In this document: in pieces, positions 1 through 64,000 of the stretch
Layout of the letters: each line of letters starts with the position of its first letter
Numbering within the stretch: position 1 is the stretch's first letter
Source of the DNA: Streptantibioticus rubrisoli
GTDB lineage: Bacteria; Actinomycetota; Actinomycetes; Streptomycetales; Streptomycetaceae
Length of the DNA stretch: 64,000 nt
Reading direction: 5' to 3'
NCBI RefSeq assembly: GCF_024436055.1
Contig: NZ_JANFNH010000016.1
Location: 1 to 64,000, forward strand
Notes under the pieces: model-generated
What the model was told of the DNA's origin: nothing
What the model saw: only the letters and a program-made list of their open reading frames with translations
Databases searched by the model: none
Program-made: the position numbers and the translations under genes

Positions 1-11
1 GCGTGGGCCAT
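1..11 (-). CDS. Possible start of a leftward gene (edge, 3 codons visible)
   Basis: On the minus strand an ATG at 11-9 is followed by GCC CAC and is preceded, after a 5-base spacer, by a perfect GGAGG (21-17). This is the spacing expected of a Streptomyces start site, so a gene probably leaves the window to the left beginning Met-Ala-His. Nothing can be said about its product. A competing reading starts at GTG 48-46 in another frame and stays open to the edge, but no ribosome-binding site stands at a good distance from it. Confidence 0.3.
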
Positions 12-13
12 CA

Positions 14-63
14 GGACCTCCGAGGTGAGTGAAGTCGGCAAACTCCACTACGCCCGGAGGTCC
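14..63 (-). promoter_or_regulatory. Inverted repeat that can pair with the ribosome-binding site of the edge gene
   Basis: GGACCTCCG at 14-22 and CGGAGGTCC at 55-63 are perfect 9-base inverted copies. Read on the minus strand, the copy next to the start contains the GGAGG of the putative edge gene and its partner lies upstream in the leader, so the RNA could fold and hide the Shine-Dalgarno. The loop carries a weaker second pairing. The pairing is seen directly; a regulatory role is inference. Confidence 0.4.
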
Positions 64-130
64 ACCTCTTGATCAACAACCGTCGGCCACGTGTCACCAA
101 CCCCACGGCCGAGTACAGCTAGCGCGCTGA

Positions 131-285
131 GCGCTTCGCTGGAAGCGCCGCGATATGCGGTCGCTCGGCTGCGGCACCGTCGTGGCTGGTCGCGCCCACG
201 CGGCGGAGCCGCACATGAACACAGCCCCGCCCCCCTTCGGGGCGCCGCGGAACCGCGGCGGGCTTCGACCGACCTGCTCAACGGG
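131..285. repeat. Dispersed hairpin repeat, copy A
   Basis: First of three related intergenic elements in the window (others near 30461 and 38571). It opens with a hairpin (GCGCTT 131-136 with AAGCGC 143-148), runs through a shared core including GGAGCCGCACATGAACAC (205-222), and closes with a GCCCC/GGGGC hairpin near 229-245 followed by a segment resembling the tail of copy C. No coding potential is convincing. From 286 to about 470 nothing else is recognisable. Confidence 0.7.
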
Positions 286-474
286 CGGGGCGGCCTGCCC
301 GGGGCTGGTGGGTTTGGCACCGCCGGGCCGAGGCACTGCGGTTGCTCGCCGCGGCGGGGGATGCGTCGCGGTGGCGGTGGGGGACCGGACGTGGCCCAGA
401 GCGCGTTTCGGGGTGCTCACCTGGGGTTTCGCTGATCGCCATCGGCGAGATGCGCGCTTGATCCGCCAGGGTCG

Positions 475-480
475 TAGAAT
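475..480 (+). promoter_or_regulatory. Candidate -10 box of the HAD phosphatase gene
   Basis: TAGAAT matches the principal sigma factor -10 consensus and would start transcription near 487, giving a leader of about 60 bases before the ATG at 549. No -35 at 16-18 bases is clear; TTGATC at 458-463 is only 11 bases away. Confidence 0.4.
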
Positions 481-495
481 GGACGATCCGGTAGA

Positions 496-523
496 GGCCG
501 GTCGCCGAGGCGACCGGCCTTTT
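496..523 (+). terminator. Strong hairpin plus T-run in the leader of the HAD gene
   Basis: GGCCGGTCGCC (496-506) pairs perfectly with GGCGACCGGCC (509-519) and is followed by TTTTC, the form of an intrinsic terminator. It lies downstream of the candidate -10 box and 10 bases before the GGAGG (534-538) of the HAD gene, so it could be a leader attenuator rather than the end of an upstream gene. Confidence 0.65.
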
Positions 524-548
524 CTTCCCGTACGGAGGTGCGACCCGG

Positions 549-1250
549 ATGACCAGCAGCATCCCCGCCGTCACGGCCACGCGCGCCGGAGGCTCCGCCC
601 TGCAGGCGGTGCTCCTCGACATGGACGGCACACTGGTGGACACCGAGGGATTCTGGTGGAAGGCGGAGTCCGAGGTCTTCGCCGAGCTCGGGCACGTACT
701 GGACGAGTCGCACCGCCAGATCGTCATCGGCGGTCCGATGACCCGCAGCGTCAACCATCTGATCGACGTCACCGGCGTCAAGCTGACCCTCGCCGAGCTG
801 TCCGTGCTGATCAACAAGCGGTTCGTCGAACTCATAAGCCACGGCGTGCCGTTGATGCCCGGGGCCCGACGGCTGCTCACCGAACTCGCCGCCCACCAGG
901 TGCCCACCGCGCTGGTCTCCGCCTCGCACCGGCACATCATCGACACCGTGCTGCGCTCGCTCGGCCCGGAGAACTTCGCCCTGTCGGTCGCCGGTGACGA
1001 GGTCGAACACACCAAGCCGCACCCCGACCCGTACCTGCTGGCGGCCGCCGGACTGGGTGCGGACCCGGCCCGCTGCGTCGTCGTGGAGGACACCGCCACC
1101 GGCGTCGCCGCCGGTGAGGCGGCGGGCTGCCGGGTGGTCGCCGTACCGTCGCTGGTGCCGATCGCGCCGGGACCCGGCCGCACCATCGTGGGGTCACTCG
1201 AAGAGGTGGACCTGGCATTTCTGCGCTCTCTGGTTACGGCCGCGCACTGA
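549..1250 (+). CDS. HAD-family phosphatase (beta-phosphoglucomutase-like)
   Basis: A 233-residue haloacid-dehalogenase hydrolase that probably removes phosphate from a small cytoplasmic substrate through an aspartyl-phosphate intermediate. Motif I is DMDGT with nucleophile Asp24 and acid/base Asp26; motif II is LVSAS; the motif III lysine is in KPHPDPY; and the VVEDT block gives the Mg-binding acidic residues. The helical cap between motifs I and II (about residues 33-100) is of the subfamily IA type. The ATG at 549 follows a GGAGG with a 10-base spacer; the first 18 residues are extra relative to the fold. The substrate cannot be read from the sequence. The gene stands alone between a structured leader and the oligopeptide transporter. 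Confidence 0.88.
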   Translation: MTSSIPAVTATRAGGSALQAVLLDMDGTLVDTEGFWWKAESEVFAELGHVLDESHRQIVIGGPMTRSVNHLIDVTGVKLTLAELSVLINKRFVELISHGVPLMPGARRLLTELAAHQVPTALVSASHRHIIDTVLRSLGPENFALSVAGDEVEHTKPHPDPYLLAAAGLGADPARCVVVEDTATGVAAGEAAGCRVVAVPSLVPIAPGPGRTIVGSLEEVDLAFLRSLVTAAH

Positions 1251-1375
1251 CCGTGCAAGTTCCCAGGCCCAGTAATTCGGCACGGGCCGCCATGGAAACT
1301 GTGGGCTGCCGAGCGCTTATTTTGCGTGACGAATGCGGTGGCCGAAATACCGCGCCCCAACCGGCGGTACGGTTC

Positions 1376-1391
1376 CGTGATACTTATCACA
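1376..1391. promoter_or_regulatory. CRP-like palindrome
   Basis: CGTGATACTTATCACA contains the perfect palindrome GTGATA-CT-TATCAC and fits the GTGA-N6-TCAC pattern of CRP/FNR family sites, including the flanking A. It lies about 190 bases upstream of the TAGGGT box of the binding-protein gene, far for a class II activator site but possible for upstream binding. Recognition by the Streptomyces Crp protein is inference. Confidence 0.4.
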
Positions 1392-1576
1392 TTCGCGCCC
1401 CGTCGACAGTCGGCGCGCCGTCTGATCCCAGCCCCTCCAGCGCGGTCCTTGTGTCCTGATTGGTCACGTCGAGAGAAGATCGCGCCAGTGTTCGGATATC
1501 GGGGCGCGGCGTGCCGTTATCAGGGCGTGATTTCGCCTCAACTGCACTGTGCCCTAGCGGATTGGAGGGTTCCCAC

Positions 1577-1582
1577 TAGGGT
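1577..1582 (+). promoter_or_regulatory. Candidate -10 box of the oligopeptide transporter operon
   Basis: TAGGGT, the same hexamer found before arc and pup in this window, lies 56 bases before the preferred ATG at 1639. A -35 element is not clear. Confidence 0.4.
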
Positions 1583-1638
1583 CCTTGCTGGTCAATGCCG
1601 AATCAACCGATCGGCGTTTGAGCAAGGGGATTCACGAG

Positions 1639-3186
1639 ATGTCACGTACGAAGCGTGTCGTCGCTGCCACCACCGTTGCCTTCCTGGCCATCGGTGTATC
1701 CGCATGCGGAGGCGACAAGGGATCAGCGTCCGGAAACAAGGCGATCGTGGTCGGCACCACCGAAACGGTGTCCTCACTCGACCCCGCGGGCGCGTATGAC
1801 TACGGCTCCTGGGAGGTTCTCGACAACATCTTCCAGAAGGTGATGCACTTCCCAACCGGCGGCACCACGCCGCAGCCTGACGCGGCGAAGTCCTGCGACT
1901 TCACCGACCCGAAGACCTACTCCTGCACCCTCAAGCCGGGACTGGTCTTCTCCAACGGTGACAAACTCACCGCCAACGACGTGAAGTTCTCCTTCGACCG
2001 GATGGTCGGCATCAACACGCCCAACGGCCCGTCAAGCCTGCTGGCGAACCTGGACCACACCGAGACCAAGGGCGACGACCAGGTCATCTTCCACCTGAAG
2101 AACCCGGACGCCACCTTCCCGATGGTGCTGGCAACCGACGCCGGACTGATCGTGGACAGCAAGGTCTACCCCAAGGACAAGCTGCTCGACGGCACCAAGG
2201 TGGTCGGCTCCGGCCCGTACACGCTGGCGAAGTACTCCGCCAAGCAGTCGGCCGAGTTCGTGGCGAACAAGAGCTACAAGGGCCCGGACAAGCTGCAGAA
2301 CCAGCAGTTCGTCATCCAGTACTTCTCCGACTCCTCGCCGCTGAAGCAGGCCATCCAGGCCGGTGACGTGGACGTGGCGTTCCGCACCTTCTCGCCCACT
2401 GACGTCAAGTCGATGCAGAGCGCCAGCGGTGTCCAGGTCGTCCAGGGCACCGGCACGGAGAAGCGGTACATCGTCTTCGACGCCAAGGTGAAGCCCGCCG
2501 ACCAGAAGGCGGTCCGGCAGGCGATCGCCCAGGTCATCGACCGCGAGCAGATCGCCAAGGGCGTGTACAACGGCACAGTGGAGCCGCTGTACTCGATGGT
2601 GGGCAACGGCATCCAGGGCCAGACCCAGTCCTTCAAGGACAAGTACGGCGCGCCGGACAAGGACAAGGCCGCCAAGCTGCTGAAGGACGCCGGGATCAGC
2701 ACCCCGGTCAACATCCAGTACTTCTACACCCCGAGCCACTACGGTCCCGCCTCCGCCGACGAGGCCACGACCATCAAGCGGCAGCTCGAAGCCACCGGCC
2801 TGTTCAAGGTCAACGTGCAGACCACCGAGTGGACGCAGTACCAGAAGGACGAGAAGGCCGACAACTACGCCTCGTACATGATCGGTTGGTTCCCGGACTT
2901 CCCGGACCCGGATGACGACGTGGCGCCGTTCCTGACCAAGCAGCCGTTCCTGGGGACCGGTTACCAGAACTCCCAGATCCAGGACGATCTGGCCAAGGAA
3001 GAAGGCTCCACCGACCAGAACACCCGCAACCAGGCCCTGGCCGACATCCAGAAGAGCGAGGCCGAGGACGCGCCGATCATCCCGGTCTGGCAGGGCAAGC
3101 AGACCGCCATCGTCCGCACCGGCGTCAAGGGGACCGACAAGGCCCTCGACCCGTCGATGTTCCGCTTCTACGAACTCAGCAAGTAG
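1639..3186 (+). CDS. Oligopeptide ABC transporter substrate-binding lipoprotein (first copy)
   Basis: A 515-residue family 5 extracellular binding protein that would deliver peptides to the permeases encoded next. The ATG at 1639 is chosen over an in-frame upstream GTG because it has an AAGGGGA ribosome site and begins a proper signal peptide: RTKRVV, a hydrophobic core, and a lipobox ending SAC at about residue 23, so the mature protein is a membrane-anchored lipoprotein. Family landmarks include LDPAGAYD, FSNGDKLTANDVKFSFDRM and VGSGPYTL, and a late WFPDFPDPDDDVAPFL block that shapes the ligand pocket. Two cysteines about 11 residues apart (SCDFTDPKTYSC) are shared with the second copy and could form a disulfide. 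First gene of a five-gene operon, with a hairpin before the next gene. Confidence 0.9.
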   Translation: MSRTKRVVAATTVAFLAIGVSACGGDKGSASGNKAIVVGTTETVSSLDPAGAYDYGSWEVLDNIFQKVMHFPTGGTTPQPDAAKSCDFTDPKTYSCTLKPGLVFSNGDKLTANDVKFSFDRMVGINTPNGPSSLLANLDHTETKGDDQVIFHLKNPDATFPMVLATDAGLIVDSKVYPKDKLLDGTKVVGSGPYTLAKYSAKQSAEFVANKSYKGPDKLQNQQFVIQYFSDSSPLKQAIQAGDVDVAFRTFSPTDVKSMQSASGVQVVQGTGTEKRYIVFDAKVKPADQKAVRQAIAQVIDREQIAKGVYNGTVEPLYSMVGNGIQGQTQSFKDKYGAPDKDKAAKLLKDAGISTPVNIQYFYTPSHYGPASADEATTIKRQLEATGLFKVNVQTTEWTQYQKDEKADNYASYMIGWFPDFPDPDDDVAPFLTKQPFLGTGYQNSQIQDDLAKEEGSTDQNTRNQALADIQKSEAEDAPIIPVWQGKQTAIVRTGVKGTDKALDPSMFRFYELSK

Positions 3187-3200
3187 CGGCATGTGACGTC

Positions 3201-3242
3201 GGCCGACCCGTGGCAACCGCCAGGGGTCGGCCCCGTCGCCCG
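3201..3242 (+). promoter_or_regulatory. Intercistronic hairpin after the first binding-protein gene
   Basis: GGCCGACCC (3201-3209) pairs perfectly with GGGTCGGCC (3234-3242) across a 24-base loop. Such hairpins after a binding-protein gene commonly stabilise the upstream message or end part of the transcripts, so that binding protein outnumbers membrane subunits. No T-run follows. Confidence 0.45.
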
Positions 3243-3262
3243 GTGAAAGAAAGACGTCCCCT

Positions 3263-4294
3263 ATGAGCAAGCAGTCCGGGTCGCTGCGCCGCTACATCCT
3301 CACCAGGATCGCGCTCGCGGTACCCATGGTCTTCATCTTGCTGGTTCTGGTCTTCGTCATGATGCGGGTCGCGCCAGGTGACCCCATCGCGGCGTCCCAG
3401 GGCGGCAAGCTCTCGGCCGTCGAACTCGCCGCCCGCAGGCACGCGGCGGGCTTCGACAGGCCCTTGTACGTGCAGTTCTGGGAGTACCTGAAGTCGGTCG
3501 GCACCCTGAACTTCGGCACCACCTTCTCCGACAACCTCAGTGTCCGCGACGTCATCATCCAGCGCGGCGGCGCCACCCTCTCGCTCAGCCTCGGCGCCCT
3601 GCTCGTCGCCATCGTGATCGGTGTGCCGGTCGGGCTGCTGGCCGGTCGCTTCCGCGACCGCGGCATCGATGTCACCGGACGGTTGTTCGCCATCGTCACC
3701 TACGCCGCCCCCGCGTTCGTACTGGGTCTGCTGGCCCAACTCGCCTTCGGAGCCAACGGGTTGGGCCTGCTGCCCACCTCGGGCCAGTCGTCGCTGCTGG
3801 TCGGCCTGAACGTACCGACCACCACCCACATCCTGATCCTCGACGCGGCCATCGCCGGTGACTGGAGCGCGGTCGGCGACATCGCCCAGCACCTGGTACT
3901 GCCCTCGGTCACGCTCGGCCTGATCATCGTGGGCGTGTTCATCCGCATGATCCGGGTCAACGTGATCCAGACGCTCCAGGGCGACTACGTGGAGGCGGCC
4001 CGCGCCCGCGGCATCAAGGAGACCGCGGTGGTCACCCGGCACGCCTTCCGCAACGCGCTGGTGCCCGTGGTCACCGTGCTCGGCCTCCAGGTGGCGATGC
4101 TGCTCGGTGGTTCGGTACTGACCGAGAAGACCTTCAACTGGCCTGGTATCGGGCAGGCGTTGATCACCTACATCAACGCGCGCGACTACGCGGCGGTACA
4201 GGGCATTGTCACCGTCTTCGCCCTGGTGGTCGTGGTGATCTCCATGCTCATCGACTTCGTGAACGCACTGATCGACCCGAGGGTGCGGTACTGA
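3263..4294 (+). CDS. Oligopeptide ABC transporter permease, DppB/OppB type
   Basis: A 343-residue inner-membrane permease. An N-terminal helix (about residues 10-35, YILTRIALAVPMVFILLVLVFV) is followed by the DppB signature MMRVAPGDP, a periplasmic stretch, and five further membrane helices. The cytoplasmic EAA loop (YVEAARARGIKETAVVTRHAFRNAL, about residues 240-265) is the docking site for the ATPases. The C-terminal IDPRVRY is typical of the family. An insert around residues 165-215 between helices is longer than in E. coli DppB. The ATG follows AGAAAGACG, and the stop overlaps the next start by one base (4294), implying translational coupling. Confidence 0.93.
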   Translation: MSKQSGSLRRYILTRIALAVPMVFILLVLVFVMMRVAPGDPIAASQGGKLSAVELAARRHAAGFDRPLYVQFWEYLKSVGTLNFGTTFSDNLSVRDVIIQRGGATLSLSLGALLVAIVIGVPVGLLAGRFRDRGIDVTGRLFAIVTYAAPAFVLGLLAQLAFGANGLGLLPTSGQSSLLVGLNVPTTTHILILDAAIAGDWSAVGDIAQHLVLPSVTLGLIIVGVFIRMIRVNVIQTLQGDYVEAARARGIKETAVVTRHAFRNALVPVVTVLGLQVAMLLGGSVLTEKTFNWPGIGQALITYINARDYAAVQGIVTVFALVVVVISMLIDFVNALIDPRVRY

Positions 4295-5856
4295 TGACCC
4301 AGACAGCCCTGCTTCCGCCCACGAACGCGGACGAGGTGGCCAAGGCCACCGTCAAACCGGGCCGACTGCGCGGTCTGCGCCGCACCTTCGCGCCCGTCGC
4401 CCAGGCCCAAGGCATGCCCAAGTTCATGCTCTGGGCCGGGCTCGTGATCTCCGGACTGTTCGTGCTGGTGGCGCTTCTCGCGCCGCTGATCGCACCGTAC
4501 GGGTTCGCCCAGTACCAGTCCGGTGGCAAGCCGTTCCCCAAGCAGGGGGCGCCCAGCGGTGACCACCTGTTCGGCACCACCGTGCAGAGCCTGGACGTGC
4601 TCTCGCGCACCATCTACGGCGCGCGCACCGCGCTTGAGGTGATGGTGCTCGCCGTCATCTTCTCGCTCATCCTCGGCGTGCTGCTCGGCCTGCTCGCCGG
4701 GTACTTCGGCGGCTGGCTCGACCGGATCCTGGTACTGGTGATGGACGCCCTGTTCGCCTTCCCGTACCTGCTGTTGGCGATCGTCGCCGGATTCGTCTTC
4801 TCCGGTGTGGTCGGCGGCGGTGTGGTCACCGCGGCGCTGTCCATCACCGTGGTCTACATCCCGCAGTACTTCCGGGTGGTGCGCTCCTCGGCGCTGTCCG
4901 CCCGTGAGGCGCTGTACGTGGAGGCGGCGCGGGCGATGGGCGCCAAGCCGTCCGTGGTGATCCGCAAGTACCTGTTCGGCAACGTGGTGCAGTCCGTGCC
5001 GGTCATCACCACCATGAACGCGGCCGACGCGATCTCGACCCTCGCGGGTCTCGGCTTCCTGGGACTGGGCATCCAGCCCACCGAGGCCGCCGAGTGGGGT
5101 TACGACCTGCAGCGCGCCATCGACGACGTCAACGCGGGCATGTGGTGGACCGCGCTGTTCCCGGGCATCGCCATGATCCTGGCGATCCTCGGCTTCACGC
5201 TGGTCGGCGAGGGCCTCAACGACACTCTCAACTCCTCGCTGCGCAAGCGGCGTATCACTCGCGTGATCCTGCCGCCTCGCACGGGCAGCCGCCGCGTCGT
5301 CCCGTCCTCCAAGGCCCCGCAGGCGTCGGAGACGGCCACTGAGGAGCCCCCGAAGGCGAAGCGGGACGCCACCGAGGCGAAGCCCGACGGCGAGGCCAAG
5401 CAAGACGCCGCGCCGCAGCCGGAGGCCGAAGCCACACCGGAGCCGGAGGCCAAGGCCAAGCCGGAGGCCGAGCCCGAAGCGGAGGCCGAGCCCGAGGCGA
5501 AGCCGGAGGCCAAGCCCGAAGCGGAGTCAGAACCAGAGCCCGAGGCGAAGCCGGAGCCCGAGCCCCAGGTCGCGGCGGATGCCGCAGCCGCACCGGGCGC
5601 TGAAGTGGAGTCCGAGCCCAAGTCGGACGCCGACGCGAAGCCCAAGGCGAGGCCGAAGGCCAAGCCCAAGCCGAAGGCCAAGCGGCAGCCCAAGCCGGAG
5701 CCCACGTCCGAGCCGGACGCCGATCCTCAGCCGGAGGCTGACGCGAAGCCCGAGCCCGAGGCCACCCCGGACGCCGAAGCCACCCCGGCCCCCGTGCCGG
5801 ATGGCGAGCCCGTGCCGGTCGGGGAGTCCGACGAGACCCCGAAGGAGGGTCGATGA
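4294..5856 (+). CDS. Oligopeptide ABC transporter permease, DppC/OppC type, with long acidic/proline tail
   Basis: A 520-residue protein whose first 320 or so residues are an ordinary DppC permease: N-terminal OppC helix (about 45-70), six membrane segments, and the EAA loop (YVEAARAMGAKPSVVIRKYLFGN, about 208-231) that contacts the ATPases. The core ends near LNSSLRKRR (about residue 318). The remaining roughly 190 residues are low complexity, built from imperfect Glu-Ala-Lys-Pro and Pro-Glu-Ala repeats (for example PEAEPEAEAEPEAK), with a basic patch KPKARPKAKPKPKAKR near 450-465. Family members normally end at about 300 residues. The DNA of the tail is itself an imperfect tandem repeat, suggesting growth by slippage. 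The end overlaps the ATPase gene by 4 bases. Confidence 0.9.
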   Translation: MTQTALLPPTNADEVAKATVKPGRLRGLRRTFAPVAQAQGMPKFMLWAGLVISGLFVLVALLAPLIAPYGFAQYQSGGKPFPKQGAPSGDHLFGTTVQSLDVLSRTIYGARTALEVMVLAVIFSLILGVLLGLLAGYFGGWLDRILVLVMDALFAFPYLLLAIVAGFVFSGVVGGGVVTAALSITVVYIPQYFRVVRSSALSAREALYVEAARAMGAKPSVVIRKYLFGNVVQSVPVITTMNAADAISTLAGLGFLGLGIQPTEAAEWGYDLQRAIDDVNAGMWWTALFPGIAMILAILGFTLVGEGLNDTLNSSLRKRRITRVILPPRTGSRRVVPSSKAPQASETATEEPPKAKRDATEAKPDGEAKQDAAPQPEAEATPEPEAKAKPEAEPEAEAEPEAKPEAKPEAESEPEPEAKPEPEPQVAADAAAAPGAEVESEPKSDADAKPKARPKAKPKPKAKRQPKPEPTSEPDADPQPEADAKPEPEATPDAEATPAPVPDGEPVPVGESDETPKEGR

Positions 5857-6947
5857 CCACCACAGATGCGGCCGCCCCGGCCGTGCCCGCCGCGGATGAC
5901 GCCCGCGAACCCGTGCTGTCGGTGCGCGACATGCGCGTCTGGTACGGGACCGAGCGCGGCCCGGTTCGCGCTGTCGACGGCGTCAGCTTCGACGTACGCC
6001 CGGGGGAGACCCTCGGTCTGGTCGGCGAGTCCGGTTGTGGCAAGTCCACCCTCGGCCGCGGCGTGCTGGGCCTGACCCCGCCCGGTTCCGCCGTCGACGG
6101 CGAAGTGCTGCTGCGCGGTACCAACCTCGTCGAACTCACGCCCAAGGAACTGCAGAAGCGGCGCGGCCCCGAACTCGGGCTGATCTTCCAGGAGCCGATG
6201 ACCCGGCTCAATCCGCTGATGAAGATCTCCGAACAGTTCGAAGAGACCCTGCGCACCCACGAAAAGGGCCTGTCCAAGCAGGAGATCCGCGAGCGCTCAC
6301 TGGAAGCGCTGCGTGGAATGGGCATTCCGCCCAGCCGTTACGAGAACTACCCGCATGAGTTCTCCGGCGGTATGCGCCAGCGCATCATGATCGCCCTGGC
6401 GCTGGTGCTGCGCCCGGCGTTCGTGGTGGCCGACGAGCCGACCACCGCGCTCGACGTCCTGGTGGAAGCGCAGATCATCAAAATTCTCGCCGACCTCCGG
6501 AAGAACTTTGACACCGCCTTGGTTCTCATCACGCACAATCTAGGTATTGTCGCGGAGGCGTGCGACCGGGTCGCGGTGATGTACGCGGGGCACATCGTCG
6601 AACAGGGCGATTCCCGTGAGGTGTTCGCCAACCCGCAGCACCCCTACACCAAGGAGCTGCTCCGCTCCACCATCTCGCTGTCCACCACGGGACTGCACTA
6701 CATTCCGGGCAGTCCGCCGGACCTCGGCAACCCTCCCGAGGGCTGCCGGTTCCACCCGCGGTGCCCGGTGGCGATGCGTGGCTGCGCGGTCGTGGAGCCG
6801 CCCGAGGTGCGGTTGCGGTCGGGCGTGCGCAGCACCTGCTGGCACCAGGCGATCGAGGTGGACCCCTCGCTGGCCGACGAGTTGGGAACGGACGGGCGCG
6901 AGCCGCTCGCCGCGGTGAAGGAGATCAGCGTTGCCGACGAAGCCTGA
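5853..6947 (+). CDS. Oligopeptide ABC transporter ATPase, DppD/OppD type
   Basis: A 364-residue cytoplasmic ATPase powering the peptide importer. Walker A is GESGCGKST (about residues 58-66), the Q-loop is FQEPMTRLNP, the signature is FSGGMRQR, Walker B is FVVADEPTTALD and the switch histidine is in ITHNLG. The C-terminal oligopeptide domain has the cysteine pattern CRFHPRCPVAMRGC plus a later Cys, which in related proteins forms an iron-sulfur site. The ATG overlaps the permease stop (ATGA, 5853-5856). Pairs with the next ATPase as a heterodimer. Confidence 0.94.
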   Translation: MTTTDAAAPAVPAADDAREPVLSVRDMRVWYGTERGPVRAVDGVSFDVRPGETLGLVGESGCGKSTLGRGVLGLTPPGSAVDGEVLLRGTNLVELTPKELQKRRGPELGLIFQEPMTRLNPLMKISEQFEETLRTHEKGLSKQEIRERSLEALRGMGIPPSRYENYPHEFSGGMRQRIMIALALVLRPAFVVADEPTTALDVLVEAQIIKILADLRKNFDTALVLITHNLGIVAEACDRVAVMYAGHIVEQGDSREVFANPQHPYTKELLRSTISLSTTGLHYIPGSPPDLGNPPEGCRFHPRCPVAMRGCAVVEPPEVRLRSGVRSTCWHQAIEVDPSLADELGTDGREPLAAVKEISVADEA

Positions 6948-8292
6948 CACGGACGCCGCGACCGTCGCCATGGACAAGCGTGCCGAGGATCCCGTCGAGC
7001 CCGAGACGCTCGTCGAGATCGAGAACCTCGAAGTCCACTTCGGTCTGCGCGGTGGTCTCCTCAGCCGGATGACCGGGCGCGGCGCCGGAGCGGTCAAGGC
7101 GGTCGACGGAGTCAACCTCACCCTGCGCAAGGGCGAGGTGCTCGGTCTGGTCGGCGAGTCCGGCTCCGGCAAGACCACGCTGGGCCGCACCCTGCTCGGC
7201 CTCAACTCCCCGACCTCGGGCGCCATCCGGTACCGCGGCGAGGACATCGCCCAGTACGGCGAGCGGCAACTGCGGCCGCTGCGCCGCAAGTTGCAGATGG
7301 TCTTCCAGGACCCGCACGCCTCGCTCAACCCGGCCATGGACATCCGTACCGCGGTCGGCCATCCGCTGATCATCCACAACCTCGTCCAGGATGAGGCGGA
7401 TTACGAGGCCAAGGTGGTCGATGCCCTGGAACGGGTGGGTTTGACGCCGCCCGAGCGTTATCTCACCAAGTATCCATCCGACCTGTCCGGCGGCCAGAAG
7501 CAGCGTGCCGTGCTGGCCAGGGCGATCATCGCCGAGCCCGAACTGCTCGTCGCCGACGAGCCGATCTCGATGCTCGACATGAGCGTGCGCGCCAAGATCC
7601 TGCAGTTGATGCTGGACCTCAAGCGCGACCTGGACCTGACGTACGTCTACGTCACCCACGACCTGGCGAGCGCGAAGTTCTTCTGCGACAACATCGCGAT
7701 CATGTACCTGGGCCGGATCGTGGAGTACGGGCCCACGGAGGAGGTCTTCGCCGACCCCAAACACCCTTACACCAAGGCGCTGTTGGCGGCGATCCCGGAG
7801 CCGGACCCGAACAAGGCCGTGCCGCGTGACCTGCCGCGTGGCGAGATCCCCGACGCGGCCCGCCCGCCGCTCGGCTGCTCCTTCCACCCCCGGTGCCCGG
7901 TGGCGCTGGCGGGCTGCGGCTGGGAGGCGCGCGACCTGCGCGCGCTGCTGGAGCGGCGCTGGCTGGAGATGCCGGTCGAGGAGTACGCGAAGGAGAAGGC
8001 GCTCTTCGCCGACCTCACCGCGCTCGGCGAACCGGAGGTCACCCGGCTGTCCATCGCACCCGGGCGTGGGCACACCCAGGAAGAGGTGCTGGAATACCTC
8101 CGGAACCTTCGCGAAGAGGGTTCCGCCGCGCAGCCGCGCGAGCCGTTCTGGAGCGGCGTGGTGGCCATGCAGGCCGAGGGGGGCCACGTCGTGCTGGAGT
8201 TCGAACAGTCGCGGGATCCGCGGCTGCGGCTGCTGCCGGAGACCGGGGTGCAGGTAGCCTGCCATCTCTACGACGGCACCGGTGACGAGTAA
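6931..8292 (+). CDS. Oligopeptide ABC transporter ATPase, DppF/OppF type, extended C-terminus
   Basis: A 453-residue partner of the preceding ATPase. The chosen start is TTG at 6931, 7 bases after GGAG and overlapping the upstream gene by 17 bases; ATG 6970 is an alternative. Walker A is GESGSGKTT (about residues 74-82), signature LSGGQKQR, Walker B LLVADEPISMLD and switch region VTHDLASAK. The oligopeptide domain ends with CSFHPRCPVALAGC around residue 315. A further 120 residues or so follow, containing a GRGHTQEEVLEYLRNL helix and a probable small beta domain; ordinary DppF is about 330 residues. Streptomyces relatives carry similar extensions as far as I recall; function unknown. Confidence 0.92.
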   Translation: MPTKPDTDAATVAMDKRAEDPVEPETLVEIENLEVHFGLRGGLLSRMTGRGAGAVKAVDGVNLTLRKGEVLGLVGESGSGKTTLGRTLLGLNSPTSGAIRYRGEDIAQYGERQLRPLRRKLQMVFQDPHASLNPAMDIRTAVGHPLIIHNLVQDEADYEAKVVDALERVGLTPPERYLTKYPSDLSGGQKQRAVLARAIIAEPELLVADEPISMLDMSVRAKILQLMLDLKRDLDLTYVYVTHDLASAKFFCDNIAIMYLGRIVEYGPTEEVFADPKHPYTKALLAAIPEPDPNKAVPRDLPRGEIPDAARPPLGCSFHPRCPVALAGCGWEARDLRALLERRWLEMPVEEYAKEKALFADLTALGEPEVTRLSIAPGRGHTQEEVLEYLRNLREEGSAAQPREPFWSGVVAMQAEGGHVVLEFEQSRDPRLRLLPETGVQVACHLYDGTGDE

Positions 8293-8321
8293 CAACAGGA
8301 CATGACGTAGAAATCGGGGGA

Positions 8322-8350
8322 GCGGGTGGCGCAGGCGTAGCGCCACCCGC
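8322..8350 (+). promoter_or_regulatory. Hairpin between the ATPase and second binding-protein genes
   Basis: GCGGGTGGCG (8322-8331) pairs perfectly with CGCCACCCGC (8341-8350) around a 9-base loop. With no T-run it may weaken read-through or set off a separately stable message for the second binding protein. Confidence 0.45.
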
Positions 8351-8390
8351 AGCTATGAACTACCAGCGCCGAATAGGGAGACCAACGAGG

Positions 8391-9989
8391 ATGAATCGCA
8401 AGCTACTGGTGCTGCCGGCTGTGGTGGGCCTGATCGCGCCCGCCCTCGCCGCGTGCGGTGGATCCAGCGGCAACAGTGGAGGCGGCGGCGATGCCATCGT
8501 CGTGGGCACTACGGACCGGATCGAAGCCACCAAGGACACTCCGGCTCCGCTCGACCCGGCGGCCGCGTACGACGTCGCCGCGTGGACGGTGCTGCGCAAC
8601 ACCTTCCAGACACTGCTGAGCTACCCCCGCACCGGCACCGACCCGGTACCGGAGGCCGCCGAGCGCTGCGGCTTCACCGACCAGCTCAGCGAGACCTACC
8701 GGTGCACCATGCACACCGGGCTGCAGTTCTCCAACGGGGACCCGCTGACCGCCGCCGACGTGAAGTTCTCGGTGGACCGCATGCTGGCGATCCGCGACCC
8801 CAACGGTCCCTCCGGGCTGCTGGACAACGTCGACAAGGTGGAGACGCCGACCGACTCGACGGTGGTGTTCCACCTCAAGTCCCCGGACGCCACCTTCCCG
8901 TTCAAGCTGGCCACCCCGGCCGCTTCGATCGTGGACAGCAAGGTCTACCCGGCCGACAAGGTCTACGCGGGCACCCAGGTGCTCGGCTCCGGCCCCTACA
9001 CGCTGTCCTCGTTCGACTCCAACAACGAGGCGGTGTTCCAGAAGAACCCGCACTACAAGGGCAACGCCAAGCTCAACAACAGCAAGATAGAGCTGAAGTT
9101 CTACAAGACCTCCAGCGACATGGAGGCCGCGCTCAAGGCCGGTCACATCGACGTGATGAACCGCAGTATGACGCCGGAGGAGATCGCCGGGCTGAGCAAC
9201 GGCGGCGCGCAGAACATCAACCTGGTCGAGGCGCCGGGCACGGAAATCCGCTACCTGGTGTTCAACACCAACGACTCAACGGTGCGCAACTCGGCGGTCC
9301 GCAAGGCGGTCGCCCAGATCGTGGACCGCGCCGCGCTGGTGCGCGACGTGTACGCGCGCACCTCGCAGCCCCTGTACTCGATGGTCCCGCAGGGCATCAC
9401 CGGGCACACCAACTCGTTCTTCAACATCTACAACAACCCGAACGTCTCGGCCGCCCGTAGCATCCTGGAGAAGGCGGGCGTCAGCACCCCGGTGTCGCTG
9501 ACCCTGAGCTACACCACGGACCACTACGGCGAGTCCACCGCCAAGGAGTTCACCGAGCTGAAGAACCAGCTCGAGGCCAGCGGGCTGTTCAAGGTGACGC
9601 TGCAGGGCGTGCCGTGGTCGCAGTTCCGCCCGGCCGAGCGCAAGGGCCAGTACCAGGTGTACGGGATGGGCTGGTTCCCGGACTTCCCGGACCCGGACAG
9701 CTACATCGGCCCGTTCTTCGGCAAGGACAACTTCCTTGGCAGCCCCTACCGCAACGACGCCATCGAGTCGCAGCTGCTGCCGCAGACCCGTACCGTCGCC
9801 GAGCGCAGCACCGCGGTGAACGCCTTCCAGAAGATCCAGGACAACATCGCCCAGGATGTCCCGTTCCTACCGCTGTGGCAGGGCAAGCAGTACCTGGCCG
9901 CGCAGTCCCAGATCACCGGCACCGAGTGGGCGATGAACGCCTCCTCGGAGCTCCAGTACTGGGAGCTGGGCAAGGGCGTCAAGGGCTGA
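8391..9989 (+). CDS. Oligopeptide ABC transporter substrate-binding lipoprotein (second copy)
   Basis: A 532-residue family 5 binding protein clearly paralogous to the one at 1639: both share AIVVGTT, the LDPA.AYD block, FSNGD-LTA-DVKFS-DRM, SPDATFP or NPDATFP and WFPDFPDPD. The ATG at 8391 (MNRKLLVLP) is preferred to an upstream in-frame ATG at 8355 because it gives a compact signal peptide with lipobox LAAC and has GAGG just upstream. It has an insertion near the mature N-terminus and the same spaced cysteine pair (RCGFTD...YRC). Two receptors bracketing one permease/ATPase set suggest broader or two-ligand specificity. A perfect terminator follows. Confidence 0.9.
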   Translation: MNRKLLVLPAVVGLIAPALAACGGSSGNSGGGGDAIVVGTTDRIEATKDTPAPLDPAAAYDVAAWTVLRNTFQTLLSYPRTGTDPVPEAAERCGFTDQLSETYRCTMHTGLQFSNGDPLTAADVKFSVDRMLAIRDPNGPSGLLDNVDKVETPTDSTVVFHLKSPDATFPFKLATPAASIVDSKVYPADKVYAGTQVLGSGPYTLSSFDSNNEAVFQKNPHYKGNAKLNNSKIELKFYKTSSDMEAALKAGHIDVMNRSMTPEEIAGLSNGGAQNINLVEAPGTEIRYLVFNTNDSTVRNSAVRKAVAQIVDRAALVRDVYARTSQPLYSMVPQGITGHTNSFFNIYNNPNVSAARSILEKAGVSTPVSLTLSYTTDHYGESTAKEFTELKNQLEASGLFKVTLQGVPWSQFRPAERKGQYQVYGMGWFPDFPDPDSYIGPFFGKDNFLGSPYRNDAIESQLLPQTRTVAERSTAVNAFQKIQDNIAQDVPFLPLWQGKQYLAAQSQITGTEWAMNASSELQYWELGKGVKG

Positions 9990-10004
9990 TCCGCGCAACA
10001 CGGC

Positions 10005-10037
10005 GAGGGGGCCGGGGCGTTTCGCCCCGGCCCCCTC
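10005..10037. terminator. Bidirectional terminator between binding protein and response regulator
   Basis: A perfect 14-base stem (10005-10018 with 10024-10037) and a GTTTC loop lie between two convergent genes. It is GC-only without a long T-run, the usual Streptomyces form. Confidence 0.8.
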
Positions 10038-10067
10038 TCGGCTTCACCGGATCACCGCTTCACCGGA

Positions 10068-10739
10068 TCACTGCGCGCCCGGTCGCACCAGGCCGCTCTC
10101 GTAGGCGTACACCGCGGCCTGCACACGGTCGCGCAGCCCCAACTTGGTCAGCACATGGCCGACATGGGTCTTGACGGTGGTCTCACTGACGAACAACTCG
10201 GCCGCGATCTCCGCGTTGGACAGCCCGCGGGCCACCAGCTTGAGCACCTCGACCTCGCGCTCGGTGAGCGTGTTCAGCGCCGGAGGCACCGTTTCCTCAC
10301 CGGACGGCAGATGCCCGGCGTACTTGTCCAGCAGGCGCCGGGTGATGCTCGGCGCCAGCATCGCCTCACCGGCCGCCACCACCCGGATCGCCTGCACCAG
10401 TTCGTCCGCCGGGGCGTCCTTGAGCAGGAAGCCGCTGGCGCCCGCGCGCAGCGCCTCCACCACGTACTCGTCCAGGTCGAAGGTGGTCAGCACCAGCACC
10501 TTGGCCGGACCGTCCCGGCCGGGCCCGGTGATCTGCCGGGTCGCCTCGACGCCGTCCATGCGCGGCATGCGGATGTCCATCAGGACCACGTCGGGCTGCA
10601 GGGCGCGCACCTGCTCCAGCGCCTGCAGGCCGTCCCCGGCCTCGCCGACCACGGCCAGGTCCTGCTCCGCCTCCAGAATCATCCGGAATCCGGTGCGCAG
10701 CAGCGGCTGGTCGTCGACCAGCAGGACGCGGATCGCCAC
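10068..10739 (-). CDS. NarL/LuxR-family response regulator without an adjacent kinase
   Basis: A 223-residue two-component regulator. Receiver domain: acidic pair Asp9-Asp10, phosphoacceptor Asp55 in VVLMDIRMP, switch Thr in LVLTTFD and Lys in FLLKDAP (about residue 105). A LuxR helix-turn-helix follows at about 155-215 ([22 protein letters not shown], then [16 protein letters not shown]). The start is GTG at 10739, five bases after AGGAG; the frame remains open far upstream but that part overlaps the nuclease gene antisense and looks like shadow. NarL-type regulators usually sit next to their kinase; here the upstream gene is a nuclease, so the partner must be elsewhere. Confidence 0.92.
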
Positions 10740-10774
10740 GTGATCTCCTAACGGTAGGCCGCCCCCATTCTTCC

Positions 10775-11665
10775 CTACGCCCGCTCTTCGGCGCCGGGCG
10801 GCCGCCGCATGGTGGGCAGCGGATAGACCGGGGGAGTGCCGCCGAACGCCGGGCACACCGGCTGGTGGTCGCACCAGTCGCACAGCCTGCTCGGCCGCGG
10901 CCGCCAGTCCCCGGACTCGGTGGCGCGCTGGATCGCCTCCCACAGCGCGAGCAGCTTGCGCTCCACCCCCCGCAGCTCCTCCGCCGTCGGATCGCAGGTC
11001 ACCACATCGCCGCTGCCCAGGTAGACAAGCTGCAGCCGACGCGGCACCACACCGTGCAACCGCCACAGCACCAGCGCGTAGAACTTCATCTGGAACAGCG
11101 CGTCCGCCGCGTACTCCGCCCGCGGCGCCTTGCCGGTCTTGTAGTCCACCACCCGCAGATCACCGCTGGGCGCCACGTCCAGCCGGTCCACATAGCCGCG
11201 CAGCACCAGACCGGACTCCAGCGCCGTCTCCACGTACAGCTCGCGCTCCGCGGGCTCCAGGCGCGTCGGGTCCTCCAGCGAGAACCACCGGTCCACCAGC
11301 CGCTCGGCGCTTTCCAGCCACCGGGCCAACCGCTCCGCCCCCGGCCCCGCCTCGTCGTCGGCGAACAGCTCCGCCAGCTCCGGTTTCTGCGCCAGCAGCC
11401 GCTCCCACTCCACCGGCACCATCGCCCGCGCCCGCACCGCCGTGCGCTCCGCGCGGGGCGCGTCGAAGAGCCGCTCCAGCACGGCGTGCACCACCGTGCC
11501 CCGGGTGGCTGCCTCGCTGGGCTTCTCCGGCAGCTTGTCGATCACCCGGAACCGGTACCGCAGCGGGCACTGCATGAAGTCCGCCGCCCGCGACGGCGAG
11601 AGCGACGAAGGGGGCGCTGGCGTGGCGCACGGCACGGCCGAGCCGCCCTCGGGAGTGCTGGTCAT
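10775..11665 (-). CDS. RecB-family nuclease with Cas4/AddB-like cysteine cluster
   Basis: A 296-residue PD-(D/E)XK nuclease, probably acting on DNA ends in repair. Active-site signatures are an early [10 protein letters not shown] helix (the His of the RecB motif), a central GYVDRLDV strand and [10 protein letters not shown] with the D-x-K pair. One cysteine in [10 protein letters not shown] near the N-terminus and three at the C-terminus ([11 protein letters not shown]) reproduce the AddB/Cas4 arrangement that binds a 4Fe-4S cluster. There is no helicase domain. Start ATG 11665 (MTSTPEGG) is preferred; an upstream in-frame ATG at 11707 is possible. Divergent from the site-2 protease gene, with 126 bases between them. 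Confidence 0.85.
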
Positions 11666-11791
11666 GGCACACGACCCTACGGGTTGCCACTGACAACCGT
11701 CCGCCACTCGTCGTTACCATCGACGGCACGTACCTCCGCACCGCATGATCGGTCATCATCGGTCAGGAGGATCCGGCGATCGAGGGGACGC

Positions 11792-13018
11792 ATGAACACG
11801 AGCGGGCAGCCGCAGTCCGGCACCGGGGGAGCGGCTCCCGGGGGCGGAGGCAACGGCAAACGGCCGCGGGAGTCCGGCGGCGGAATCCTGATGGGCCGAC
11901 CGTTCGGCGTCCCGGTCTATGTGGCGCCCAGTTGGTTCCTGGTCGCCGCGCTGATCACCTGGGTCTTCGGCGGGCAACTCGACCGCGTGCTGCCGGAGCT
12001 CGGCGCCGCCCGCTACCTGGTCTCGTTGTTCTTCGCCGTCGCCTTCTACGCCTCGGTGTTGGTGCACGAGTTGGCGCACACGGTCGCCGCGCTGCGCTTC
12101 AAGTTGCCGGTGCGGCGCATCCAGTTGCAGTTCTTCGGCGGAGTCTCCGAGATCGAGAAGGACTCCGACACCCCGGGGCGGGAGTTCGTCCTGGCCTTCG
12201 TCGGGCCGTTGCTGTCCCTGGTGCTGGCCGGGCTGTTCTACCTCGGCATGCGCGGGGTCCAGCCGGACACGGTGCCCGGTGTGCTGCTGGCCGGACTGAT
12301 GGTCAGCAACCTGATCGTGGCCGCCTTCAACCTGCTGCCCGGCCTTCCGCTGGACGGCGGCCGGATGCTGCGGGCGGTGGTGTGGAAGATCAGCGGCAAG
12401 CCGATGACCGGTACCGTCGCCGCCGCCTGGACCGGCCGGGCGCTCGCCGTCGCGGTACTGGTCGGGCTGCCGCTGCTCAGCTACGCGGGCGGGGTCAGCG
12501 AGTCCAGCACCGGCGCCGACTCGCTCACCGACGCCCTGCTCGCCGCGATCCTGGCGGCCATCATCTGGACTGGCGCCGGTAACAGCCTGCGCATCGCCCG
12601 GCTGCGCGAACGGCTCCCCGAGCTGCGCGCCCGCTCGCTGACCCGCCGGGCGGTCCCGGTGGCCGCCGAGACCCCGCTGTCCGAGGCGCTGCGCCGCGCT
12701 GACGAGGCGGGCGCCCGCGCCCTGGTGGTGGTCGACGCCGCGGGGGAGGCCACCGGACTGGTCCGGGAGGCCGCCGTCGTCGGCATCCCCGAGCACCGCC
12801 GCCCCTGGGTCGCGGTCAGCGGGGTGACCCAGGAACTGCGGCCCGGAATGCGGGTCCGCGCCGACCTGTTCGGCGAGGACCTGCTGGAGACGCTGCGCGC
12901 CACCCCCGCCACCGAGTACCTGGTCGTGGAGCCCAGCGGCGAGATCTACGGCGTGCTGTCCACCGCGGACGTGGAGCGGGCCTTCGTCGCGGCCATGGCC
13001 CAGCCCTCCCGGGCATGA
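11792..13018 (+). CDS. Site-2 protease (M50 family) with C-terminal CBS-like region
   Basis: A 408-residue membrane zinc metalloprotease of the Rip3/SpoIVFB-like group, which cut anti-sigma factors or other membrane proteins. Zinc ligands are in HELAH (about residues 92-96) and NLLPGLPLDGGR (about 183-194). A poorly charged Gly/Pro-rich N-terminus of 25 residues precedes the first helix, and 5-6 helices follow. Residues 290-400 form a CBS-pair-like segment (ALVVVDAAGEATGLV, YLVVEPSGEIYGVLSTADV) that could sense a ligand. ATG 11792 has GAGGGG six bases upstream; the frame extends far upstream only as shadow over the nuclease gene. The next gene follows closely. Confidence 0.9.
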   Translation: MNTSGQPQSGTGGAAPGGGGNGKRPRESGGGILMGRPFGVPVYVAPSWFLVAALITWVFGGQLDRVLPELGAARYLVSLFFAVAFYASVLVHELAHTVAALRFKLPVRRIQLQFFGGVSEIEKDSDTPGREFVLAFVGPLLSLVLAGLFYLGMRGVQPDTVPGVLLAGLMVSNLIVAAFNLLPGLPLDGGRMLRAVVWKISGKPMTGTVAAAWTGRALAVAVLVGLPLLSYAGGVSESSTGADSLTDALLAAILAAIIWTGAGNSLRIARLRERLPELRARSLTRRAVPVAAETPLSEALRRADEAGARALVVVDAAGEATGLVREAAVVGIPEHRRPWVAVSGVTQELRPGMRVRADLFGEDLLETLRATPATEYLVVEPSGEIYGVLSTADVERAFVAAMAQPSRA

Positions 13019-13035
13019 CCCCCTCAGACCTCGGA

Positions 13036-13041
13036 TACCCT
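13036..13041 (+). promoter_or_regulatory. -10 box placed for a leaderless trmI transcript
   Basis: TACCCT ends 6 bases before the trmI ATG at 13048, so transcription would begin at or next to the A of the start codon. No Shine-Dalgarno is present, which agrees with a leaderless message. Confidence 0.5.
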
Positions 13042-13047
13042 GGTCAC

Positions 13048-14025
13048 ATGTCCGAACCGACCGGTGCCGCCCGCCGTCGCGGGCCCTTCCAGGTCGGGGA
13101 CCAGGTTCAGCTCACCGACCCCAAGGGACGCCACCACACCTTCACGCTCGAAGCCGGGAAGAGCTTCCACACCCACAAGGGTTCCTTCCCGCACGACGAG
13201 CTGATCGGCGCTCCCGAGGGCACTGTTGTGCGTACCACGGGGAACATCGCGTATCTCGCGCTGCGTCCCCTGCTCCCCGACTACGTCCTGTCCATGCCCC
13301 GCGGCGCCGCCGTGGTCTACCCCAAGGACGCGGGCCAGATCCTGTCCATGGCCGACATCTTCCCCGGCGCGCGCGTCGTCGAGGCGGGCGTCGGTTCCGG
13401 CTCGCTCAGCTGCTTCCTGCTGCGCGCCGTCGGCGACCAGGGCATGCTGCACAGCTACGAGCGGCGAGCCGACTTCGCCGAGATCGCCGCGGAGAACGTC
13501 CGCCGCTACTTCGGCGGCGAGCACCCGGCCTGGCAGCTGACCGTCGGCGACCTCCAGGACAACCTGTCCGACACCGACGTCGACCGCGTCATCCTGGACA
13601 TGCTCGCGCCCTGGGAGTGCCTGGAGGCCGTCTCCAAGGCGCTGGTGCCCGGCGGCATGCTCTGCGCGTACGTCGCCACCACCACGCAGCTCGCCCGCAC
13701 CGTGGAGGCGATCCGCGAGCACGGCACGTTCAACGAGCCGACCGCGTGGGAGACGATGGTCCGCACCTGGCACATCGAGGGCCTCGCGGTCCGTCCGGAC
13801 CACCGGATGATCGGCCACACCGGCTTCCTGCTGACCGCCCGTCGCCTCGCCGACGGCGTCGAGCCGCCGATGCGCCGCCGCCGCCCGGCCAAGGGCGCGT
13901 ACGGCGAGGACTACGCGGGATGGGGCGGCAAGGACGCCGCGAAGGTCGCATCGCGGGGCGCCGGGAAGGACGCGGCGTCGGACGGCGAAAGGGACGCGGC
14001 CCCCGGCAGCGGCGGCGCGGCCTAG
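13048..14025 (+). CDS. trmI: tRNA (adenine-N1-)-methyltransferase TrmI
   Basis: A 325-residue SAM-dependent enzyme making m1A58 in the T-loop of tRNA; related actinobacterial proteins are tetramers. An N-terminal beta domain (about 10-85, with THKGSFPHDELIG) precedes a Rossmann fold with SAM motif VVEAGVGSGSLS (about 112-123), acidic motif SYERRADFAEIA and catalytic motif VILDMLAPWE (about 182-191). The C-terminal 40 residues are Gly/Ala/Lys-rich and probably flexible. The ATG at 13048 is chosen from homology and the leaderless -10 box. In actinobacteria this gene characteristically heads the proteasome neighbourhood. Confidence 0.95.
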   Translation: MSEPTGAARRRGPFQVGDQVQLTDPKGRHHTFTLEAGKSFHTHKGSFPHDELIGAPEGTVVRTTGNIAYLALRPLLPDYVLSMPRGAAVVYPKDAGQILSMADIFPGARVVEAGVGSGSLSCFLLRAVGDQGMLHSYERRADFAEIAAENVRRYFGGEHPAWQLTVGDLQDNLSDTDVDRVILDMLAPWECLEAVSKALVPGGMLCAYVATTTQLARTVEAIREHGTFNEPTAWETMVRTWHIEGLAVRPDHRMIGHTGFLLTARRLADGVEPPMRRRRPAKGAYGEDYAGWGGKDAAKVASRGAGKDAASDGERDAAPGSGGAA

Positions 14026-14067
14026 CCGCCGCCCCCGTAACGAAGCCGCAGCACCCCCAACTACCAA

Positions 14068-14113
14068 GCGCCGCCGTCGAGTTCCCCCTCAGCAGGGGAA
14101 CCGGCGGCGGCGC
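14068..14113. terminator. Terminator after trmI
   Basis: GCGCCGCCG (14068-14076) pairs with CGGCGGCGC (14105-14113), with an inner GTTCCCC/GGGGAAC stem, followed by CCTTTC. A long two-step hairpin. Confidence 0.75.
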
Positions 14114-14242
14114 CCTTTCGTTTGCCGCAACAGGGGGCCAAAAAACCGGGACCCGATGTTCCGCCTCCCTGTGACGTATGGCACGATGCTGGCCACCGCC
14201 AAACGATCAAGCCGCTCGGCTCAAGCCCCAGGAGACAGCCGC

Positions 14243-14791
14243 GTGCAGCCCTCGGCAGGTCAGGACCTCCCGCACACGCGTACCCACCCGGCCCACTGGC
14301 TCGCCACCGGTGTGGCCATAGCCGCCGTCGTCGGGCTCGCCGCCCTGGTCCGCCCGGCGGGCGCCGCGGCGACGGGTGCCCGGAGCGCGCCTGACGCGGC
14401 CGCCGCGCACTATCCGGTCAACTGCGGTGGCGGGCCGGTGGACGTGGTCGCCAGGGCGTCCGGTGACATAGAGGGCGACGGGCGCGCGGACACCGTCGCG
14501 GTGGTGCGCTGCCACACCGACTTCGGCACCCCGCCCAGCGGCGTGTACGTGCTCTCCGCCGGTACGTCACCAGGAGCGCCGCCCAAGGTGGTGGCGACGC
14601 TGGTGGATCCGGCGCGCAAACTCAGCGTGCGGGACCTCTATGTGACCGGTCGTACCGTCAGCGCGACGCTGCTCGGCTACTCGTCGGACACGGTGCCGCG
14701 TTGCTGTCCGGACCTGCGGCGGGAGTTCGGCTGGCACTGGCACGACGGGCGGTTCACCGCGGTGCCCGGTCCGCATGCGGGGAGTGTCTGA
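14243..14791 (+). CDS. Hypothetical secreted or membrane-anchored protein
   Basis: A 182-residue protein of unknown function. GTG 14243 follows AGGAG with an 8-base spacer and is preferred to an upstream in-frame ATG at 14156. A hydrophobic segment at about residues 20-37 (WLATGVAIAAVVGLAALV) is a signal peptide or membrane anchor ending near an Ala-rich AGAAA site. The exported part has a calcium-loop-like DIEGDGRADT near residue 76, as in FG-GAP or VCBS repeats, and several cysteines (CGGG, VRCH, RCCPD) that may form disulfides. The neighbourhood gives no clear clue; it is convergent with the ferredoxin gene. Confidence 0.7.
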   Translation: MQPSAGQDLPHTRTHPAHWLATGVAIAAVVGLAALVRPAGAAATGARSAPDAAAAHYPVNCGGGPVDVVARASGDIEGDGRADTVAVVRCHTDFGTPPSGVYVLSAGTSPGAPPKVVATLVDPARKLSVRDLYVTGRTVSATLLGYSSDTVPRCCPDLRREFGWHWHDGRFTAVPGPHAGSV

Positions 14792-14817
14792 ACCGTCACC
14801 GCCCGCCGGGCGAACCG

Positions 14818-15108
14818 CTACTGAGCGTCCGGCCCGTACATCTCGACGCCGTCGCGGACCCGGCGTACGTGGATGCACTCGCCGGGGCACTCCTTCACCG
14901 AGTCCACCACGTCGTTCAGCAGCGGCAGCGGAACCGGAACCGTCGCCCCCGCCTCGGTGCGCAACTCGTCGTCATCGCCCTTGACGTAGGCAAGGCCGTC
15001 GATGTCGAGCTCGAAGACCTCGGGCGCGTACTGCGCGCAGATCCCGTCGCCGGTGCACAGGTCCTGGTCGATCCAGACTTCCAGCGCCTCGCCGACTGCG
15101 TCGCTCAC
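14818..15108 (-). CDS. Single-cluster ferredoxin
   Basis: A 96-residue ferredoxin that would carry electrons, commonly to cytochrome P450 or other oxidoreductases. Cluster ligands are in CTGDGICAQYAPEVFE near the N-terminus and CPGECI near residue 76. The first motif is C-x2-D-x2-C: the position usually held by the second cysteine of a 4Fe-4S ferredoxin is Asp, as in Pyrococcus ferredoxin, so the protein could hold a 3Fe-4S or an Asp-ligated 4Fe-4S cluster. GTG 15108 has GAGG a short distance upstream. The open frame continues over the whole arc gene on the opposite strand, which is shadow. Divergent from arc, 240 bases apart. Confidence 0.9.
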   Translation of the reverse strand: MSDAVGEALEVWIDQDLCTGDGICAQYAPEVFELDIDGLAYVKGDDDELRTEAGATVPVPLPLLNDVVDSVKECPGECIHVRRVRDGVEMYGPDAQ

Positions 15109-15348
15109 GGGTACCTCGCCTGCCGTTCGTCCATCGGGAAGTAACAGCCCCTGGCGGCTGTTGACCGAAACGACGATACAACCGGTCGCTTTCCGATGTC
15201 GTTGGGTGGGTATCTCCCTGGCGTGGGGACGTGCGCAAGGGTGAAGATCGGACACACCCCGACCGGGTTTGTGATCTAGGGGTTTCAACCCCCACCGGCC
15301 CAGGTAGGGTCTGAAAGCGTCCAGCTCCCCCTGGAGGAGGTGAGGACC
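15109..15348. promoter_or_regulatory. Divergent ferredoxin/arc promoter region
   Basis: This region holds an inverted repeat AACAGCC-N6-GGCTGTT (15143-15162), a minus-strand TATCGT that could be the ferredoxin -10, and the arc box GTAGGGTCTGA (15304-15314). The first two are candidates only. Confidence 0.35.
15304..15314 (+). promoter_or_regulatory. arc promoter motif shared with pup
   Basis: GTAGGGTCTGA contains a TAGGGT -10 hexamer about 40 bases before the arc start and is identical, base for base, to 18971-18981 upstream of pup. This suggests one sigma factor or regulator serves both. Confidence 0.5.
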
Positions 15349-17115
15349 GTGGCAGCCCACGACGACGACATCAACCGTGGCAACCGGCCCGCACGGGGTT
15401 CGGAGGACCCCGCGAGCCAGGTGGCCTTTCTTGAGCAGGAGATCGCCGTCCTGCGCCGCAAGCTCGCCGACTCTCCGCGTCACACGAGGATTCTCGAGGA
15501 GCGGATCGTCGAGCTGCAGACCAACCTGGCGGGTGTGTCCGCACAGAACGAACGGCTTGCCAACACCCTTCGTGAGGCCCGCGACCAGATCGTGGCCCTC
15601 AAGGAGGAAGTGGACCGGCTCGCCCAGCCGCCTGCCGGATTCGGTGTGTTCCTGCAGGCCAACGAAGACGGTACGGCGGACATCTTCACCGGCGGCCGCA
15701 AGTTGCGGGTGAACGTGAGCCCGACCGTCGAGCTCGATGAACTCCAGCGCGGACAGGAGCTCATGCTCAACGAGGCGCTCAACGTGGTTTCGGCCATGGA
15801 GTTCGAGCGCGTCGGTGAGATCGTCACCCTCAAGGAGATCCTTGAGGACGGCGAGCGGGCCCTGGTGATAGGGCACACCGACGAGGAGAAGGTGGTCCGG
15901 CTCGCCGAGCCGCTGCTCGACGTCAACATCCGTGCCGGTGACGCACTGCTGCTTGAGCCCCGGTCCGGTTATGTCTACGAGGTCGTGCCCAAGAGCGAGG
16001 TCGAGGAACTCGTCCTCGAAGAAGTGCCGGACATCGACTACAACAAGATCGGCGGACTGGGGAACCAGATCGAGTTGATCCGCGACGCGGTCGAACTCCC
16101 CTACCTGTACCCGGACCTGTTTAAGGAACACGAACTGCGCCCGCCCAAGGGCGTGCTGCTCTACGGCCCTCCCGGTTGCGGCAAGACGCTCATCGCCAAG
16201 GCGGTGGCCAACTCCCTTGCCAAGAAGGTCGCCGAGGTCACCGGACAGCCCGCGGGCAAGAGCTACTTCCTGAACATCAAGGGCCCGGAACTGCTCAACA
16301 AGTACGTCGGTGAGACCGAGCGGCACATCCGCCTGGTCTTCCAACGGGCCCGTGAGAAGGCCAGCGAGGGCACCCCGGTCATCGTCTTCTTCGACGAGAT
16401 GGAGTCGCTGTTCCGCACCCGCGGATCCGGCGTCAGCTCGGACGTGGAGAACACCATCGTCCCGCAGCTGCTCGCCGAGATCGACGGTGTGGAGGGGCTG
16501 GAGAACGTCATCGTCATCGGCGCCTCCAACCGCGAGGACATGATCGACCCGGCCATCCTGCGCCCCGGCCGCCTCGATGTGAAGATCAAGATCGAGCGTC
16601 CGGACGCGGAGGCGGCCAAGGACATCTTCTCCAAGTACCTGACGGACACCCTGCCGCTGCACGCCGAGGACCTCGCCGAACACGGCGGCTCGCCGGAGGC
16701 GACGGTCGGCGCGATGATCCAGTCCGTGGTCGAGCGGATGTACGCCGAGACGGAGGAGAACCGCTTCCTCGAGGTCACCTACGCCAACGGCGACAAGGAG
16801 GTCCTGTACTTCAAGGACTTCAACTCCGGTGCCATGATCCAGAACATCGTGGACCGGGCCAAGAAGATGGCGATCAAGGACTTCCTCGACCACAACCAGA
16901 AGGGCATCCGCGTCTCCCACCTGCTCTCGGCCTGCGTGGACGAGTTCAAGGAGAACGAGGACCTGCCCAACACCACCAACCCGGACGACTGGGCCCGGAT
17001 CTCCGGAAAGAAGGGCGAGCGCATCGTCTTCATCCGGACGCTTGTCACCGGCAAGCAGGGCGCCGACACCGGCCGCTCGATCGACACCGTGGCCAACACC
17101 GGGCAGTACCTGTAG
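15349..17115 (+). CDS. arc: Proteasome-associated AAA ATPase Arc (Mpa)
   Basis: A 588-residue hexameric unfoldase that recruits pupylated proteins and feeds them into the 20S core. Order: N-terminal coiled coil that binds Pup (about residues 20-85), tandem OB domains (about 90-235), and an AAA module with Walker A GPPGCGKT (about 272-279), Walker [11 protein letters not shown] (about 343-352) and sensor/arginine region GASNRED to RPGRLD. The C-terminus is GQYL, with the penultimate Tyr that docks into the proteasome alpha ring. GTG 15349 lies 8 bases after GGAGGAGG; the GTG at 15340 falls inside that ribosome site and is rejected. Monocistronic, followed by a perfect terminator. Confidence 0.97.
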
Positions 17116-17123
17116 GACGGCAG

Positions 17124-17161
17124 CCGGCTGCGGGTACCGGAACTCCGGTACCCGCAGCCGG
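17124..17161. terminator. Terminator after arc
   Basis: A perfect 17-base stem (17124-17140 with 17145-17161) with an AACT loop, followed by ACGCTTTTC. Confidence 0.85.
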
Positions 17162-17326
17162 ACGCTTTTCCCGGGGCTGCCGGCGGGCGCCATCCGCAGC
17201 GCACCAGACGTCCGGAAGCCGAGGAATGACTGTGATGATCTCCCCACCGCCGCCGCCGCGTTCTACGCTCGTCGGTACCGCGCCACACGGTGCCGCCGAT
17301 GGGCGGACCCGGGCAAGGAGGGCCGC

Positions 17327-18838
17327 ATGACCGTACGGCGAGTAATGGGCATCGAGACGGAGTACGGGATCTCCGTCCCCGGCCACCCGAACGCCAATGC
17401 CATGCTCACCTCGTCCCAGATCGTCAACGCCTACGCGGCGGCGATGCACCGGGCCCGCCGCGCCCGCTGGGACTTCGAGGAGGAGAACCCGCTGCGCGAC
17501 GCCCGCGGGTTCGACCTGGCACGCGAGTCGGCCGACTCCAGCCAGCTCACGGACGAGGACATCGGCCTGGCCAACGTGATCCTCACCAACGGGGCCAGGC
17601 TCTACGTGGACCACGCCCACCCCGAGTACAGCGCCCCGGAGGTGACCAATCCGCGGGACGCGGTGCTGTGGGACAAGGCGGGGGAGCGGATCATGGCCGA
17701 GGCGGCCGAGCGGGCCGCCCAGTTGCCCGGGGCGCAGCCGATCCACCTGTACAAGAACAACACCGACAACAAGGGCGCGTCCTACGGCACCCACGAGAAC
17801 TACCTGATGAAGCGGGAGACCCCGTTCTCGGACATCGTGCGGCACCTGACGCCCTTCTTCGTCTCCCGGCAGGTCGTCACCGGCGCGGGCCGGGTCGGTA
17901 TCGGCCAGGACGGCGGTGAGCACGGTTTCCAGATCAGCCAGCGGGCCGACTACTTCGAGGTCGAGGTGGGCCTGGAGACCACGCTCAAGCGCCCCATCAT
18001 CAACACCCGGGACGAGCCGCACGCCGACGCGGAGAAGTACCGCCGACTGCACGTGATCATCGGCGACGCCAACCTCTCCGAGATCTCGACCTACCTCAAG
18101 CTGGGCACCACCGCGCTGGTCCTGTCCATGATCGAGGACGGCTTCATCGCCGTGGACCTCGCGGTGGACCAGCCGGTGCGCACCTTGCACCAGGTCTCTC
18201 ACGACCCCACGCTGCGACGGCTGATCACGCTGCGCAACGGCCGCACGCTGACCGCCGTGCAGTTGCAGATGGAGTACTACGAGCTGGCCCGCAAGTACGT
18301 CGAGGACCGCTACGGTGCCGACGCCGACGAGCAGACCAGGGACGTGCTCACCCGCTGGGAGGACGTCCTGGGACGGCTGGAGACCGACCCGATGAGCCTG
18401 TCCGGCGAGCTGGACTGGGTCGCCAAGCGCGAGCTGCTGGAGGGCTACCGCAGGCGGGACGGCATCGACTGGGACGCGGCCCGGCTGCACCTGGTCGACC
18501 TCCAGTACGCCGACGTACGCCCCGACAAGGGCCTGTACAACCGCCTGGTGGCTCGCGGGCGGATGACGCGGCTGCTGGACGAGGCGGCGGTCTCCAGGGC
18601 CCGTATCAAGCCTCCGGAGGACACCAGGGCCTACTTCCGCGGCCGCTGCCTGGAGCAGTACGCGGACGACGTGGCCGCCGCCTCGTGGGACTCGGTCATC
18701 TTCGACCTGCCCGGGCGTGACTCGCTGCAGCGGGTGCCGACCCTGGAGCCGCTGCGCGGCACGCGCAACCACGTCAAGGAACTGCTGGACCGCTGCCGTA
18801 CCGCGGAAGACCTGGTGCGGGTGTTGTCCGGCGGCTGA
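17327..18838 (+). CDS. dop: Pup deamidase/depupylase Dop
   Basis: A 503-residue carboxylate-amine ligase-fold enzyme that deamidates the C-terminal Gln of Pup and removes Pup from substrates. Nucleotide/Mg-binding Glu residues are in GIETEYGIS (Glu10, Glu12), and catalytic Asp95 is in [14 protein letters not shown]. The Dop-specific loop (about residues 45-80, [15 protein letters not shown] to DEDIG) is present, separating it from Paf[24 protein letters not shown] is shared with PafA. ATG 17327 has AAGGAG at a 6-base spacing. Pup, which needs this processing here because it ends in Gln, is encoded just downstream. Confidence 0.97.
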
Positions 18839-18903
18839 AACCGCGCCGTTGCGGGAATCATCCGGGTGGCTCCCGGACGTTGAACCAGGGGAAGCACAGG
18901 ATC

Positions 18904-18981
18904 TAGGGTCCGCGAGCTCCGCGAGTTCCGCGAGATCACCGGAGAACAGGGCCGATGTCAGACCCGGCTTGTAGGGTCTGA
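18904..18981 (+). promoter_or_regulatory. pup promoter region with two TAGGGT boxes and a 9-base triple repeat
   Basis: TAGGGT occurs at 18904-18909 and again at 18972-18977 inside GTAGGGTCTGA, the 11-mer also found before arc. Between them CCGCGAG followed by CT, TT or AT repeats three times in tandem (18910-18936). The second box lies 50 bases before the pup ATG. Two tandem promoters are plausible; the repeat could be a binding array or chance. Confidence 0.45.
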
Positions 18982-19026
18982 TCTTGTAGGACATGCAACC
19001 GAGCGGGCGATCGGGGTGAGGTGTAC

Positions 19027-19242
19027 ATGGCTACCAAGGACACCGGCGGGCAGCAGAAGGCCACGCGTTCCACCGAGGAGGTCGAGGAGACCGCCCCGGA
19101 GGCGCAGTCTTCCGATGACCTCAAGGAGCGCCAGGAGAAGCTCTCGGACGACGTGGACTCCGTCCTGGACGAGATCGACGACGTCCTCGAAGAGAACGCC
19201 GAGGACTTCGTTCGTTCGTTCGTACAAAAGGGCGGCCAGTAG
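19027..19242 (+). CDS. pup: Prokaryotic ubiquitin-like protein Pup
   Basis: The 71-residue disordered protein tag attached to lysines of proteins destined for the proteasome. It is rich in Asp/Glu, has the helix-forming DDLKERQEKLSDDVDSVLDEID segment (about 30-52) that binds the Arc coiled coil, and ends VRSFVQKGGQ. The C-terminal Gln must be converted to Glu by Dop before PafA can ligate it. ATG 19027 is preferred over GTG 19021 because GGGGTGAGG ends 5 bases before it. First of a pup-prcB-prcA cluster, separated from prcB by a hairpin. Confidence 0.97.
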   Translation: MATKDTGGQQKATRSTEEVEETAPEAQSSDDLKERQEKLSDDVDSVLDEIDDVLEENAEDFVRSFVQKGGQ

Positions 19243-19252
19243 CCGCTCTGCG

Positions 19253-19293
19253 TCCGTCCCGCTCCGGTGCCCAGGTTCCGGAGGCGGGACGGA
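19253..19293 (+). promoter_or_regulatory. Hairpin between pup and prcB
   Basis: TCCGTCCCGC pairs with GCGGGACGGA with an inner CCGG/CCGG step. It may partly terminate transcripts so that the small tag is made in excess of proteasome subunits. A TAAGGT box at 19312-19317 could restart transcription for prcB. Confidence 0.5.
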
Positions 19294-19392
19294 TGACTGG
19301 CACGGCCAGGGGTAAGGTCCGTGGCAAGTGATCGAAACCGGCCGCTCCCCGGGGAGAGGGAGACGGTTCGCAGTCATCGTGGAAGGAAACGT

Positions 19393-20238
19393 GTGGAAGC
19401 CAATACTCGTAGTACCGGGCGTCTGCCGGCGGCCTTCCTGACGCCTGGTTCGTCGTCCTTCATGGACTTCCTCGGCGAGCACGCGCCGGAACTGCTGCCC
19501 GGCAACCGGACGTTGCCGCCCGTGCAAGGCGCGCTGGAGATCCCGCACGGGACGACGATCGTGGCGGCCGCGTTCCCCGGCGGTGTGGTGCTCGCCGGTG
19601 ACCGTCGGGCGACGATGGGCAACGTCATCGCCCAGCGCGACATCGAGAAGGTCTTCCCGGCCGACGAGTACTCCGCGGTGGGCATCGCCGGAACCGCGGG
19701 CCTGGCCGTCGAGATGGTCAAACTGTTCCAACTGGAGCTGGAGCACTACGAGAAGATCGAGGGCGCCGCGCTCTCCCTGGAGGGCAAGGCGAACCGGCTG
19801 TCCACGATGATCCGCGGCAACCTGGGCATGGCCATGCAGGGCCTGGCGGTGGTGCCGCTGTTCGCCGGGTACGACACCGACCGGGAGAAGGGCCGGATCT
19901 TCTCCTACGACGTGACCGGCGGTCGCTCGGAGGAGCAGGGCTTCGCGGCCACCGGTTCCGGTTCGGTCTTCGCCCGCGGCTCGCTGAAGAAGCTCTACCG
20001 CAAGGACCTGACGGAGCAGCAGGCCATCACCGCGGTCGTACAGTCGCTGTACGACGCGGCCGACGACGACTCGGCGACCGGTGGCCCGGACATCGCCCGG
20101 CAGATCTACCCGATCGTCACCGTCATCACCGACGAGGGCTTCCGGCGGCTGACGGAGGCCGAGGCATCGGAGACCGCCCGGGCCGTCCACGAGCGGCGCC
20201 TCGAGGAGCCGGACGGCCCCCGCGCCGCGCTTCTGTAA
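19393..20238 (+). CDS. prcB: 20S proteasome beta subunit PrcB
   Basis: The 281-residue catalytic subunit, made as a precursor. The 53-residue propeptide ends HG and autocleavage exposes Thr54 (mature start [21 protein letters not shown]), the N-terminal nucleophile; the Asp in AGDRR and the Lys in [10 protein letters not shown] complete the active-site set. The C-terminal [13 protein letters not shown] is typical of actinobacterial PrcB. GTG 19393 follows GGAAGGA; the frame opens earlier at 19321 without a good ribosome site. Fifty bases separate it from prcA. Confidence 0.96.
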
Positions 20239-20288
20239 CGGTCGGATCCGGGATACTTCCCGCACAGACAGAAAGGGACGGATAGCCG

Positions 20289-21047
20289 GTGTCGACGCCG
20301 TTCTACGTCTCACCCCAGCAGGCCATGGCGGATCGCGCCGAGTACGCCCGCAAGGGCATCGCGCGCGGTCGCAGCGTCGTTGTGCTGCAGTACACCGACG
20401 GAATCCTCTTCGTCGCCGAGAACCCGTCCCGCGCGCTGCACAAGGTCAGCGAGATCTACGACCGCATCGCCTTCGCCGCGGTCGGCAAGTACAACGAGTT
20501 CGAGAACCTGCGGATCGGCGGCGTCCGTTACGCCGATCTGCGCGGTTACACCTATCACCGCGAGGATGTGACCGCTCGCGGTCTGGCCAACGTCTACGCC
20601 CAGACGCTGGGCACCATCTTCTCCAGCGCGGCGGAGAAGCCGTACGAGGTGGAACTCATCGTCGCCGAGGTCGGCTCGGCGCCGGAAGAGGACCAGATCT
20701 ACCGGCTGCCGCACGACGGCTCGATCGTCGACGAGCACGGTGCGGTCGCGGTCGGCGGCAACTCCGACCAGATCGGCAGCTACCTCGACCAGCGGCACCG
20801 CGACGAGATGACGCTCGGCGAGGCGCTGCGGCTGGCGGTGGAGTCGCTCAGCCGGGACAACAACGGCGGTGAACGGCAGCTCACCGCCGAGCAGTTGGAG
20901 GTCGCGGTTCTCGACCGCACCCGTCCCCAACAGCGCAAGTTCCGCCGCGTTCTGGGCCGTCAGCTGACGCGTCTGCTGTCGGCCGAATCCTCGGCAGAGG
21001 GAGCGGCCGAGGGCGCCGAGCCGTCGGAGACGGAAACGGAGGAGTAG
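20289..21047 (+). CDS. prcA: 20S proteasome alpha subunit PrcA
   Basis: The 252-residue structural subunit forming the outer rings and the gate. The N-terminal [28 protein letters not shown] is the gating segment and H0 helix; [17 protein letters not shown] and [16 protein letters not shown] are conserved. The last 40 residues or so are acidic and Ser/Glu-rich and lie outside the fold. No catalytic Thr is expected or present. GTG 20289 follows AAAGGGACGG. The downstream 390 bases carry no recognisable gene before the convergent LacI regulator. Confidence 0.96.
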
Positions 21048-21439
21048 GCCCGCGCGCCTTCCCCGTGCCTGGGGGCGCTCGGCTTTCCGGCGCGCTTCGG
21101 TCTTCGGCGCCGGGGTCGCGGCTGCGGGGGTCGCGGCTCCGCGGCCGGAGGCCCTGGCGCGTGCCGCGGTACCGTCGGGCTACCCTGTCGCGGCGGAGTG
21201 GCTGCGGGGGAGCGCCCAGAAAACCCAGGCATGGCTTGGGGGTTGGGCGTGGATCGGAGGGTGAGGGTGCTGCCCCGGGGGCCCGGGGGCCGGGGGCCGG
21301 GGGGCTTCGCCCCGAAGGGACCGCCGCGACGGCCGGAAACGCTCGCGGTGGAGCCCGCCGGTTGCCGAACTCCCTCAGTCCGCAGGCGGTTGAGAGTCCG
21401 TCCCGGAAAAGGACGTGGGCTACGCGTGGTTGGCGCCCC
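21048..21439. other. 392-base GC-rich intergenic region with a G-quadruplex motif
   Basis: No gene, RNA family or clear single terminator was recognised between the convergent prcA and LacI genes. GGTCGCGGCT is directly repeated near 21114 and 21130. At 21277-21304 four runs of 5, 5, 5 and 6 G, separated by CCC, CC and CC, make a consensus G-quadruplex motif on the plus strand. Confidence 0.5.
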
Positions 21440-22474
21440 TCAACCCTCCGCCGGAGCGGTCGTTGTGCCGCGGATCGTCAGGTGGACGGGGAGGACGTCA
21501 GCGGGTTCCGGCGCGTGCCCGTCCAAGGCTGCCAGCAGGGCGGCCATGCCTCGCGCGCCGACCTCGTCGGCGGGCAGTCGGACCGTGGTGAGTTCCGGCT
21601 CCACCGCCGTGGCCAGCGCCAGATCGTCGAAGCCGGTGACCGACACGTCCTCCGGCACCCGCAGCCCCAGCCGTCGTACCGCCTTGCACGCGCCCGCGGC
21701 CAGCAGGTCGTCGTCGCAGACCAGCGCGGTCGGCCGGGGCCCGGGCGCGGTCAGTGCCCGCCGGGCCGCCTGCAAACCCTGCTCGACGCTCAGCCCGGCG
21801 GGCTCCCGGCCCCCCACCGCACCCGAAAGCCCACGGACAGCCGCGTCGAACGCGTCCCGCCGTACCTGGAACGTCCAGGAGTCCACCGCCGCCGCGATGT
21901 GCGTGATCCGCCGGTGGCCCAGCGCGACCAGATGGTCCACCACCTGCCGCATGCCGTCCGCGAGGTCGAGGTTGACGGTGGCCGCGGCGCCCGCCGCCCC
22001 GGGCTCGCTGTCCAGCATCACCAGCGGCAGTCCGGCCGTTCCGGCCGCCGGATCGCCGCTGATCGCGTCCAGTGCCTCGACCGCCATCGAAGAGGCGATC
22101 ACCCCGTCCAGCGCCGCCCGTGCGGAAGAGAACGGATCGGGCGCCGGACCCACCCCCTCCGGCGACGGGTAGAGCACCACGCCGAACCCGTTGCGCGCCG
22201 CGACCCGCGCCGCGCCGGTGTAGACCCGGGCGAAGTAGTCGTTGGTGAGCGCGGGCACCACCAGCAGCGCGGTCCTGGTCCGGCCGAGCCGTAGGTTGCG
22301 GGCGGCGAGATTCGGCCGGTATCCGAGCTCGGCGGCGGCCGACCGCACCGCCTGCGCGGTGCGCTGCGAAACCCGGCCGCGCCACTTGTCGCCCAGCACC
22401 AGGGACACCGTGGCCTGGGAGACGCCAGCGGCACGTGCGACATCCCGAGAGGTCGGACGGTCCGTTCCGGTCAC
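21440..22474 (-). CDS. LacI-family transcriptional regulator
   Basis: A 344-residue repressor. N-terminal helix-turn-helix TSRDVARAAGVSQATVSLVLGDKWRGRVS (about residues 8-37), hinge helix TAQAVRSAAAELGYRPNLAARNL, then a periplasmic-binding-like ligand domain (TALLVVPALTNDYFARV to FDDLALATAVEPELTTVR) of the sugar-sensing type. GTG 22474 is chosen because the helix-turn-helix begins a few residues later; ATG 22524 would add 17 residues. Divergent from an MFS gene, with a palindromic operator in the shared region, so it probably represses the transporter and itself. The ligand is unknown. Confidence 0.88.
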   Translation of the reverse strand: MTGTDRPTSRDVARAAGVSQATVSLVLGDKWRGRVSQRTAQAVRSAAAELGYRPNLAARNLRLGRTRTALLVVPALTNDYFARVYTGAARVAARNGFGVVLYPSPEGVGPAPDPFSSARAALDGVIASSMAVEALDAISGDPAAGTAGLPLVMLDSEPGAAGAAATVNLDLADGMRQVVDHLVALGHRRITHIAAAVDSWTFQVRRDAFDAAVRGLSGAVGGREPAGLSVEQGLQAARRALTAPGPRPTALVCDDDLLAAGACKAVRRLGLRVPEDVSVTGFDDLALATAVEPELTTVRLPADEVGARGMAALLAALDGHAPEPADVLPVHLTIRGTTTAPAEG

Positions 22475-22525
22475 CGGTTGTGGTCCCTTCTGCGTCCCGC
22501 GGCTGGACCCGCGGCCGAGCGCCAT

Positions 22526-22555
22526 GCTACGTATGACGGGTAAGTTATACGTAAC
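22526..22555. promoter_or_regulatory. Palindromic operator between the LacI and MFS genes
   Basis: GCTACGTAT (22526-22534) and ATACGTAAC (22547-22555) are inverted copies matching at 8 of 9 positions with 12 bases between. The site is strikingly AT-rich for this genome and covers the likely -10 regions of both divergent genes. Binding by the adjacent LacI regulator is inference. Confidence 0.6.
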
Positions 22556-22598
22556 ACCATCGAGGGCGGAGGGACCGCCCGCCGGGAACGGGGAGGGT

Positions 22599-23846
22599 AT
22601 GGCCACGGCGTACCTGGAGCTGCTGCGCACGCGGTACGCGATACGGCTGCTGGGCGGAACGCTGATCGGGCGGCTGCCGAACGCCACCGCCGCGCTGGCG
22701 GTGGTGCTGTTCACCCGGGCCCATGGCGGCAGTTACACGCTCGCCGGAGCGCTCTCCGCGGTCTTCGGTCTGGGTACCGCGATCGGCCAGCCCGCCCTCG
22801 GCCGCCTGGTCGACAAGCGCGGCCAGCCACGCGTGATGCTCGGCGGGGCGGTGGTCTCGGCCGCCGCCATGACCGCGTTCGCGGTGATGGGCCCCGATCC
22901 GCTCGCCGCCGCCTGCGTCGCGATGGCGGTCGCGGGCGTGGCCACCCCGCCACTGGAGGGCGGGCTGCGTGCCCTGTGGCCCGCCGTGCTGGACCGCGAC
23001 GACCAGGTGCACAGCGCCTACGCGCTGGACGCCGCGGCGCAGGAGGTGATGTACGCGGTCGGCCCGCTGCTGGTCACGCTGCTGGTCGCCACCGCGTCCA
23101 CCGGCGCCGCGCTGGTCGGGCTCGCCCTGATCGGCGTGGCCGGAACCCTGCTGGTCGTCACCACCGAGCCGTCCCGCCGCTGGCGGGCCGCCGAGCGCGA
23201 GGCGCACTGGCTGGGCCCGCTGCGCTCGCGCTGTCTGCTCGCGCTGCTCGGCTCGTTCTTCTTCGTGGGGCTGGCGCTCGGCTCGATAGCCGTCGCCGCG
23301 GTCGCCTACGCCGACGCGCACGGTGGGGGCATGGTCTCCAGCTATCTGCTCTCCGCACTGGGCGCCGGGGCGCTGGTGGGCGGTGTGGTCTACGGCGCGG
23401 TGCGCTGGGCCGGGGCGCCGGAGCGGCGGCTGCGGGCGCTGATGCTCTGTCTCGCGCTCGCCTACGTACCGCTGGTGACCGTGCCCGGAGTGCCCGCTAT
23501 GACTGTCTTGGCGGGATTGTCAGGTCTGTTCCTTGCGCCATGTCTCGCCTGCGCCTTCCTGGTGGTGGATCGGCACGCTCCGGCGGGCACGGTGACCGAG
23601 GCGTTCTCCTGGCTGGTGACCGCCTTCGGCGTGGGCGCCTCGGTGGGCACGGCGGCGGCCGGACCGGCCGCGCAGTACGGTGGCGTTCCGGCCGGTTTCG
23701 CGGTGGCGGGGGCCGGTGGGGTCGTGGCGCTGCTGGTGCTGCTGGCGGGCGGCCGGGTGCTCGCTGCCCCAATCGCGCGGCGGCGGCCGGAAAATGATCG
23801 AATCGACGCCGTCGAACCCGGTTTCAGTGAGACGCATCGGGCGTAA
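22599..23846 (+). CDS. Major facilitator superfamily transporter
   Basis: A 415-residue integral membrane protein with about 12 hydrophobic helices, arranged 6+6 around a central basic loop (EPSRRWRAAEREAHWLGPLRSR, about residues 185-206). The loop between helices 2 and 3 carries GRLVDKRGQPRVML, the MFS motif A, typical of drug/sugar efflux members. ATG 22599 follows GGGAGGG closely. The substrate is unknown; the divergent LacI regulator suggests a carbohydrate-like inducer. This gene pair sits between prcA and pafA without an obvious pupylation role. The pafA promoter begins inside its last codons. Confidence 0.88.
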   Translation: MATAYLELLRTRYAIRLLGGTLIGRLPNATAALAVVLFTRAHGGSYTLAGALSAVFGLGTAIGQPALGRLVDKRGQPRVMLGGAVVSAAAMTAFAVMGPDPLAAACVAMAVAGVATPPLEGGLRALWPAVLDRDDQVHSAYALDAAAQEVMYAVGPLLVTLLVATASTGAALVGLALIGVAGTLLVVTTEPSRRWRAAEREAHWLGPLRSRCLLALLGSFFFVGLALGSIAVAAVAYADAHGGGMVSSYLLSALGAGALVGGVVYGAVRWAGAPERRLRALMLCLALAYVPLVTVPGVPAMTVLAGLSGLFLAPCLACAFLVVDRHAPAGTVTEAFSWLVTAFGVGASVGTAAAGPAAQYGGVPAGFAVAGAGGVVALLVLLAGGRVLAAPIARRRPENDRIDAVEPGFSETHRA

Positions 23847-23849
23847 TGT
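23822..23849 (+). promoter_or_regulatory. Leaderless pafA promoter
   Basis: TAATGT (23844-23849) ends 6 bases before the pafA ATG, and TTTCAG (23822-23827) lies 16 bases upstream as a -35 candidate. No Shine-Dalgarno precedes the ATG. The promoter overlaps the end of the MFS coding region, so pafA can be expressed independently of the LacI-controlled unit. Confidence 0.55.
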
Positions 23850-23855
23850 TCACTC

Positions 23856-25217
23856 ATGGACCGCCGCATTTTCGGGCTGGAGAACGAGTACGGCGTCACC
23901 TGCACGTTCCGCGGACAGCGTCGCCTGTCCCCGGACGAGGTGGCGCGGTACCTGTTCCGCCGTGTCGTGTCATGGGGTCGCAGCAGCAACGTCTTCCTGA
24001 AGAACGGCGCCCGCCTCTATCTCGATGTGGGTTCGCACCCGGAGTACGCCACTCCGGAGTGTGACAGCGTCACCGAACTGGTCACCCACGACAAGGCCGG
24101 TGAACGCATTCTGGAAGGGTTGCTGGTCGACGCCGAGCGCAGGCTGCACGAGGAGGGGATCGCCGGCGACGTCTATCTGTTCAAGAACAACACCGATTCC
24201 GCGGGCAACTCCTACGGCTGCCACGAGAACTACCTGGTCGCCCGGCACGGGGAATTCTCCCGGCTCGCGGACATCCTCATCCCGTTCCTCGTCACCCGCC
24301 AACTGCTGTGCGGCGCGGGCAAGGTGCTGCAGACCCCGCGTGGCGCGGTCTACTGCGTCAGCCAGCGCGCCGAGCACATCTGGGAGGGCGTCAGCTCCGC
24401 CACCACCCGCTCACGCCCGATCATCAACACCCGCGACGAACCGCACGCCGACGCCGAACGCTACCGGCGGCTGCACGTCATCGTCGGCGACTCCAACATG
24501 TCGGAGACGACGATGCTGCTCAAGGTCGGCGCCACCGATCTGGTGCTGCGCATGATCGAGGCCGGCACGGTGATGCGCGATCTGACGCTGGAGAACCCGA
24601 TCCGGGCCATCCGCGAGGTCAGCCACGACATAACGGGACGCCGCAAGGTCCGGCTGGCCAGCGGCCGGGAAGCGTCCGCGCTGGACATCCAAGAGGAGTA
24701 CTACTCCAAGGCCGTTGACTTCTGCGAGCGCCGCGGCATCCGCACCGGAGTCACCGAGCAGGTGCTCGACCTGTGGGGCCGCACCCTGGAGGCGGTCTCC
24801 ACCGGCGACCTGGACTCGATCAGCACCGAGATCGACTGGGTGATGAAGTACCAGCTGATCGAGCGTTACCGCGCCCGCGACAACATCACCATGTCGCATC
24901 CGCGGATCGCCCAGATAGACCTCGCGTACCACGACATTCACCGCCGTCGTGGTCTGTACTACCTGCTGGAACGCAAGGGCCAAGCCAAGCGGATCTGCAA
25001 CGACCTGAAGATCTTCGAGGCCAAGTCGGTGCCGCCGCAGACCACTCGGGCGCGGCTGCGCGGTGAGTTCATCCGGCGCGCGCAGGAACAGCGGCGGGAC
25101 TTCACCGTCGACTGGGTGCATCTGAAACTCAACGACCAGGCACAGCGCACGGTGTTGTGCAAGGACCCGTTCCGTTCGGTTGACGACCGGGTGGAGAAGC
25201 TGATTGCCGGAATGTGA
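23856..25217 (+). CDS. pafA: Pup-protein ligase PafA
   Basis: A 453-residue ligase that uses ATP to join the C-terminal Glu of Pup to substrate lysines. Mg/ATP-binding Glu9 and Glu11 lie in GLENEYGV, the catalytic base Asp57 in [15 protein letters not shown], and [23 protein letters not shown] is shared with Dop. It lacks the Dop loop. The C-terminal domain (about 380-453) ends with [11 protein letters not shown]. The ATG at 23856 is supported by homology and by the leaderless promoter. A terminator follows before the FKBP lipoprotein gene. Confidence 0.97.
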
Positions 25218-25240
25218 CCGCGAGTCAGCCGAATGCAACG

Positions 25241-25275
25241 CCGGGGCCCCGTACGTTTCTCGTTCGGGGCCCCGG
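25241..25275. terminator. Terminator after pafA
   Basis: CCGGGGCCCCG (25241-25251) pairs perfectly with CGGGGCCCCGG (25265-25275) around a T-rich loop. Confidence 0.8.
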
Positions 25276-25336
25276 TCGCGTCGTAGAGTGGCGCGCATTG
25301 CACATCCGGAAGATTCATTGACGAACTGAGGCAACG

Positions 25337-26323
25337 TTGCGTCGTATTGCCCCGCCGCCGCCCCCCTCCGGCCCGGCAGCCACCGAGTCCGCCAAACCGC
25401 CAAGGAAACGCCGCGTCTCGCGGCTGCTGGCCGCCATGGTCGTACCGTTGCTGGTGCTCACCGCGGCGGCCTGCGGCAGCGAGAACACCCCGCCGAAGAT
25501 CACCGCCGGGACCAACTTCGGCCAGAAGCCCACCGTTTCCAAGGGCAAGGGCACCCCGCCCAAGAACCTGCAGGTCAAGGTGATCAGCCAGGGCAACGGC
25601 GCCACTTTGGGCAAGGGCTCCATCGCCCAGGTCAACTACCTGGGTCAAACCTACGACTCCGACACACCCTTTGACACCAGTTTCGGCAAGCAGCCGTTCA
25701 ACCTGCTGGTGGGCACCGGCCAGGTGATCAAGGGCTGGGACCAGGCGTTGGAGGGCCAGAAGGTCGGCAGCCGGATCCAGGTCATCATCCCGCCGGACCT
25801 CGGCTACGGAGCCCAGGGCTCACCCCCGCAGATCCCGCCGAACGCCACCCTGTTCTTCGTCGTGGACATCCTCAAGGGCACCAACCCGCCCAAGAGCGCC
25901 CAGGGCGCGGTCCAGCCGCAGAACGACAGCAGCCTGCCCAAGGTCGGCACCAACACCGACGGCAAGGCCCCGTCGCTGGACGTGCCCAAGACCGCGGCGC
26001 CCAAGAAGCTGGTGGCGAACTACGTCATCGAGGGCAACGGCCCGGTGGTGAAGAACACCGACACGGTCGTGGTGCAGTACAAGTCCCTGCTGTGGGACGG
26101 TGCCAAGCCCTTCGACAGCACCTACGACCGCAACGCGCCCACCACGCTGCCGCTCGGTCAACTCCCGGTCAAGGGGCTGACGAACGGCCTGGCCGGCAAG
26201 AAGGTCGGCAGCCGGGTACTGCTCGTCCTCCCACCCGACCAGGCCTTCGGCAGCCAGCCGCCGAACGGCGTGCCGCCGAACTCCACCCTGGTCTTCTCGG
26301 TGGACATCCTCGGAACGATGTAA
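25337..26323 (+). CDS. Exported lipoprotein with two FKBP prolyl isomerase domains
   Basis: A 328-residue peptidyl-prolyl isomerase expected on the outer face of the membrane. A long basic n-region (PPRKRRVSRLL) precedes a hydrophobic core and lipobox AAAC at about residue 45. FKBP domain 1 spans about 70-180 (VNYLGQTYDSDTPFDTSF to GYGAQGSPPQIPPNATLFFVVDIL), and domain 2 about 215-328 (VVQYKSLLWDGAKPFDST to FGSQPPNGVPPNSTLVFSVDILG), joined by a Pro/Lys/Ala linker. TTG 25337 is the only plausible start for the signal sequence; the ribosome site is weak. Forty bases before a cytoplasmic FKBP gene, probably one operon. Confidence 0.92.
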   Translation: MRRIAPPPPPSGPAATESAKPPRKRRVSRLLAAMVVPLLVLTAAACGSENTPPKITAGTNFGQKPTVSKGKGTPPKNLQVKVISQGNGATLGKGSIAQVNYLGQTYDSDTPFDTSFGKQPFNLLVGTGQVIKGWDQALEGQKVGSRIQVIIPPDLGYGAQGSPPQIPPNATLFFVVDILKGTNPPKSAQGAVQPQNDSSLPKVGTNTDGKAPSLDVPKTAAPKKLVANYVIEGNGPVVKNTDTVVVQYKSLLWDGAKPFDSTYDRNAPTTLPLGQLPVKGLTNGLAGKKVGSRVLLVLPPDQAFGSQPPNGVPPNSTLVFSVDILGTM

Positions 26324-26362
26324 GACTGTGCAGGTTGCACACACCGTACTGAGGAGAAAGAC

Positions 26363-26743
26363 GTGAGCATCGACAAGCCCGAGATCGACTTCCCGGGCGG
26401 CGAGCCCCCGAAGGACCTTGAGATCAAGGAGATCTGGGAGGGCGACGGCCCGGAGGCGAAGGCGGGCGACTTCGTCAAGGTCCACTACGTGGGCGTGGCC
26501 TTCAGCACCGGTGAGGAGTTCGACGCCAGCTGGAACCGCGGCAACCCGCTGGAGTTCCAGCTCGGCGTCGGCCAGGTCATCTCCGGCTGGGACAAGGGTG
26601 TGCAGGGCATGAAGGTCGGCGGCCGCCGCCAGCTGATCATCCCGGCGCACCTCGCCTACGGCGACCGCGGCGCGGGCGGGCGGATCGCCCCGGGCGAGAC
26701 GCTGATCTTCGTCTGCGACCTGGTCGCCGTTCAGAGCCGGTAG
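26363..26743 (+). CDS. Cytoplasmic FKBP-type peptidyl-prolyl isomerase
   Basis: A 126-residue single FKBP domain without a signal peptide. Pocket residues are in VHYVGVAFSTGEEFDASWNRGNPLEFQLG, VISGWDKGVQGMKVGGRRQLIIPAHLAYGDRG and PGETLIFVCDLV, covering the Tyr, Asp, Phe, Trp and Ile/Tyr that line the FK506 site. GTG 26363 has AGGAG nine bases upstream. With the preceding lipoprotein it forms a folding-factor pair on either side of the membrane; a terminator follows immediately. Confidence 0.95.
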   Translation: MSIDKPEIDFPGGEPPKDLEIKEIWEGDGPEAKAGDFVKVHYVGVAFSTGEEFDASWNRGNPLEFQLGVGQVISGWDKGVQGMKVGGRRQLIIPAHLAYGDRGAGGRIAPGETLIFVCDLVAVQSR

Positions 26744-26751
26744 CAGCCCCT

Positions 26752-26787
26752 GCCGATGGCCCCCGCCGCCCGGCGGGGGCCATCGGC
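26752..26787. terminator. Terminator after the FKBP pair
   Basis: A perfect 16-base stem (26752-26767 with 26772-26787), GCCC loop, then TTTTA: a classical intrinsic terminator. Confidence 0.9.
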
Positions 26788-26850
26788 TTTTACCTGGCGA
26801 CCTTGGAACGGTAGGTTCATCGTGAGAGCAGAACAGGAGGGGTGTGTCCG

Positions 26851-27849
26851 ATGGCCATCGCCAAGGCCGAGCGGCTGATGAACCTGGCACTGTGCCTGAT
26901 GAACACCCGTCGCCCGCTCAGCAAGCGTGAGTTGCGCGCCTCCGTCGAGGCCTACCGGGAGATCACCTCCGAGGAGGCCTTCAACCGGATGTTCGAGCGC
27001 GACAAGGACGACCTGCGCGAACTCGGCCTGGTCATCGAGACGGTGGACGCCATCGACGGCGAGACCGGCTACGTCGCCCGCCGGGACCGCAACCGCCTCC
27101 CCGAGATCGCCCTCGACGCCGAGGAGGCCGCCGCGCTCAGCCTGGCCGCCAAGGTCTGGCAGCAGGCCCGGCTGGCCGCCGCCGCCAGTGGAGCGCTGCA
27201 GAAGCTGCGGGCCGCGGGCGTGCCGTTCGGCGAGTCCGGCTACGAAACCGCCGAGGGCCACCGCGGGTACCCGCACGGGATGGGCGCAGTCATCGAGCCC
27301 CGTATCCCCGCGCACGAGCCCGCCTTCGAGCCGCTGATGCTGGCCGCCCGGGACCGCCGCCCGGTCTCCTTCGACTACCGCAAGTCCAACGCCGTACGCC
27401 CCGAGCCGCGGTCGGTGGAGCCGTGGGCGCTGGAGTGCTGGCGCGGCCACTGGTACCTGGCCGGTTGGGACCGGGACCGTGAGGCCCGCCGGGTGTTCCG
27501 GCTCAGCCGCATCACCGGCCGGATCCGGTCCCGCGGCGGCCAGTTCACCGTCGAGGTGCCCGACCACGTCGACGTACGGCAGACCGTGGCCAGCTGGGCC
27601 GGTGAGGGCGCCACCGCCACCGCGCGGATCCGGCTGCGGCGCGGCGCCGGTTACCCGCTGCGGGCGCGGGCGGTGGAGACGATGCCCGCGCCGGGAGAGT
27701 GGGCCGCCGAATGGGACGAGCTGGAGATCCCGTACGGTCACGGACTGGACGCCTGGCTGGTGGAGTTCGGCCCGGACGTGGTCGTGCTGGCCCCCGCCGA
27801 ACTGCGCGACGACGTGGTGGACCGGCTGCGCGCCGTGGCCCGCGGCTGA
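26851..27849 (+). CDS. pafB: WYL-domain transcriptional regulator PafB
   Basis: A 332-residue regulator which with PafC forms the actinobacterial PafBC activator of the LexA-independent DNA-damage response. An N-terminal winged helix (about 1-60, LMNLALCLMNTRRPLSKRELRASV) is followed by a helical linker and a WYL domain (about 150-230, VSFDYRKS to RPEPRSVEPWALECWRGHWYLAGWDRDREARRVFRLSRI), with a C-terminal WCX extension. ATG 26851 is preferred; GTG 26842, two bases after GGAGG, is too close to it. pafC begins 17 bases after the stop. Confidence 0.95.
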   Translation: MAIAKAERLMNLALCLMNTRRPLSKRELRASVEAYREITSEEAFNRMFERDKDDLRELGLVIETVDAIDGETGYVARRDRNRLPEIALDAEEAAALSLAAKVWQQARLAAAASGALQKLRAAGVPFGESGYETAEGHRGYPHGMGAVIEPRIPAHEPAFEPLMLAARDRRPVSFDYRKSNAVRPEPRSVEPWALECWRGHWYLAGWDRDREARRVFRLSRITGRIRSRGGQFTVEVPDHVDVRQTVASWAGEGATATARIRLRRGAGYPLRARAVETMPAPGEWAAEWDELEIPYGHGLDAWLVEFGPDVVVLAPAELRDDVVDRLRAVARG

Positions 27850-27866
27850 GGGGGAGAGGGACCACG

Positions 27867-28826
27867 ATGTCCAACGCGATCGACCAGACCCGCCGGATGC
27901 TCTCCCTGGTCACGTACCTGAAGGAGCGGCCCGGCGCGCGCGTCAGCGATGTGGCGCGCGCCTTCGGGGTGACCGAGGCCGAGCTGATCGGCGACCTCAA
28001 CGTACTGCCGATGTGCGGCACGAGCTTCCGCGGCGGCGATCTGCTCGACATCGACACCGACGGTGAGCGGATCTGGTGGCACAACGACGCTGCCCTTGGT
28101 GAAGCAGCCCAGCCACTGCGGCTGGCCGCCGACGAGGCCACCGCGCTGCTGGTCGCGGCTCGCGCGGTGGCCACCCTGCCGGGGCTGCGGGACAGCGACC
28201 GGCAGGCGCTGCTGCGGGCCTACGCCAAGCTGGAGGCGGCGGCCGGTGAGGCGGCGGGCGCCAGCGCCCGGCTGTCGGTCACCTTCGAGTCCGAGGGCAG
28301 CGTCTTCGCCGATGTGGACCGGGCCATCGCCGAGCGGCGCAGGCTGTGGATCCGCTACTACTCACCCGCCCGTGACGAGCTGACCGAGCGCGAGGTCGAT
28401 CCGATCCGGCTGTTCGCGGTGGGGCACACCTACTTCGAGGCATGGTGCCGGTTGTCCGAGGACCGCCGGATGTTCCGGCTGGACCGGGTCGCCGAGATCA
28501 AGCTGCTCGACGCCCCCGCCGACCCGCCCAGGCTCGAACCGCGCGACCTGTCCGCCGGGCTGGTCCAGCCCGCGGGCGACGATCCGGAAGTGGTGGTCGA
28601 GGTCGGCCCGGGCGGCCGCTGGGTCGCCGAGTACTACCCGCACGACAGCGCGGAGGAACTGCCCGACGGGGGACTGCGCATCACCTTGCGGACTCCCGAC
28701 CCCGGCTCGCTGCGCCGCTTGGCGCTGCGGCTCGGCCGCGACGGCCGGATCGTCTCCCCGACGGCGCTGGCCGACAGCGCGCGGGCGGCGGCCCGACAGG
28801 CGCTCGCGGCGTACGGCGAGGAGTAG
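27867..28826 (+). CDS. pafC: WYL-domain transcriptional regulator PafC
   Basis: The 319-residue partner of PafB. The N-terminal helix-turn-helix (MLSLVTYLKERPGARVSDVARAFGVTEAELIGDL, about 11-45) is followed by a WYL domain (RRLWIRYYSPARDELTEREVDPIRLFAVGHTYFEAWCRLSEDRRMFRLDRV, about 158-210) and a WCX domain ending RQALAAYGEE. The GRRR-type basic patch in the WYL domain is partly conserved. ATG 27867 lies after GGGGGAGAGGG. Co-transcribed with pafB; two small genes follow within 300 bases. Confidence 0.95.
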   Translation: MSNAIDQTRRMLSLVTYLKERPGARVSDVARAFGVTEAELIGDLNVLPMCGTSFRGGDLLDIDTDGERIWWHNDAALGEAAQPLRLAADEATALLVAARAVATLPGLRDSDRQALLRAYAKLEAAAGEAAGASARLSVTFESEGSVFADVDRAIAERRRLWIRYYSPARDELTEREVDPIRLFAVGHTYFEAWCRLSEDRRMFRLDRVAEIKLLDAPADPPRLEPRDLSAGLVQPAGDDPEVVVEVGPGGRWVAEYYPHDSAEELPDGGLRITLRTPDPGSLRRLALRLGRDGRIVSPTALADSARAAARQALAAYGEE

Positions 28827-28836
28827 AGGACACGAC

Positions 28837-29073
28837 ATGCAGGTGCCCACGGCGCAGAGCGTGCTCTTCAAGGCGATGTGCCCCGACTGCCGGGGCCGCT
28901 TCGAACTGGCCGCCCCGGCGCTGCGGCTGGCCATCGGACGCACCGCGAGAACCACGTTCTACTCCTTCACCTGCCCCGACTGCGGGGCGGCGGTGCGCAA
29001 GCCCGCGGGACAGCGGATCGTCGCGCTGCTCACCAACGGCGGGGTGCGCACCATGCGGCTGCACGTCGGCTGA
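28837..29073 (+). CDS. Small zinc-ribbon protein of unknown function
   Basis: A 78-residue protein with two CPDC knuckles (about residues 15-18 and 47-50), the pattern of a structural zinc ribbon. It has no other known domain. The ATG lies 10 bases after the pafC stop with GAGG upstream, so it belongs to the pafBC transcript. Similar short proteins occur here in Streptomyces genomes as far as I recall; function unknown. Confidence 0.75.
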   Translation: MQVPTAQSVLFKAMCPDCRGRFELAAPALRLAIGRTARTTFYSFTCPDCGAAVRKPAGQRIVALLTNGGVRTMRLHVG

Positions 29074-29084
29074 GGCGGGACCGC

Positions 29085-29090
29085 TAGGCT
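29085..29090 (+). promoter_or_regulatory. -10 box for a leaderless small-membrane-protein transcript
   Basis: TAGGCT ends exactly 7 bases before the ATG at 29098, placing the transcription start at or beside the start codon. No Shine-Dalgarno is present. Confidence 0.5.
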
Positions 29091-29097
29091 CGCGGAC

Positions 29098-29301
29098 ATG
29101 GACTGGATCCTGCTCACCACCGCCCTCGCGTTCTGCGGCATCGCCGTCCTCGGCGTCCTCGGCATCCGGGTCTATGTGGAGGTGCGGCGGCTCGCCCGGC
29201 AGGTCGGCGACAGCTCGCAGGCGCTGGCCAGCGCGGCCGAGCAGTTCCAGCGCAGCGCGGAGCCGCTGGCCGCCCGCGCCGGTGACATGGTCCGCCACTG
29301 A
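29098..29301 (+). CDS. Small single-pass membrane protein
   Basis: A 67-residue protein with one N-terminal helix (about residues 4-27, LLTTALAFCGIAVLGVLGIRVYV) and an amphipathic helix (EVRRLARQVGDSSQALASAAEQFQRS). Its topology recalls TatA, and it stands just before tatC, but it lacks the Phe-Gly hinge and the conserved amphipathic-helix residues of TatA, so it is not called TatA. Function unknown. The 232 bases after it contain no TatA-like frame. Confidence 0.65.
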   Translation: MDWILLTTALAFCGIAVLGVLGIRVYVEVRRLARQVGDSSQALASAAEQFQRSAEPLAARAGDMVRH

Positions 29302-29533
29302 CCCGCCGGGCGGCGGTCGGCCTGGCGCCGGTCGCGGTCCGGCCGACGGTAGGCTGATCGCCGCGGCCCGCGCCCGTGGCGCGGGCGGCCACCTGGCGGC
29401 CCGTGGGGGATTGCCAGGCGTTCACCACCGCGCGTTACGATCGCTGTCGCCGAGAAACGACGTGTACGTAAGTGCCCCGACCGGTACACCCAAGCCGACG
29501 ACGACCGGCTGCCGCACGAGATAGGGACGTGGG

Positions 29534-30454
29534 TTGCTCAAGTCCGCCCGCAAGAAGAAGGACCCTGAGGGGCGGATGCCGCTCGCGGACCACCTCCGTG
29601 AGCTGCGCAGCCGCTTGGTGAAGTCGCTGCTGGCGATCGGTGTGGTCGCGGTCGTCGCGTTCGTCTACCACGACCAGCTCGCCGCGTTCCTCACCGAGCC
29701 GCTGCTGAAGTCGGTCGGCTGCAAGGCCAGTTTCCAGGACATCGCCAAGCACGGCGAGCACTGCGCGACGCTCAACGTCAACGGTCTGCTGGGCCCGTTC
29801 AGCATCCTGCTCAAGGTCGGCCTGATGGCCGGTGTGGTGGTGGCCTCGCCGATCTGGCTCTACCAGGTGTGGGCGTTCCTCGCGCCCGGTCTGCACAGGC
29901 ACGAGAAGAAGTACGCGCTGAGCTTCGTCGGGGCCGGGGTTCCGCTGTTCGTGGTCGGCGCGTGGTTCGCGTACACCATCATTCCGACCACCGCCAAGGC
30001 GCTGCTCAGCCTCACCCCTGACCATGTCACCAACCTGGTGCCGCTGGACGGCTACCTGGACCTGCTGGTGCGGATGGTGCTGGTCTTCGGGTTCTCCTTC
30101 GAGCTGCCGCTGCTGCTGGTGCTGCTCAACTTCGGCGGGGTGATCAGCGGGCGGCGGATGCTGGGGTGGTGGCGCTGGATGGTCATGGGCATCACGATCT
30201 TCTCGGCGATCGCGATGCCGAGCCCCGACCCGCTGTCCATGCTGGCGCTGGCCGCGCCCATCTGCGCGCTGTTCTTCCTGGCGGTGGGCATCTCCATCCT
30301 CCACGACAAGCGCAAGGCCCGCCGCGCCGACGACGGCCTGAGCCCCGACGAGGCGTCCGACCTGGACCTGACCCCGGAGGCCCTTCCCGAGGTGGAGCCC
30401 GTCTCCAGCCCCCAGGCCCTTCCCCCGGCCGACGACTACGACGACGCCACGTAG
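29534..30454 (+). CDS. tatC: Sec-independent translocase subunit TatC
   Basis: A 306-residue core receptor of the twin-arginine export system. The conserved cytoplasmic MPLADHLRELRSRL precedes helix 1, and PGLHRHEKK after helix 2 carries the Glu that contacts the twin-arginine motif. FSFELPLLLVLLNF and six membrane helices complete the family pattern. The C-terminus has a 55-residue acidic, Pro-rich cytoplasmic tail. The start is TTG 29534 with AGGGA nine bases upstream; ATG 29576 would remove the basic N-terminus. The usual upstream neighbour tatA is absent. Confidence 0.95.
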   Translation: MLKSARKKKDPEGRMPLADHLRELRSRLVKSLLAIGVVAVVAFVYHDQLAAFLTEPLLKSVGCKASFQDIAKHGEHCATLNVNGLLGPFSILLKVGLMAGVVVASPIWLYQVWAFLAPGLHRHEKKYALSFVGAGVPLFVVGAWFAYTIIPTTAKALLSLTPDHVTNLVPLDGYLDLLVRMVLVFGFSFELPLLLVLLNFGGVISGRRMLGWWRWMVMGITIFSAIAMPSPDPLSMLALAAPICALFFLAVGISILHDKRKARRADDGLSPDEASDLDLTPEALPEVEPVSSPQALPPADDYDDAT

Positions 30455-30460
30455 CCGTAA

Positions 30461-30602
30461 GCGCTCCGCGGGGAGCGCGGTGATCTGCCGTTGATCGTCT
30501 GCGGCGCCATTGTGGCCGGTCGTGCCCACGCGCCGGAGCCGCACATGAACACGGCCCCGCGCCCCTTCGGGGCGCTACCGAACCCCAGCGGCTTCTCGAG
30601 CC
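30461..30602. repeat. Dispersed hairpin repeat, copy B
   Basis: Begins with hairpin GCGCTCC/GGAGCGC (30461-30478) directly after tatC and contains the core GGAGCCGCACATGAACAC (30535-30552) identical to copy A. It closes with the perfect hairpin GCGCCCC-TTC-GGGGCGC (30559-30575). Copy C near 38571 shares both ends but a diverged core. Confidence 0.75.
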
Positions 30603-30671
30603 CTCTCGGAGGAGAGCCACAGGTAAAGGTCGGGCACGTTGTCATACCCGGCCGGTAGGCTCGAATGCACG

Positions 30672-33512
30672 ATGACCGACGAGATCTCACCAGCCGAGCG
30701 GTACGCCGACGCTCGGCGTCGCACCGCCGAGCGGGCCACTGCGCTCGGCTCCTTCCGCGAGATGTACGACTTCCCGCTGGACTCGTTCCAGATAGCGGCC
30801 TGCCAGGCGCTGGAAGCCGGAAAAGGCGTACTGGTCGCCGCGCCGACCGGATCGGGCAAGACCATCGTGGGCGAGTTCGCCGTCCACCTGGCCCTCGCCG
30901 AGGGGCGGAAGTGCTTCTACACCACGCCCATCAAGGCACTGTCCAACCAGAAGTACGCCGACCTCGTAAAACGTTACGGCTCCGGCAAGGTCGGGCTGCT
31001 CACCGGCGACAACAGCGTCAACGGCGACGCACCCGTGGTCGTGATGACCACCGAGGTGCTGCGCAACATGCTCTACGCGGGCTCCCAGGCGCTCAGCGGC
31101 CTCGGCTACGTGGTGATGGACGAGGTGCACTACCTCTCCGACCGCTTCCGCGGCGCGGTCTGGGAGGAGGTCATCATCCACCTCCCGGAGTCGGTGACCC
31201 TGGTCTCACTGTCCGCCACGGTCTCCAACGCCGAGGAGTTCGGCGACTGGCTGGACACCGTACGCGGGGACACCGAGGTGATCGTCTCCGAGCACCGCCC
31301 GGTCCCGCTGTGGCAGCACGTACTGGCCGGACGCCGGATGTACGACCTGTTCGAGGTGAAGAACGCGGATTCCCCGAACGGCAACGGCAGGCTGGAGGTC
31401 AACCCCGACCTGGTGCGCATGGCCCGCACCCAGAACACCCTCGCGTACAACCCGCGCGACCGCCGCCGTCGCGGCTTCGAGGCGGACCGTGAGCGGGAGC
31501 GGCGGCAGCGCTCCAGGATCTGGACGCCCGGCCGCCCCGAGGTGATCGAGCGGCTGGACGCCGAGGGCCTGCTGCCCGCCATCACCTTCATCTTCAGCCG
31601 CGCGGGCTGCGAGGCCGCCGTCCAGCAGTGCCTGTACGCCGGGCTGCGGCTCAACGACGACGAGGGCCGGGCCAGGGTCCGCGCCATCGTCGAGGAGCGC
31701 ACCGCGGCCATCCCCGACGAGGATCTGCACGTCCTCGGCTACTACGAGTGGCTGGAAGGCCTTGAGCGGGGCATCGCCGCGCACCACGCGGGCATGCTGC
31801 CGACCTTCAAGGAGGTCGTGGAGGAACTGTTCGTCCACGGCCTGGTCAAGGCGGTGTTCGCCACCGAGACGCTGGCGCTCGGCATCAACATGCCCGCCCG
31901 TTCTGTGGTGTTGGAGAAGCTGGTCAAGTGGAACGGCGAGACCCACGCCGATATCACCCCCGGTGAGTACACCCAGCTCACCGGGCGCGCCGGGCGGCGC
32001 GGCATCGATGTCGAGGGCCACGCCGTGGTGCTGTGGCAGCGCGGTCTGGACCCGGTGGCGCTCGGCGGCCTGGCGGGCACCCGTACGTACCCGCTGCGCT
32101 CCTCGTTCAAGCCGTCGTACAACATGGCGGTCAACCTGGTGGGCCAGTTCGGGCGGCACCGTTCGCGGGAGCTGCTGGAGACCTCCTTCGCGCAGTTCCA
32201 GGCCGACAAGTCGGTGGTCGGCATCTCCCGGCAGGTGCAGCGCAACGAGGAGGGCCTGGCGGGCTACCGCGAGGGTATGACCTGCCACCTCGGTGACTTC
32301 GAGGAATACGCCCGGCTGCGGCGGGAGTTGAAGGACCGCGAGGCCGAACTCTCCCGGCAGGGCGCCGCGCAGCGCAGGGCCGCGGCGGCCGAGGCGCTGG
32401 AGCGGCTGCGCCCGGGGGACATAATCCATGTGCCGTCCGGCAAGTTCGCGGGCCTGGCGCTGGTCCTCGACCCCGGTGTGCCCGCTGGACGCAGCACCGG
32501 CCGCCACCACCCGCGGTACGGGGTGCAGAGTTACGACGACGGACCGCGCCCGCTGGTGCTCACCGCCGAACGGCAGGTCAAACGGCTCGGCTCGGTGGAC
32601 TTCCCGGTCCCGGTGGAGGCACTGGACCGGATGCGGATCCCCAAGACGTTCAACCCGCGCAGCCCGCACTCACGCCGCGATCTGGCGTCCGCGATGCGCT
32701 CCAGGGCCGGAACCGCCGGGATCCACGCGCCCAAGCGGCGCAGGCAGCGGGCAGCGGCGGCCGACGACACCGAGATCGCCCGGCTGCGCAGCGCGATCCG
32801 CGCCCACCCCTGCCACGGCTGCGACGAGCGCGAGGACCACGCCCGCTGGGCCGAGCGGTACCACCGGTTGCGCCGCGATACCCAGGCGCTGGAGCGGCGC
32901 ATCGAGGGCCGCACCAACACCATCGCCCGTACATTCGACCGCATCTGCGCCCTGCTGTCCGAACTGGACTACCTCGACGGGGACCGGGTGACCCCGGACG
33001 GTCAGCGACTCGGCCGCCTGTACGGCGAGTTGGACCTGCTGGCCAGCGAGTGCCTGCGGGACGGCGTGTGGGACGGGCTCGGCCCGGCCGAACTCGCCGC
33101 CTGCGCCTCGGCGTTGGTGTACGAGGCCCGGACCATGGAGGACGCGCTGCCGCCCAAGCTGCCCAACGGCCAGGCGCGTACCGCGCTCGGCGAAATGGTG
33201 CGGATCTGGGGGCGGTTGGCCGCCCTGGAAGAGGAGCACAAGATCAGCCAGACGGAGGGCGTGGGCCAACGCGAGCCGGACCTCGGTTTCGCCTGGTGCG
33301 CCTACCGATGGGCGTCCGGACACAGCCTGGACTCGGTGCTGCGGGACGCGGACATGCCCGCGGGCGACTTCGTCCGCTGGACGAAGCAGTTGATCGACGT
33401 TCTTGGCCAGATCAGTGAGGCGGCGCCGCACGACTCTCCGGTACGCCGGAACGCCCGTAAGGCGGTTGACGGGTTGTTGCGGGGAGTCGTGGCGTACTCG
33501 TCGTTGGGCTGA
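30672..33512 (+). CDS. helY: Ski2/Mtr4-like DEVH-box RNA helicase (HelY family)
   Basis: A 946-residue superfamily 2 helicase probably acting in RNA processing. Domain 1 has the Q-like DFPLDSFQIAACQ, Walker A APTGSGKT (about residues 56-63), motif II DEVH and motif III LSATVSN; domain 2 has LALGINMPARSVV and QLTGRAGRRG. A winged helix and ratchet region, then a C-terminal DSHCT domain (about 770-946), follow. Residues 640-690 include basic repeats and a CHGCDEREDHARW motif. ATG 30672 follows a TAGGCT box by 10 bases with no clear Shine-Dalgarno, so the leader is very short. Four cysteines or histidines near CHGC could bind zinc. Confidence 0.93.
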   Translation: MTDEISPAERYADARRRTAERATALGSFREMYDFPLDSFQIAACQALEAGKGVLVAAPTGSGKTIVGEFAVHLALAEGRKCFYTTPIKALSNQKYADLVKRYGSGKVGLLTGDNSVNGDAPVVVMTTEVLRNMLYAGSQALSGLGYVVMDEVHYLSDRFRGAVWEEVIIHLPESVTLVSLSATVSNAEEFGDWLDTVRGDTEVIVSEHRPVPLWQHVLAGRRMYDLFEVKNADSPNGNGRLEVNPDLVRMARTQNTLAYNPRDRRRRGFEADRERERRQRSRIWTPGRPEVIERLDAEGLLPAITFIFSRAGCEAAVQQCLYAGLRLNDDEGRARVRAIVEERTAAIPDEDLHVLGYYEWLEGLERGIAAHHAGMLPTFKEVVEELFVHGLVKAVFATETLALGINMPARSVVLEKLVKWNGETHADITPGEYTQLTGRAGRRGIDVEGHAVVLWQRGLDPVALGGLAGTRTYPLRSSFKPSYNMAVNLVGQFGRHRSRELLETSFAQFQADKSVVGISRQVQRNEEGLAGYREGMTCHLGDFEEYARLRRELKDREAELSRQGAAQRRAAAAEALERLRPGDIIHVPSGKFAGLALVLDPGVPAGRSTGRHHPRYGVQSYDDGPRPLVLTAERQVKRLGSVDFPVPVEALDRMRIPKTFNPRSPHSRRDLASAMRSRAGTAGIHAPKRRRQRAAAADDTEIARLRSAIRAHPCHGCDEREDHARWAERYHRLRRDTQALERRIEGRTNTIARTFDRICALLSELDYLDGDRVTPDGQRLGRLYGELDLLASECLRDGVWDGLGPAELAACASALVYEARTMEDALPPKLPNGQARTALGEMVRIWGRLAALEEEHKISQTEGVGQREPDLGFAWCAYRWASGHSLDSVLRDADMPAGDFVRWTKQLIDVLGQISEAAPHDSPVRRNARKAVDGLLRGVVAYSSLG

Positions 33513-33528
33513 TCCCTGCGGTTTGTTC

Positions 33529-33569
33529 GGAACCGGCGGGCTGCCACGTCGTGGCTGCTCGCCGGTTCC
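33529..33569. terminator. Hairpin after the helicase gene
   Basis: GGAACCGGCG (33529-33538) pairs with CGCCGGTTCC (33560-33569), with inner GCCAC/GTGGC. It ends the helicase transcript on one side and may serve the convergent siderophore gene. CTCAGGCCG recurs three times at 33631-33676. Confidence 0.55.
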
Positions 33570-33677
33570 GCGGGAGAGTCCTTGCCCGGGCAACGGCGAG
33601 CAACCACGGTTCGCCGCAACGGCTGGCAACCTCAGGCCGAGCGGACCTCAGGCCGGACGACCCCGGCCTCAGGCCGC

Positions 33678-34529
33678 GGCCGTCTCCTGCTCCGCCTCCA
33701 CCCGCTGGTTCCATTCCCGCTTGGTGGCCTGCCAGTTGTCCTCGTCGGAGCCCCGTCGCCAGTAGCCGGAGATGGACATCCGCTCGCGGGCGATGCCGCG
33801 GTCGACGCGCAGCAACCGGCGTAGCCGCTTCACGAAGTGCGCCTCGCCGTGCACGAAGATCTGCGGGGTGCCGGGTGGGAACTCCAGCGCCTCGACGGCC
33901 GCCACCAGCGCGTCGCCGATCGGGCGGGAGCCCCGGTGTACCCAGGTGACCGACGCCCCGGCCGGAGCGTCCAGCTTCTGCTCCTCGGCCGCGTCCGGCA
34001 CCTCGATGAACGCATGGCAGACCGCGTCCCGCGGCATCCGCTCCAGCGCGGCGGCGATCGCGGGCAGGGCGCTCTCGTCACCGGCGAGCAGATGCCAGTC
34101 GGCCGCCTCGTCAGGGGCGTAGGCGCCGCCGGGACCGAGGAAGAGGATCTCCGCACCGGGCTGGACTCCGGCCGCCCACGGTCCGGCCAGGCCCTCGTCT
34201 CCGTGGACCACGAAGTCGATGGTCAGTTCGCGCGCCGCGGCGTCCCAGCGCCGCACCGTGTAGGTGCGGGTGCGGGGCCACTGGTCGCGTGGGAACTCCG
34301 CACGGATCGCCTGGATGTCGAACGGTTCGGGGTAGACCACCCCGTCCGCCGGGAACAGCAGCTTGACGTAGTGGTCGGTGTACTGCCCGGCGGCGAAGCC
34401 GTCCAGACCCTCGCCGCCGAGGACGACCCGGACCATGTGCGGCGTCAGCCGTTCGACGCGTACCACACGGCCCCGGCTGACCTGCTGCCTTCCACGTTGT
34501 GATGAAGCACGCTGTGAAGCGTCCGTCAT
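33678..34529 (-). CDS. Siderophore-interacting protein (FAD-linked ferric-siderophore reductase)
   Basis: A protein of about 285 residues (stop near 33669-33678) of the ViuB/YqjH type that releases iron from imported ferric siderophores. An FAD-binding 9 domain (about 18-130, with RTYTVRRWDAAARELTIDFVVHG, the RxYTxR FAD motif) precedes a SIP C-terminal NAD(P)H domain (about 140-270, LLAGDESALPAIAAALE and GEAHFVKRLRRLL, then ISGYWRRGSDEDNWQ). ATG 34529 has GGGGAG upstream. An iron box lies in its promoter, so expression should rise when iron is scarce. No siderophore genes are adjacent. Confidence 0.93.
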
Positions 34530-34555
34530 AAGGGCTCCCCTGATGGTCGAATGAC

Positions 34556-34574
34556 TTAGGGAAGCCTAACCAAT
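34556..34574. promoter_or_regulatory. Iron box (DmdR/IdeR-type) upstream of the siderophore gene
   Basis: TTAGG-GAAG-CCTAA is a perfect palindrome at 34556-34569, and the 19-base site agrees with the actinobacterial iron-box consensus at 14 positions. It lies 27 bases upstream of the ATG at 34529, in the core promoter, so an iron-loaded DmdR1 homologue would block transcription. Confidence 0.8.
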
Positions 34575-34595
34575 GTGGTGGTGGTCCGGTACCGA

Positions 34596-35528
34596 TTACC
34601 GCGCGGCCCGCAGCGACAGCGCGGCCAGCAGCCGCTGTAGCGATCCGCCGAGCCCCCACCGGTTCGCCAGCGCCTCCAGCGCCGCCGGGTCACGCGGCTC
34701 GCCCGGCAGCGCCGTGCTGACCGGCGGCAGCGGAACGTCCGCCGCGACCCGGACCACCTTCGGCGCCACGGCGAGGTACGGCCGCCCCTCGGTCAGCCGC
34801 CTGCGCTGAGCCGCGGTCAGCCTGGAGCCCGGATCGTCGACGGCGGCCAGCACTCCGGCCAGGTCGCCGTAGTCGGCCAGCAGCTTGGCCGCGGTCTTCT
34901 CGCCGATGCCCGCCACCCCGGGCAGCCCGTCGCTGGGGTCACCGCGCAGCACCGCCAGATCCGCGTAACCACGCCCGGCCACCCCGTACTTGGCCCGCAG
35001 CGCCGCCTCGTCGGTGACCTGCAGCGTGCCCACGCCCTTGACCGGGTACAGCACCCGCACCCCGCGGGCGTCGTCCACCAACTGGTACAGGTCGCGGTCA
35101 CCGGTGACGATGTCGACCGGTCCGGTCGCCTGGGCGGTGAACGTGCCGATCACGTCGTCCGCCTCGTAGTCGAGCACCCCCACCCGGGCGATGCCGACCG
35201 CGTCCAACACCGCCTCGATCACCGGCACCTGCGGGGAGAGGGTGTCCGGCACCTGCTCGACGTCCGGCCCGGCCGCCGTCTCCTCGGCGACCCGGTGCGC
35301 CTTGTAGGAGGGGATCAGCTCCACCCGCCACCGTGGGCGCCAGTCGGCGTCCATGCAGGCCACCAGGTCGTCGGGGGAGTGGTCCTCGACCAGCCGGGCG
35401 ATGAAGTCCAGCAGGCCCCGCACCGCGTTCACCGGCGTGCCGTCGGGCGCCCGCACCGATTCGGGGACCCCGAAGTAGGCGCGGAAGTACAGGCTCGCGG
35501 TGTCCAGAAGCATCAGACGTCGGCTCAC
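34596..35528 (-). CDS. 5'-3' exonuclease (FEN/XPG family)
   Basis: A 310-residue nuclease resembling the N-terminal domain of DNA polymerase I, acting on flaps or 5' ends. The metal-binding acidic set appears as LLDTASLYFRAYF (Asp9), VACMDADWRPRWR, YEADDVIGT and IVTGDRDLYQLV, and the helix-hairpin-helix as RGDPSDGLPGVAGIGEKTAAKLL (about residues 190-215). No polymerase domain is attached. GTG 35528 is chosen from a TAGGGC box 13 bases upstream and homology; ATG 35513 is the alternative. Divergent from the betaine transporter, with 162 bases between. Confidence 0.92.
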   Translation of the reverse strand: MSRRLMLLDTASLYFRAYFGVPESVRAPDGTPVNAVRGLLDFIARLVEDHSPDDLVACMDADWRPRWRVELIPSYKAHRVAEETAAGPDVEQVPDTLSPQVPVIEAVLDAVGIARVGVLDYEADDVIGTFTAQATGPVDIVTGDRDLYQLVDDARGVRVLYPVKGVGTLQVTDEAALRAKYGVAGRGYADLAVLRGDPSDGLPGVAGIGEKTAAKLLADYGDLAGVLAAVDDPGSRLTAAQRRRLTEGRPYLAVAPKVVRVAADVPLPPVSTALPGEPRDPAALEALANRWGLGGSLQRLLAALSLRAAR

Positions 35529-35690
35529 CTGACCGATGATGCCCTACCCCTCTGACATGGCGGCCTCACACCCGCCGCACGCTGTGATCCGGGCCACGGG
35601 TTGTTTGCGTCGGGAGATTTCGGGCAGCCGCCCGCGCGAGTGGGCCCGGCGCCAGGCGGGTCGTCATGCCGTTCGACCCGAGAGGTGCAA

Positions 35691-36767
35691 GTGTCAAGCC
35701 TGCAAGCAGACCATCTGTACAAAGTCTTCGGGCGGCGGCCACTCGACGCGGTGGAAGCGCTCCAACGAGGCGCCGACCGGGCCGCGTTGCGGGACAAGGG
35801 CAGCACGGCCGCGGTGATCGACGCGTCCTTCACCGTCGAGGCGGGCGAGATCTTCGTCATCATGGGGCTGTCCGGATCCGGCAAGTCCACCCTGCTGCGG
35901 ATGCTCAACGGCCTGCTGGAACCCACCTGCGGGCGGGTGCTGTTCGGCGGCCAGGACCTGACCGCGCTCGCGCCGCAGGAACTGCGCCGGGTGCGCTCGC
36001 ACCAGATCAGCATGGTCTTCCAGCACTTCGCGCTGTTCCCGCACCGCAGCGTGCTGGAGAACGCCGCCTACGGGCTCCAGGTGCAGGGTGTACCGCGTGA
36101 CGAGCGGCTGCGCCGGGCCACCGAGGCACTGCACCTGGTCGGCCTGGAGGGCTGGGAGAAGTCCTGGCCGGACGAGCTGTCCGGCGGCATGCAGCAGCGG
36201 GTGGGGCTGGCCAGGGCACTGGCCACCGACGCCGAACTGCTGCTGATGGACGAGTCGTTCAGCGCCCTCGACCCGCTCATCCGCCGCGACATGCAGGACC
36301 AACTGCTGGAACTCCAGCGCAGCCTGCACAAGACCATCGTGTTCATCACCCATGACCTCAACGAGGCGATGCGGCTCGGCGACCGCATCGCCGTGATGCG
36401 TGACGGCCGCATCGTGCAACTGGGCAGCGCGGAACAGATACTGGTCGAACCGGCCAACGACTACGTGGCCTCCTTCGTCCAGGACGTGGACCGCTCCCGG
36501 GTGCTCACCGCCGCCTCCGCGATGGTGCCCCCGCACCGCCCGGACGCCGCGGACTGCGGCTGCGAGTCGGTCACCCCGCACACCACGCTCGCCGAACTGC
36601 TCGCCGTCACCGCCCGGGTGCCGCACCCGGTCGCGGTCCGCGACGACGCGGACAAGCTGCTGGGCGTCGTACCACGGCAGCGGGTACTGACCCTGCTCGG
36701 CGACCACGACGGGCCCCAAGTACCGTGCGACGCACGGCCGATGGAGAAGGAGGCCACCGGTGCCTAG
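35691..36767 (+). CDS. Glycine betaine/proline-type ABC transporter ATPase (ProV/OpuAA)
   Basis: A 358-residue ATPase of a quaternary-amine importer used in osmoprotection. Walker A GLSGSGKST (about residues 58-66), the family-specific FQHFALFPHRSV Q-loop, signature LSGGMQQR, Walker B LLLMDESFSALDPL and switch FITHDLNEA. A C-terminal CBS-like region (about 275-350, HTTLAELLAVTARVPHPVAVRDDADKLLGVVPRQRVL) may sense ionic strength or a nucleotide. GTG 35691 follows AGAGGT with a 5-base spacer. It overlaps the permease gene by 8 bases. Confidence 0.93.
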   Translation: MSSLQADHLYKVFGRRPLDAVEALQRGADRAALRDKGSTAAVIDASFTVEAGEIFVIMGLSGSGKSTLLRMLNGLLEPTCGRVLFGGQDLTALAPQELRRVRSHQISMVFQHFALFPHRSVLENAAYGLQVQGVPRDERLRRATEALHLVGLEGWEKSWPDELSGGMQQRVGLARALATDAELLLMDESFSALDPLIRRDMQDQLLELQRSLHKTIVFITHDLNEAMRLGDRIAVMRDGRIVQLGSAEQILVEPANDYVASFVQDVDRSRVLTAASAMVPPHRPDAADCGCESVTPHTTLAELLAVTARVPHPVAVRDDADKLLGVVPRQRVLTLLGDHDGPQVPCDARPMEKEATGA

Positions 36768-38571
36768 GCTGCGACTCGGGCACTGGGTGGACAACGCGGT
36801 CAGCTTCCTGCGCGACCACCTCGCCTGGCTCTTCGACTTCGTCACCGCCGTCGTCCAGCACATGTACGACGGCGTCAACGCGGTGCTCTCCGCGCCGCAG
36901 CCGCTGCTGCTGGCGGGCATCCTCGCGGTGCTGGCGCTGTGGCTGCGCGGGCTGACCGCCGGTGTGCTGGCCTTCGTGGGCTTCGCGCTGATCGACTCCG
37001 TACAGCAGTGGGACCCGGCGACGCAGACCCTCTCGCTGGTGCTGGTCGCCACCGTCATCACCGTCGTGCTCGCCGTACCGCTGGGCGTGTGGGCCGGGCG
37101 CAACCGCACCGTCAGCGCGGTGCTGCGGCCGGTGCTCGACGTGATGCAGACAATGCCCGCCTTCGTCTATCTGATCCCGGGCATCTTCTTCTTCGGCCTC
37201 GGTGTGGTGCCCGGCGTCATCGCCACCATCATCTTCGCGATGGCTCCCGGCGTACGGATGACGGAGCTGGGCATCCGGCAGGTGGACGGCGAACTCGTCG
37301 AGGCCGCCGAGGCGTTCGGCACCACCTCGCGCGACATCCTGCTGCGGGTGCAGCTTCCGCTGGCGCTGCCCACCATCATGGCCGGGATCAACCAGGTCAT
37401 CATGCTGGCGCTGTCCATGGTGGTGATCGCGGGCATGGTCGGCGCGGGCGGCCTGGGCGCCTCGGTGTTCACCGCGATCAGCCAGGTCAACGTGGGCCTC
37501 GGCTTCGAGGGCGGGATCGCCGTGGTCATCCTCGCCATGTACCTCGACCGTATGACCGGCGCCCTGGGCAACCAGGTCTCCCCGCTCGGCCGACGCGCCC
37601 TGGCCAGGGCCGACGCGCTGCGTGGCGCGCGGATCCGGAGCTACCGGCCGAACACCGCGGTCGCCATGGCGGGCGTGCTGGTGCTCGCGCTGGTCGCGGC
37701 GGGCCTGGGCGTCTTCGGCGGGTCGGGTGGCGGTCCGCAGGTGGCGGCGGGCAAGAACGTTGGCAGGGGCAAGGCCGTCAACCTCGGCTACATCCCCTGG
37801 GACGAGGGCATCGCCTCCACCTACCTGTGGAAGGAGGCGCTGGAGGAGCGCGGCTACACCGTCAACGCCAGGACGTACGACGTGGGCGCCCTCTACACCG
37901 GCATGGCAAGCGGCGCCATCGACTTCGAGACCGATTCCTGGCTACCCACCACCCACGCCCAGTACTGGAAGCAGTACGGCAAGGACCTGACCGACCTCGG
38001 TTCCTGGTACGGGCCGACATCGCTGGAGATCAGCGTGCCGAGCTATGTGAAGGACGTGAAGTCGCTCGCCGACCTGCGCGGAAAGGCGTCGGAGTTCGGC
38101 GGCCGGATCATCGGCATCGAGCCCGGCGCGGGGGAGATGAACCTGCTGCGCACCAAGGTGCTGCCCGCCTACGGGCTGGACAAGGAGTACCAGCTGACCA
38201 CCGGCAGCACCGCGGGGATGCTGGCCCAACTGGAGCGCTCCTACGCCAAGAGGGAGCCGGTGGCGGTGGTGCTGTGGTCGCCGCACTGGGCGTACAGCAA
38301 GTACCAGCTCACCAAACTCCAGGACCCCCAGGGCGCGTTCGGCGCCGGTGACCGCATCCACACGCTGGCCGCCAAGGAGTTCCCGAAGAAGGACCCGGCG
38401 GTCGCCGGATGGCTGCGGAACTTCCACATGGACGAGAAGGACCTGACCGGCCTGGAGGCGGCGATCCAGGACGCCGGACAGGGCAACGAACAGCAGGGCG
38501 TGCGCGACTGGCTGAAGCAGCACCCCGGCTTCGTCGACCGGATGGCACCGGTGGGCAGCACGAAGGGCTGA
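36760..38571 (+). CDS. Fused permease and substrate-binding protein of a glycine betaine-type ABC transporter
   Basis: A 603-residue fusion. Residues 1-270 are a ProW/OpuAB permease with about six helices and the EAA loop (QVDGELVEAAEAFGTTSRDILLRVQLPLALP, about 171-201). A further membrane anchor at about 302-322 is followed by an external OpuAC/ProX binding domain (about 340-603) with GYIPWDEGIASTYLWKEAL, FETDSWLPTTHAQYW and VVLWSPHWAY supplying the aromatic cage for a quaternary amine. This puts one receptor on each permease subunit, as in OpuA of lactic acid bacteria. GTG 36760 follows GAAGGAGG; a repeat element begins right after the stop. Confidence 0.93.
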   Translation: MPRLRLGHWVDNAVSFLRDHLAWLFDFVTAVVQHMYDGVNAVLSAPQPLLLAGILAVLALWLRGLTAGVLAFVGFALIDSVQQWDPATQTLSLVLVATVITVVLAVPLGVWAGRNRTVSAVLRPVLDVMQTMPAFVYLIPGIFFFGLGVVPGVIATIIFAMAPGVRMTELGIRQVDGELVEAAEAFGTTSRDILLRVQLPLALPTIMAGINQVIMLALSMVVIAGMVGAGGLGASVFTAISQVNVGLGFEGGIAVVILAMYLDRMTGALGNQVSPLGRRALARADALRGARIRSYRPNTAVAMAGVLVLALVAAGLGVFGGSGGGPQVAAGKNVGRGKAVNLGYIPWDEGIASTYLWKEALEERGYTVNARTYDVGALYTGMASGAIDFETDSWLPTTHAQYWKQYGKDLTDLGSWYGPTSLEISVPSYVKDVKSLADLRGKASEFGGRIIGIEPGAGEMNLLRTKVLPAYGLDKEYQLTTGSTAGMLAQLERSYAKREPVAVVLWSPHWAYSKYQLTKLQDPQGAFGAGDRIHTLAAKEFPKKDPAVAGWLRNFHMDEKDLTGLEAAIQDAGQGNEQQGVRDWLKQHPGFVDRMAPVGSTKG

Positions 38572-38693
38572 GCGCTCCGCTGGGGGTGCGGCGATATGCC
38601 GTGGGTTGTCTGGCGCACCATGGGGGCTGGTCGCGCAGGTCCCCGCGCCCCTTCAGGGCGCTACCGGACCGCGGCGGGCTTCGCCCGACCTGC
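38571..38693. repeat. Dispersed hairpin repeat, copy C
   Basis: Starts with an imperfect GCGCTCC hairpin immediately after the betaine transporter stop and shares GGCTGGTCGCGC with copy A. Its hairpin GCGCCCCTTCAGGGCGCTACCG (in two parts, 38645-38666) matches copy B, and its tail CGGCGGGCTTCG with CGACCTGCT matches copy A. The GGAGCCGCACATGAACAC core is missing here. Confidence 0.65.
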
Positions 38694-38745
38694 TGAAGAC
38701 CCCACCGTGCCGCGCGGTTCGGCGGGATCAGGGAGACTGGCGGTC

Positions 38746-39465
38746 ATGCGCGTTGTCTCGCTCGTCCCCTCGCTCACCGAGGCCGTCGCCGCCACCAGGC
38801 GGGACCTGCTGGTAGGCGTCACCGACTGGTGCACCCACCCGGACGACCTCGATGTCGTCCGGGTCGGCGGCACCAAGAACCCCGACACCAAGCGGATCGC
38901 CGCGCTCGCGCCCGATCTGGTGATCGCCAACGAGGAGGAGAACCGCGCCCCCGACCTGGCCGCGCTGCGCGCCGCCGGGCTGCGCGTGCTGGTGACCGAA
39001 GTACGCACCCTGGAGCAGGCGTTCAGCGAACTGCGCCGGGTACTGGTGGACGGCTGCGGGCTGCCGAGCCCGGCCTGGCTGGCCGAGGCGGAGGCCGTCT
39101 GGCGCCGGGTGCGGCCGCCCGGCCGCCTGGTCCCGGCCGTGGTGCCGGTGTGGCGGCGGCCCTGGATGGTGTGCGGGCGGGACACCTTCGCGGGCGACGT
39201 ACTGGCCCGGCTCTCAGTGGGCAACGTGTACGCCGGTCACTGCGAACGGTATCCGCGCATCCCGATCGACGAACTCAACGCCGCCGGTGCCGAGTTGGTG
39301 GTGCTGCCCGACGAGCCGTACCGCTTCACCGCGGACGACGGCCCTGAGGCGTTCCCCGGCCTGCCCGCCGCGCTGGTCAGCGGGCGCCATCTCACCTGGT
39401 ACGGGCCCTCGTTGCGGGAGGCGCCCGAGGTCATCGGCGCGGCGCTGCGAGCAGCGCGCCGCTGA
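38746..39465 (+). CDS. Cobalamin/iron-type periplasmic-binding-fold protein without signal peptide
   Basis: A 239-residue BtuF/TroA-fold protein. It opens directly with the fold, MRVVSLVPSLTEAV, and has VGVTDWCTHP, IAALAPDLVIANEEENR, a helix-rich connector and GRDTFAGDVLARLSVGNVY. No signal peptide or lipobox exists, so it should stay in the cytoplasm, unlike classical BtuF. Actinobacteria carry such cytosolic homologues; the ligand is unknown. The ATG at 38746 follows AGGGA at a longish spacing. No permease or ATPase gene adjoins. Convergent with the TDT transporter gene, overlapping it by about 35 bases at the 3' ends. Confidence 0.82.
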   Translation: MRVVSLVPSLTEAVAATRRDLLVGVTDWCTHPDDLDVVRVGGTKNPDTKRIAALAPDLVIANEEENRAPDLAALRAAGLRVLVTEVRTLEQAFSELRRVLVDGCGLPSPAWLAEAEAVWRRVRPPGRLVPAVVPVWRRPWMVCGRDTFAGDVLARLSVGNVYAGHCERYPRIPIDELNAAGAELVVLPDEPYRFTADDGPEAFPGLPAALVSGRHLTWYGPSLREAPEVIGAALRAARR

Positions 39466-40552
39466 CCAGGCCACCCGCCGTGCGCACCGCCGCGGTGCCC
39501 CAGGCCGCCACCAGCAGCGCGTACAGCCCGACCGCCAGCCAGCCGAAGACCGCGACGCCGGTGTGCCGGGCCAGGCTGGCCGCGCCCGTGACACAGGTTC
39601 CCACCGGGAAGGTGAACCCCCACCATGTCATCGTGAACGGCATGCCGCGGCGTGCCGCACGCACCACCATCACCCCGGCCAGCGCGAGCCACAGCAGCGC
39701 GAACCCCATCACCGGCACCCCGTACAACACCGCGAAGCCGCCCAGCGGTTGGGCGTACGGCGCGGATCCCACGGCGGGCACGGCGTCGGCGGCGTTGCCG
39801 ACCGCGGTGGTCGACTGGCCGAGCGGACCCAGTACCAGGAACAGCGTCGGAGTCAGCGCGAGCGGCAACGGCCCGTGGTACACCAGCCGCGCGAACACCG
39901 CGGGAAGCATCACCAGCGTCGCCAGCAGGCTCAGCCCGAACATCGCGTAGCAGCCGAGCAGCAGCGCGGCCCGCCACTGGCCGGGCGGCAGATGGGGGAC
40001 CAGCGCGGGACCGGTCGCGGCCGACACCATCGGCGCCACAACCGGCAGCAGCAGCACCGGCGAGGCGCTCTTCGTCCCGATCCGGTGCCTGGCCACCATC
40101 AGATAAGGCACCGCCACCGCGACCAGTAGCCCGCTGGCCGTTCCGGCCAGCCACAGCCCCGCGTCCACCGCGACCGCCGCCCGCACCCCGATCCAGTGGG
40201 CGCCGACGGAGAGCGTTCCGGCGCCCACCGCCAGCAGGGCCATCGAAAGGCAGCCGTAGAACGGCGCCACCGCCGGGTCCAGCAGATGCCTGCACGCCTG
40301 GTCGGGGTGGCACCACAGATGCCCGGCGCGGGCGGCGAGCACGGCGGCCAGCAGTACCGCCGACAGCGCCCACACCACCAGGCACGGCAGCCGCAGCCAC
40401 GAGGGATGCCCGGGCAGCGCGGCACCGGCGTTGGCCACGATGGCCGTGCCCATGACGGTGGCGTACCAGTTCGGACCGAGGTGGCGCAGTGGCGCGGACC
40501 GCTGGTCGCGGGCGGTGGGCGCGGCGGTGCGTACGGGAGTGAGAGTGGCCAT
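39431..40552 (-). CDS. TDT-family (TehA/SLAC1-like) membrane transporter
   Basis: A 373-residue polytopic membrane protein with about ten hydrophobic helices. The N-terminal LGPNWYATVMGTAIVANAG is the signature of C4-dicarboxylate/tellurite-resistance (TDT) and SLAC1-like anion channels; MTWWGFTFPVGTCVTG near the C-terminus carries the conserved WWxxxFP motif. Substrates in the family include malate, sulfite and other anions. ATG 40552 is the natural start. The last 35 bases overlap the end of the convergent binding-fold gene. Divergent from a LysR gene, which likely controls it. Confidence 0.9.
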   Translation of the reverse strand: MATLTPVRTAAPTARDQRSAPLRHLGPNWYATVMGTAIVANAGAALPGHPSWLRLPCLVVWALSAVLLAAVLAARAGHLWCHPDQACRHLLDPAVAPFYGCLSMALLAVGAGTLSVGAHWIGVRAAVAVDAGLWLAGTASGLLVAVAVPYLMVARHRIGTKSASPVLLLPVVAPMVSAATGPALVPHLPPGQWRAALLLGCYAMFGLSLLATLVMLPAVFARLVYHGPLPLALTPTLFLVLGPLGQSTTAVGNAADAVPAVGSAPYAQPLGGFAVLYGVPVMGFALLWLALAGVMVVRAARRGMPFTMTWWGFTFPVGTCVTGAASLARHTGVAVFGWLAVGLYALLVAAWGTAAVRTAGGLVSGALLAAPRR

Positions 40553-40592
40553 GTCCCCACACTCGCTGGCCGTCGCCCCGCTCACCAGGGAG

Positions 40593-40612
40593 TATGTGTC
40601 TATGAGGGCATA
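40593..40612. promoter_or_regulatory. Candidate LysR operator in the TDT/LysR divergent region
   Basis: TATG (40593-40596) and CATA (40609-40612) flank 12 bases, containing the T-N11-A core of LysR sites, within a 70-base region shared by the two promoters. TAAGCT at 40611-40616 ends 6 bases before the LysR ATG, placing that message as leaderless. Confidence 0.4.
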
Positions 40613-40622
40613 AGCTGGGGTT

Positions 40623-41549
40623 ATGAGCAGCAGCCGGGACGTGCCGCGACCACTTGCCCACCGAGTGCCGGATCTGGGAGCGATGGAGTTGCTGCTGGCT
40701 GTGGCGCGGCTGGGCAGCCTGGGCCGTGCGGCGCGCGAGCTCGGCATCACCCAGCCCGCCGCCAGCAGCCGCGTCCGGGCGATGGAACAGCAGCTCGGGG
40801 TGCGCCTGGTGACCCGCTCACCGTCCGGCTCGCGACTGACCGACGCCGGGTCGCTGGTCACCGACTGGGCGCGCCGGGTGGTCGAGGCGGCCGAGGAGTT
40901 CGACGCGGGAGCGCGGGCCCTGCGGGCCCGCCGGGACTCCCGGCTGCGCGTCGCGGCCAGCATGACCATCGCCGAGTACCTGCTGCCCGGCTGGCTGATC
41001 GCGCTGCACGGGCAACTGCCCGGCACCGCGGTCTCGCTGCTGGCCGGTAACTCCGCGGCGGTCGCCCGCAGGTTGCGGGACGGGGAGGCCGACCTGGGGT
41101 TCGTGGAGGGGGTTGACGTGCCCGGTGGGCTGGATGCGGTGACGGTCGCCCATGACCGCTTGGTCGTGGTCGTGGCACCGGGCCACCCCTGGGCGCGGCG
41201 CCGCACGCCCGTCCCGGCACGGGAGTTGGCGGCGACGCCGCTGATTCTGCGCGAGGAGGGTTCGGGGACCCGCCAGGTGGTGGACGCGGCGTTGGCCGAG
41301 TACGGGGGGCTGGCGGCGCCGTTGCTGGAGCTGTCCTCGACGACGGCGGTCAAGTCCGCGGTGAGTAGCGGCGTGGGGCCGACGGTACTGAGTCAACTCG
41401 CCGTCGCCGATGAGCTCGCGGCCCGCCGCATGGTGGAAGTCCCGGTGGAGGGCGTCCGGTTGGCGCGTGAGCTTCGGGCGGTGTGGCCACAAGGGCAACG
41501 CCCGACGGGGCCGTCCCGGAACCTCTTGTCGCTGACAGCGCGGGATTGA
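40623..41549 (+). CDS. LysR-family transcriptional regulator
   Basis: A 308-residue regulator. The helix-turn-helix is MELLLAVARLGSLGRAARELGITQPAASSRVRAMEQQLGVRLVTRSP (about residues 21-67), followed by the effector domain (about 95-300) with RVAASMTIAEYLLPGWL, VGLDAVTVAHDRLVVVVAPGHPWA and GTRQVVDAAL. These last blocks are typical of regulators controlling anion or sulfur-type transport genes. ATG 40623 has no Shine-Dalgarno; a TAAGCT box six bases upstream points to leaderless translation. Its target is presumably the divergent TDT transporter. Confidence 0.92.
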   Translation: MSSSRDVPRPLAHRVPDLGAMELLLAVARLGSLGRAARELGITQPAASSRVRAMEQQLGVRLVTRSPSGSRLTDAGSLVTDWARRVVEAAEEFDAGARALRARRDSRLRVAASMTIAEYLLPGWLIALHGQLPGTAVSLLAGNSAAVARRLRDGEADLGFVEGVDVPGGLDAVTVAHDRLVVVVAPGHPWARRRTPVPARELAATPLILREEGSGTRQVVDAALAEYGGLAAPLLELSSTTAVKSAVSSGVGPTVLSQLAVADELAARRMVEVPVEGVRLARELRAVWPQGQRPTGPSRNLLSLTARD

Positions 41550-41604
41550 CCTCGCCGCGAGGCGCGCGACCGCGGCGCCGTAGCCCGGCGGTGCTGAACG
41601 CGGC

Positions 41605-42309
41605 TCAACCCACCGTGGCCGCGACCAGCGCCCCCAGCACGCGAGAGTCGTCCGACATCTCCGGATGCCACTGCACGCCCAGCACGAAGGGGCCGCCGGG
41701 GAGTTCCACCGCCTCCACCGTGCCGTCGCAGGCGGCGTGCGCGCTGGCGATCAGCGCGCCGCCCAGGCGGCCCACCGCCTGGTGGTGGTACGTCGGCACG
41801 TCCACTGGCTCCGGGACGGCGGCGGCCAGCCGGGTTCCGGCCACCGGGACGACCCGGTGGCTGCCGAACACGCCCGCCACCTCGGCGTGGCCCGCGTGCC
41901 CGACCTCGTCGGGCAGGTGCTGCACCAGCGTGCCGCCCAACGCGACATTGAGCAGTTGCATGCCCCGGCAGATGCCGAGCAGTGGGGTTCCGGCGCCCAA
42001 CGCGGCCTCGATCAGGGCCAGTTCCCACGCGTCCCGCTCCACCGCGGGCGGCCCCGTCCGCGGATCCCGCTCGGCTCCGTAGCGCTGCGGATCGACGTCC
42101 TCGCCGCCCGCGATCACCAGGCCGTCCAGCCGTTCCACGGCTTCCTTGGCCGCCGCCGGGTCATCCGGCGGCAGCATCACCGCCAGCGCCCCGGCCGCCT
42201 GCACGATGCGCGGATAACTGGCGGGCAGCAGTGCCGCGGGCAGCTGCCACACCCGGTAGCGCGCCGAGGACTCCCAGTACGTGCTGATGCCGATCAGTGG
42301 CCGTCCCAC
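41605..42309 (-). CDS. Class I glutamine amidotransferase (PuuD-like gamma-glutamyl hydrolase)
   Basis: A 234-residue peptidase C26 enzyme that hydrolyses gamma-glutamyl amides. The nucleophile Cys lies in LLGICRGMQLLNVALGG (about residue 108), and the His-Glu dyad in VLGVQWHPE (about 213-217); an oxyanion region AGGEDVDPQRYG is also conserved. In the Puu-type route it would free the amine-derived acid after a gamma-glutamyl intermediate is oxidised. GTG 42309 has GGAGG six bases upstream and is preferred to an upstream ATG at 42399. It appears intact, although the ligase that would make its substrate, at 43190, is broken. Confidence 0.9.
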   Translation of the reverse strand: MGRPLIGISTYWESSARYRVWQLPAALLPASYPRIVQAAGALAVMLPPDDPAAAKEAVERLDGLVIAGGEDVDPQRYGAERDPRTGPPAVERDAWELALIEAALGAGTPLLGICRGMQLLNVALGGTLVQHLPDEVGHAGHAEVAGVFGSHRVVPVAGTRLAAAVPEPVDVPTYHHQAVGRLGGALIASAHAACDGTVEAVELPGGPFVLGVQWHPEMSDDSRVLGALVAATVG

Positions 42310-42329
42310 CGCTGTCCTCCCGTCGCCTC

Positions 42330-42337
42330 CAATGGTT
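42330..42337. promoter_or_regulatory. CAATGGTT motif, copy 1, before the amidotransferase gene
   Basis: CAATGGTT lies in the leader of the amidotransferase gene, within CCAA-TGGT-TTGG, a 4-4-4 palindrome. The same 8-mer occurs at 43135-43142 in the GntR/glutamine-synthetase intergenic region, as expected of one regulator serving both promoters. Confidence 0.4.
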
Positions 42338-42358
42338 TGGAAGTGTACCTTTGTCTGG

Positions 42359-43108
42359 TCAACTGAGGAACCCGCGCAAAAGTGCCGCGGTGCCCGCACA
42401 GTGCTCGCGCATCACCTCGCGCGCTCCGTCGGCATCTCCCTCCAGGATCGCCTCAAGGAGCGCCGCGTGCTGGGTCTGCGAGTGTTCGAGGTTGCGCACC
42501 AGCAGCGGGATGCGGTCCAGCAGGTCGTTGACCCGCGCCCGGGTCCCGGCGTACGCGGCGGCCAGCGACGGCGAACCCGACAACTCGGCCAGCGTCAGGT
42601 GCAGCCGGGTGTCCAGCCTGCGGTAGTCGGCGAGCGGCGCGTCGTTCGTCGCCGCCGCAGCCGCCCGCAGCCGCTCGCGCTGCTCCTCGTCCAACTCCCG
42701 TGCCGCGCACAGCTCCGCGGCCCCCACTTCCAGCACTTCGCGGAACCGCAGCACGTCGTCCACGTCGACATCCGCCACCTCGGGCGCGGTGCCGGACGCC
42801 GTGCTGGCCAGGTCGCCCGCGCGGTAGCGCACGAACGTTCCGCCGTACCGGCCGCGTCTGCTCTCCACCAGGCCCTGCTCCTGGAGCACCTTGAGCACCT
42901 CGCGCAAGGTCACCCGGCTGATCCGCAGCCGGTCCGCCAACTCCCGCTCCGACGGCAGTCGTTCGCCCTACGGCACCAGGCCGAGCCGCAGTACCTGGAG
43001 TATCTGCTCCAGCGCCTCCTCGAAGCCGCTGCCCGCCCGTACCGGACGCAGCACGGGGGAGAGCCGGTCGGTCTCCCGTGCCCGGCCGCCCTGCGCGGAG
43101 CCGCTCAT
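42359..43108 (-). pseudogene. GntR/FadR-family regulator interrupted by an in-frame TAG
   Basis: The frame from ATG 43108 to the stop at 42359 spans exactly 250 codons and reads as a FadR-type regulator, except that codon 47 is TAG (42970-42968). Before it stands SGFEEALEQILQVLRLGLVP and after it GERLPSERELADRLRISRVTLREVLKVLQEQGLVESRRGRYGGTFVR, the two halves of a single winged helix. The C-terminal FCD domain (about 95-240) with its metal-binding His residues is intact. An internal ATG at 42940 would give a protein lacking half the DNA-binding domain. A single change such as TAC to TAG explains it; a sequencing error or natural readthrough cannot be excluded. Confidence 0.8.
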
Positions 43109-43134
43109 CCGTCCTCCCGAAAGCCCTTACCAAT

Positions 43135-43142
43135 CAATGGTT
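43135..43142. promoter_or_regulatory. CAATGGTT motif, copy 2, between the GntR and glutamine-synthetase genes
   Basis: The second copy of the 8-mer, flanked by ACCAAT on its left, lies in the 81-base divergent region. It is probably the operator of the (now interrupted) GntR regulator. Confidence 0.4.
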
Positions 43143-43189
43143 CCCACGCATACCTTAGGGCTCCGGTCCACTGACAGGAGGCCCACCTC

Positions 43190-43927
43190 GTGGCAGACCG
43201 CACACCGCCACTCACCGTGCCCGAGCTGCGGCGGCTGGTCGACACCGGCACCGTCGACACCGTCGTCCTCGCCTTCACCGACATGCAGGGGCGCCTGCAG
43301 GGCAAGCGCTTCGCGGCGCCCTTCTTCCTGGACGAGGTGCTGGAGCACGGCACCGAGGGCTGCAACTACCTGCTCGCCGTGGACGCCGAGATGAACACGG
43401 TGAACGGTTACGCCATGTCCTCGTGGGAGCACGGCTACGGTGACTTCGCGATGCAAGCCGACCCGGCCACACTGCGGCACACCCCCTGGAACGAGGGCAC
43501 CGCACCGCTCATCGCCGACCTCGCCTGGCACGACGGTTCACCCGTCGCCGCCTCCCCGCGGCAGATCCTGCGCCGCCAGCGCGACCGTCTCGCCGAACGC
43601 GGCTGGTCCGCCCTCGTGGGCACCGAGTTGGAGTTCATGGTGTTCAACGACACCTACGAGGACGCCTGGAACCGCGGCTACCGGCAGATGCACCCGGCCA
43701 ACCAGTACAACGTCGACTACTCGGTGCTCGGCACCGGCCGGGTCGAACCGCTGCTGCGCCGCATCCGCAACGAGATGGGCGCCGCCGGGATGACCGTGGA
43801 GTCCGCCAAGGGCGAGTGCAACCTCGGCCAGCACGAGATCGCGTTCCGCTACGACGAGGCGCTCACCACCTGCGACCAGCACGTCATCTACAAGACCGGC
43901 GCCAAGGAGATCGCCGCCCAGGAGGGG
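43190..43927 (+). pseudogene. glnA4: Truncated glutamine-synthetase-like gene (gamma-glutamyl-amine ligase, GlnA4 type)
   Basis: Codons 1-246 read as the N-terminal half of a GlnA4/GlnA3-type ligase that joins glutamate to ethanolamine or polyamines: VLAFTDMQGRLQGKRFAAPFFLDEVL, the metal-binding GTELEFMVF (about residues 144-152), YNVDYSVLG and ESAKGECNLGQHEIAF with CDQHVIYKTGAKEIAAQEG. Homology stops at Gly246 (43927); the family is about 450 residues, so the ATP-binding and C-terminal catalytic half is gone. The DNA then continues as the end of an aldehyde dehydrogenase gene in another frame. The open frame runs on to 44725 but is out of frame and meaningless. GTG 43190 follows AGGAGG. The name rests on context and synteny recalled from S. 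coelicolor. Confidence 0.85.
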
Positions 43928-44004
43928 CGGGCGCTCACATCGGCCCCGGCGCGCTCGCCGCCTTCACCGAGACCGAGAACGTCTTCATCAGCACGGAGGA
44001 ATGA
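43928..44004 (+). pseudogene. 3' remnant of an aldehyde dehydrogenase gene
   Basis: In the frame +2 relative to the upstream gene, 43936-44004 encodes HIGPGALAAFTETENVFISTEE and a stop, the characteristic C-terminus of an NAD-dependent aldehyde dehydrogenase (GxxxLxxFTETKNVF pattern). All of the remaining roughly 450 codons are missing. The TGA overlaps the SDR start as ATGA (44001-44004), so the original order was ligase, aldehyde dehydrogenase, SDR in one operon, and a deletion of around 2 kb joined the first to the end of the second. Confidence 0.75.
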
Positions 44005-44801
44005 CACCAGTGACCGCACAGACCGACGAAGTCATCTGCCGCCGCCTGCCGGGCCGAACCGCCGTCGTCACCGGCGCGGGCAGCGGCATCGGCCTGGCGA
44101 CCGCCCGCCGTCTCGCCTCCGAGGGCGCCAACGTGGTGTGCGCCGACATCGACCAGGCGGCGGGGGAGGCCGCCGCCGCCCAGACCGGCGGCTCCTACCT
44201 CAAGGTCGACGTCACCGACGCCGACCAGGTGAAGGAGTTGTTCCGGACCGCGTACGACATCTACGGCTCCGTGGACATCGCGTTCAACAACGCCGGGATC
44301 TCGCCGCCCGACGACGATTCCATCCTGACCACCGGGATCGACGCCTGGCGCCGGGTCCAGGAGGTCAACCTCACCTCCGTCTACCTGTGCTGCAAGGCGG
44401 CGCTGCCCTACATGCAGCGACAGGGCAAGGGCTCGATCATCAACACCGCGAGTTTCGTCGCCGTGATGGGCGCCGCGACCTCGCAGATCTCCTACACCGC
44501 CTCCAAGGGCGGGGTGTTGGCGATGTCCCGGGAACTGGGCGTGCGGTTCGCCCGGGAGGGCATCCGGGTCAACGCGCTGTGCCCGGGCCCGGTCAACACC
44601 CCGCTGCTGCGCGAGCTGTTCGCCAAGGACCCGGAGCGCGCCGCGCGGCGCCTGGTGCATATCCCGCTCGGGCGCTTCGCCGAGGCGGAGGAGATCGCCG
44701 CCGCGGTGGCGTTCCTGGCGAGTGATGACTCGTCGTTCATCACGGGTTCGGAGTTCCTGGTCGACGGCGGCATCGCGGGGGCGTACGTCACGCCCCTGTA
44801 G
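44001..44801 (+). CDS. Short-chain dehydrogenase/reductase
   Basis: A 266-residue NAD(P)-dependent SDR oxidoreductase. Cofactor motif TGAGSGIG (about residues 24-31), the Asp in CADID favouring NAD, NNAG (about 97-100), catalytic Ser and YxxxK in SQISYTASKGG (about 156-166), and PGPVNTP. ATG 44001 overlaps the aldehyde dehydrogenase stop and has GGAGG upstream; GTG 44010 is the alternative. It was the distal gene of the amine-degradation operon and remains intact, with the upstream promoter still in place, so it may now be expressed as part of a truncated transcript. Confidence 0.93.
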   Translation: MTPVTAQTDEVICRRLPGRTAVVTGAGSGIGLATARRLASEGANVVCADIDQAAGEAAAAQTGGSYLKVDVTDADQVKELFRTAYDIYGSVDIAFNNAGISPPDDDSILTTGIDAWRRVQEVNLTSVYLCCKAALPYMQRQGKGSIINTASFVAVMGAATSQISYTASKGGVLAMSRELGVRFAREGIRVNALCPGPVNTPLLRELFAKDPERAARRLVHIPLGRFAEAEEIAAAVAFLASDDSSFITGSEFLVDGGIAGAYVTPL

Positions 44802-44891
44802 CCCTTCGGGCGGTTCCGAACGGGGGATTGGGGGCTTGCCCCCGTGTGTCCGGGGGGTTGGGGCTTGCCCCAGGAAGTAACAGCCATCTCC

Positions 44892-46094
44892 TCACAGGAA
44901 CGTGCGGCCTTCGCCGCGGTACGTGGGGACGACGGCGACCACTTCGTCGCCGGAAACCAGGTGCAACTGTGCGAAGCGCTCGCACAGTTCGCCCGCTTTC
45001 GCGTGGCGGAACCACACCTTGTCGCCGATCAGCAGATCGTCCGCCGCTGACCCCAGGAGCGGTGTCTGCACCTCACCCGCGCCTTCCTGCGGGTCGTACC
45101 GCAGGCCCTCCGGCAGATAGGGCACCGGTGACCGGTCCTTGCCCGCGGCGCCGGACGCCGGATACCCGCCGCCCAGTACCGTCACCACCCCGACGCCCGG
45201 GCGCCGTACCACCGGCTGGGCGAACAGCGCCGCCGGGCGCCCCCGGAACGAGGTGTAGTGGTCGAACAGCCGCGGCACGAACAGCCCGGAACCGGCCGCC
45301 ACCTCGGTCACCGCGCGCTCCGCGGCCGTGTGCTGGACGCTGCCGGTGCCGCCGCCGTTGACGAACTCCAGCCCCGGCGCCACCGCCCGTACCGCCCGCA
45401 CCGCCTCCGCGCGGCGCGCCGCCAACTCCCTGCGGGCGGCGGCCTGCATCAGCCGTACCGCCCGGGACCGCAACGGAGCGTCCGGTACCGCGTCGCCCAC
45501 ACCGGCGACATGCCCCTCGTACGCCATCAGCCCGACCACCCGGAAGCCGGGCCTGCGCTCCACCGCCCTTGCCATCTCGGCCAGTTGGACGGGATCGTGC
45601 AACGGTGAGCGCCGTGCGCCGAACCGTATCCGGCCGCCCAGCAGCCGCAGGCTGGTGTCCAGCTCCAGGCAGACCCGTACCTCCTCACCGCCGCCCGCGC
45701 GCGCCGCGTCGATCAGATCGAGCTGGGCCACGTCGTCGACCAGCACCGAAATCGCGCCCGCCAGCTTCGGGTCGGCCGTCAACTCCGCGAATCCGGCCCG
45801 GTCCGCCGACGGGTAGGCCAGCAGGACGTCCTCGATTCCGGCGCGGGCCAGCCACACCGCCTCGGCCAGCGTGAACGCCATCACCCCGGCGAACCCGTCC
45901 CGCTCCAGCACCCGTTCCAGCAGCGCACGGCAGCGCACCGACTTGCTCGCCACCCGGACCGGCTTGCCACCCGCCCGTCGCACCAGGTCATCGGCGTTGG
46001 CGTCGAACGCCGCCAGATCCACGATCGCCAGCGGTGCGTCAAGGCGCGCGGTCGCCCGGTCGTAACGGGCGCGGTCGGCGGCACGATCAGACAT
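44892..46094 (-). CDS. PLP-dependent amino acid deaminase/aldolase (alanine-racemase-fold)
   Basis: A 400-residue enzyme of the D-threonine aldolase/D-serine dehydratase-like group. The N-terminal TIM barrel carries the PLP lysine Lys51 in PVRVASKSVR, and LEFVNGGGTGSVQHTA (about 250-265) binds the phosphate; VVTVLGGGYPASGAAGKDRSP and DDLLIGDKVWFRHAKAGELCERFAQLHLV form the C-terminal beta domain with metal-binding His and Cys. Likely substrates are D-amino or beta-hydroxy amino acids; the reaction cannot be fixed from sequence. ATG 46094 is supported by homology. Confidence 0.85.
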   Translation of the reverse strand: MSDRAADRARYDRATARLDAPLAIVDLAAFDANADDLVRRAGGKPVRVASKSVRCRALLERVLERDGFAGVMAFTLAEAVWLARAGIEDVLLAYPSADRAGFAELTADPKLAGAISVLVDDVAQLDLIDAARAGGGEEVRVCLELDTSLRLLGGRIRFGARRSPLHDPVQLAEMARAVERRPGFRVVGLMAYEGHVAGVGDAVPDAPLRSRAVRLMQAAARRELAARRAEAVRAVRAVAPGLEFVNGGGTGSVQHTAAERAVTEVAAGSGLFVPRLFDHYTSFRGRPAALFAQPVVRRPGVGVVTVLGGGYPASGAAGKDRSPVPYLPEGLRYDPQEGAGEVQTPLLGSAADDLLIGDKVWFRHAKAGELCERFAQLHLVSGDEVVAVVPTYRGEGRTFL

Positions 46095-46264
46095 GCGGGC
46101 AGCTTGCCCCGTGTTCGAGCGCCGGACAAGACCCCCGACCAGCGGACATGATCCGGACCAGGGGGCGCGCACACAGCCAAAACCCGTACTGTGTCCCCCC
46201 GGGGCCTGGACCCCGGCACTGGCGGGAGAACCGGACGGACACAGCTCACAGGAGGGGGCACCGG

Positions 46265-47305
46265 GTGGGAACCGGAGTCGACAGCGGGGCGCCGCGCCCC
46301 TCCACTCCGCCACCGCGTCCGCACACTCCGCCGCAACAGCCCCTTTCCGCCGCAGGAGTTGGCTCCATGGCCGAAATCGGTTCCGTGCCCACCGGTCCGA
46401 CCTCGACGCTCCCGGTGCCGCCCATGCCGAGGCGCCCGCCCACCCTGGGAATGCCAGCGGTCCCGCCCCCGCCCAACTACCCTCCGCCGCCCGCCGCACG
46501 TCCGGCCACGTGCCCTTCCCCGGCCGGGCGTGCCGCGCGCGGCACCGTCGCCGCAGGGGTCTGCCTGGTGCTGGGCGCCGGACTGCTCGGCGGCGCCGCC
46601 GTCGGGCACTTCGTGGGGGGTGACACGGCCGCCGCGCAGACCGCGCGGGAGGACACCGCGCTGACGTACGCCGACGCCCGGAGCCTTTGGCACAGCGTGC
46701 CCGTGGACACCCTCTTCCCGCCGACGGTGCACGGTCGCGGCGCCGGACCCGGCGGCGCCGACCGCACCTGGATCCGGATCGGGGTCGCCCCGGACAGCGG
46801 ATGTGACGGCGCGTTCGATCCGGCGCTGGCCGCCGCGCTCGCCCCGGTCGGCTGCCTGCGGCTGCTGCGGGCCACCTACACCGACGCCACGTCCAGCAGC
46901 GTCACCACCGTCGGGGTGCTGATCACCCGGGCCGACCCGGCCAGCATGGCCGCGCTGCGCGGCACCTGGACCGCCCGCCACCTCGACGGCCGCACCGACG
47001 CCATGCCCCGCCCGGTGGCCTTCCCCGGCACCGTCGCGGCGGGCTTCGGCCTCGCCCAGCGCGCCAGTTGGACCGTCGACATCTCCGACACCCTTCCGGT
47101 GATCGGCTACGCGGTGAGCGGCTTCGCCGACGGCCGTGCGGTCACCGACCCGCAGCCCGCCGCGGCGGCCACCACGAAGGGCGCCACCTCGGCCGCCGCG
47201 CAGGCCGGACTGGGGCACGACGCCAAGGGCCTGGCGTCCGCCATCGAACACCACATACGCACCGACGTGGAACAGTCCCTGCACCGCAAGGGAACCGCCT
47301 CATGA
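46265..47305 (+). CDS. Proline-rich membrane protein upstream of mycosin
   Basis: A 346-residue protein of unknown function. The N-terminal 85 residues are Pro-rich (PPPRPHTPPQQ, PVPPMPRRPP, PPPPNYPPPP) and cytoplasmic; one helix at about 97-117 (GTVAAGVCLVLGAGLLGGAAVG) anchors it, and an external domain of about 220 residues follows, with a Cys pair (SGCDGAF and VGCLRLL) probably forming a disulfide. GTG 46265 lies six bases after GGAGGGGG. It overlaps the mycosin gene by ATGA, so the two are translated together and probably work together. Confidence 0.75.
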   Translation: MGTGVDSGAPRPSTPPPRPHTPPQQPLSAAGVGSMAEIGSVPTGPTSTLPVPPMPRRPPTLGMPAVPPPPNYPPPPAARPATCPSPAGRAARGTVAAGVCLVLGAGLLGGAAVGHFVGGDTAAAQTAREDTALTYADARSLWHSVPVDTLFPPTVHGRGAGPGGADRTWIRIGVAPDSGCDGAFDPALAAALAPVGCLRLLRATYTDATSSSVTTVGVLITRADPASMAALRGTWTARHLDGRTDAMPRPVAFPGTVAAGFGLAQRASWTVDISDTLPVIGYAVSGFADGRAVTDPQPAAAATTKGATSAAAQAGLGHDAKGLASAIEHHIRTDVEQSLHRKGTAS

Positions 47306-48594
47306 GGGCCCACACAGCGCCCGGGGCACCCCCTCCGCGCCGCGGCGCGGCCCACCCGTCGCCCACCACCCGCGACGCGGGCTCCCCCAGACTCCGTCCG
47401 GGGGGACCACCTCCGCGCCGAAGCACCCTTCGGTTCCGCTGCCTCGCGCTGCTGCTCGCCATGCTGGCCGCCCTCTTCGTGCCGGGCGCGATCGCGTACG
47501 CCGACTCGATCCGCCAGCAGCAGTGGGCGCTCGACACCCTGCACGCGCAGAGCGCCTGGCGCACCACCAAGGGCAAGGGCGTCACCGTCGCGGTTCTGGA
47601 CACCGGGGTGGACGGCAGCCACCCCGACCTCACCGGGCAGGTACTGCCCGGCACCGACCTGGTGGGCTTCGGCGCCAAACGCGGCGACTCCTCCTGGGCC
47701 CGGCACGGCACCGCGATGGCGGGCATCATCGCCGGGCACGGACATGGCACGGGCGGCGACAGCGGGGTGATGGGCATCGCCCCGGAGGCGAAGATCCTTC
47801 CGGTGCGGGTGATCCTGGAGGACACCGACCCGCAGCGCAAACAGGCCCGGGCCACCCGTGACGGCGCGCTCGCCGAGGGCATCCGCTGGGCCGTCGACCA
47901 CGGCGCGAACGTCATCAATCTCTCCCTGGGCGATGACAGCAAGACCGCCCATCCCGACCCGGCCGAAGACGCGGCCGTCCAGTACGCGCTGGCCAAGGGC
48001 ATCGTGGTGGTCGCCTCCGCGGGCAACAGCGGCCAGCAGGGCGACCCCGCCTCCTATCCCGCCGCCTACCCCGGGGTGATCGCGGTGACGGCGGTGGACC
48101 GGTACGGCAACCGCGCGGCGTTCTCCACCAGCCGCTGGTACGCCACCGTGGGCGCGCCCGGTGTGGACGTGGTCATCGCCGACCCGGACCGCCGCTACTA
48201 CGAGGCCTGGGGCACCAGCGCCGCCGCCGCGCACGTCTCCGGCGTCGTCGCGCTCATCCGCTCCGCCTACCCGCGGCTGAGCCCCGCCCAGATCAAGCGC
48301 CTGCTCCAGGACACCGCCCAGGACCCGCCGCCGGGCGGCCGCAACGACCAGGTGGGCGCCGGGGTGGTGGACCCGGTGGCCGCGCTGGACGCCGCCGCGA
48401 AGCTCACCCCCGGCCCTGAGGCGCCCACCCCGGCCGCCTACGCCAAGCGGTACTTCGGCTCGGGCCCCACCCCGGTACGCGCCTTCGCCGCGTCCGACGC
48501 CGCTTCCGGGATCGGGCTCGCCACCGTCAGCGCGATCGTGGGAGCCGCGCTGCTGGCGGCGGCCGCGGTGTTCCGGTGGCGGGCAAGGCGCTGA
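47302..48594 (+). CDS. Mycosin-type serine protease (type VII secretion-associated, S8)
   Basis: A 430-residue subtilisin-fold protease. A 65-residue N-terminus with a signal peptide (about 42-67) precedes the catalytic domain: Asp in VAVLDTGVDGSHPD (about residue 97), His in RHGTAMAGIIAG, Asn in VASAGNSG and Ser in WGTSAAAAHVSG (about 307). A C-terminal helix (about 396-425) followed by RWRARR anchors it in the membrane with the active site outside. These are the marks of MycP proteases that act with ESX/type VII systems. No EccB, EccC, EccD or WXG100 gene is nearby. Confidence 0.9.
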   Translation: MRAHTAPGAPPPRRGAAHPSPTTRDAGSPRLRPGGPPPRRSTLRFRCLALLLAMLAALFVPGAIAYADSIRQQQWALDTLHAQSAWRTTKGKGVTVAVLDTGVDGSHPDLTGQVLPGTDLVGFGAKRGDSSWARHGTAMAGIIAGHGHGTGGDSGVMGIAPEAKILPVRVILEDTDPQRKQARATRDGALAEGIRWAVDHGANVINLSLGDDSKTAHPDPAEDAAVQYALAKGIVVVASAGNSGQQGDPASYPAAYPGVIAVTAVDRYGNRAAFSTSRWYATVGAPGVDVVIADPDRRYYEAWGTSAAAAHVSGVVALIRSAYPRLSPAQIKRLLQDTAQDPPPGGRNDQVGAGVVDPVAALDAAAKLTPGPEAPTPAAYAKRYFGSGPTPVRAFAASDAASGIGLATVSAIVGAALLAAAAVFRWRARR

Positions 48595-48616
48595 CCGGGC
48601 GGGGCGGCGGCGCCGA

Positions 48617-48622
48617 TACCCT
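48617..48622 (+). promoter_or_regulatory. -10 box for a leaderless SseB transcript
   Basis: TACCCT ends exactly 6 bases before GTG 48629, the same arrangement as in front of trmI. Confidence 0.5.
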
Positions 48623-48628
48623 CGTCAG

Positions 48629-49363
48629 GTGGCTCTCAAGAACATTCCGGACCCCGGCTTCTCCGACGACGACGGCACCGCCGATCCCCGACTGAGCGCG
48701 GCACTCGCCGCGTACGCCGAGGACCGCTCCGCCGAGCCGGATGTGCTCGCCGCACTGGTCGGCGCCCGACTGCTGGTGCCGGTCGTGGCGCTGCTGGGGG
48801 AGGTGGAGGTCGGCCCCGACGGCTTGCGCCGGGAGAAGACCAGCGACATGGCGGTGCCCACCATCCAGGCCCCGGACGGCCGCCGGGCGCTGCCCGCCTT
48901 CACCTCCGTGGCGAGCCTGGCCCGATGGCGGGCTGACGCCCGGCCGGTGGCCGTACCGCTGCACCAGGCGCTGCGCGCGCTCGCCCACGAGCAGGCCGAC
49001 ACCCTGCTGCTCGACATGGCGGGACCGGTGCCGTACGCGCTGGCGGGCCCGGCGCTGCACGCCCTCGCCTCGGGCCGGGACCGGCTGGATCCGCTCACCG
49101 ACCCGGCGGTCGCCGAAGCGGTGCGCGACGTGCTGGCCGGGCAGCCCGAGGTGGTGCGCGCCCATCTGGTGCCGAGCCGGGAGACGGACGGCACGGTCGG
49201 GCTGGTGCTGGGGGACGGTGCGCAGGTGGCGGCGGTGGCCCAGCGGGTGGCCACGGCGCTGGCGGGTGACGAGACGCTGCGCGCCCGGCTGGTGCGCGGC
49301 CTGGAGCTGGCGCTGCTGCCGCCGGACGCCAGGCTGCCGGGGGAGCCGCTGTTCGTTCGCTGA
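48629..49363 (+). CDS. SseB-family protein
   Basis: A 244-residue protein of the SseB N-terminal domain family (about residues 20-135: LAAYAEDRSAEPDVLAALVGARLLVPVVAL to TIQAPDGRRALPAFTSVASLARWRADARPVAVPL). The C-terminal 110 residues are a second alpha/beta segment. Members include secreted effectors and rhodanese-enhancing proteins in other bacteria, but in actinobacteria they are soluble proteins of unknown role. GTG 48629 has no ribosome site and is probably leaderless. Monocistronic, followed by a hairpin. Confidence 0.85.
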   Translation: MALKNIPDPGFSDDDGTADPRLSAALAAYAEDRSAEPDVLAALVGARLLVPVVALLGEVEVGPDGLRREKTSDMAVPTIQAPDGRRALPAFTSVASLARWRADARPVAVPLHQALRALAHEQADTLLLDMAGPVPYALAGPALHALASGRDRLDPLTDPAVAEAVRDVLAGQPEVVRAHLVPSRETDGTVGLVLGDGAQVAAVAQRVATALAGDETLRARLVRGLELALLPPDARLPGEPLFVR

Positions 49364-49375
49364 ACGGGCGCTTTT

Positions 49376-49403
49376 CCTCCGGCGGTCAGGGGCGCGCCGG
49401 AGG
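49376..49403. terminator. Hairpin after the SseB-like gene
   Basis: CCTCCGGCG (49376-49384) pairs perfectly with CGCCGGAGG (49395-49403); a T-run precedes it on the left, so it would terminate leftward transcription better than rightward. Confidence 0.5.
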
Positions 49404-49487
49404 GTCGCGGTGTGTGTGGCGCCTGGTTGGTCGAGAATGTCCGGTGTCCAGGTGCCAGGCACACGGCAACGACGCGAGGAGAGCGCC

Positions 49488-50237
49488 ATGGTGGACCGGG
49501 CCGCCCTCACCTGCGAGTTCATGGGCACCTTGCTGCTGGTCTTCTGCGCCGTGGGCGCGACGGTGCTGGCGGGCGAGTACATCGGCAGCCTCGGCACCGC
49601 CATGGCCTTCGGTCTGGTGCTGCTCGCGCTGGTGTGCTCGTTCGGCGCGGTCTCCGGGTGCCATGTCAACCCCGCGGTGACGCTGGGCATGTACTGCGCC
49701 GGCCGGCTGGAGGCGCGGACCGCCGTACGGTACTGGACCGCCCAGTTCGCGGGTGGGATCGCGGGGGCGGCGCTGCTGTTCGTGGTGGCCCGGCAGGTGC
49801 CGGGGCTGAAGGTCAGGGGCGGATTCGGCAGCAACGGCTACGGCGTCCGGTCGGCCGTCGGCATCAACATCGTCGGGGCGTTCCTCGCCGAGGTGGCTCT
49901 GACCTTCCTGGTGGTGTTCGTGGTGCTCGCGGTGAGCCGGGGCAGGGCCACCCTGTCGGGCTCGGCCGGGCTGCCGGTCGGAATGGCCTTCGCGGTGGCG
50001 CAGTTGGTCGGCGGCCCGCTCACCGGTGCCTCGGTGAATCCGGCGCGCAGTCTGGGGCCCGCGCTGTTCGCGGGCGGGGCGGCGCTGGCGCAGGTGTGGC
50101 TGTTCATCGCCGCCCCACTGGTCGGCGGCGCGCTCGCGGCGGGGGCGCACCGGGTGACCCATCCGACGCCCGCCCCACCGGCTTCGCTGGCGGAGCCGGA
50201 GCCGGAGCCGGACGCCGTTGCGGCGCGGACGCGGTGA
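49488..50237 (+). CDS. Aquaporin/glycerol facilitator (MIP family)
   Basis: A 249-residue channel with six membrane helices and two re-entrant half-helices. Both signature loops are present: GCHVNPAVTLG (about residue 62) and ASVNPARSLG (about 184). The second-half residues around GTLLLVFCAVGATVLAG and the aromatic/arginine filter (Arg in NPARS; no Asp after NPARS) favour a water-type aquaporin over GlpF. The C-terminus has a 25-residue Pro/Glu tail. ATG 49488 follows GAGGAG with a 5-base spacer. Convergent with the DUF1844 gene. Confidence 0.9.
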   Translation: MVDRAALTCEFMGTLLLVFCAVGATVLAGEYIGSLGTAMAFGLVLLALVCSFGAVSGCHVNPAVTLGMYCAGRLEARTAVRYWTAQFAGGIAGAALLFVVARQVPGLKVRGGFGSNGYGVRSAVGINIVGAFLAEVALTFLVVFVVLAVSRGRATLSGSAGLPVGMAFAVAQLVGGPLTGASVNPARSLGPALFAGGAALAQVWLFIAAPLVGGALAAGAHRVTHPTPAPPASLAEPEPEPDAVAARTR

Positions 50238-50261
50238 GCCGAAGGCTTTCCCGGGTCCGCC

Positions 50262-50651
50262 TCAGCCGATGACCGGTCCGGTGAACTTCTCGCCCGGGCC
50301 CTGGCCCGGCTCGTCCGGCACCACGGACGCCTCGCGGAACGCCAGTTGCAGCGACTTCAGCCCGTCCCGCAGCGGAGCCGCGTGGTAGGAGCCGATCTCG
50401 GTGGCACCGGCGGTGACCAGACCAGCCAGCGCGGTGATCAGCTTGCGCGCCTCGTCGAGGTCCTTGTGCTGTGCACCCTCCTCCGCCAGTCCCAGGTTGA
50501 CCGCGGCCGCGCTCATCAGGTGGACCGCCACCGTGGTGATCACCTCGACCGCGGGGACGTCCGCGATGTCACGGGTCATGGTGTCGAAGTCGGGGCCACC
50601 GGCGGCGGAGTCGGACGGGCCGGTGGGCGCGGGGGAGGTGCTGTCGCTCAT
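50262..50651 (-). CDS. DUF1844 domain protein
   Basis: A 129-residue conserved protein. The DUF1844 core, FDTMTRDIADVPAVEVITTVAVHLMSAAAVNLGLAEEG to EARKLITALAGLV (about 22-78), is helical and hydrophobic enough to contact membranes. The start ATG 50651 is chosen over an upstream in-frame ATG at 50690. Found next to infC across actinobacteria; function unknown. It diverges from the infC transcription unit. Confidence 0.88.
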   Translation of the reverse strand: MSDSTSPAPTGPSDSAAGGPDFDTMTRDIADVPAVEVITTVAVHLMSAAAVNLGLAEEGAQHKDLDEARKLITALAGLVTAGATEIGSYHAAPLRDGLKSLQLAFREASVVPDEPGQGPGEKFTGPVIG

Positions 50652-50703
50652 GACGGACACGATAGGCCCCGTTCGGTGATTACTGCCCACGCCCGAAGAC
50701 TGG

Positions 50704-50922
50704 TATGCTTTGAGATCGACCGGCTGGGCACCCAGGAGTTCCCGGATGTTCAGCCCGCAAGTGGAGCTCCAACTCCCACCTTGCCGACCTTTCGGGTCGG
50801 CGGGTCTCCGGTCAGGCGTCAGCGCGTCGTGAGATGTGTTGGCCCGATGCGCCCCGCGGAATACCGCGGCGGTGCTCCCGGTTGTGAGGAGCCCCGCCTG
50901 CGTACCGTACGGGGCGTTTTTT
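50704..50922 (+). promoter_or_regulatory. infC leader: -10 box, hairpins and a transcription attenuator
   Basis: TATGCT (50704-50709) is a good -10 and would start a leader of about 290 bases before infC. In order, the leader can form CCGACC/GGTCGG (50784-50800), CCGCGG-AATA-CCGCGG (50854-50869) and a terminator-like hairpin GCCCCG to CGGGGC (50891-50915) followed by six T (50917-50922). This is the arrangement of attenuators that control infC-rpmI-rplT operons, where L20 or IF3 feedback decides read-through. The 355 bases between the DUF1844 start and infC hold no other feature. Confidence 0.7.
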
Positions 50923-51006
50923 GCGTCCTGGGTACGGGGTCAGGAGACACAGACTCAAGGCGCGGTTGCCCGCCAGGCCGCCGCGTGGTGCAACCGAGGA
51001 GGCCCC

Positions 51007-51630
51007 ATCAGCGCCGAGCCCCGCATCAACGACCGGATTCGCGTCCCCGAGGTGCGACTCGTCGGTCCCAGTGGCGAGCAGGTAGGCATTGTGCCGCTTG
51101 CCAAGGCCCTGGAGCTCGCACAGGAGTACGACCTGGACCTGGTCGAGGTCGCGGCTACCGCCCGACCGCCCGTGTGCAAGCTCATGGACTACGGGAAGTT
51201 CAAGTACGAGTCGGCCATGAAGGCCCGTGAGGCGCGCAAGAACCAGGCGCACACGGTCATCAAGGAGATGAAGCTCCGGCCGAAGATCGACCCGCACGAC
51301 TACGACACCAAGAAGGGTCACGTCGTCCGGTTCCTCAAGCAGGGCGACAAGGTCAAGATCACGATCATGTTCCGTGGTCGCGAGCAGTCCCGCCCCGAAC
51401 TGGGCTTCCGGCTGCTGCAGCGGCTGGCGGAGGACGTCCAGGACCTGGGCTTCGTGGAGTCCAACCCGAAGCAGGACGGCCGCAACATGATCATGGTTCT
51501 CGGTCCGCACAAGAAGAAGACCGAGGCGATGGCCGAGGCCCGTGAGGCACAGGCCGCCCGCAAGGCCGGTCGCCAGCCGCGGCAGGACGAACAGGCCGAG
51601 GAGCCGCAGGCTCCCGCCGACGCCGGCTGA
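51007..51630 (+). CDS. infC: Translation initiation factor IF-3, ATC start codon
   Basis: A 207-residue IF-3 that binds the 30S subunit, blocks premature 50S joining and checks start codons. It begins [20 protein letters not shown]; the initiator codon is ATC (51007), four bases after GAGGAGG. No ATG or GTG lies nearby in frame, and homologues begin at exactly this point. IF-3 discriminates against AUC/AUU starts, so this codon provides autoregulation. N domain (about 1-75), helical linker ([17 protein letters not shown]), C domain (about 85-175), then an Ala/Gln/Pro-rich tail of 35 residues longer than in E. coli. Confidence 0.96.
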
Positions 51631-51742
51631 GGCAAGCCAGCAAGACCCCGGGCGTGAACCCCGGGTACGCAATGCAGTACTGACGCTCTCCGTCCGCCCT
51701 GGCCGCGGACGGGAGGGCCAGCGATGAGGAGACTACGGCGCC

Positions 51743-51937
51743 ATGCCGAAGAACAAGACGCACAGTGGTGCGAGCAAGCGGTTCAAGATCACCGGCTCCG
51801 GCAAGGTGCTGCGTGAGCGCGCCAACAAGCGTCACCTGCTGGAGCACAAGCCGTCCACGCGGACGCGCCGTCTCACCGGCAACGCCGAGATGGCCCCGGC
51901 CGACGCCAAGAAGATCAAGAAGCTTCTCGGCAAGTGA
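51743..51937 (+). CDS. rpmI: 50S ribosomal protein L35
   Basis: The 64-residue protein of the large subunit, identified by [47 protein letters not shown]. It is basic and full length. The ATG follows GAGGAGAC with good spacing. Middle gene of infC-rpmI-rplT. Confidence 0.97.
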
Positions 51938-52034
51938 CGGACCGCGCCCCCGACCGGGGCGCGCCGACTGACCGGGACCAATTCGTTTTCGGACCGTGTG
52001 AGTACCACCGCGGTCCCCAACAAGGAGTTACCAA

Positions 52035-52418
52035 GTGGCACGCGTCAAGCGGGCAGTGAACGCCCACAAGAAGCGCCGGGCAATCCTCGAGCAGGCCAGC
52101 GGCTACCGCGGGCAGCGTTCCCGCCTGTACCGCAAGGCGAAGGAGCAGGTCACCCACTCCCTCGTCTACAACTACAACGACCGCAAGAAGCGCAAGGGCG
52201 ACTTCCGTCAGCTGTGGATCCAGCGCATCAACGCCGCTGCCCGCGCCAACGGCATCACCTACAACCGCTTCATCCAGGGTCTGAAGGCCGCCAACATCGA
52301 GGTGGACCGCAAGATCCTCGCGGAGCTCGCCGTCAACGACCCGAACGCGTTCGCCGCGCTGGTCGAGGCCGCGCAGAAGGCGCTGCCGAGCGACGTCAAC
52401 GCGCCGAAGGCCGCCTGA
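52035..52418 (+). CDS. rplT: 50S ribosomal protein L20
   Basis: The 127-residue assembly protein of the large subunit: [69 protein letters not shown]. The long basic N-terminal helix threads into 23S rRNA, and the C-terminal globular part is intact. In other bacteria L20 binds its own leader to repress the operon. GTG 52035 follows AAGGAG. A terminator follows at 52444. Confidence 0.97.
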
Positions 52419-52443
52419 CGCCGCGCTAGCGTTCTCTAGCCGT

Positions 52444-52474
52444 CGGACCCGCAGGTATCACACCTGCGGGTCCG
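52444..52474 (+). terminator. Terminator after rplT
   Basis: CGGACCCGCAGGT (52444-52456) pairs perfectly with ACCTGCGGGTCCG (52462-52474), then TTCGTTGGTT. Confidence 0.85.
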
Positions 52475-52572
52475 TTCGTTGGTTGTGCCCCACCGCGGAG
52501 CTGCCCTGGTTCCGGCGGAACGGCTGCCCACAACCAAGAGTTGCCCACAACAGTCGACGGAAAGCCCGCATC

Positions 52573-53409
52573 GTGACCCCCACCCCCGAGCTGACCTCCC
52601 TGCGATCCCCGCGCGTCAGCGCCGCGCGGCGGTTGGCCAAGCGCAGCTTCCGCGGCAAGGAGCGCCGGTTCATCGCGGAGGGACCGCAGGCGGTCCGCGA
52701 GGCGATCGGGCATCTGATCGAGGTGTACGTCACGGTGGAGGCGCTGCGGCGGCACGCCGACATCGTCGAGGCGGCCCGCGCCGCGGGCGTCACCGTGTTC
52801 ACCGCCACCGACGAGGTGGTGGCCGAGGTCTGCGACACCGTGACCCCGCAGGGCATCGTGGGCATCTGCCGGTTCCTCGACTCGCCGTTCGAGGAGATCC
52901 TGCGCGCCCGCCCCAAGCTGGTCGCCGTCCTCGCGCACGTCCGCGACCCCGGCAACGCCGGAACGGTGCTGCGCTGCGCGGACGCCGCCGGTGCCGACGC
53001 CGTGGTGCTCACCGACGCCTCGGTCGACCTGTACAACCCCAAGGCGGTGCGCGCCTCGGTGGGCAGCCTGTTCCATCTGCCGGTCGCGGTCGGCGTCCCG
53101 GTGCGCACCGCGGTCGACGGGCTGCGCGAGGCGGGCGTACGGCTGCTGGCCGCCGACGGCGCGGGGGAGCGGGACCTGGACCGCGAACTGGACGAGGGCA
53201 CCATGGGCGGCCCCACCGCGTGGATCTTCGGCAACGAGGCCTGGGGCCTGCCGCAGGAGACCCGGGCGCTGGCCGACGAGGTGGTCCGGGTGCCCATCCA
53301 CGGCCGGGCCGAGAGCCTCAACCTCGCGACCGCCGCCGCGGTGTGCCTGTACGCCTCGGCGCGTGCGCAGCGCGCACCCGGAGGGTGCCGCTCGGTGACC
53401 TCCGGCTAG
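52573..53409 (+). CDS. TrmH/SpoU-family RNA 2'-O-methyltransferase
   Basis: A 278-residue knotted SPOUT methyltransferase acting on 23S rRNA or tRNA ribose. The N-terminal SpoU substrate-binding domain (about 12-90, RFIAEGPQAVREA) is followed by the catalytic trefoil knot: motif 1 VRDPGNAGTVLRCADAAGADAVV (about 116-138, with the Asn and Arg), motif 2 WIFGNEAWGLP, and motif 3 IHGRAESLNLATAAAVCLY. GTG 52573 is the start indicated by homology; upstream in-frame codons are unconvincing. Conserved between rplT and pheS in Streptomyces. Confidence 0.92.
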   Translation: MTPTPELTSLRSPRVSAARRLAKRSFRGKERRFIAEGPQAVREAIGHLIEVYVTVEALRRHADIVEAARAAGVTVFTATDEVVAEVCDTVTPQGIVGICRFLDSPFEEILRARPKLVAVLAHVRDPGNAGTVLRCADAAGADAVVLTDASVDLYNPKAVRASVGSLFHLPVAVGVPVRTAVDGLREAGVRLLAADGAGERDLDRELDEGTMGGPTAWIFGNEAWGLPQETRALADEVVRVPIHGRAESLNLATAAAVCLYASARAQRAPGGCRSVTSG

Positions 53410-53457
53410 TAGGCTGGCCGGCCGGACCCGTAAAGGGCAGCGAAGGGAAGCAGGGGG

Positions 53458-55920
<2,463 letters not shown>

Positions 55921-55921
<1 letters not shown>

Positions 55922-58434
55922 TGCGGGCCCCGCTTTCCTGGCTGCGGGAGTACGTCGACCTTCCGGCTGGCGAGACCGGCCGTGATGTGCAGGCGCGGCT
56001 GGTCTCGGCCGGACTCGAGGTGGAGAAGGTCGAGCAGCTCGGCACGGGCCTGAAGGGCCCCCTGGTGGTCGGCAAGGTACTGGCCATCGAGGAGCTGACC
56101 GAGTTCAAGAAGCCCATCCGCTACTGCCAGTTGGACGTCGGCACGGCCAACGGCACCGGCGAGCCGCAGAACGTGATCTGCGGCGCGCGCAACTTCCGCG
56201 TCGGCGACAAGGTCGTCGTCGCGCTGCCCGGCGCCGTGCTGCCAGGCGACTTCCAGATCTCGTCCCGCAAGACCTACGGCAAGGTCTCCGAGGGCATGAT
56301 CTGCTCGGCCCGCGAGCTGGACATGGGCGACGACCATGACGGCATCATCGTGCTGCCGCCGGAGCACGAGGTCGGCACCGACGCCATCGAACTGCTGCAA
56401 CTGGTCGACGAGGTGCTGGACATCGCGGTCACCCCGGACCGCGGCTACTGCATGTCGATGCGCGGCATCGCCCGGGAGACGGCCACCGCCTACGGGCTGC
56501 CGCTGCGCGACCCGGCGCTGCTGGACGTGCCCGCGCCCAACTCGTACGGCTACCTGGTGAAGGTCGCCGACCCCATCGGCTGCGACCGCTTCACCGCGCG
56601 CACCGTGGTGAACGTCAACCCCGAGGCGGCGTCGCCGATCTGGCTGCAGCGGCGGCTGCAGAAGGCGGGCATGCGTCCGGTCTCGCTGGCGGTGGACATC
56701 ACCAACTACGTGATGCTGGAGCTGGGTCAGCCGCTGCACGCCTACGACCGCGGCCGCCTCGACGGCCCGATCGGGGTGCGCCGGGCCCAGCCGGGCGAGA
56801 AGCTCACCACGCTGGACGGCACCCAGCGCGTCCTCGACCCCGAGGACCTGGTCATCACCGACAACTCCGGCCCGATCGGGCTGGCCGGTGTGATGGGTGG
56901 CGCCAACACCGAGATCGCCGACCCGGTGCGCGACGAGCAGACCGGCGAGGTGCGCGGAACCACCGAGATCGTCATCGAGGCCGCGCACTTCGACCCGGTC
57001 GCGGTGGCCCGTACCTCCCGTCGGCACAAGCTGTCGTCCGAGGCGTCCAAGCGCTTCGAGCGCGGCGTCGACCCGCAGGCCGCCTCGGCCGCCGCCCAGC
57101 GCACCGTCGACCTGCTGGTCCTACTGGCGGGCGGCACCGCGGAGGCCGGGGTCACCGAGGTGATCTCCCCGTCCGCACCGCGCACCATCTCCATCCCGGC
57201 CGACCACCCCGACCGGGTGGCCGGTACCGAGTACGGCCGGGAGACCGTGGTACGGCGGCTGCAGCAGGTCGGCTGCGATGTGTACGGCGCCGACGAACTG
57301 GTCGTCACCGTCCCCAGCTGGCGGCCGGACCTGACCGACCCCAACGACCTGGCGGAAGAGGTCATCCGGCTGGAGGGCTACGAGAACCTGCCGTCCACGC
57401 TGCCGAAGCTGCCGTCCGGCCGTGGGCTGACCGAGTCGCAACTGCTGCGCCGCCGGATCGGCCGTGCGCTGGCGGGTGCCGGATATGTCGAGGTGCTCAG
57501 CTACCCGTTCGTCGGTGAGGCGGTGCTGGACCAGCTGGGCCTGGAGCCGGACGACCCGCGGCGCCGGGCGGTGACGCTGGTCAACCCGCTGTCCGACGAG
57601 GAACCGGCGATGCGCACCACGCTGCTGCCCGGTCTGCTCGGCGCGCTGCGCCGCAACCACGGGCGCGGTGCACAGGACCTGGCGCTGTTCGAGACCGGCC
57701 TGGTCTTCCTGCCCACCGGCGAGGAGCCCGCGCCGCCGAAGCTGACGGTGGACCGGCGCCCCACCGACGAGGAACTGGCCGCGCTGGACGCCGCGCTGCC
57801 GCACCAGCCCGCGCACGCCGCCGTGGTGCTGTCCGGCGCCCGCGAGCCGCAGGGCTGGTGGGGCAAGGGCTACCCGGCGAACTGGGCGGACGCGGTGGAA
57901 GCGGCCCGTACCGTGGCCCGCGAGGCCGGGGTCGAACTCACCGTCCGCCAGGCCCAGTTGGCGCCCTGGCACCCGGGCCGGTGCGCCGCGCTGTACGCGG
58001 GGGAGGAGCTGGTCGGCCACGCCGGTGAGCTGCACCCGCGGGTGGTCAAGGCGATGAACCTGCCGGAGCGCACCTGCGCGATGGAGATCGACCTGGAGCT
58101 CGTGGAGCGGGCCGCTGGCGGCCCGCTGCGGGCGCCTCGGGTCTCCACGTTCCCCGTCGCCACCCAGGATGTCGCGCTGGTCGTGGACGCCTCCGTCCCG
58201 GCCGCCGATGTGGAGGCCGCGCTGCGCGCGGGCGCCGGTGAACTCCTGGAGGACCTGCGGCTGTTCGACATCTTCTCCGGTGAGCAGATCGGCGAGGGCA
58301 GGAAGTCGCTGGCGTACGCGCTGCGCTTCCGCGCCCCCGACCGCACGCTGACCGCCGAGGAGGCGTCCGCCGCCCGGGACGCCGCGGTGGCCGTGGCCGC
58401 CGAGCGCACCGGAGCGGTGCTGCGCGGCGCGTGA
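55921..58434 (+). CDS. pheT: Phenylalanyl-tRNA synthetase beta subunit
   Basis: The 837-residue structural and editing subunit. Order: B1/EMAP-like N-terminal domain ([15 protein letters not shown], then tRNA-binding fold to about 160 with [22 protein letters not shown]), B3/B4 editing domain (about 205-400, [30 protein letters not shown]), B5 domain (about 410-490, with RVAGTEYG), B6/B7 pseudo-catalytic domain, and C-terminal ferredoxin-like anticodon domain ([13 protein letters not shown], about 740-837). Full length. Followed by a very strong terminator. Confidence 0.97.
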
Positions 58435-58442
58435 CCGCATAA

Positions 58443-58487
58443 CGGCTGAGGGCCGGTCCGGCATGTCGCCGGACCGGCCCTCAGCCG
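58443..58487. terminator. Bidirectional terminator after pheT
   Basis: A perfect 20-base stem (58443-58462 with 58468-58487), ATGTC loop, between the convergent pheT and hydroxyacyl-CoA dehydrogenase genes. Confidence 0.9.
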
Positions 58488-58520
58488 CTTCAGTGCCAAC
58501 TCCCGCCGGGCAGGCCCCGG

Positions 58521-59381
58521 TTACCGGTAGTCGTAGAACCCGTGCCCGCTCTTGCGGCCGAGCCGCCCCGCGTCAACCATCCGCAGGAGCAGCGGCGGCG
58601 CGGCGTACAGCGGCTCCTTGTACTCCGAGTACATCGAGTCGGCGATCGCCGCGATGGTGTCCAGACCGATCAGGTCGGAGAGCTTGAGCGGTCCCATCGG
58701 GTGGGCGCAGCCCAGCTCCATGCCGTTGTCGATGTCCTCGCGGGTGGCGATGCCGGACTCGAACATCCGGATCGCGGAGAGCAGGTATGGCACCAGCAGG
58801 GCGTTCACCACGAACCCGGAGCGGTCCTGGGCGCGGATGGCGTGCTTGCCCAGGACGTCGGTGACCAGCTTCTCCGCCCGCAGCAGCGTCTGCGAGCCGG
58901 TGGTCAGCGCCGGAACCAGCTCGACCAGCTTCTGCACCGGGGCCGGGTTGAAGAAGTGGATGCCCACCACCTGGTCGGGGCGCGAGGTGGCGACGGCCAG
59001 CTTCACCAGGGGAATGGAGGAGGTGTTGGAGGCGAGGATGGCGTCCGGCCGGGTCACCACCTGGTCGAGCACCTGGAAGATCTCGGTCTTCACCTGCTCG
59101 TTCTCCACCACGGCCTCGATCACCAGATCGCGGTCGGCGAACTCGCCGAGGTCGGTGGTGAAGGTGAGCCGGTCCAGTGTGGCGTCCCGCTCCGCCTCGG
59201 TGATCTTGCCGCGTTCGGCCGCCCGGCCGAGGGAGTTGGTCAGTCGGGTGCGGCCCAGCTCCAGCGCCTCGCCGTTGGTCTCGGCGACCCGTACGTCCAG
59301 CCCCGCCCGGGCGCAGACCTCGGCGATCCCCGCGCCCATCTGACCGCAGCCCACTACCCCGACCAACTGGATGTCGCCCAC
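58521..59381 (-). CDS. 3-hydroxybutyryl-CoA dehydrogenase
   Basis: A 286-residue NAD(P)-dependent 3-hydroxyacyl-CoA dehydrogenase interconverting acetoacetyl-CoA and 3-hydroxybutyryl-CoA. Rossmann motif VGVVGCGQMGAGIAEVCARAG (about 6-26), SNTSSIP, and catalytic His/Glu in VGIHFFNPAPVQKLVELV (about 140-157). The C-terminal domain has RSGFVVNALLVPYL and GPLKLSDLIGLD, ending GRKSGHGFYDYR. GTG 59381 has GAGAGG upstream. No other fatty-acid genes are adjacent. Confidence 0.94.
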   Translation of the reverse strand: MGDIQLVGVVGCGQMGAGIAEVCARAGLDVRVAETNGEALELGRTRLTNSLGRAAERGKITEAERDATLDRLTFTTDLGEFADRDLVIEAVVENEQVKTEIFQVLDQVVTRPDAILASNTSSIPLVKLAVATSRPDQVVGIHFFNPAPVQKLVELVPALTTGSQTLLRAEKLVTDVLGKHAIRAQDRSGFVVNALLVPYLLSAIRMFESGIATREDIDNGMELGCAHPMGPLKLSDLIGLDTIAAIADSMYSEYKEPLYAAPPLLLRMVDAGRLGRKSGHGFYDYR

Positions 59382-59489
59382 CGTGCAGCCTCTCGTGTTC
59401 GCATGTCGCCTCCCGGATCGCGGGACGCGGGCGGCCGGTCCCCGTCGACCATGCCACTTCGGGACCTTACACCGGGTGCGGGGGCCGCT

Positions 59490-59924
59490 TCAGAGCCGGT
59501 CGTGGACGGTGATCATCAGCAGGTCCTTGTGGGGTCCGGTCACCCGCCACACCACCTGCCAGCGGTCCTGACCGTGCACCGTGAACTCCCCGCGGTAGGC
59601 GTCGGCGGCGCAGGGATGGTGCGCCGTCCAGCGCCCGGTGCGCAGGTCCAGGTGGTGGAACGGGCGGCCGTCGGTGAACCTCACCTCGCTCGTACCGTCG
59701 CCGACCGGCTCGAACCGGTGGCCGCGGTACGCGGGTCGGGTCACGCCCGCCCAGGTGAAGTGGCCCTCCTCGGTGTGCAGCAGCGCCCCGCCCAGGCCCT
59801 GGCCGCGGAACTCGCAGCTCCCGTCGAACTCGCCGGTCTGCCCGGTGCCGAGGTCGCGGACGGTACGCCGAACCCGCCACCGGCCTCCGAGATAGGCGAG
59901 CACATCGGGCACGGGATGGAACAC
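59490..59924 (-). CDS. DUF6314-type small protein
   Basis: A 144-residue cytoplasmic protein, predicted mostly beta: VPDVLAYLGGRWRVRRTVRDLGTGQTGEFDG, then GHFTWAGVTRPAYRGHRF and FTDGRPFHHLDLRTGRWTAHHPCAADAYRGEF. This is the pattern I associate with DUF6314, a lipocalin-like family of unknown role. GTG 59924 is favoured because a TACGAT box (59937-59932) ends 7 bases upstream, making it leaderless; the frame opens earlier at 59990. Assigned by recognition only. Confidence 0.65.
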   Translation of the reverse strand: MFHPVPDVLAYLGGRWRVRRTVRDLGTGQTGEFDGSCEFRGQGLGGALLHTEEGHFTWAGVTRPAYRGHRFEPVGDGTSEVRFTDGRPFHHLDLRTGRWTAHHPCAADAYRGEFTVHGQDRWQVVWRVTGPHKDLLMITVHDRL

Positions 59925-60032
59925 GCCGTCGATCGTAGCGGCGACGCGCCGTGCCCCGGACAGGGTTGCCCGCGAGTCCGCTCCACGCACATCATCGGAA
60001 CATCCGAAACTGACGATGCGTCAGGGGGTGCG

Positions 60033-61256
60033 ATGGGACCGCTCAGCCGGAGGGACTTCACCGCCGCGGCCGTGGGCGCCCTGGCCGGTGCGCTGACCTG
60101 CGGGAACGCTGAGGCACGGGAGCGGCTGCCGGAGCAGTTCCGCGGGATGTGGGTCGCCACGGTGGCCAACCTGGACTGGCCCTCGGCGCCTGGTCTCGGC
60201 GTACCGGAGCAGCAGGCCGAACTGCTGGCGCTACTCGACAGCGCGGTCGACCGACGGCTTAACGCGGTACTGCTCCAGGTGCGCCCGGCCGCCGACGCCT
60301 TCTGGCCGTCCCGCTACGAGCCGTGGTCGCGGTACCTCACCGGCACCCAGGGCCGCAACCCCGGCTGGGACCCACTCGACTACGCGGTGCGCGCGGCCCA
60401 CCGCCGGAGCCTTGAGCTGCACGCCTGGTGCAACCCGTACCGGGTCTCGGCGCAGCCCGACCCCGGCGAGCTGGCGCCGGGGCATCCCGCGCGACGGCAC
60501 CCCGACTGGGTGGTCGAGTACGGCGGTCAGCTCTACTACGACCCGGGCCTGCCCCGGGTACGGCACTTCGTACGGGAGGCGATGCTGGACGCGGTGCGCC
60601 GCTACCCGGTGGACGGCCTGCACTTCGACGACTACTTCTATCCGTATCCGGTCGCGGGCGAGGAGTTCGACGACACCGACGCGTACCAGGCGTACGGCAG
60701 CGGCTTCCCGGACCGCGCGTCCTGGCGGCGGCACAACACCGACCTGCTGGTGCGGGAGACCGCCGCGCGGATCAGGCGGGTGCGGCCGGGCGCGCGGTTC
60801 GGCATCAGCCCGTTCGGGGTGTGGCGCAACGATTCGGCGGATCCGCGTGGTTCGCGGACCTCGGCGGGGATCCAGAGCTATGACGACCTGTACGCCGACT
60901 CGCGCGGCTGGGTGCGCGAGGGCTGGCTGGACTACGTCTGCCCGCAGCTGTACTGGAACATCGGCCTGGCCGCCGCCGACTACGCCAAGCTGGTCCCCTG
61001 GTGGTCCGAGGTCGTGGACGGCACCGGCGTTCACCTCTACATCGGTGAGGCGCTCTACCGCCAGGGCGCACCCGGCCAGCCCGCCGCCTGGCAGGACCCC
61101 GGCGAGCTGAGCCGTCACCTCACCTTCGACCGGTCGTGGCCGCAGGTGCTGGGGAACGTCTACTTCTCCGCGAAGGACGTGGTCGCCGACCCCTCCGGCG
61201 CGATGGCCCGGGTGGTCGCCGACCACTATCCGACGCGGGCCAGGCCACCCCGTTGA
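60033..61256 (+). CDS. Tat-exported glycosyl-hydrolase-like protein (GHL10/DUF187)
   Basis: A 407-residue exported protein. The twin-arginine signal MGPLSRRDFTAAAVGALAGALTCGNAEA (about 1-29) is followed by a TIM barrel of the GHL10 family: RGMWVATVANLDWPS (about 37-51), LNAVLLQVRPAADAFWPS, DGLHFDDYFYPYP with acidic residues at the barrel mouth, FGISPFGVWRN, YDDLYADSRGWVREGWLDYVCPQLYWNIG. Relatives are putative glycosidases acting on cell-wall or polysaccharide material. ATG 60033 lies after GGGGGTG. The Tat core needed to export it, TatC, is encoded at 29534. Confidence 0.9.
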   Translation: MGPLSRRDFTAAAVGALAGALTCGNAEARERLPEQFRGMWVATVANLDWPSAPGLGVPEQQAELLALLDSAVDRRLNAVLLQVRPAADAFWPSRYEPWSRYLTGTQGRNPGWDPLDYAVRAAHRRSLELHAWCNPYRVSAQPDPGELAPGHPARRHPDWVVEYGGQLYYDPGLPRVRHFVREAMLDAVRRYPVDGLHFDDYFYPYPVAGEEFDDTDAYQAYGSGFPDRASWRRHNTDLLVRETAARIRRVRPGARFGISPFGVWRNDSADPRGSRTSAGIQSYDDLYADSRGWVREGWLDYVCPQLYWNIGLAAADYAKLVPWWSEVVDGTGVHLYIGEALYRQGAPGQPAAWQDPGELSRHLTFDRSWPQVLGNVYFSAKDVVADPSGAMARVVADHYPTRARPPR

Positions 61257-61273
61257 GGCGGCTGGCCTCGGCC

Positions 61274-61474
61274 TCAGCTGGGCGGGGCCTTGATGGGCCG
61301 GATCACCGAGTCGGGACCGGGCGACATCAGGCACTCGTGTCCGTCGTCCTCGAACCGCACCCGGTAGGGAGGATCGCCCTTCTCGCCCAGCACCTCGATG
61401 ATCTCGGCCATCCGATCGCCATGGCCCACGGTCCTGCCGTGCACCAGGATCTTGTCGCCTTTGTCCGCGTGCAT
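61274..61474 (-). CDS. DUF1918 protein
   Basis: A 66-residue SH3-like small protein: MHADKGDKILVHGRTVGHGDRMAEIIEVLG to PPYRVRFEDDGHECLMSPGPDSVI, the full DUF1918 pattern common in actinobacteria, function unknown. ATG 61474 has GGGAGG eight bases upstream; the earlier in-frame ATG 61549 is not supported. Convergent with the GHL10 gene, almost without space. Confidence 0.88.
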   Translation of the reverse strand: MHADKGDKILVHGRTVGHGDRMAEIIEVLGEKGDPPYRVRFEDDGHECLMSPGPDSVIRPIKAPPS

Positions 61475-61553
61475 AGCTGACCTCCCGGCCGGTGAAGAAC
61501 TCCCTAGCGCGGATGGTGCCAAGTCTATTCGGGTACGGCCCGCACGCACCCGC

Positions 61554-62258
61554 TCAGCCGATGGGGTGCGGGGAGTCGCCCGCGAGCAGCAGCTGCGGCA
61601 CCTGGCTGAACTTCCAGCCCTCGCCGTGCCGGTCGAAGACGTAGACGACGTCGAACCGGGAGCCCGGCCAGGTCGTCGGCGGCTTCGGAGTGACCGGTCC
61701 CAGGTGGGCGATGATCGCCGCGATGTTCTGGTGCTCCCAGGACACCAGCGTCGGCCCGGAGGCGGTACGCAGCGCGGCCGCCAGCGCGGCCTCCTGGCCC
61801 TTGGCGAACCGCAGGTCGAGCGAGGTGCCCAGGGCGGCGGCGAGCGGGGTCACCGTCTCCTTCGGGCGCTTGCTGGCGCCGCCGGAGGGGTCGGCGGCGA
61901 AGATCCGGGCCGGACGGGCCAGGCCGGGACGTACCGGCGCGGGGTGGCCGTCGCCGTCCCGTGGCGCGAACAGCCCGATCAGCGCGCCCGCCCGGGACCA
62001 GCCCTGGATGGTCAGCGACTTGTCGTCCCGCTCGCCGGTCTCGGTCACCCCGTACGGGGCTCCGGAGCCGGTGGGCTTCTCCGCGTGCCGGATGATCATG
62101 AGCCGGTCCGGTCCGCCGTCACCGGTCCTCGCCTCGGGCGCCGTGCTGACGGCGGGGTCCGTCCCGTGTCTGCCCTTCGCGCAGCCGCCCAGGGCCGGTG
62201 CGGCGGCGCCTGCCGCGAGGAGTCCGAGCATGGTGCGGCGCTGTATCCGGGATGTCAC
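61554..62258 (-). CDS. Histidine-phosphatase-family lipoprotein
   Basis: A 234-residue exported protein. N-terminal signal TSRIQRRTMLGLLAAGAAAPALGGC with a lipobox ending LGGC at about residue 26; the RR pair also resembles a Tat signal. The RHAE motif (IIRHAEKP, about 49-56) identifies the histidine phosphatase superfamily; the second catalytic His is in SWEHQNIAAI (about 173). Several family members of this shape are phytase-like or inactive. GTG 62258 is preferred; the frame opens at 62519, over the DoxX gene. Divergent from DoxX. Confidence 0.82.
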   Translation of the reverse strand: MTSRIQRRTMLGLLAAGAAAPALGGCAKGRHGTDPAVSTAPEARTGDGGPDRLMIIRHAEKPTGSGAPYGVTETGERDDKSLTIQGWSRAGALIGLFAPRDGDGHPAPVRPGLARPARIFAADPSGGASKRPKETVTPLAAALGTSLDLRFAKGQEAALAAALRTASGPTLVSWEHQNIAAIIAHLGPVTPKPPTTWPGSRFDVVYVFDRHGEGWKFSQVPQLLLAGDSPHPIG

Positions 62259-62503
62259 GCTGAAGGCCTTCCATCGTCCTGGTCCGCGCGGGGAGCCGCG
62301 GCACTCGGCCCCCATCGTGCCCCAAAGATCGCTCAACTCGGCCTGACTGGCCGCCTGTTGGTGGTCGTGTCTCACCATCCGGAACGCGCGTGCGGGTGCG
62401 TCCGGGGTGCGGCAAGAGGGCGGATTGAACACGGCGCCGGGTTCGTGTCGTACTCCATGGTGACGGCGGTCCGGTGAGGGTAGAGGTACAGAAGAGGCCC
62501 TCC

Positions 62504-63055
62504 ATGAAGCGCAACGCACAGCGACTGAGTGTTCCCGAAGGGGAGGGGTCGGCTGCCCGCGGCAACGGGGCGGTGTCCGCCGCGGACTGCGGTCTGCTGC
62601 TGATCCGCGCCAGCGTCGGCCTGCTGCTGGCCGGGCACGGCGCCCAGAAGCTCTTCGGGATGTTCGGCGGCCACGGTCTGGCCGCCACCGGCAGGGGGTT
62701 CGCGGTCCTGGGGTACCGGCCCGGCACCCTGTACGCCGCCATCGGCGGCGCCTCGGAGTTCCTCGGCGGCCTTGGCCTGGCCCTGGGACTGTTCACGCCG
62801 TTGGCCGCCGCCGCGCTGATCGGCGTGATGATCAACGCCATGGTCAGCGTCACGGCCGCCCACGGTGTCTGGGAGACGCACGGCGGGCTGGAGTACAACG
62901 TGTGCATCGCGGCCGTCGCCCTCGCCATCGCCGCCATCGGTCCCGGCCGCATCGCCCTTGACCGACCGTTCCGCTGGGGCCGGGGCGGCTGGCGGGCGGG
63001 CGCGTTCGCGCTGGTGCTCGGCGGTCTGGGGTCCGCCGTCGTGCTCGCGGTCTAG
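62504..63055 (+). CDS. DoxX-family membrane protein
   Basis: A 183-residue membrane protein with four helices. The DoxX signature [27 protein letters not shown] (about 29-55) is followed by [40 protein letters not shown]. DoxX-type proteins act in oxidative stress complexes or as quinol-linked subunits in other organisms. ATG 62504 lies 4-5 bases after GAGG; GTG 62474 adds ten residues. Its partner proteins are not next to it. Confidence 0.88.
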
Positions 63056-63128
63056 GGGGCGCCGGGCGCTCGCCGCGGCGGCGGGAATGCGCGGGGGCCC
63101 TTTCCTGGCTGAGTCGATCACGGGATAT

Positions 63129-63140
63129 CTTGATGTCAAG
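63129..63140 (+). promoter_or_regulatory. Palindrome in the isocitrate dehydrogenase promoter
   Basis: CTTGA-TG-TCAAG is a perfect palindrome 31 bases before the GTG, next to a TATCTT -10 (63126-63131) that it overlaps. Its AT-richness here and its position suggest an operator for a regulator of carbon metabolism; no regulator is identified. Confidence 0.45.
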
Positions 63141-63171
63141 CAATGTGTGCAGACGTGGAGCGGAGCACCCG

Positions 63172-64000
63172 GTGACTGATTCGACCATCATCTACACCCA
63201 CACCGACGAGGCCCCGGCCCTGGCGACGTATTCGTTCTTGCCTGTGGTCCAGGCGTACGCCTCGACGGCCGGGGTCAATGTCGAGACCCGTGACATCTCT
63301 CTGGCGGGGCGGATCATCGCCAGCTTCCCCGAGCGTCTTGAGGAGGGACAGCGGATCCCCGACGCCCTCGCCGAACTCGGCGAGCTGGCCAAGACCCCCG
63401 AGGCCAACATCATCAAGCTGCCGAACATCTCGGCCTCGATCCCGCAGCTGAAGGCGGCCATCGCCGAACTCCAGCAGAAGGGCTACGCGCTGCCGGACTA
63501 CCCGGACGACCCGAAGACCGACGAGGAGCGCGAGATCCGCGCCCGCTACGACAAGGTCAAGGGCAGCGCCGTCAACCCCGTGCTGCGCGAGGGCAACTCC
63601 GATCGCCGGGCCCCGGCGTCGGTGAAGAACTACGCCAAGGCCCACCCGCACCGCATGGGCGCCTGGACGCCCGAGTCGAAGACGAACGTCGCCACCATGG
63701 GCGTCGACGACTTCCGCTCCACCGAGAAGTCCGCGGTCATCGCCGAGGACGGCGCGCTGCGCATCGAGCTGGCCGGGGACGACGGCACCACCACCGTGCT
63801 GCGCGAGTCGGTGCCGGTGCTCGCCGGTGAGGTGGTCGACGCGTCCGTCATGCGCGTCGCCGCGCTGCGCGAGTTCCTCAGCGAGCAGGTCGCCCGGGCC
63901 AAGGCGGAGGGCGTGCTGTTCTCCGTGCACCTGAAGGCCACCATGATGAAGGTCTCCGACCCGATCGTATTCGGCCACGTGGTGCGCGCCTTCTTCCCGA
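63172..64000 (+). CDS. NADP-dependent isocitrate dehydrogenase, monomeric type (5' part)
   Basis: The first 276 codons of a monomeric IDH that converts isocitrate to 2-oxoglutarate in the TCA cycle. The family is about 740 residues, so some 460 more lie beyond the window. [29 protein letters not shown] is the characteristic N-terminus; [50 protein letters not shown] (isocitrate/NADP-contacting Ser and Asn), and [22 protein letters not shown] follow. GTG 63172 has GGAG upstream at 9-10 bases. Partial at the right edge only. Confidence 0.95.

Follow-up and report, generated by a model that had tools for sequence, protein, structure and literature searches.

A probable, recent-looking pseudogene of an EpuRI-type repressor in Streptantibioticus rubrisoli, with a complete second cluster elsewhere in the genome

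The window analysed here is a stretch of 64,000 nucleotides from Streptantibioticus rubrisoli (assembly GCF_024436055.1, contig NZ_JANFNH010000016.1, positions 1 to 64,000 of the forward strand). On its reverse strand lies a frame of 250 codons that runs from ATG to a final stop and is interrupted by one internal TAG, at codon 47 (Table 1). The earlier sequence-only reading had described this TAG as splitting the frame between LGLVP and GERLPSERELA, which the translation bears out. With the stop read as X, the product matches the GntR model over residues 31-93 (PF00392, 50.4 bits against a curated cut-off of 27) and the FCD model over residues 118-237 (PF07729, 74.7 bits, cut-off 24.3), and thus has the N-terminal GntR winged helix and C-terminal FCD domain of the FadR-type members of the GntR superfamily. 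The frame is taken to be a real gene because both matches exceed their cut-offs and because the orthologue of a congener (G001) is open, 92% identical and set in the same gene order. The stop sits 16 residues inside the GntR match, so translation would halt before most of the DNA-binding domain.

Judged from gene order, the gene corresponds to EpuRI (SCO1614), known from Streptomyces coelicolor, as it adjoins and diverges from glnA4 in a cluster of the SCO1611-SCO1615 type. Two reports describe EpuRI as a repressor of glnA4, better growth on ethanolamine in an epuRI mutant, and a Streptomyces ethanolamine cluster comprising SCO1610-SCO1615 (PMC6529630, PMC8998196). The arrangement resembles that of the window, with the regulator divergent from glnA4 and accompanied by amidotransferase, aldehyde dehydrogenase (ALDH) and SDR genes, and the window frame has the GntR and FCD domains. 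The SCO1614 primers given there, compared by eye, read TDRLAP... and ...LLRGFL and resemble the ends of the window epuRI family. The window copy differs from EpuRI of S. coelicolor in carrying a stop at codon 47 and in having lost much of its glnA4/ALDH partner region.

Table 1. Features of the native locus in the window and of the second cluster on contig C10 (positions of the latter on L038)
Feature	Position	Strand	Basis
Peptidase C26 / glutamine amidotransferase, SCO1615/orf5 type, open frame	41605..42309	-	frames, G001, Pfam
epuRI, probable pseudogene (SCO1614-type GntR/FCD repressor; 250 codons, one internal TAG)	42359..43108	-	translation, orthologues, Pfam
Possible restart ORF, 193 aa, front of winged helix missing, FCD kept	42359..42940	-	start use inferred
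In-frame TAG, codon 47 (TAC, Tyr, in near relatives)	42968..42970	-	translation, orthologue codons
Predicted glnA4 promoter/operator	43126..43157	+	CTTACCAA box, CCA-N5-TGG 43130-43140, TACCTTA 43151-43157
glnA4 5' remnant, gamma-glutamylethanolamide synthetase type by gene order	43190..43938	+	G001 comparison, Pfam
Deletion junction; 1939 bases of G001 missing	43938..43940	+	comparison with G001
ALDH gene (SCO1612 type), last codons, out of glnA4 frame	43940..44004	+	frames, G001 comparison
SDR dehydrogenase, SCO1611/orf2 type, open frame	44001..44801	+	frames, G001, Pfam
C10 orf5	L038 6605-7348	-	open frame
C10 permease, amino-acid-permease family	L038 7402-8955	-	open frame
C10 epuRI	L038 9100-9879	-	open frame
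C10 glnA4	L038 9914-11305	+	open frame
C10 ALDH	L038 11315-12691	+	open frame
C10 SDR, 267 aa	L038 12697-13500	+	open frame

Among the loci and genomes compared, the stop is seen in the window copy alone. A comparison of codon 47 across orthologues, proposed in the sequence-only reading, found no stop in any of 80 named loci (the 80 best of 416 relatives, three of them belonging to genomes G001, G009 and G017), where the residue is Gly in 54, Gln in 7, Asp in 6, Ala in 5, Tyr in 3, Pro in 2 and Val, His and Ser in 1 each. The codon could additionally be read in 8 of 31 loci from a genome search. Six near relatives (G001, G002, G018, G028, S. humicola and Streptomyces sp. ICBB 8177) have TAC, and a second copy in the same genome, on contig C10, also has Tyr at this position. 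TAC and TAG are one base change apart, and a single C-to-G change would have turned the Tyr-47 codon into the stop. An orthologue (E<=1e-75) was found in 135 of 249 family genomes, which were drawn from a larger family with the best 11 candidates scored per genome, and the window hit is the only one with an internal stop. As in a pseudogene, the frame is therefore broken where its orthologues stay open. A distant regulator in G056, 32% identical, likewise has a TAG in its match.

The neighbouring enzyme genes carry a separate lesion. Relative to G001, a deletion of 1939 bases has removed the 3' portion of glnA4 and almost the entire ALDH gene, leaving a glnA4 remnant whose catalytic domain is truncated and matches Gln-synt_C over positions 2-132 of 344. 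The part missing from the window is present in the second congener, G002, and in the C10 copy. The earlier claim of two independent lesions in one amine-utilisation locus is thus upheld by the TAG and the deletion. The gap between orf5 and epuRI is only 49 bases, so the native locus has no permease gene between them.

Relaxed selection had also been proposed for this locus, and here the two genes part company. In epuRI, dN/dS is 0.178 between the window and G001 and 0.176 between G001 and G002. With the stop left out, replacement and silent changes number 9:24 on the window branch against 4:13 on its sister (p=1.0); the counts become 10:24 against 4:13 when the stop is included (p=0.75) and 13:21 against 4:12 under any-of-six outgroup polarisation (p=0.52). 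Outside codon 47, neither dN/dS nor the branch counts reveal a loss of constraint, and the stop is the sole sign of relaxed selection on epuRI. In the glnA4 remnant, by contrast, the proposal finds some support, with 9:6 on the window branch against 3:20 on its sister (Fisher p=0.004), the sister having more silent changes; the looser any-of-six polarisation gives 9:5 against 4:10 (p=0.13). Since epuRI has no replacement excess besides the stop, its loss looks recent, and the difference between the genes weakly suggests that the enzymes decayed first and the repressor later. At individual sites of the alignment, the window carries four replacements (I30V, D80N, R105H and L139R) at positions in which 94-100% of the other rows agree with G001; G001 has one replacement, at a site where 99% are like the window.

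Unchanged constraint could also mean that the TAG is decoded and full-length EpuRI is still made, and the many residues tolerated at position 47 among orthologues would suit such readthrough. However, none of the 65 tRNA hits in the genome has a CTA anticodon: 62 have an overlapping ARAGORN call, none of them CTA, and for the remaining three, inspection of the Rfam alignments by eye gives UCC, CCC and CCG. The single match to the pyrrolysyl-tRNA synthetase model scores 20.6 bits against a cut-off of 178.15, which one of 14 control genomes exceeds. Together with the lack of a stop in the 80 named loci, these genome searches lend no support to suppression, which the sequence-only reading had offered as an alternative, and readthrough is regarded as highly improbable; a recent stop explains the unchanged constraint equally well.

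A different way of keeping the frame in use would be a restart at TTG 42940, preceded by GGAG at six bases. The resulting product of 193 residues would keep the FCD domain and might act as partner or inhibitor of the EpuRI encoded on C10, a relic of the old repressor tuning the newer cluster; if so, the stop at codon 47 does not simply kill the gene. The missing replacement excess agrees with this idea, but a recent stop accounts for the constraint equally well, the fragment has lost the front of its winged helix, and both GGAG and TTG belong to the ordinary coding sequence shared by the family. Such a product is a very distant prospect, albeit one compatible with a native cluster decaying beside a second copy.

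That second copy lies on contig C10 of the same genome, where an EpuRI 77% identical to that of the window stands in a block of six genes, all with open frames. The C10 genes are named from their order; the ligase, ALDH and permease score below the cut-offs of their NCBIfam models. Its set of orf5, permease, regulator, glnA4, ALDH and SDR in one block resembles the ethanolamine clusters with a putative permease of other Streptomyces (PMC6529630), from which C10 differs in coexisting with a decayed native cluster. The genome of the window (G000) is the only one with two epuRI orthologues among the 135 with any, of 249 searched, under a limit of E<=1e-75 that leaves out more distant copies such as one in G002. 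At the same limit the congeners G001 and G002, the two other genomes of the genus that were compared, have one orthologue each, so that the second copy is absent from both close relatives, as looked for in a xenologous cluster. The coincidence of second copy and stop in G000 is a single event and no trend. The more distant EpuRI-like regulator of G002 (C88:110879-113273) is 53% identical to that of the window, and its gene adjoins a permease gene whose DNA is 81% identical to the C10 permease region.

The second copy bears on whether the stop is real. In a draft of 103 contigs, a sequencing or assembly error could have turned a sense codon into the TAG, in which case the repressor would be intact and only the glnA4/ALDH deletion real, and the normal constraint in the frame apart from the stop would be as expected. 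Such an error would, however, have had to strike by coincidence the one genome with two copies, among the 135 with an orthologue, and to do so beside an independent deletion; it is judged improbable. The window epuRI is probably a real pseudogene that looks recent and derives from a repressor of a known kind; it is ordinary in itself and has a probable cause.

The descent of the C10 copy differs from that of the resident one. In the joint tree it falls outside the clade of the window, G001 and G002 (support 100), and AU tests, whose groups were named after earlier trees had been viewed, reject the window and C10 copies as sisters for both epuRI (p=3.1e-5) and glnA4 (p=0.00125). A recent duplication within the genome is thereby rejected. 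The joint tree and the AU tests thus have the second copy branching away from the resident, as in a xenologous cluster. For epuRI, the tests reject a placement of C10 with the genus (p=0.000143), which glnA4 weakly favours (support 58/62.7), and do not reject one with a wider nine-row set (p=0.384). Given this disagreement between the two genes, the C10 cluster may be a mosaic.

The surroundings of the cluster match the congeners in patches. Neither G001 nor G002 gives a match to its left flank (L038:1-6500); within this flank, L038 78-3680 holds a frame of 1200 residues with a DUF6443 match. The right flank matches in scattered pieces of up to 1.8 kb (79%, in G001), and three further 8-kb stretches of C10 are similarly patchy, with matches such as 2.8 kb (87%) and 1.3 kb (88%) in G001 and 0.36 kb (94%) in G002. 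To the right of the cluster, L038 19709-19901 and L200 1-156 and 1609-1970 have many matches in G002 and look like repeated modules. Four stretches of C10 have a G+C fraction of 0.675-0.708, the window one of 0.686-0.723, and contamination of the draft assembly is listed as 2. No donor was found for the cluster, whose flanks, compared with G001 and G002, match only patchily. The simplest reading of the trees and of the absence in two congeners is a gain by transfer, most likely from another Streptomyces-like lineage, which would have brought a permease absent from the native locus. With C10 only patchily like G001 and G002, the transfer may have been into the chromosome, or C10 may be a plasmid or a foreign contig; the copy may also be an ancient paralogue that other genomes have lost.

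That a resident gene may become a pseudogene once a xenologous copy has been gained is a general concept, and the present case resembles such replacement in combining a second copy of different descent with lesions in the resident one, the transfer here being deduced from trees and absence in two congeners. Literature-search titles and abstract openings held no account of this case. In the explanation that we hold to be likely, epuRI is recently dead and redundancy from the C10 cluster allowed the native cluster to decay. The C10 cluster would do the work, leaving the native one free to degenerate; the deletion in glnA4 and ALDH would probably have come first, after which the locus had no ligase for the repressor to act on, and the stop in epuRI would have followed. 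Native ethanolamine use could instead have been lost for other reasons, with the second cluster a coincidence. A deletion and a stop arising in that way would look identical, and the function of the C10 cluster is itself predicted. Against such a coincidence, all six C10 genes have open frames and, among the 135 genomes, a second copy occurs only in the one with the stop, so that loss unrelated to redundancy seems quite improbable. The locus offers a small, clear candidate example of a native metabolic cluster that degenerates while a complete second copy, different in descent and with a permease besides, is present, and of a proposed order of loss from enzymes to repressor. It also illustrates how a single window can suggest the loss of a pathway although a whole copy sits elsewhere in the genome.

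The intact EpuRI of C10 may still act in trans on the promoter before the dead genes, as the window frame shares the segment SRVTLREVLKVLQ unchanged with G001 and C10, and the C10 protein could on this ground act on both loci. The layout of that promoter is nearly fixed. Among 88 epuRI-glnA4 intergenic extracts (82 of them distinct, 14 shorter than 75 bases), CTTCCCAA occurs in 80 and TACCTTA in 87, and the boxes CTT[C/A]CCAA and TACCTTA stand 25 bases apart in all 81 extracts that hold both. The palindrome CCA-N5-TGG, present in the window, C10 and G001, is found in 68 of the 88; 300 single-base shuffles, which ignore relatedness, averaged 3.2 and reached at most 9. Five near relatives that are not members of the genus (G007, G009, G017, G018 and G028) lack it, which weakens it as a strict operator. 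The layout before glnA4 is put forward as a candidate EpuRI operator.

The CTTACCAA box of the window (43126-43133) is unique among the 88 extracts; CTTCCCAA is otherwise missing from G018, which has CTTCACAA, and from six extracts, all of them short. The variant box is possibly a third change in the dead locus, at the level of its predicted promoter.
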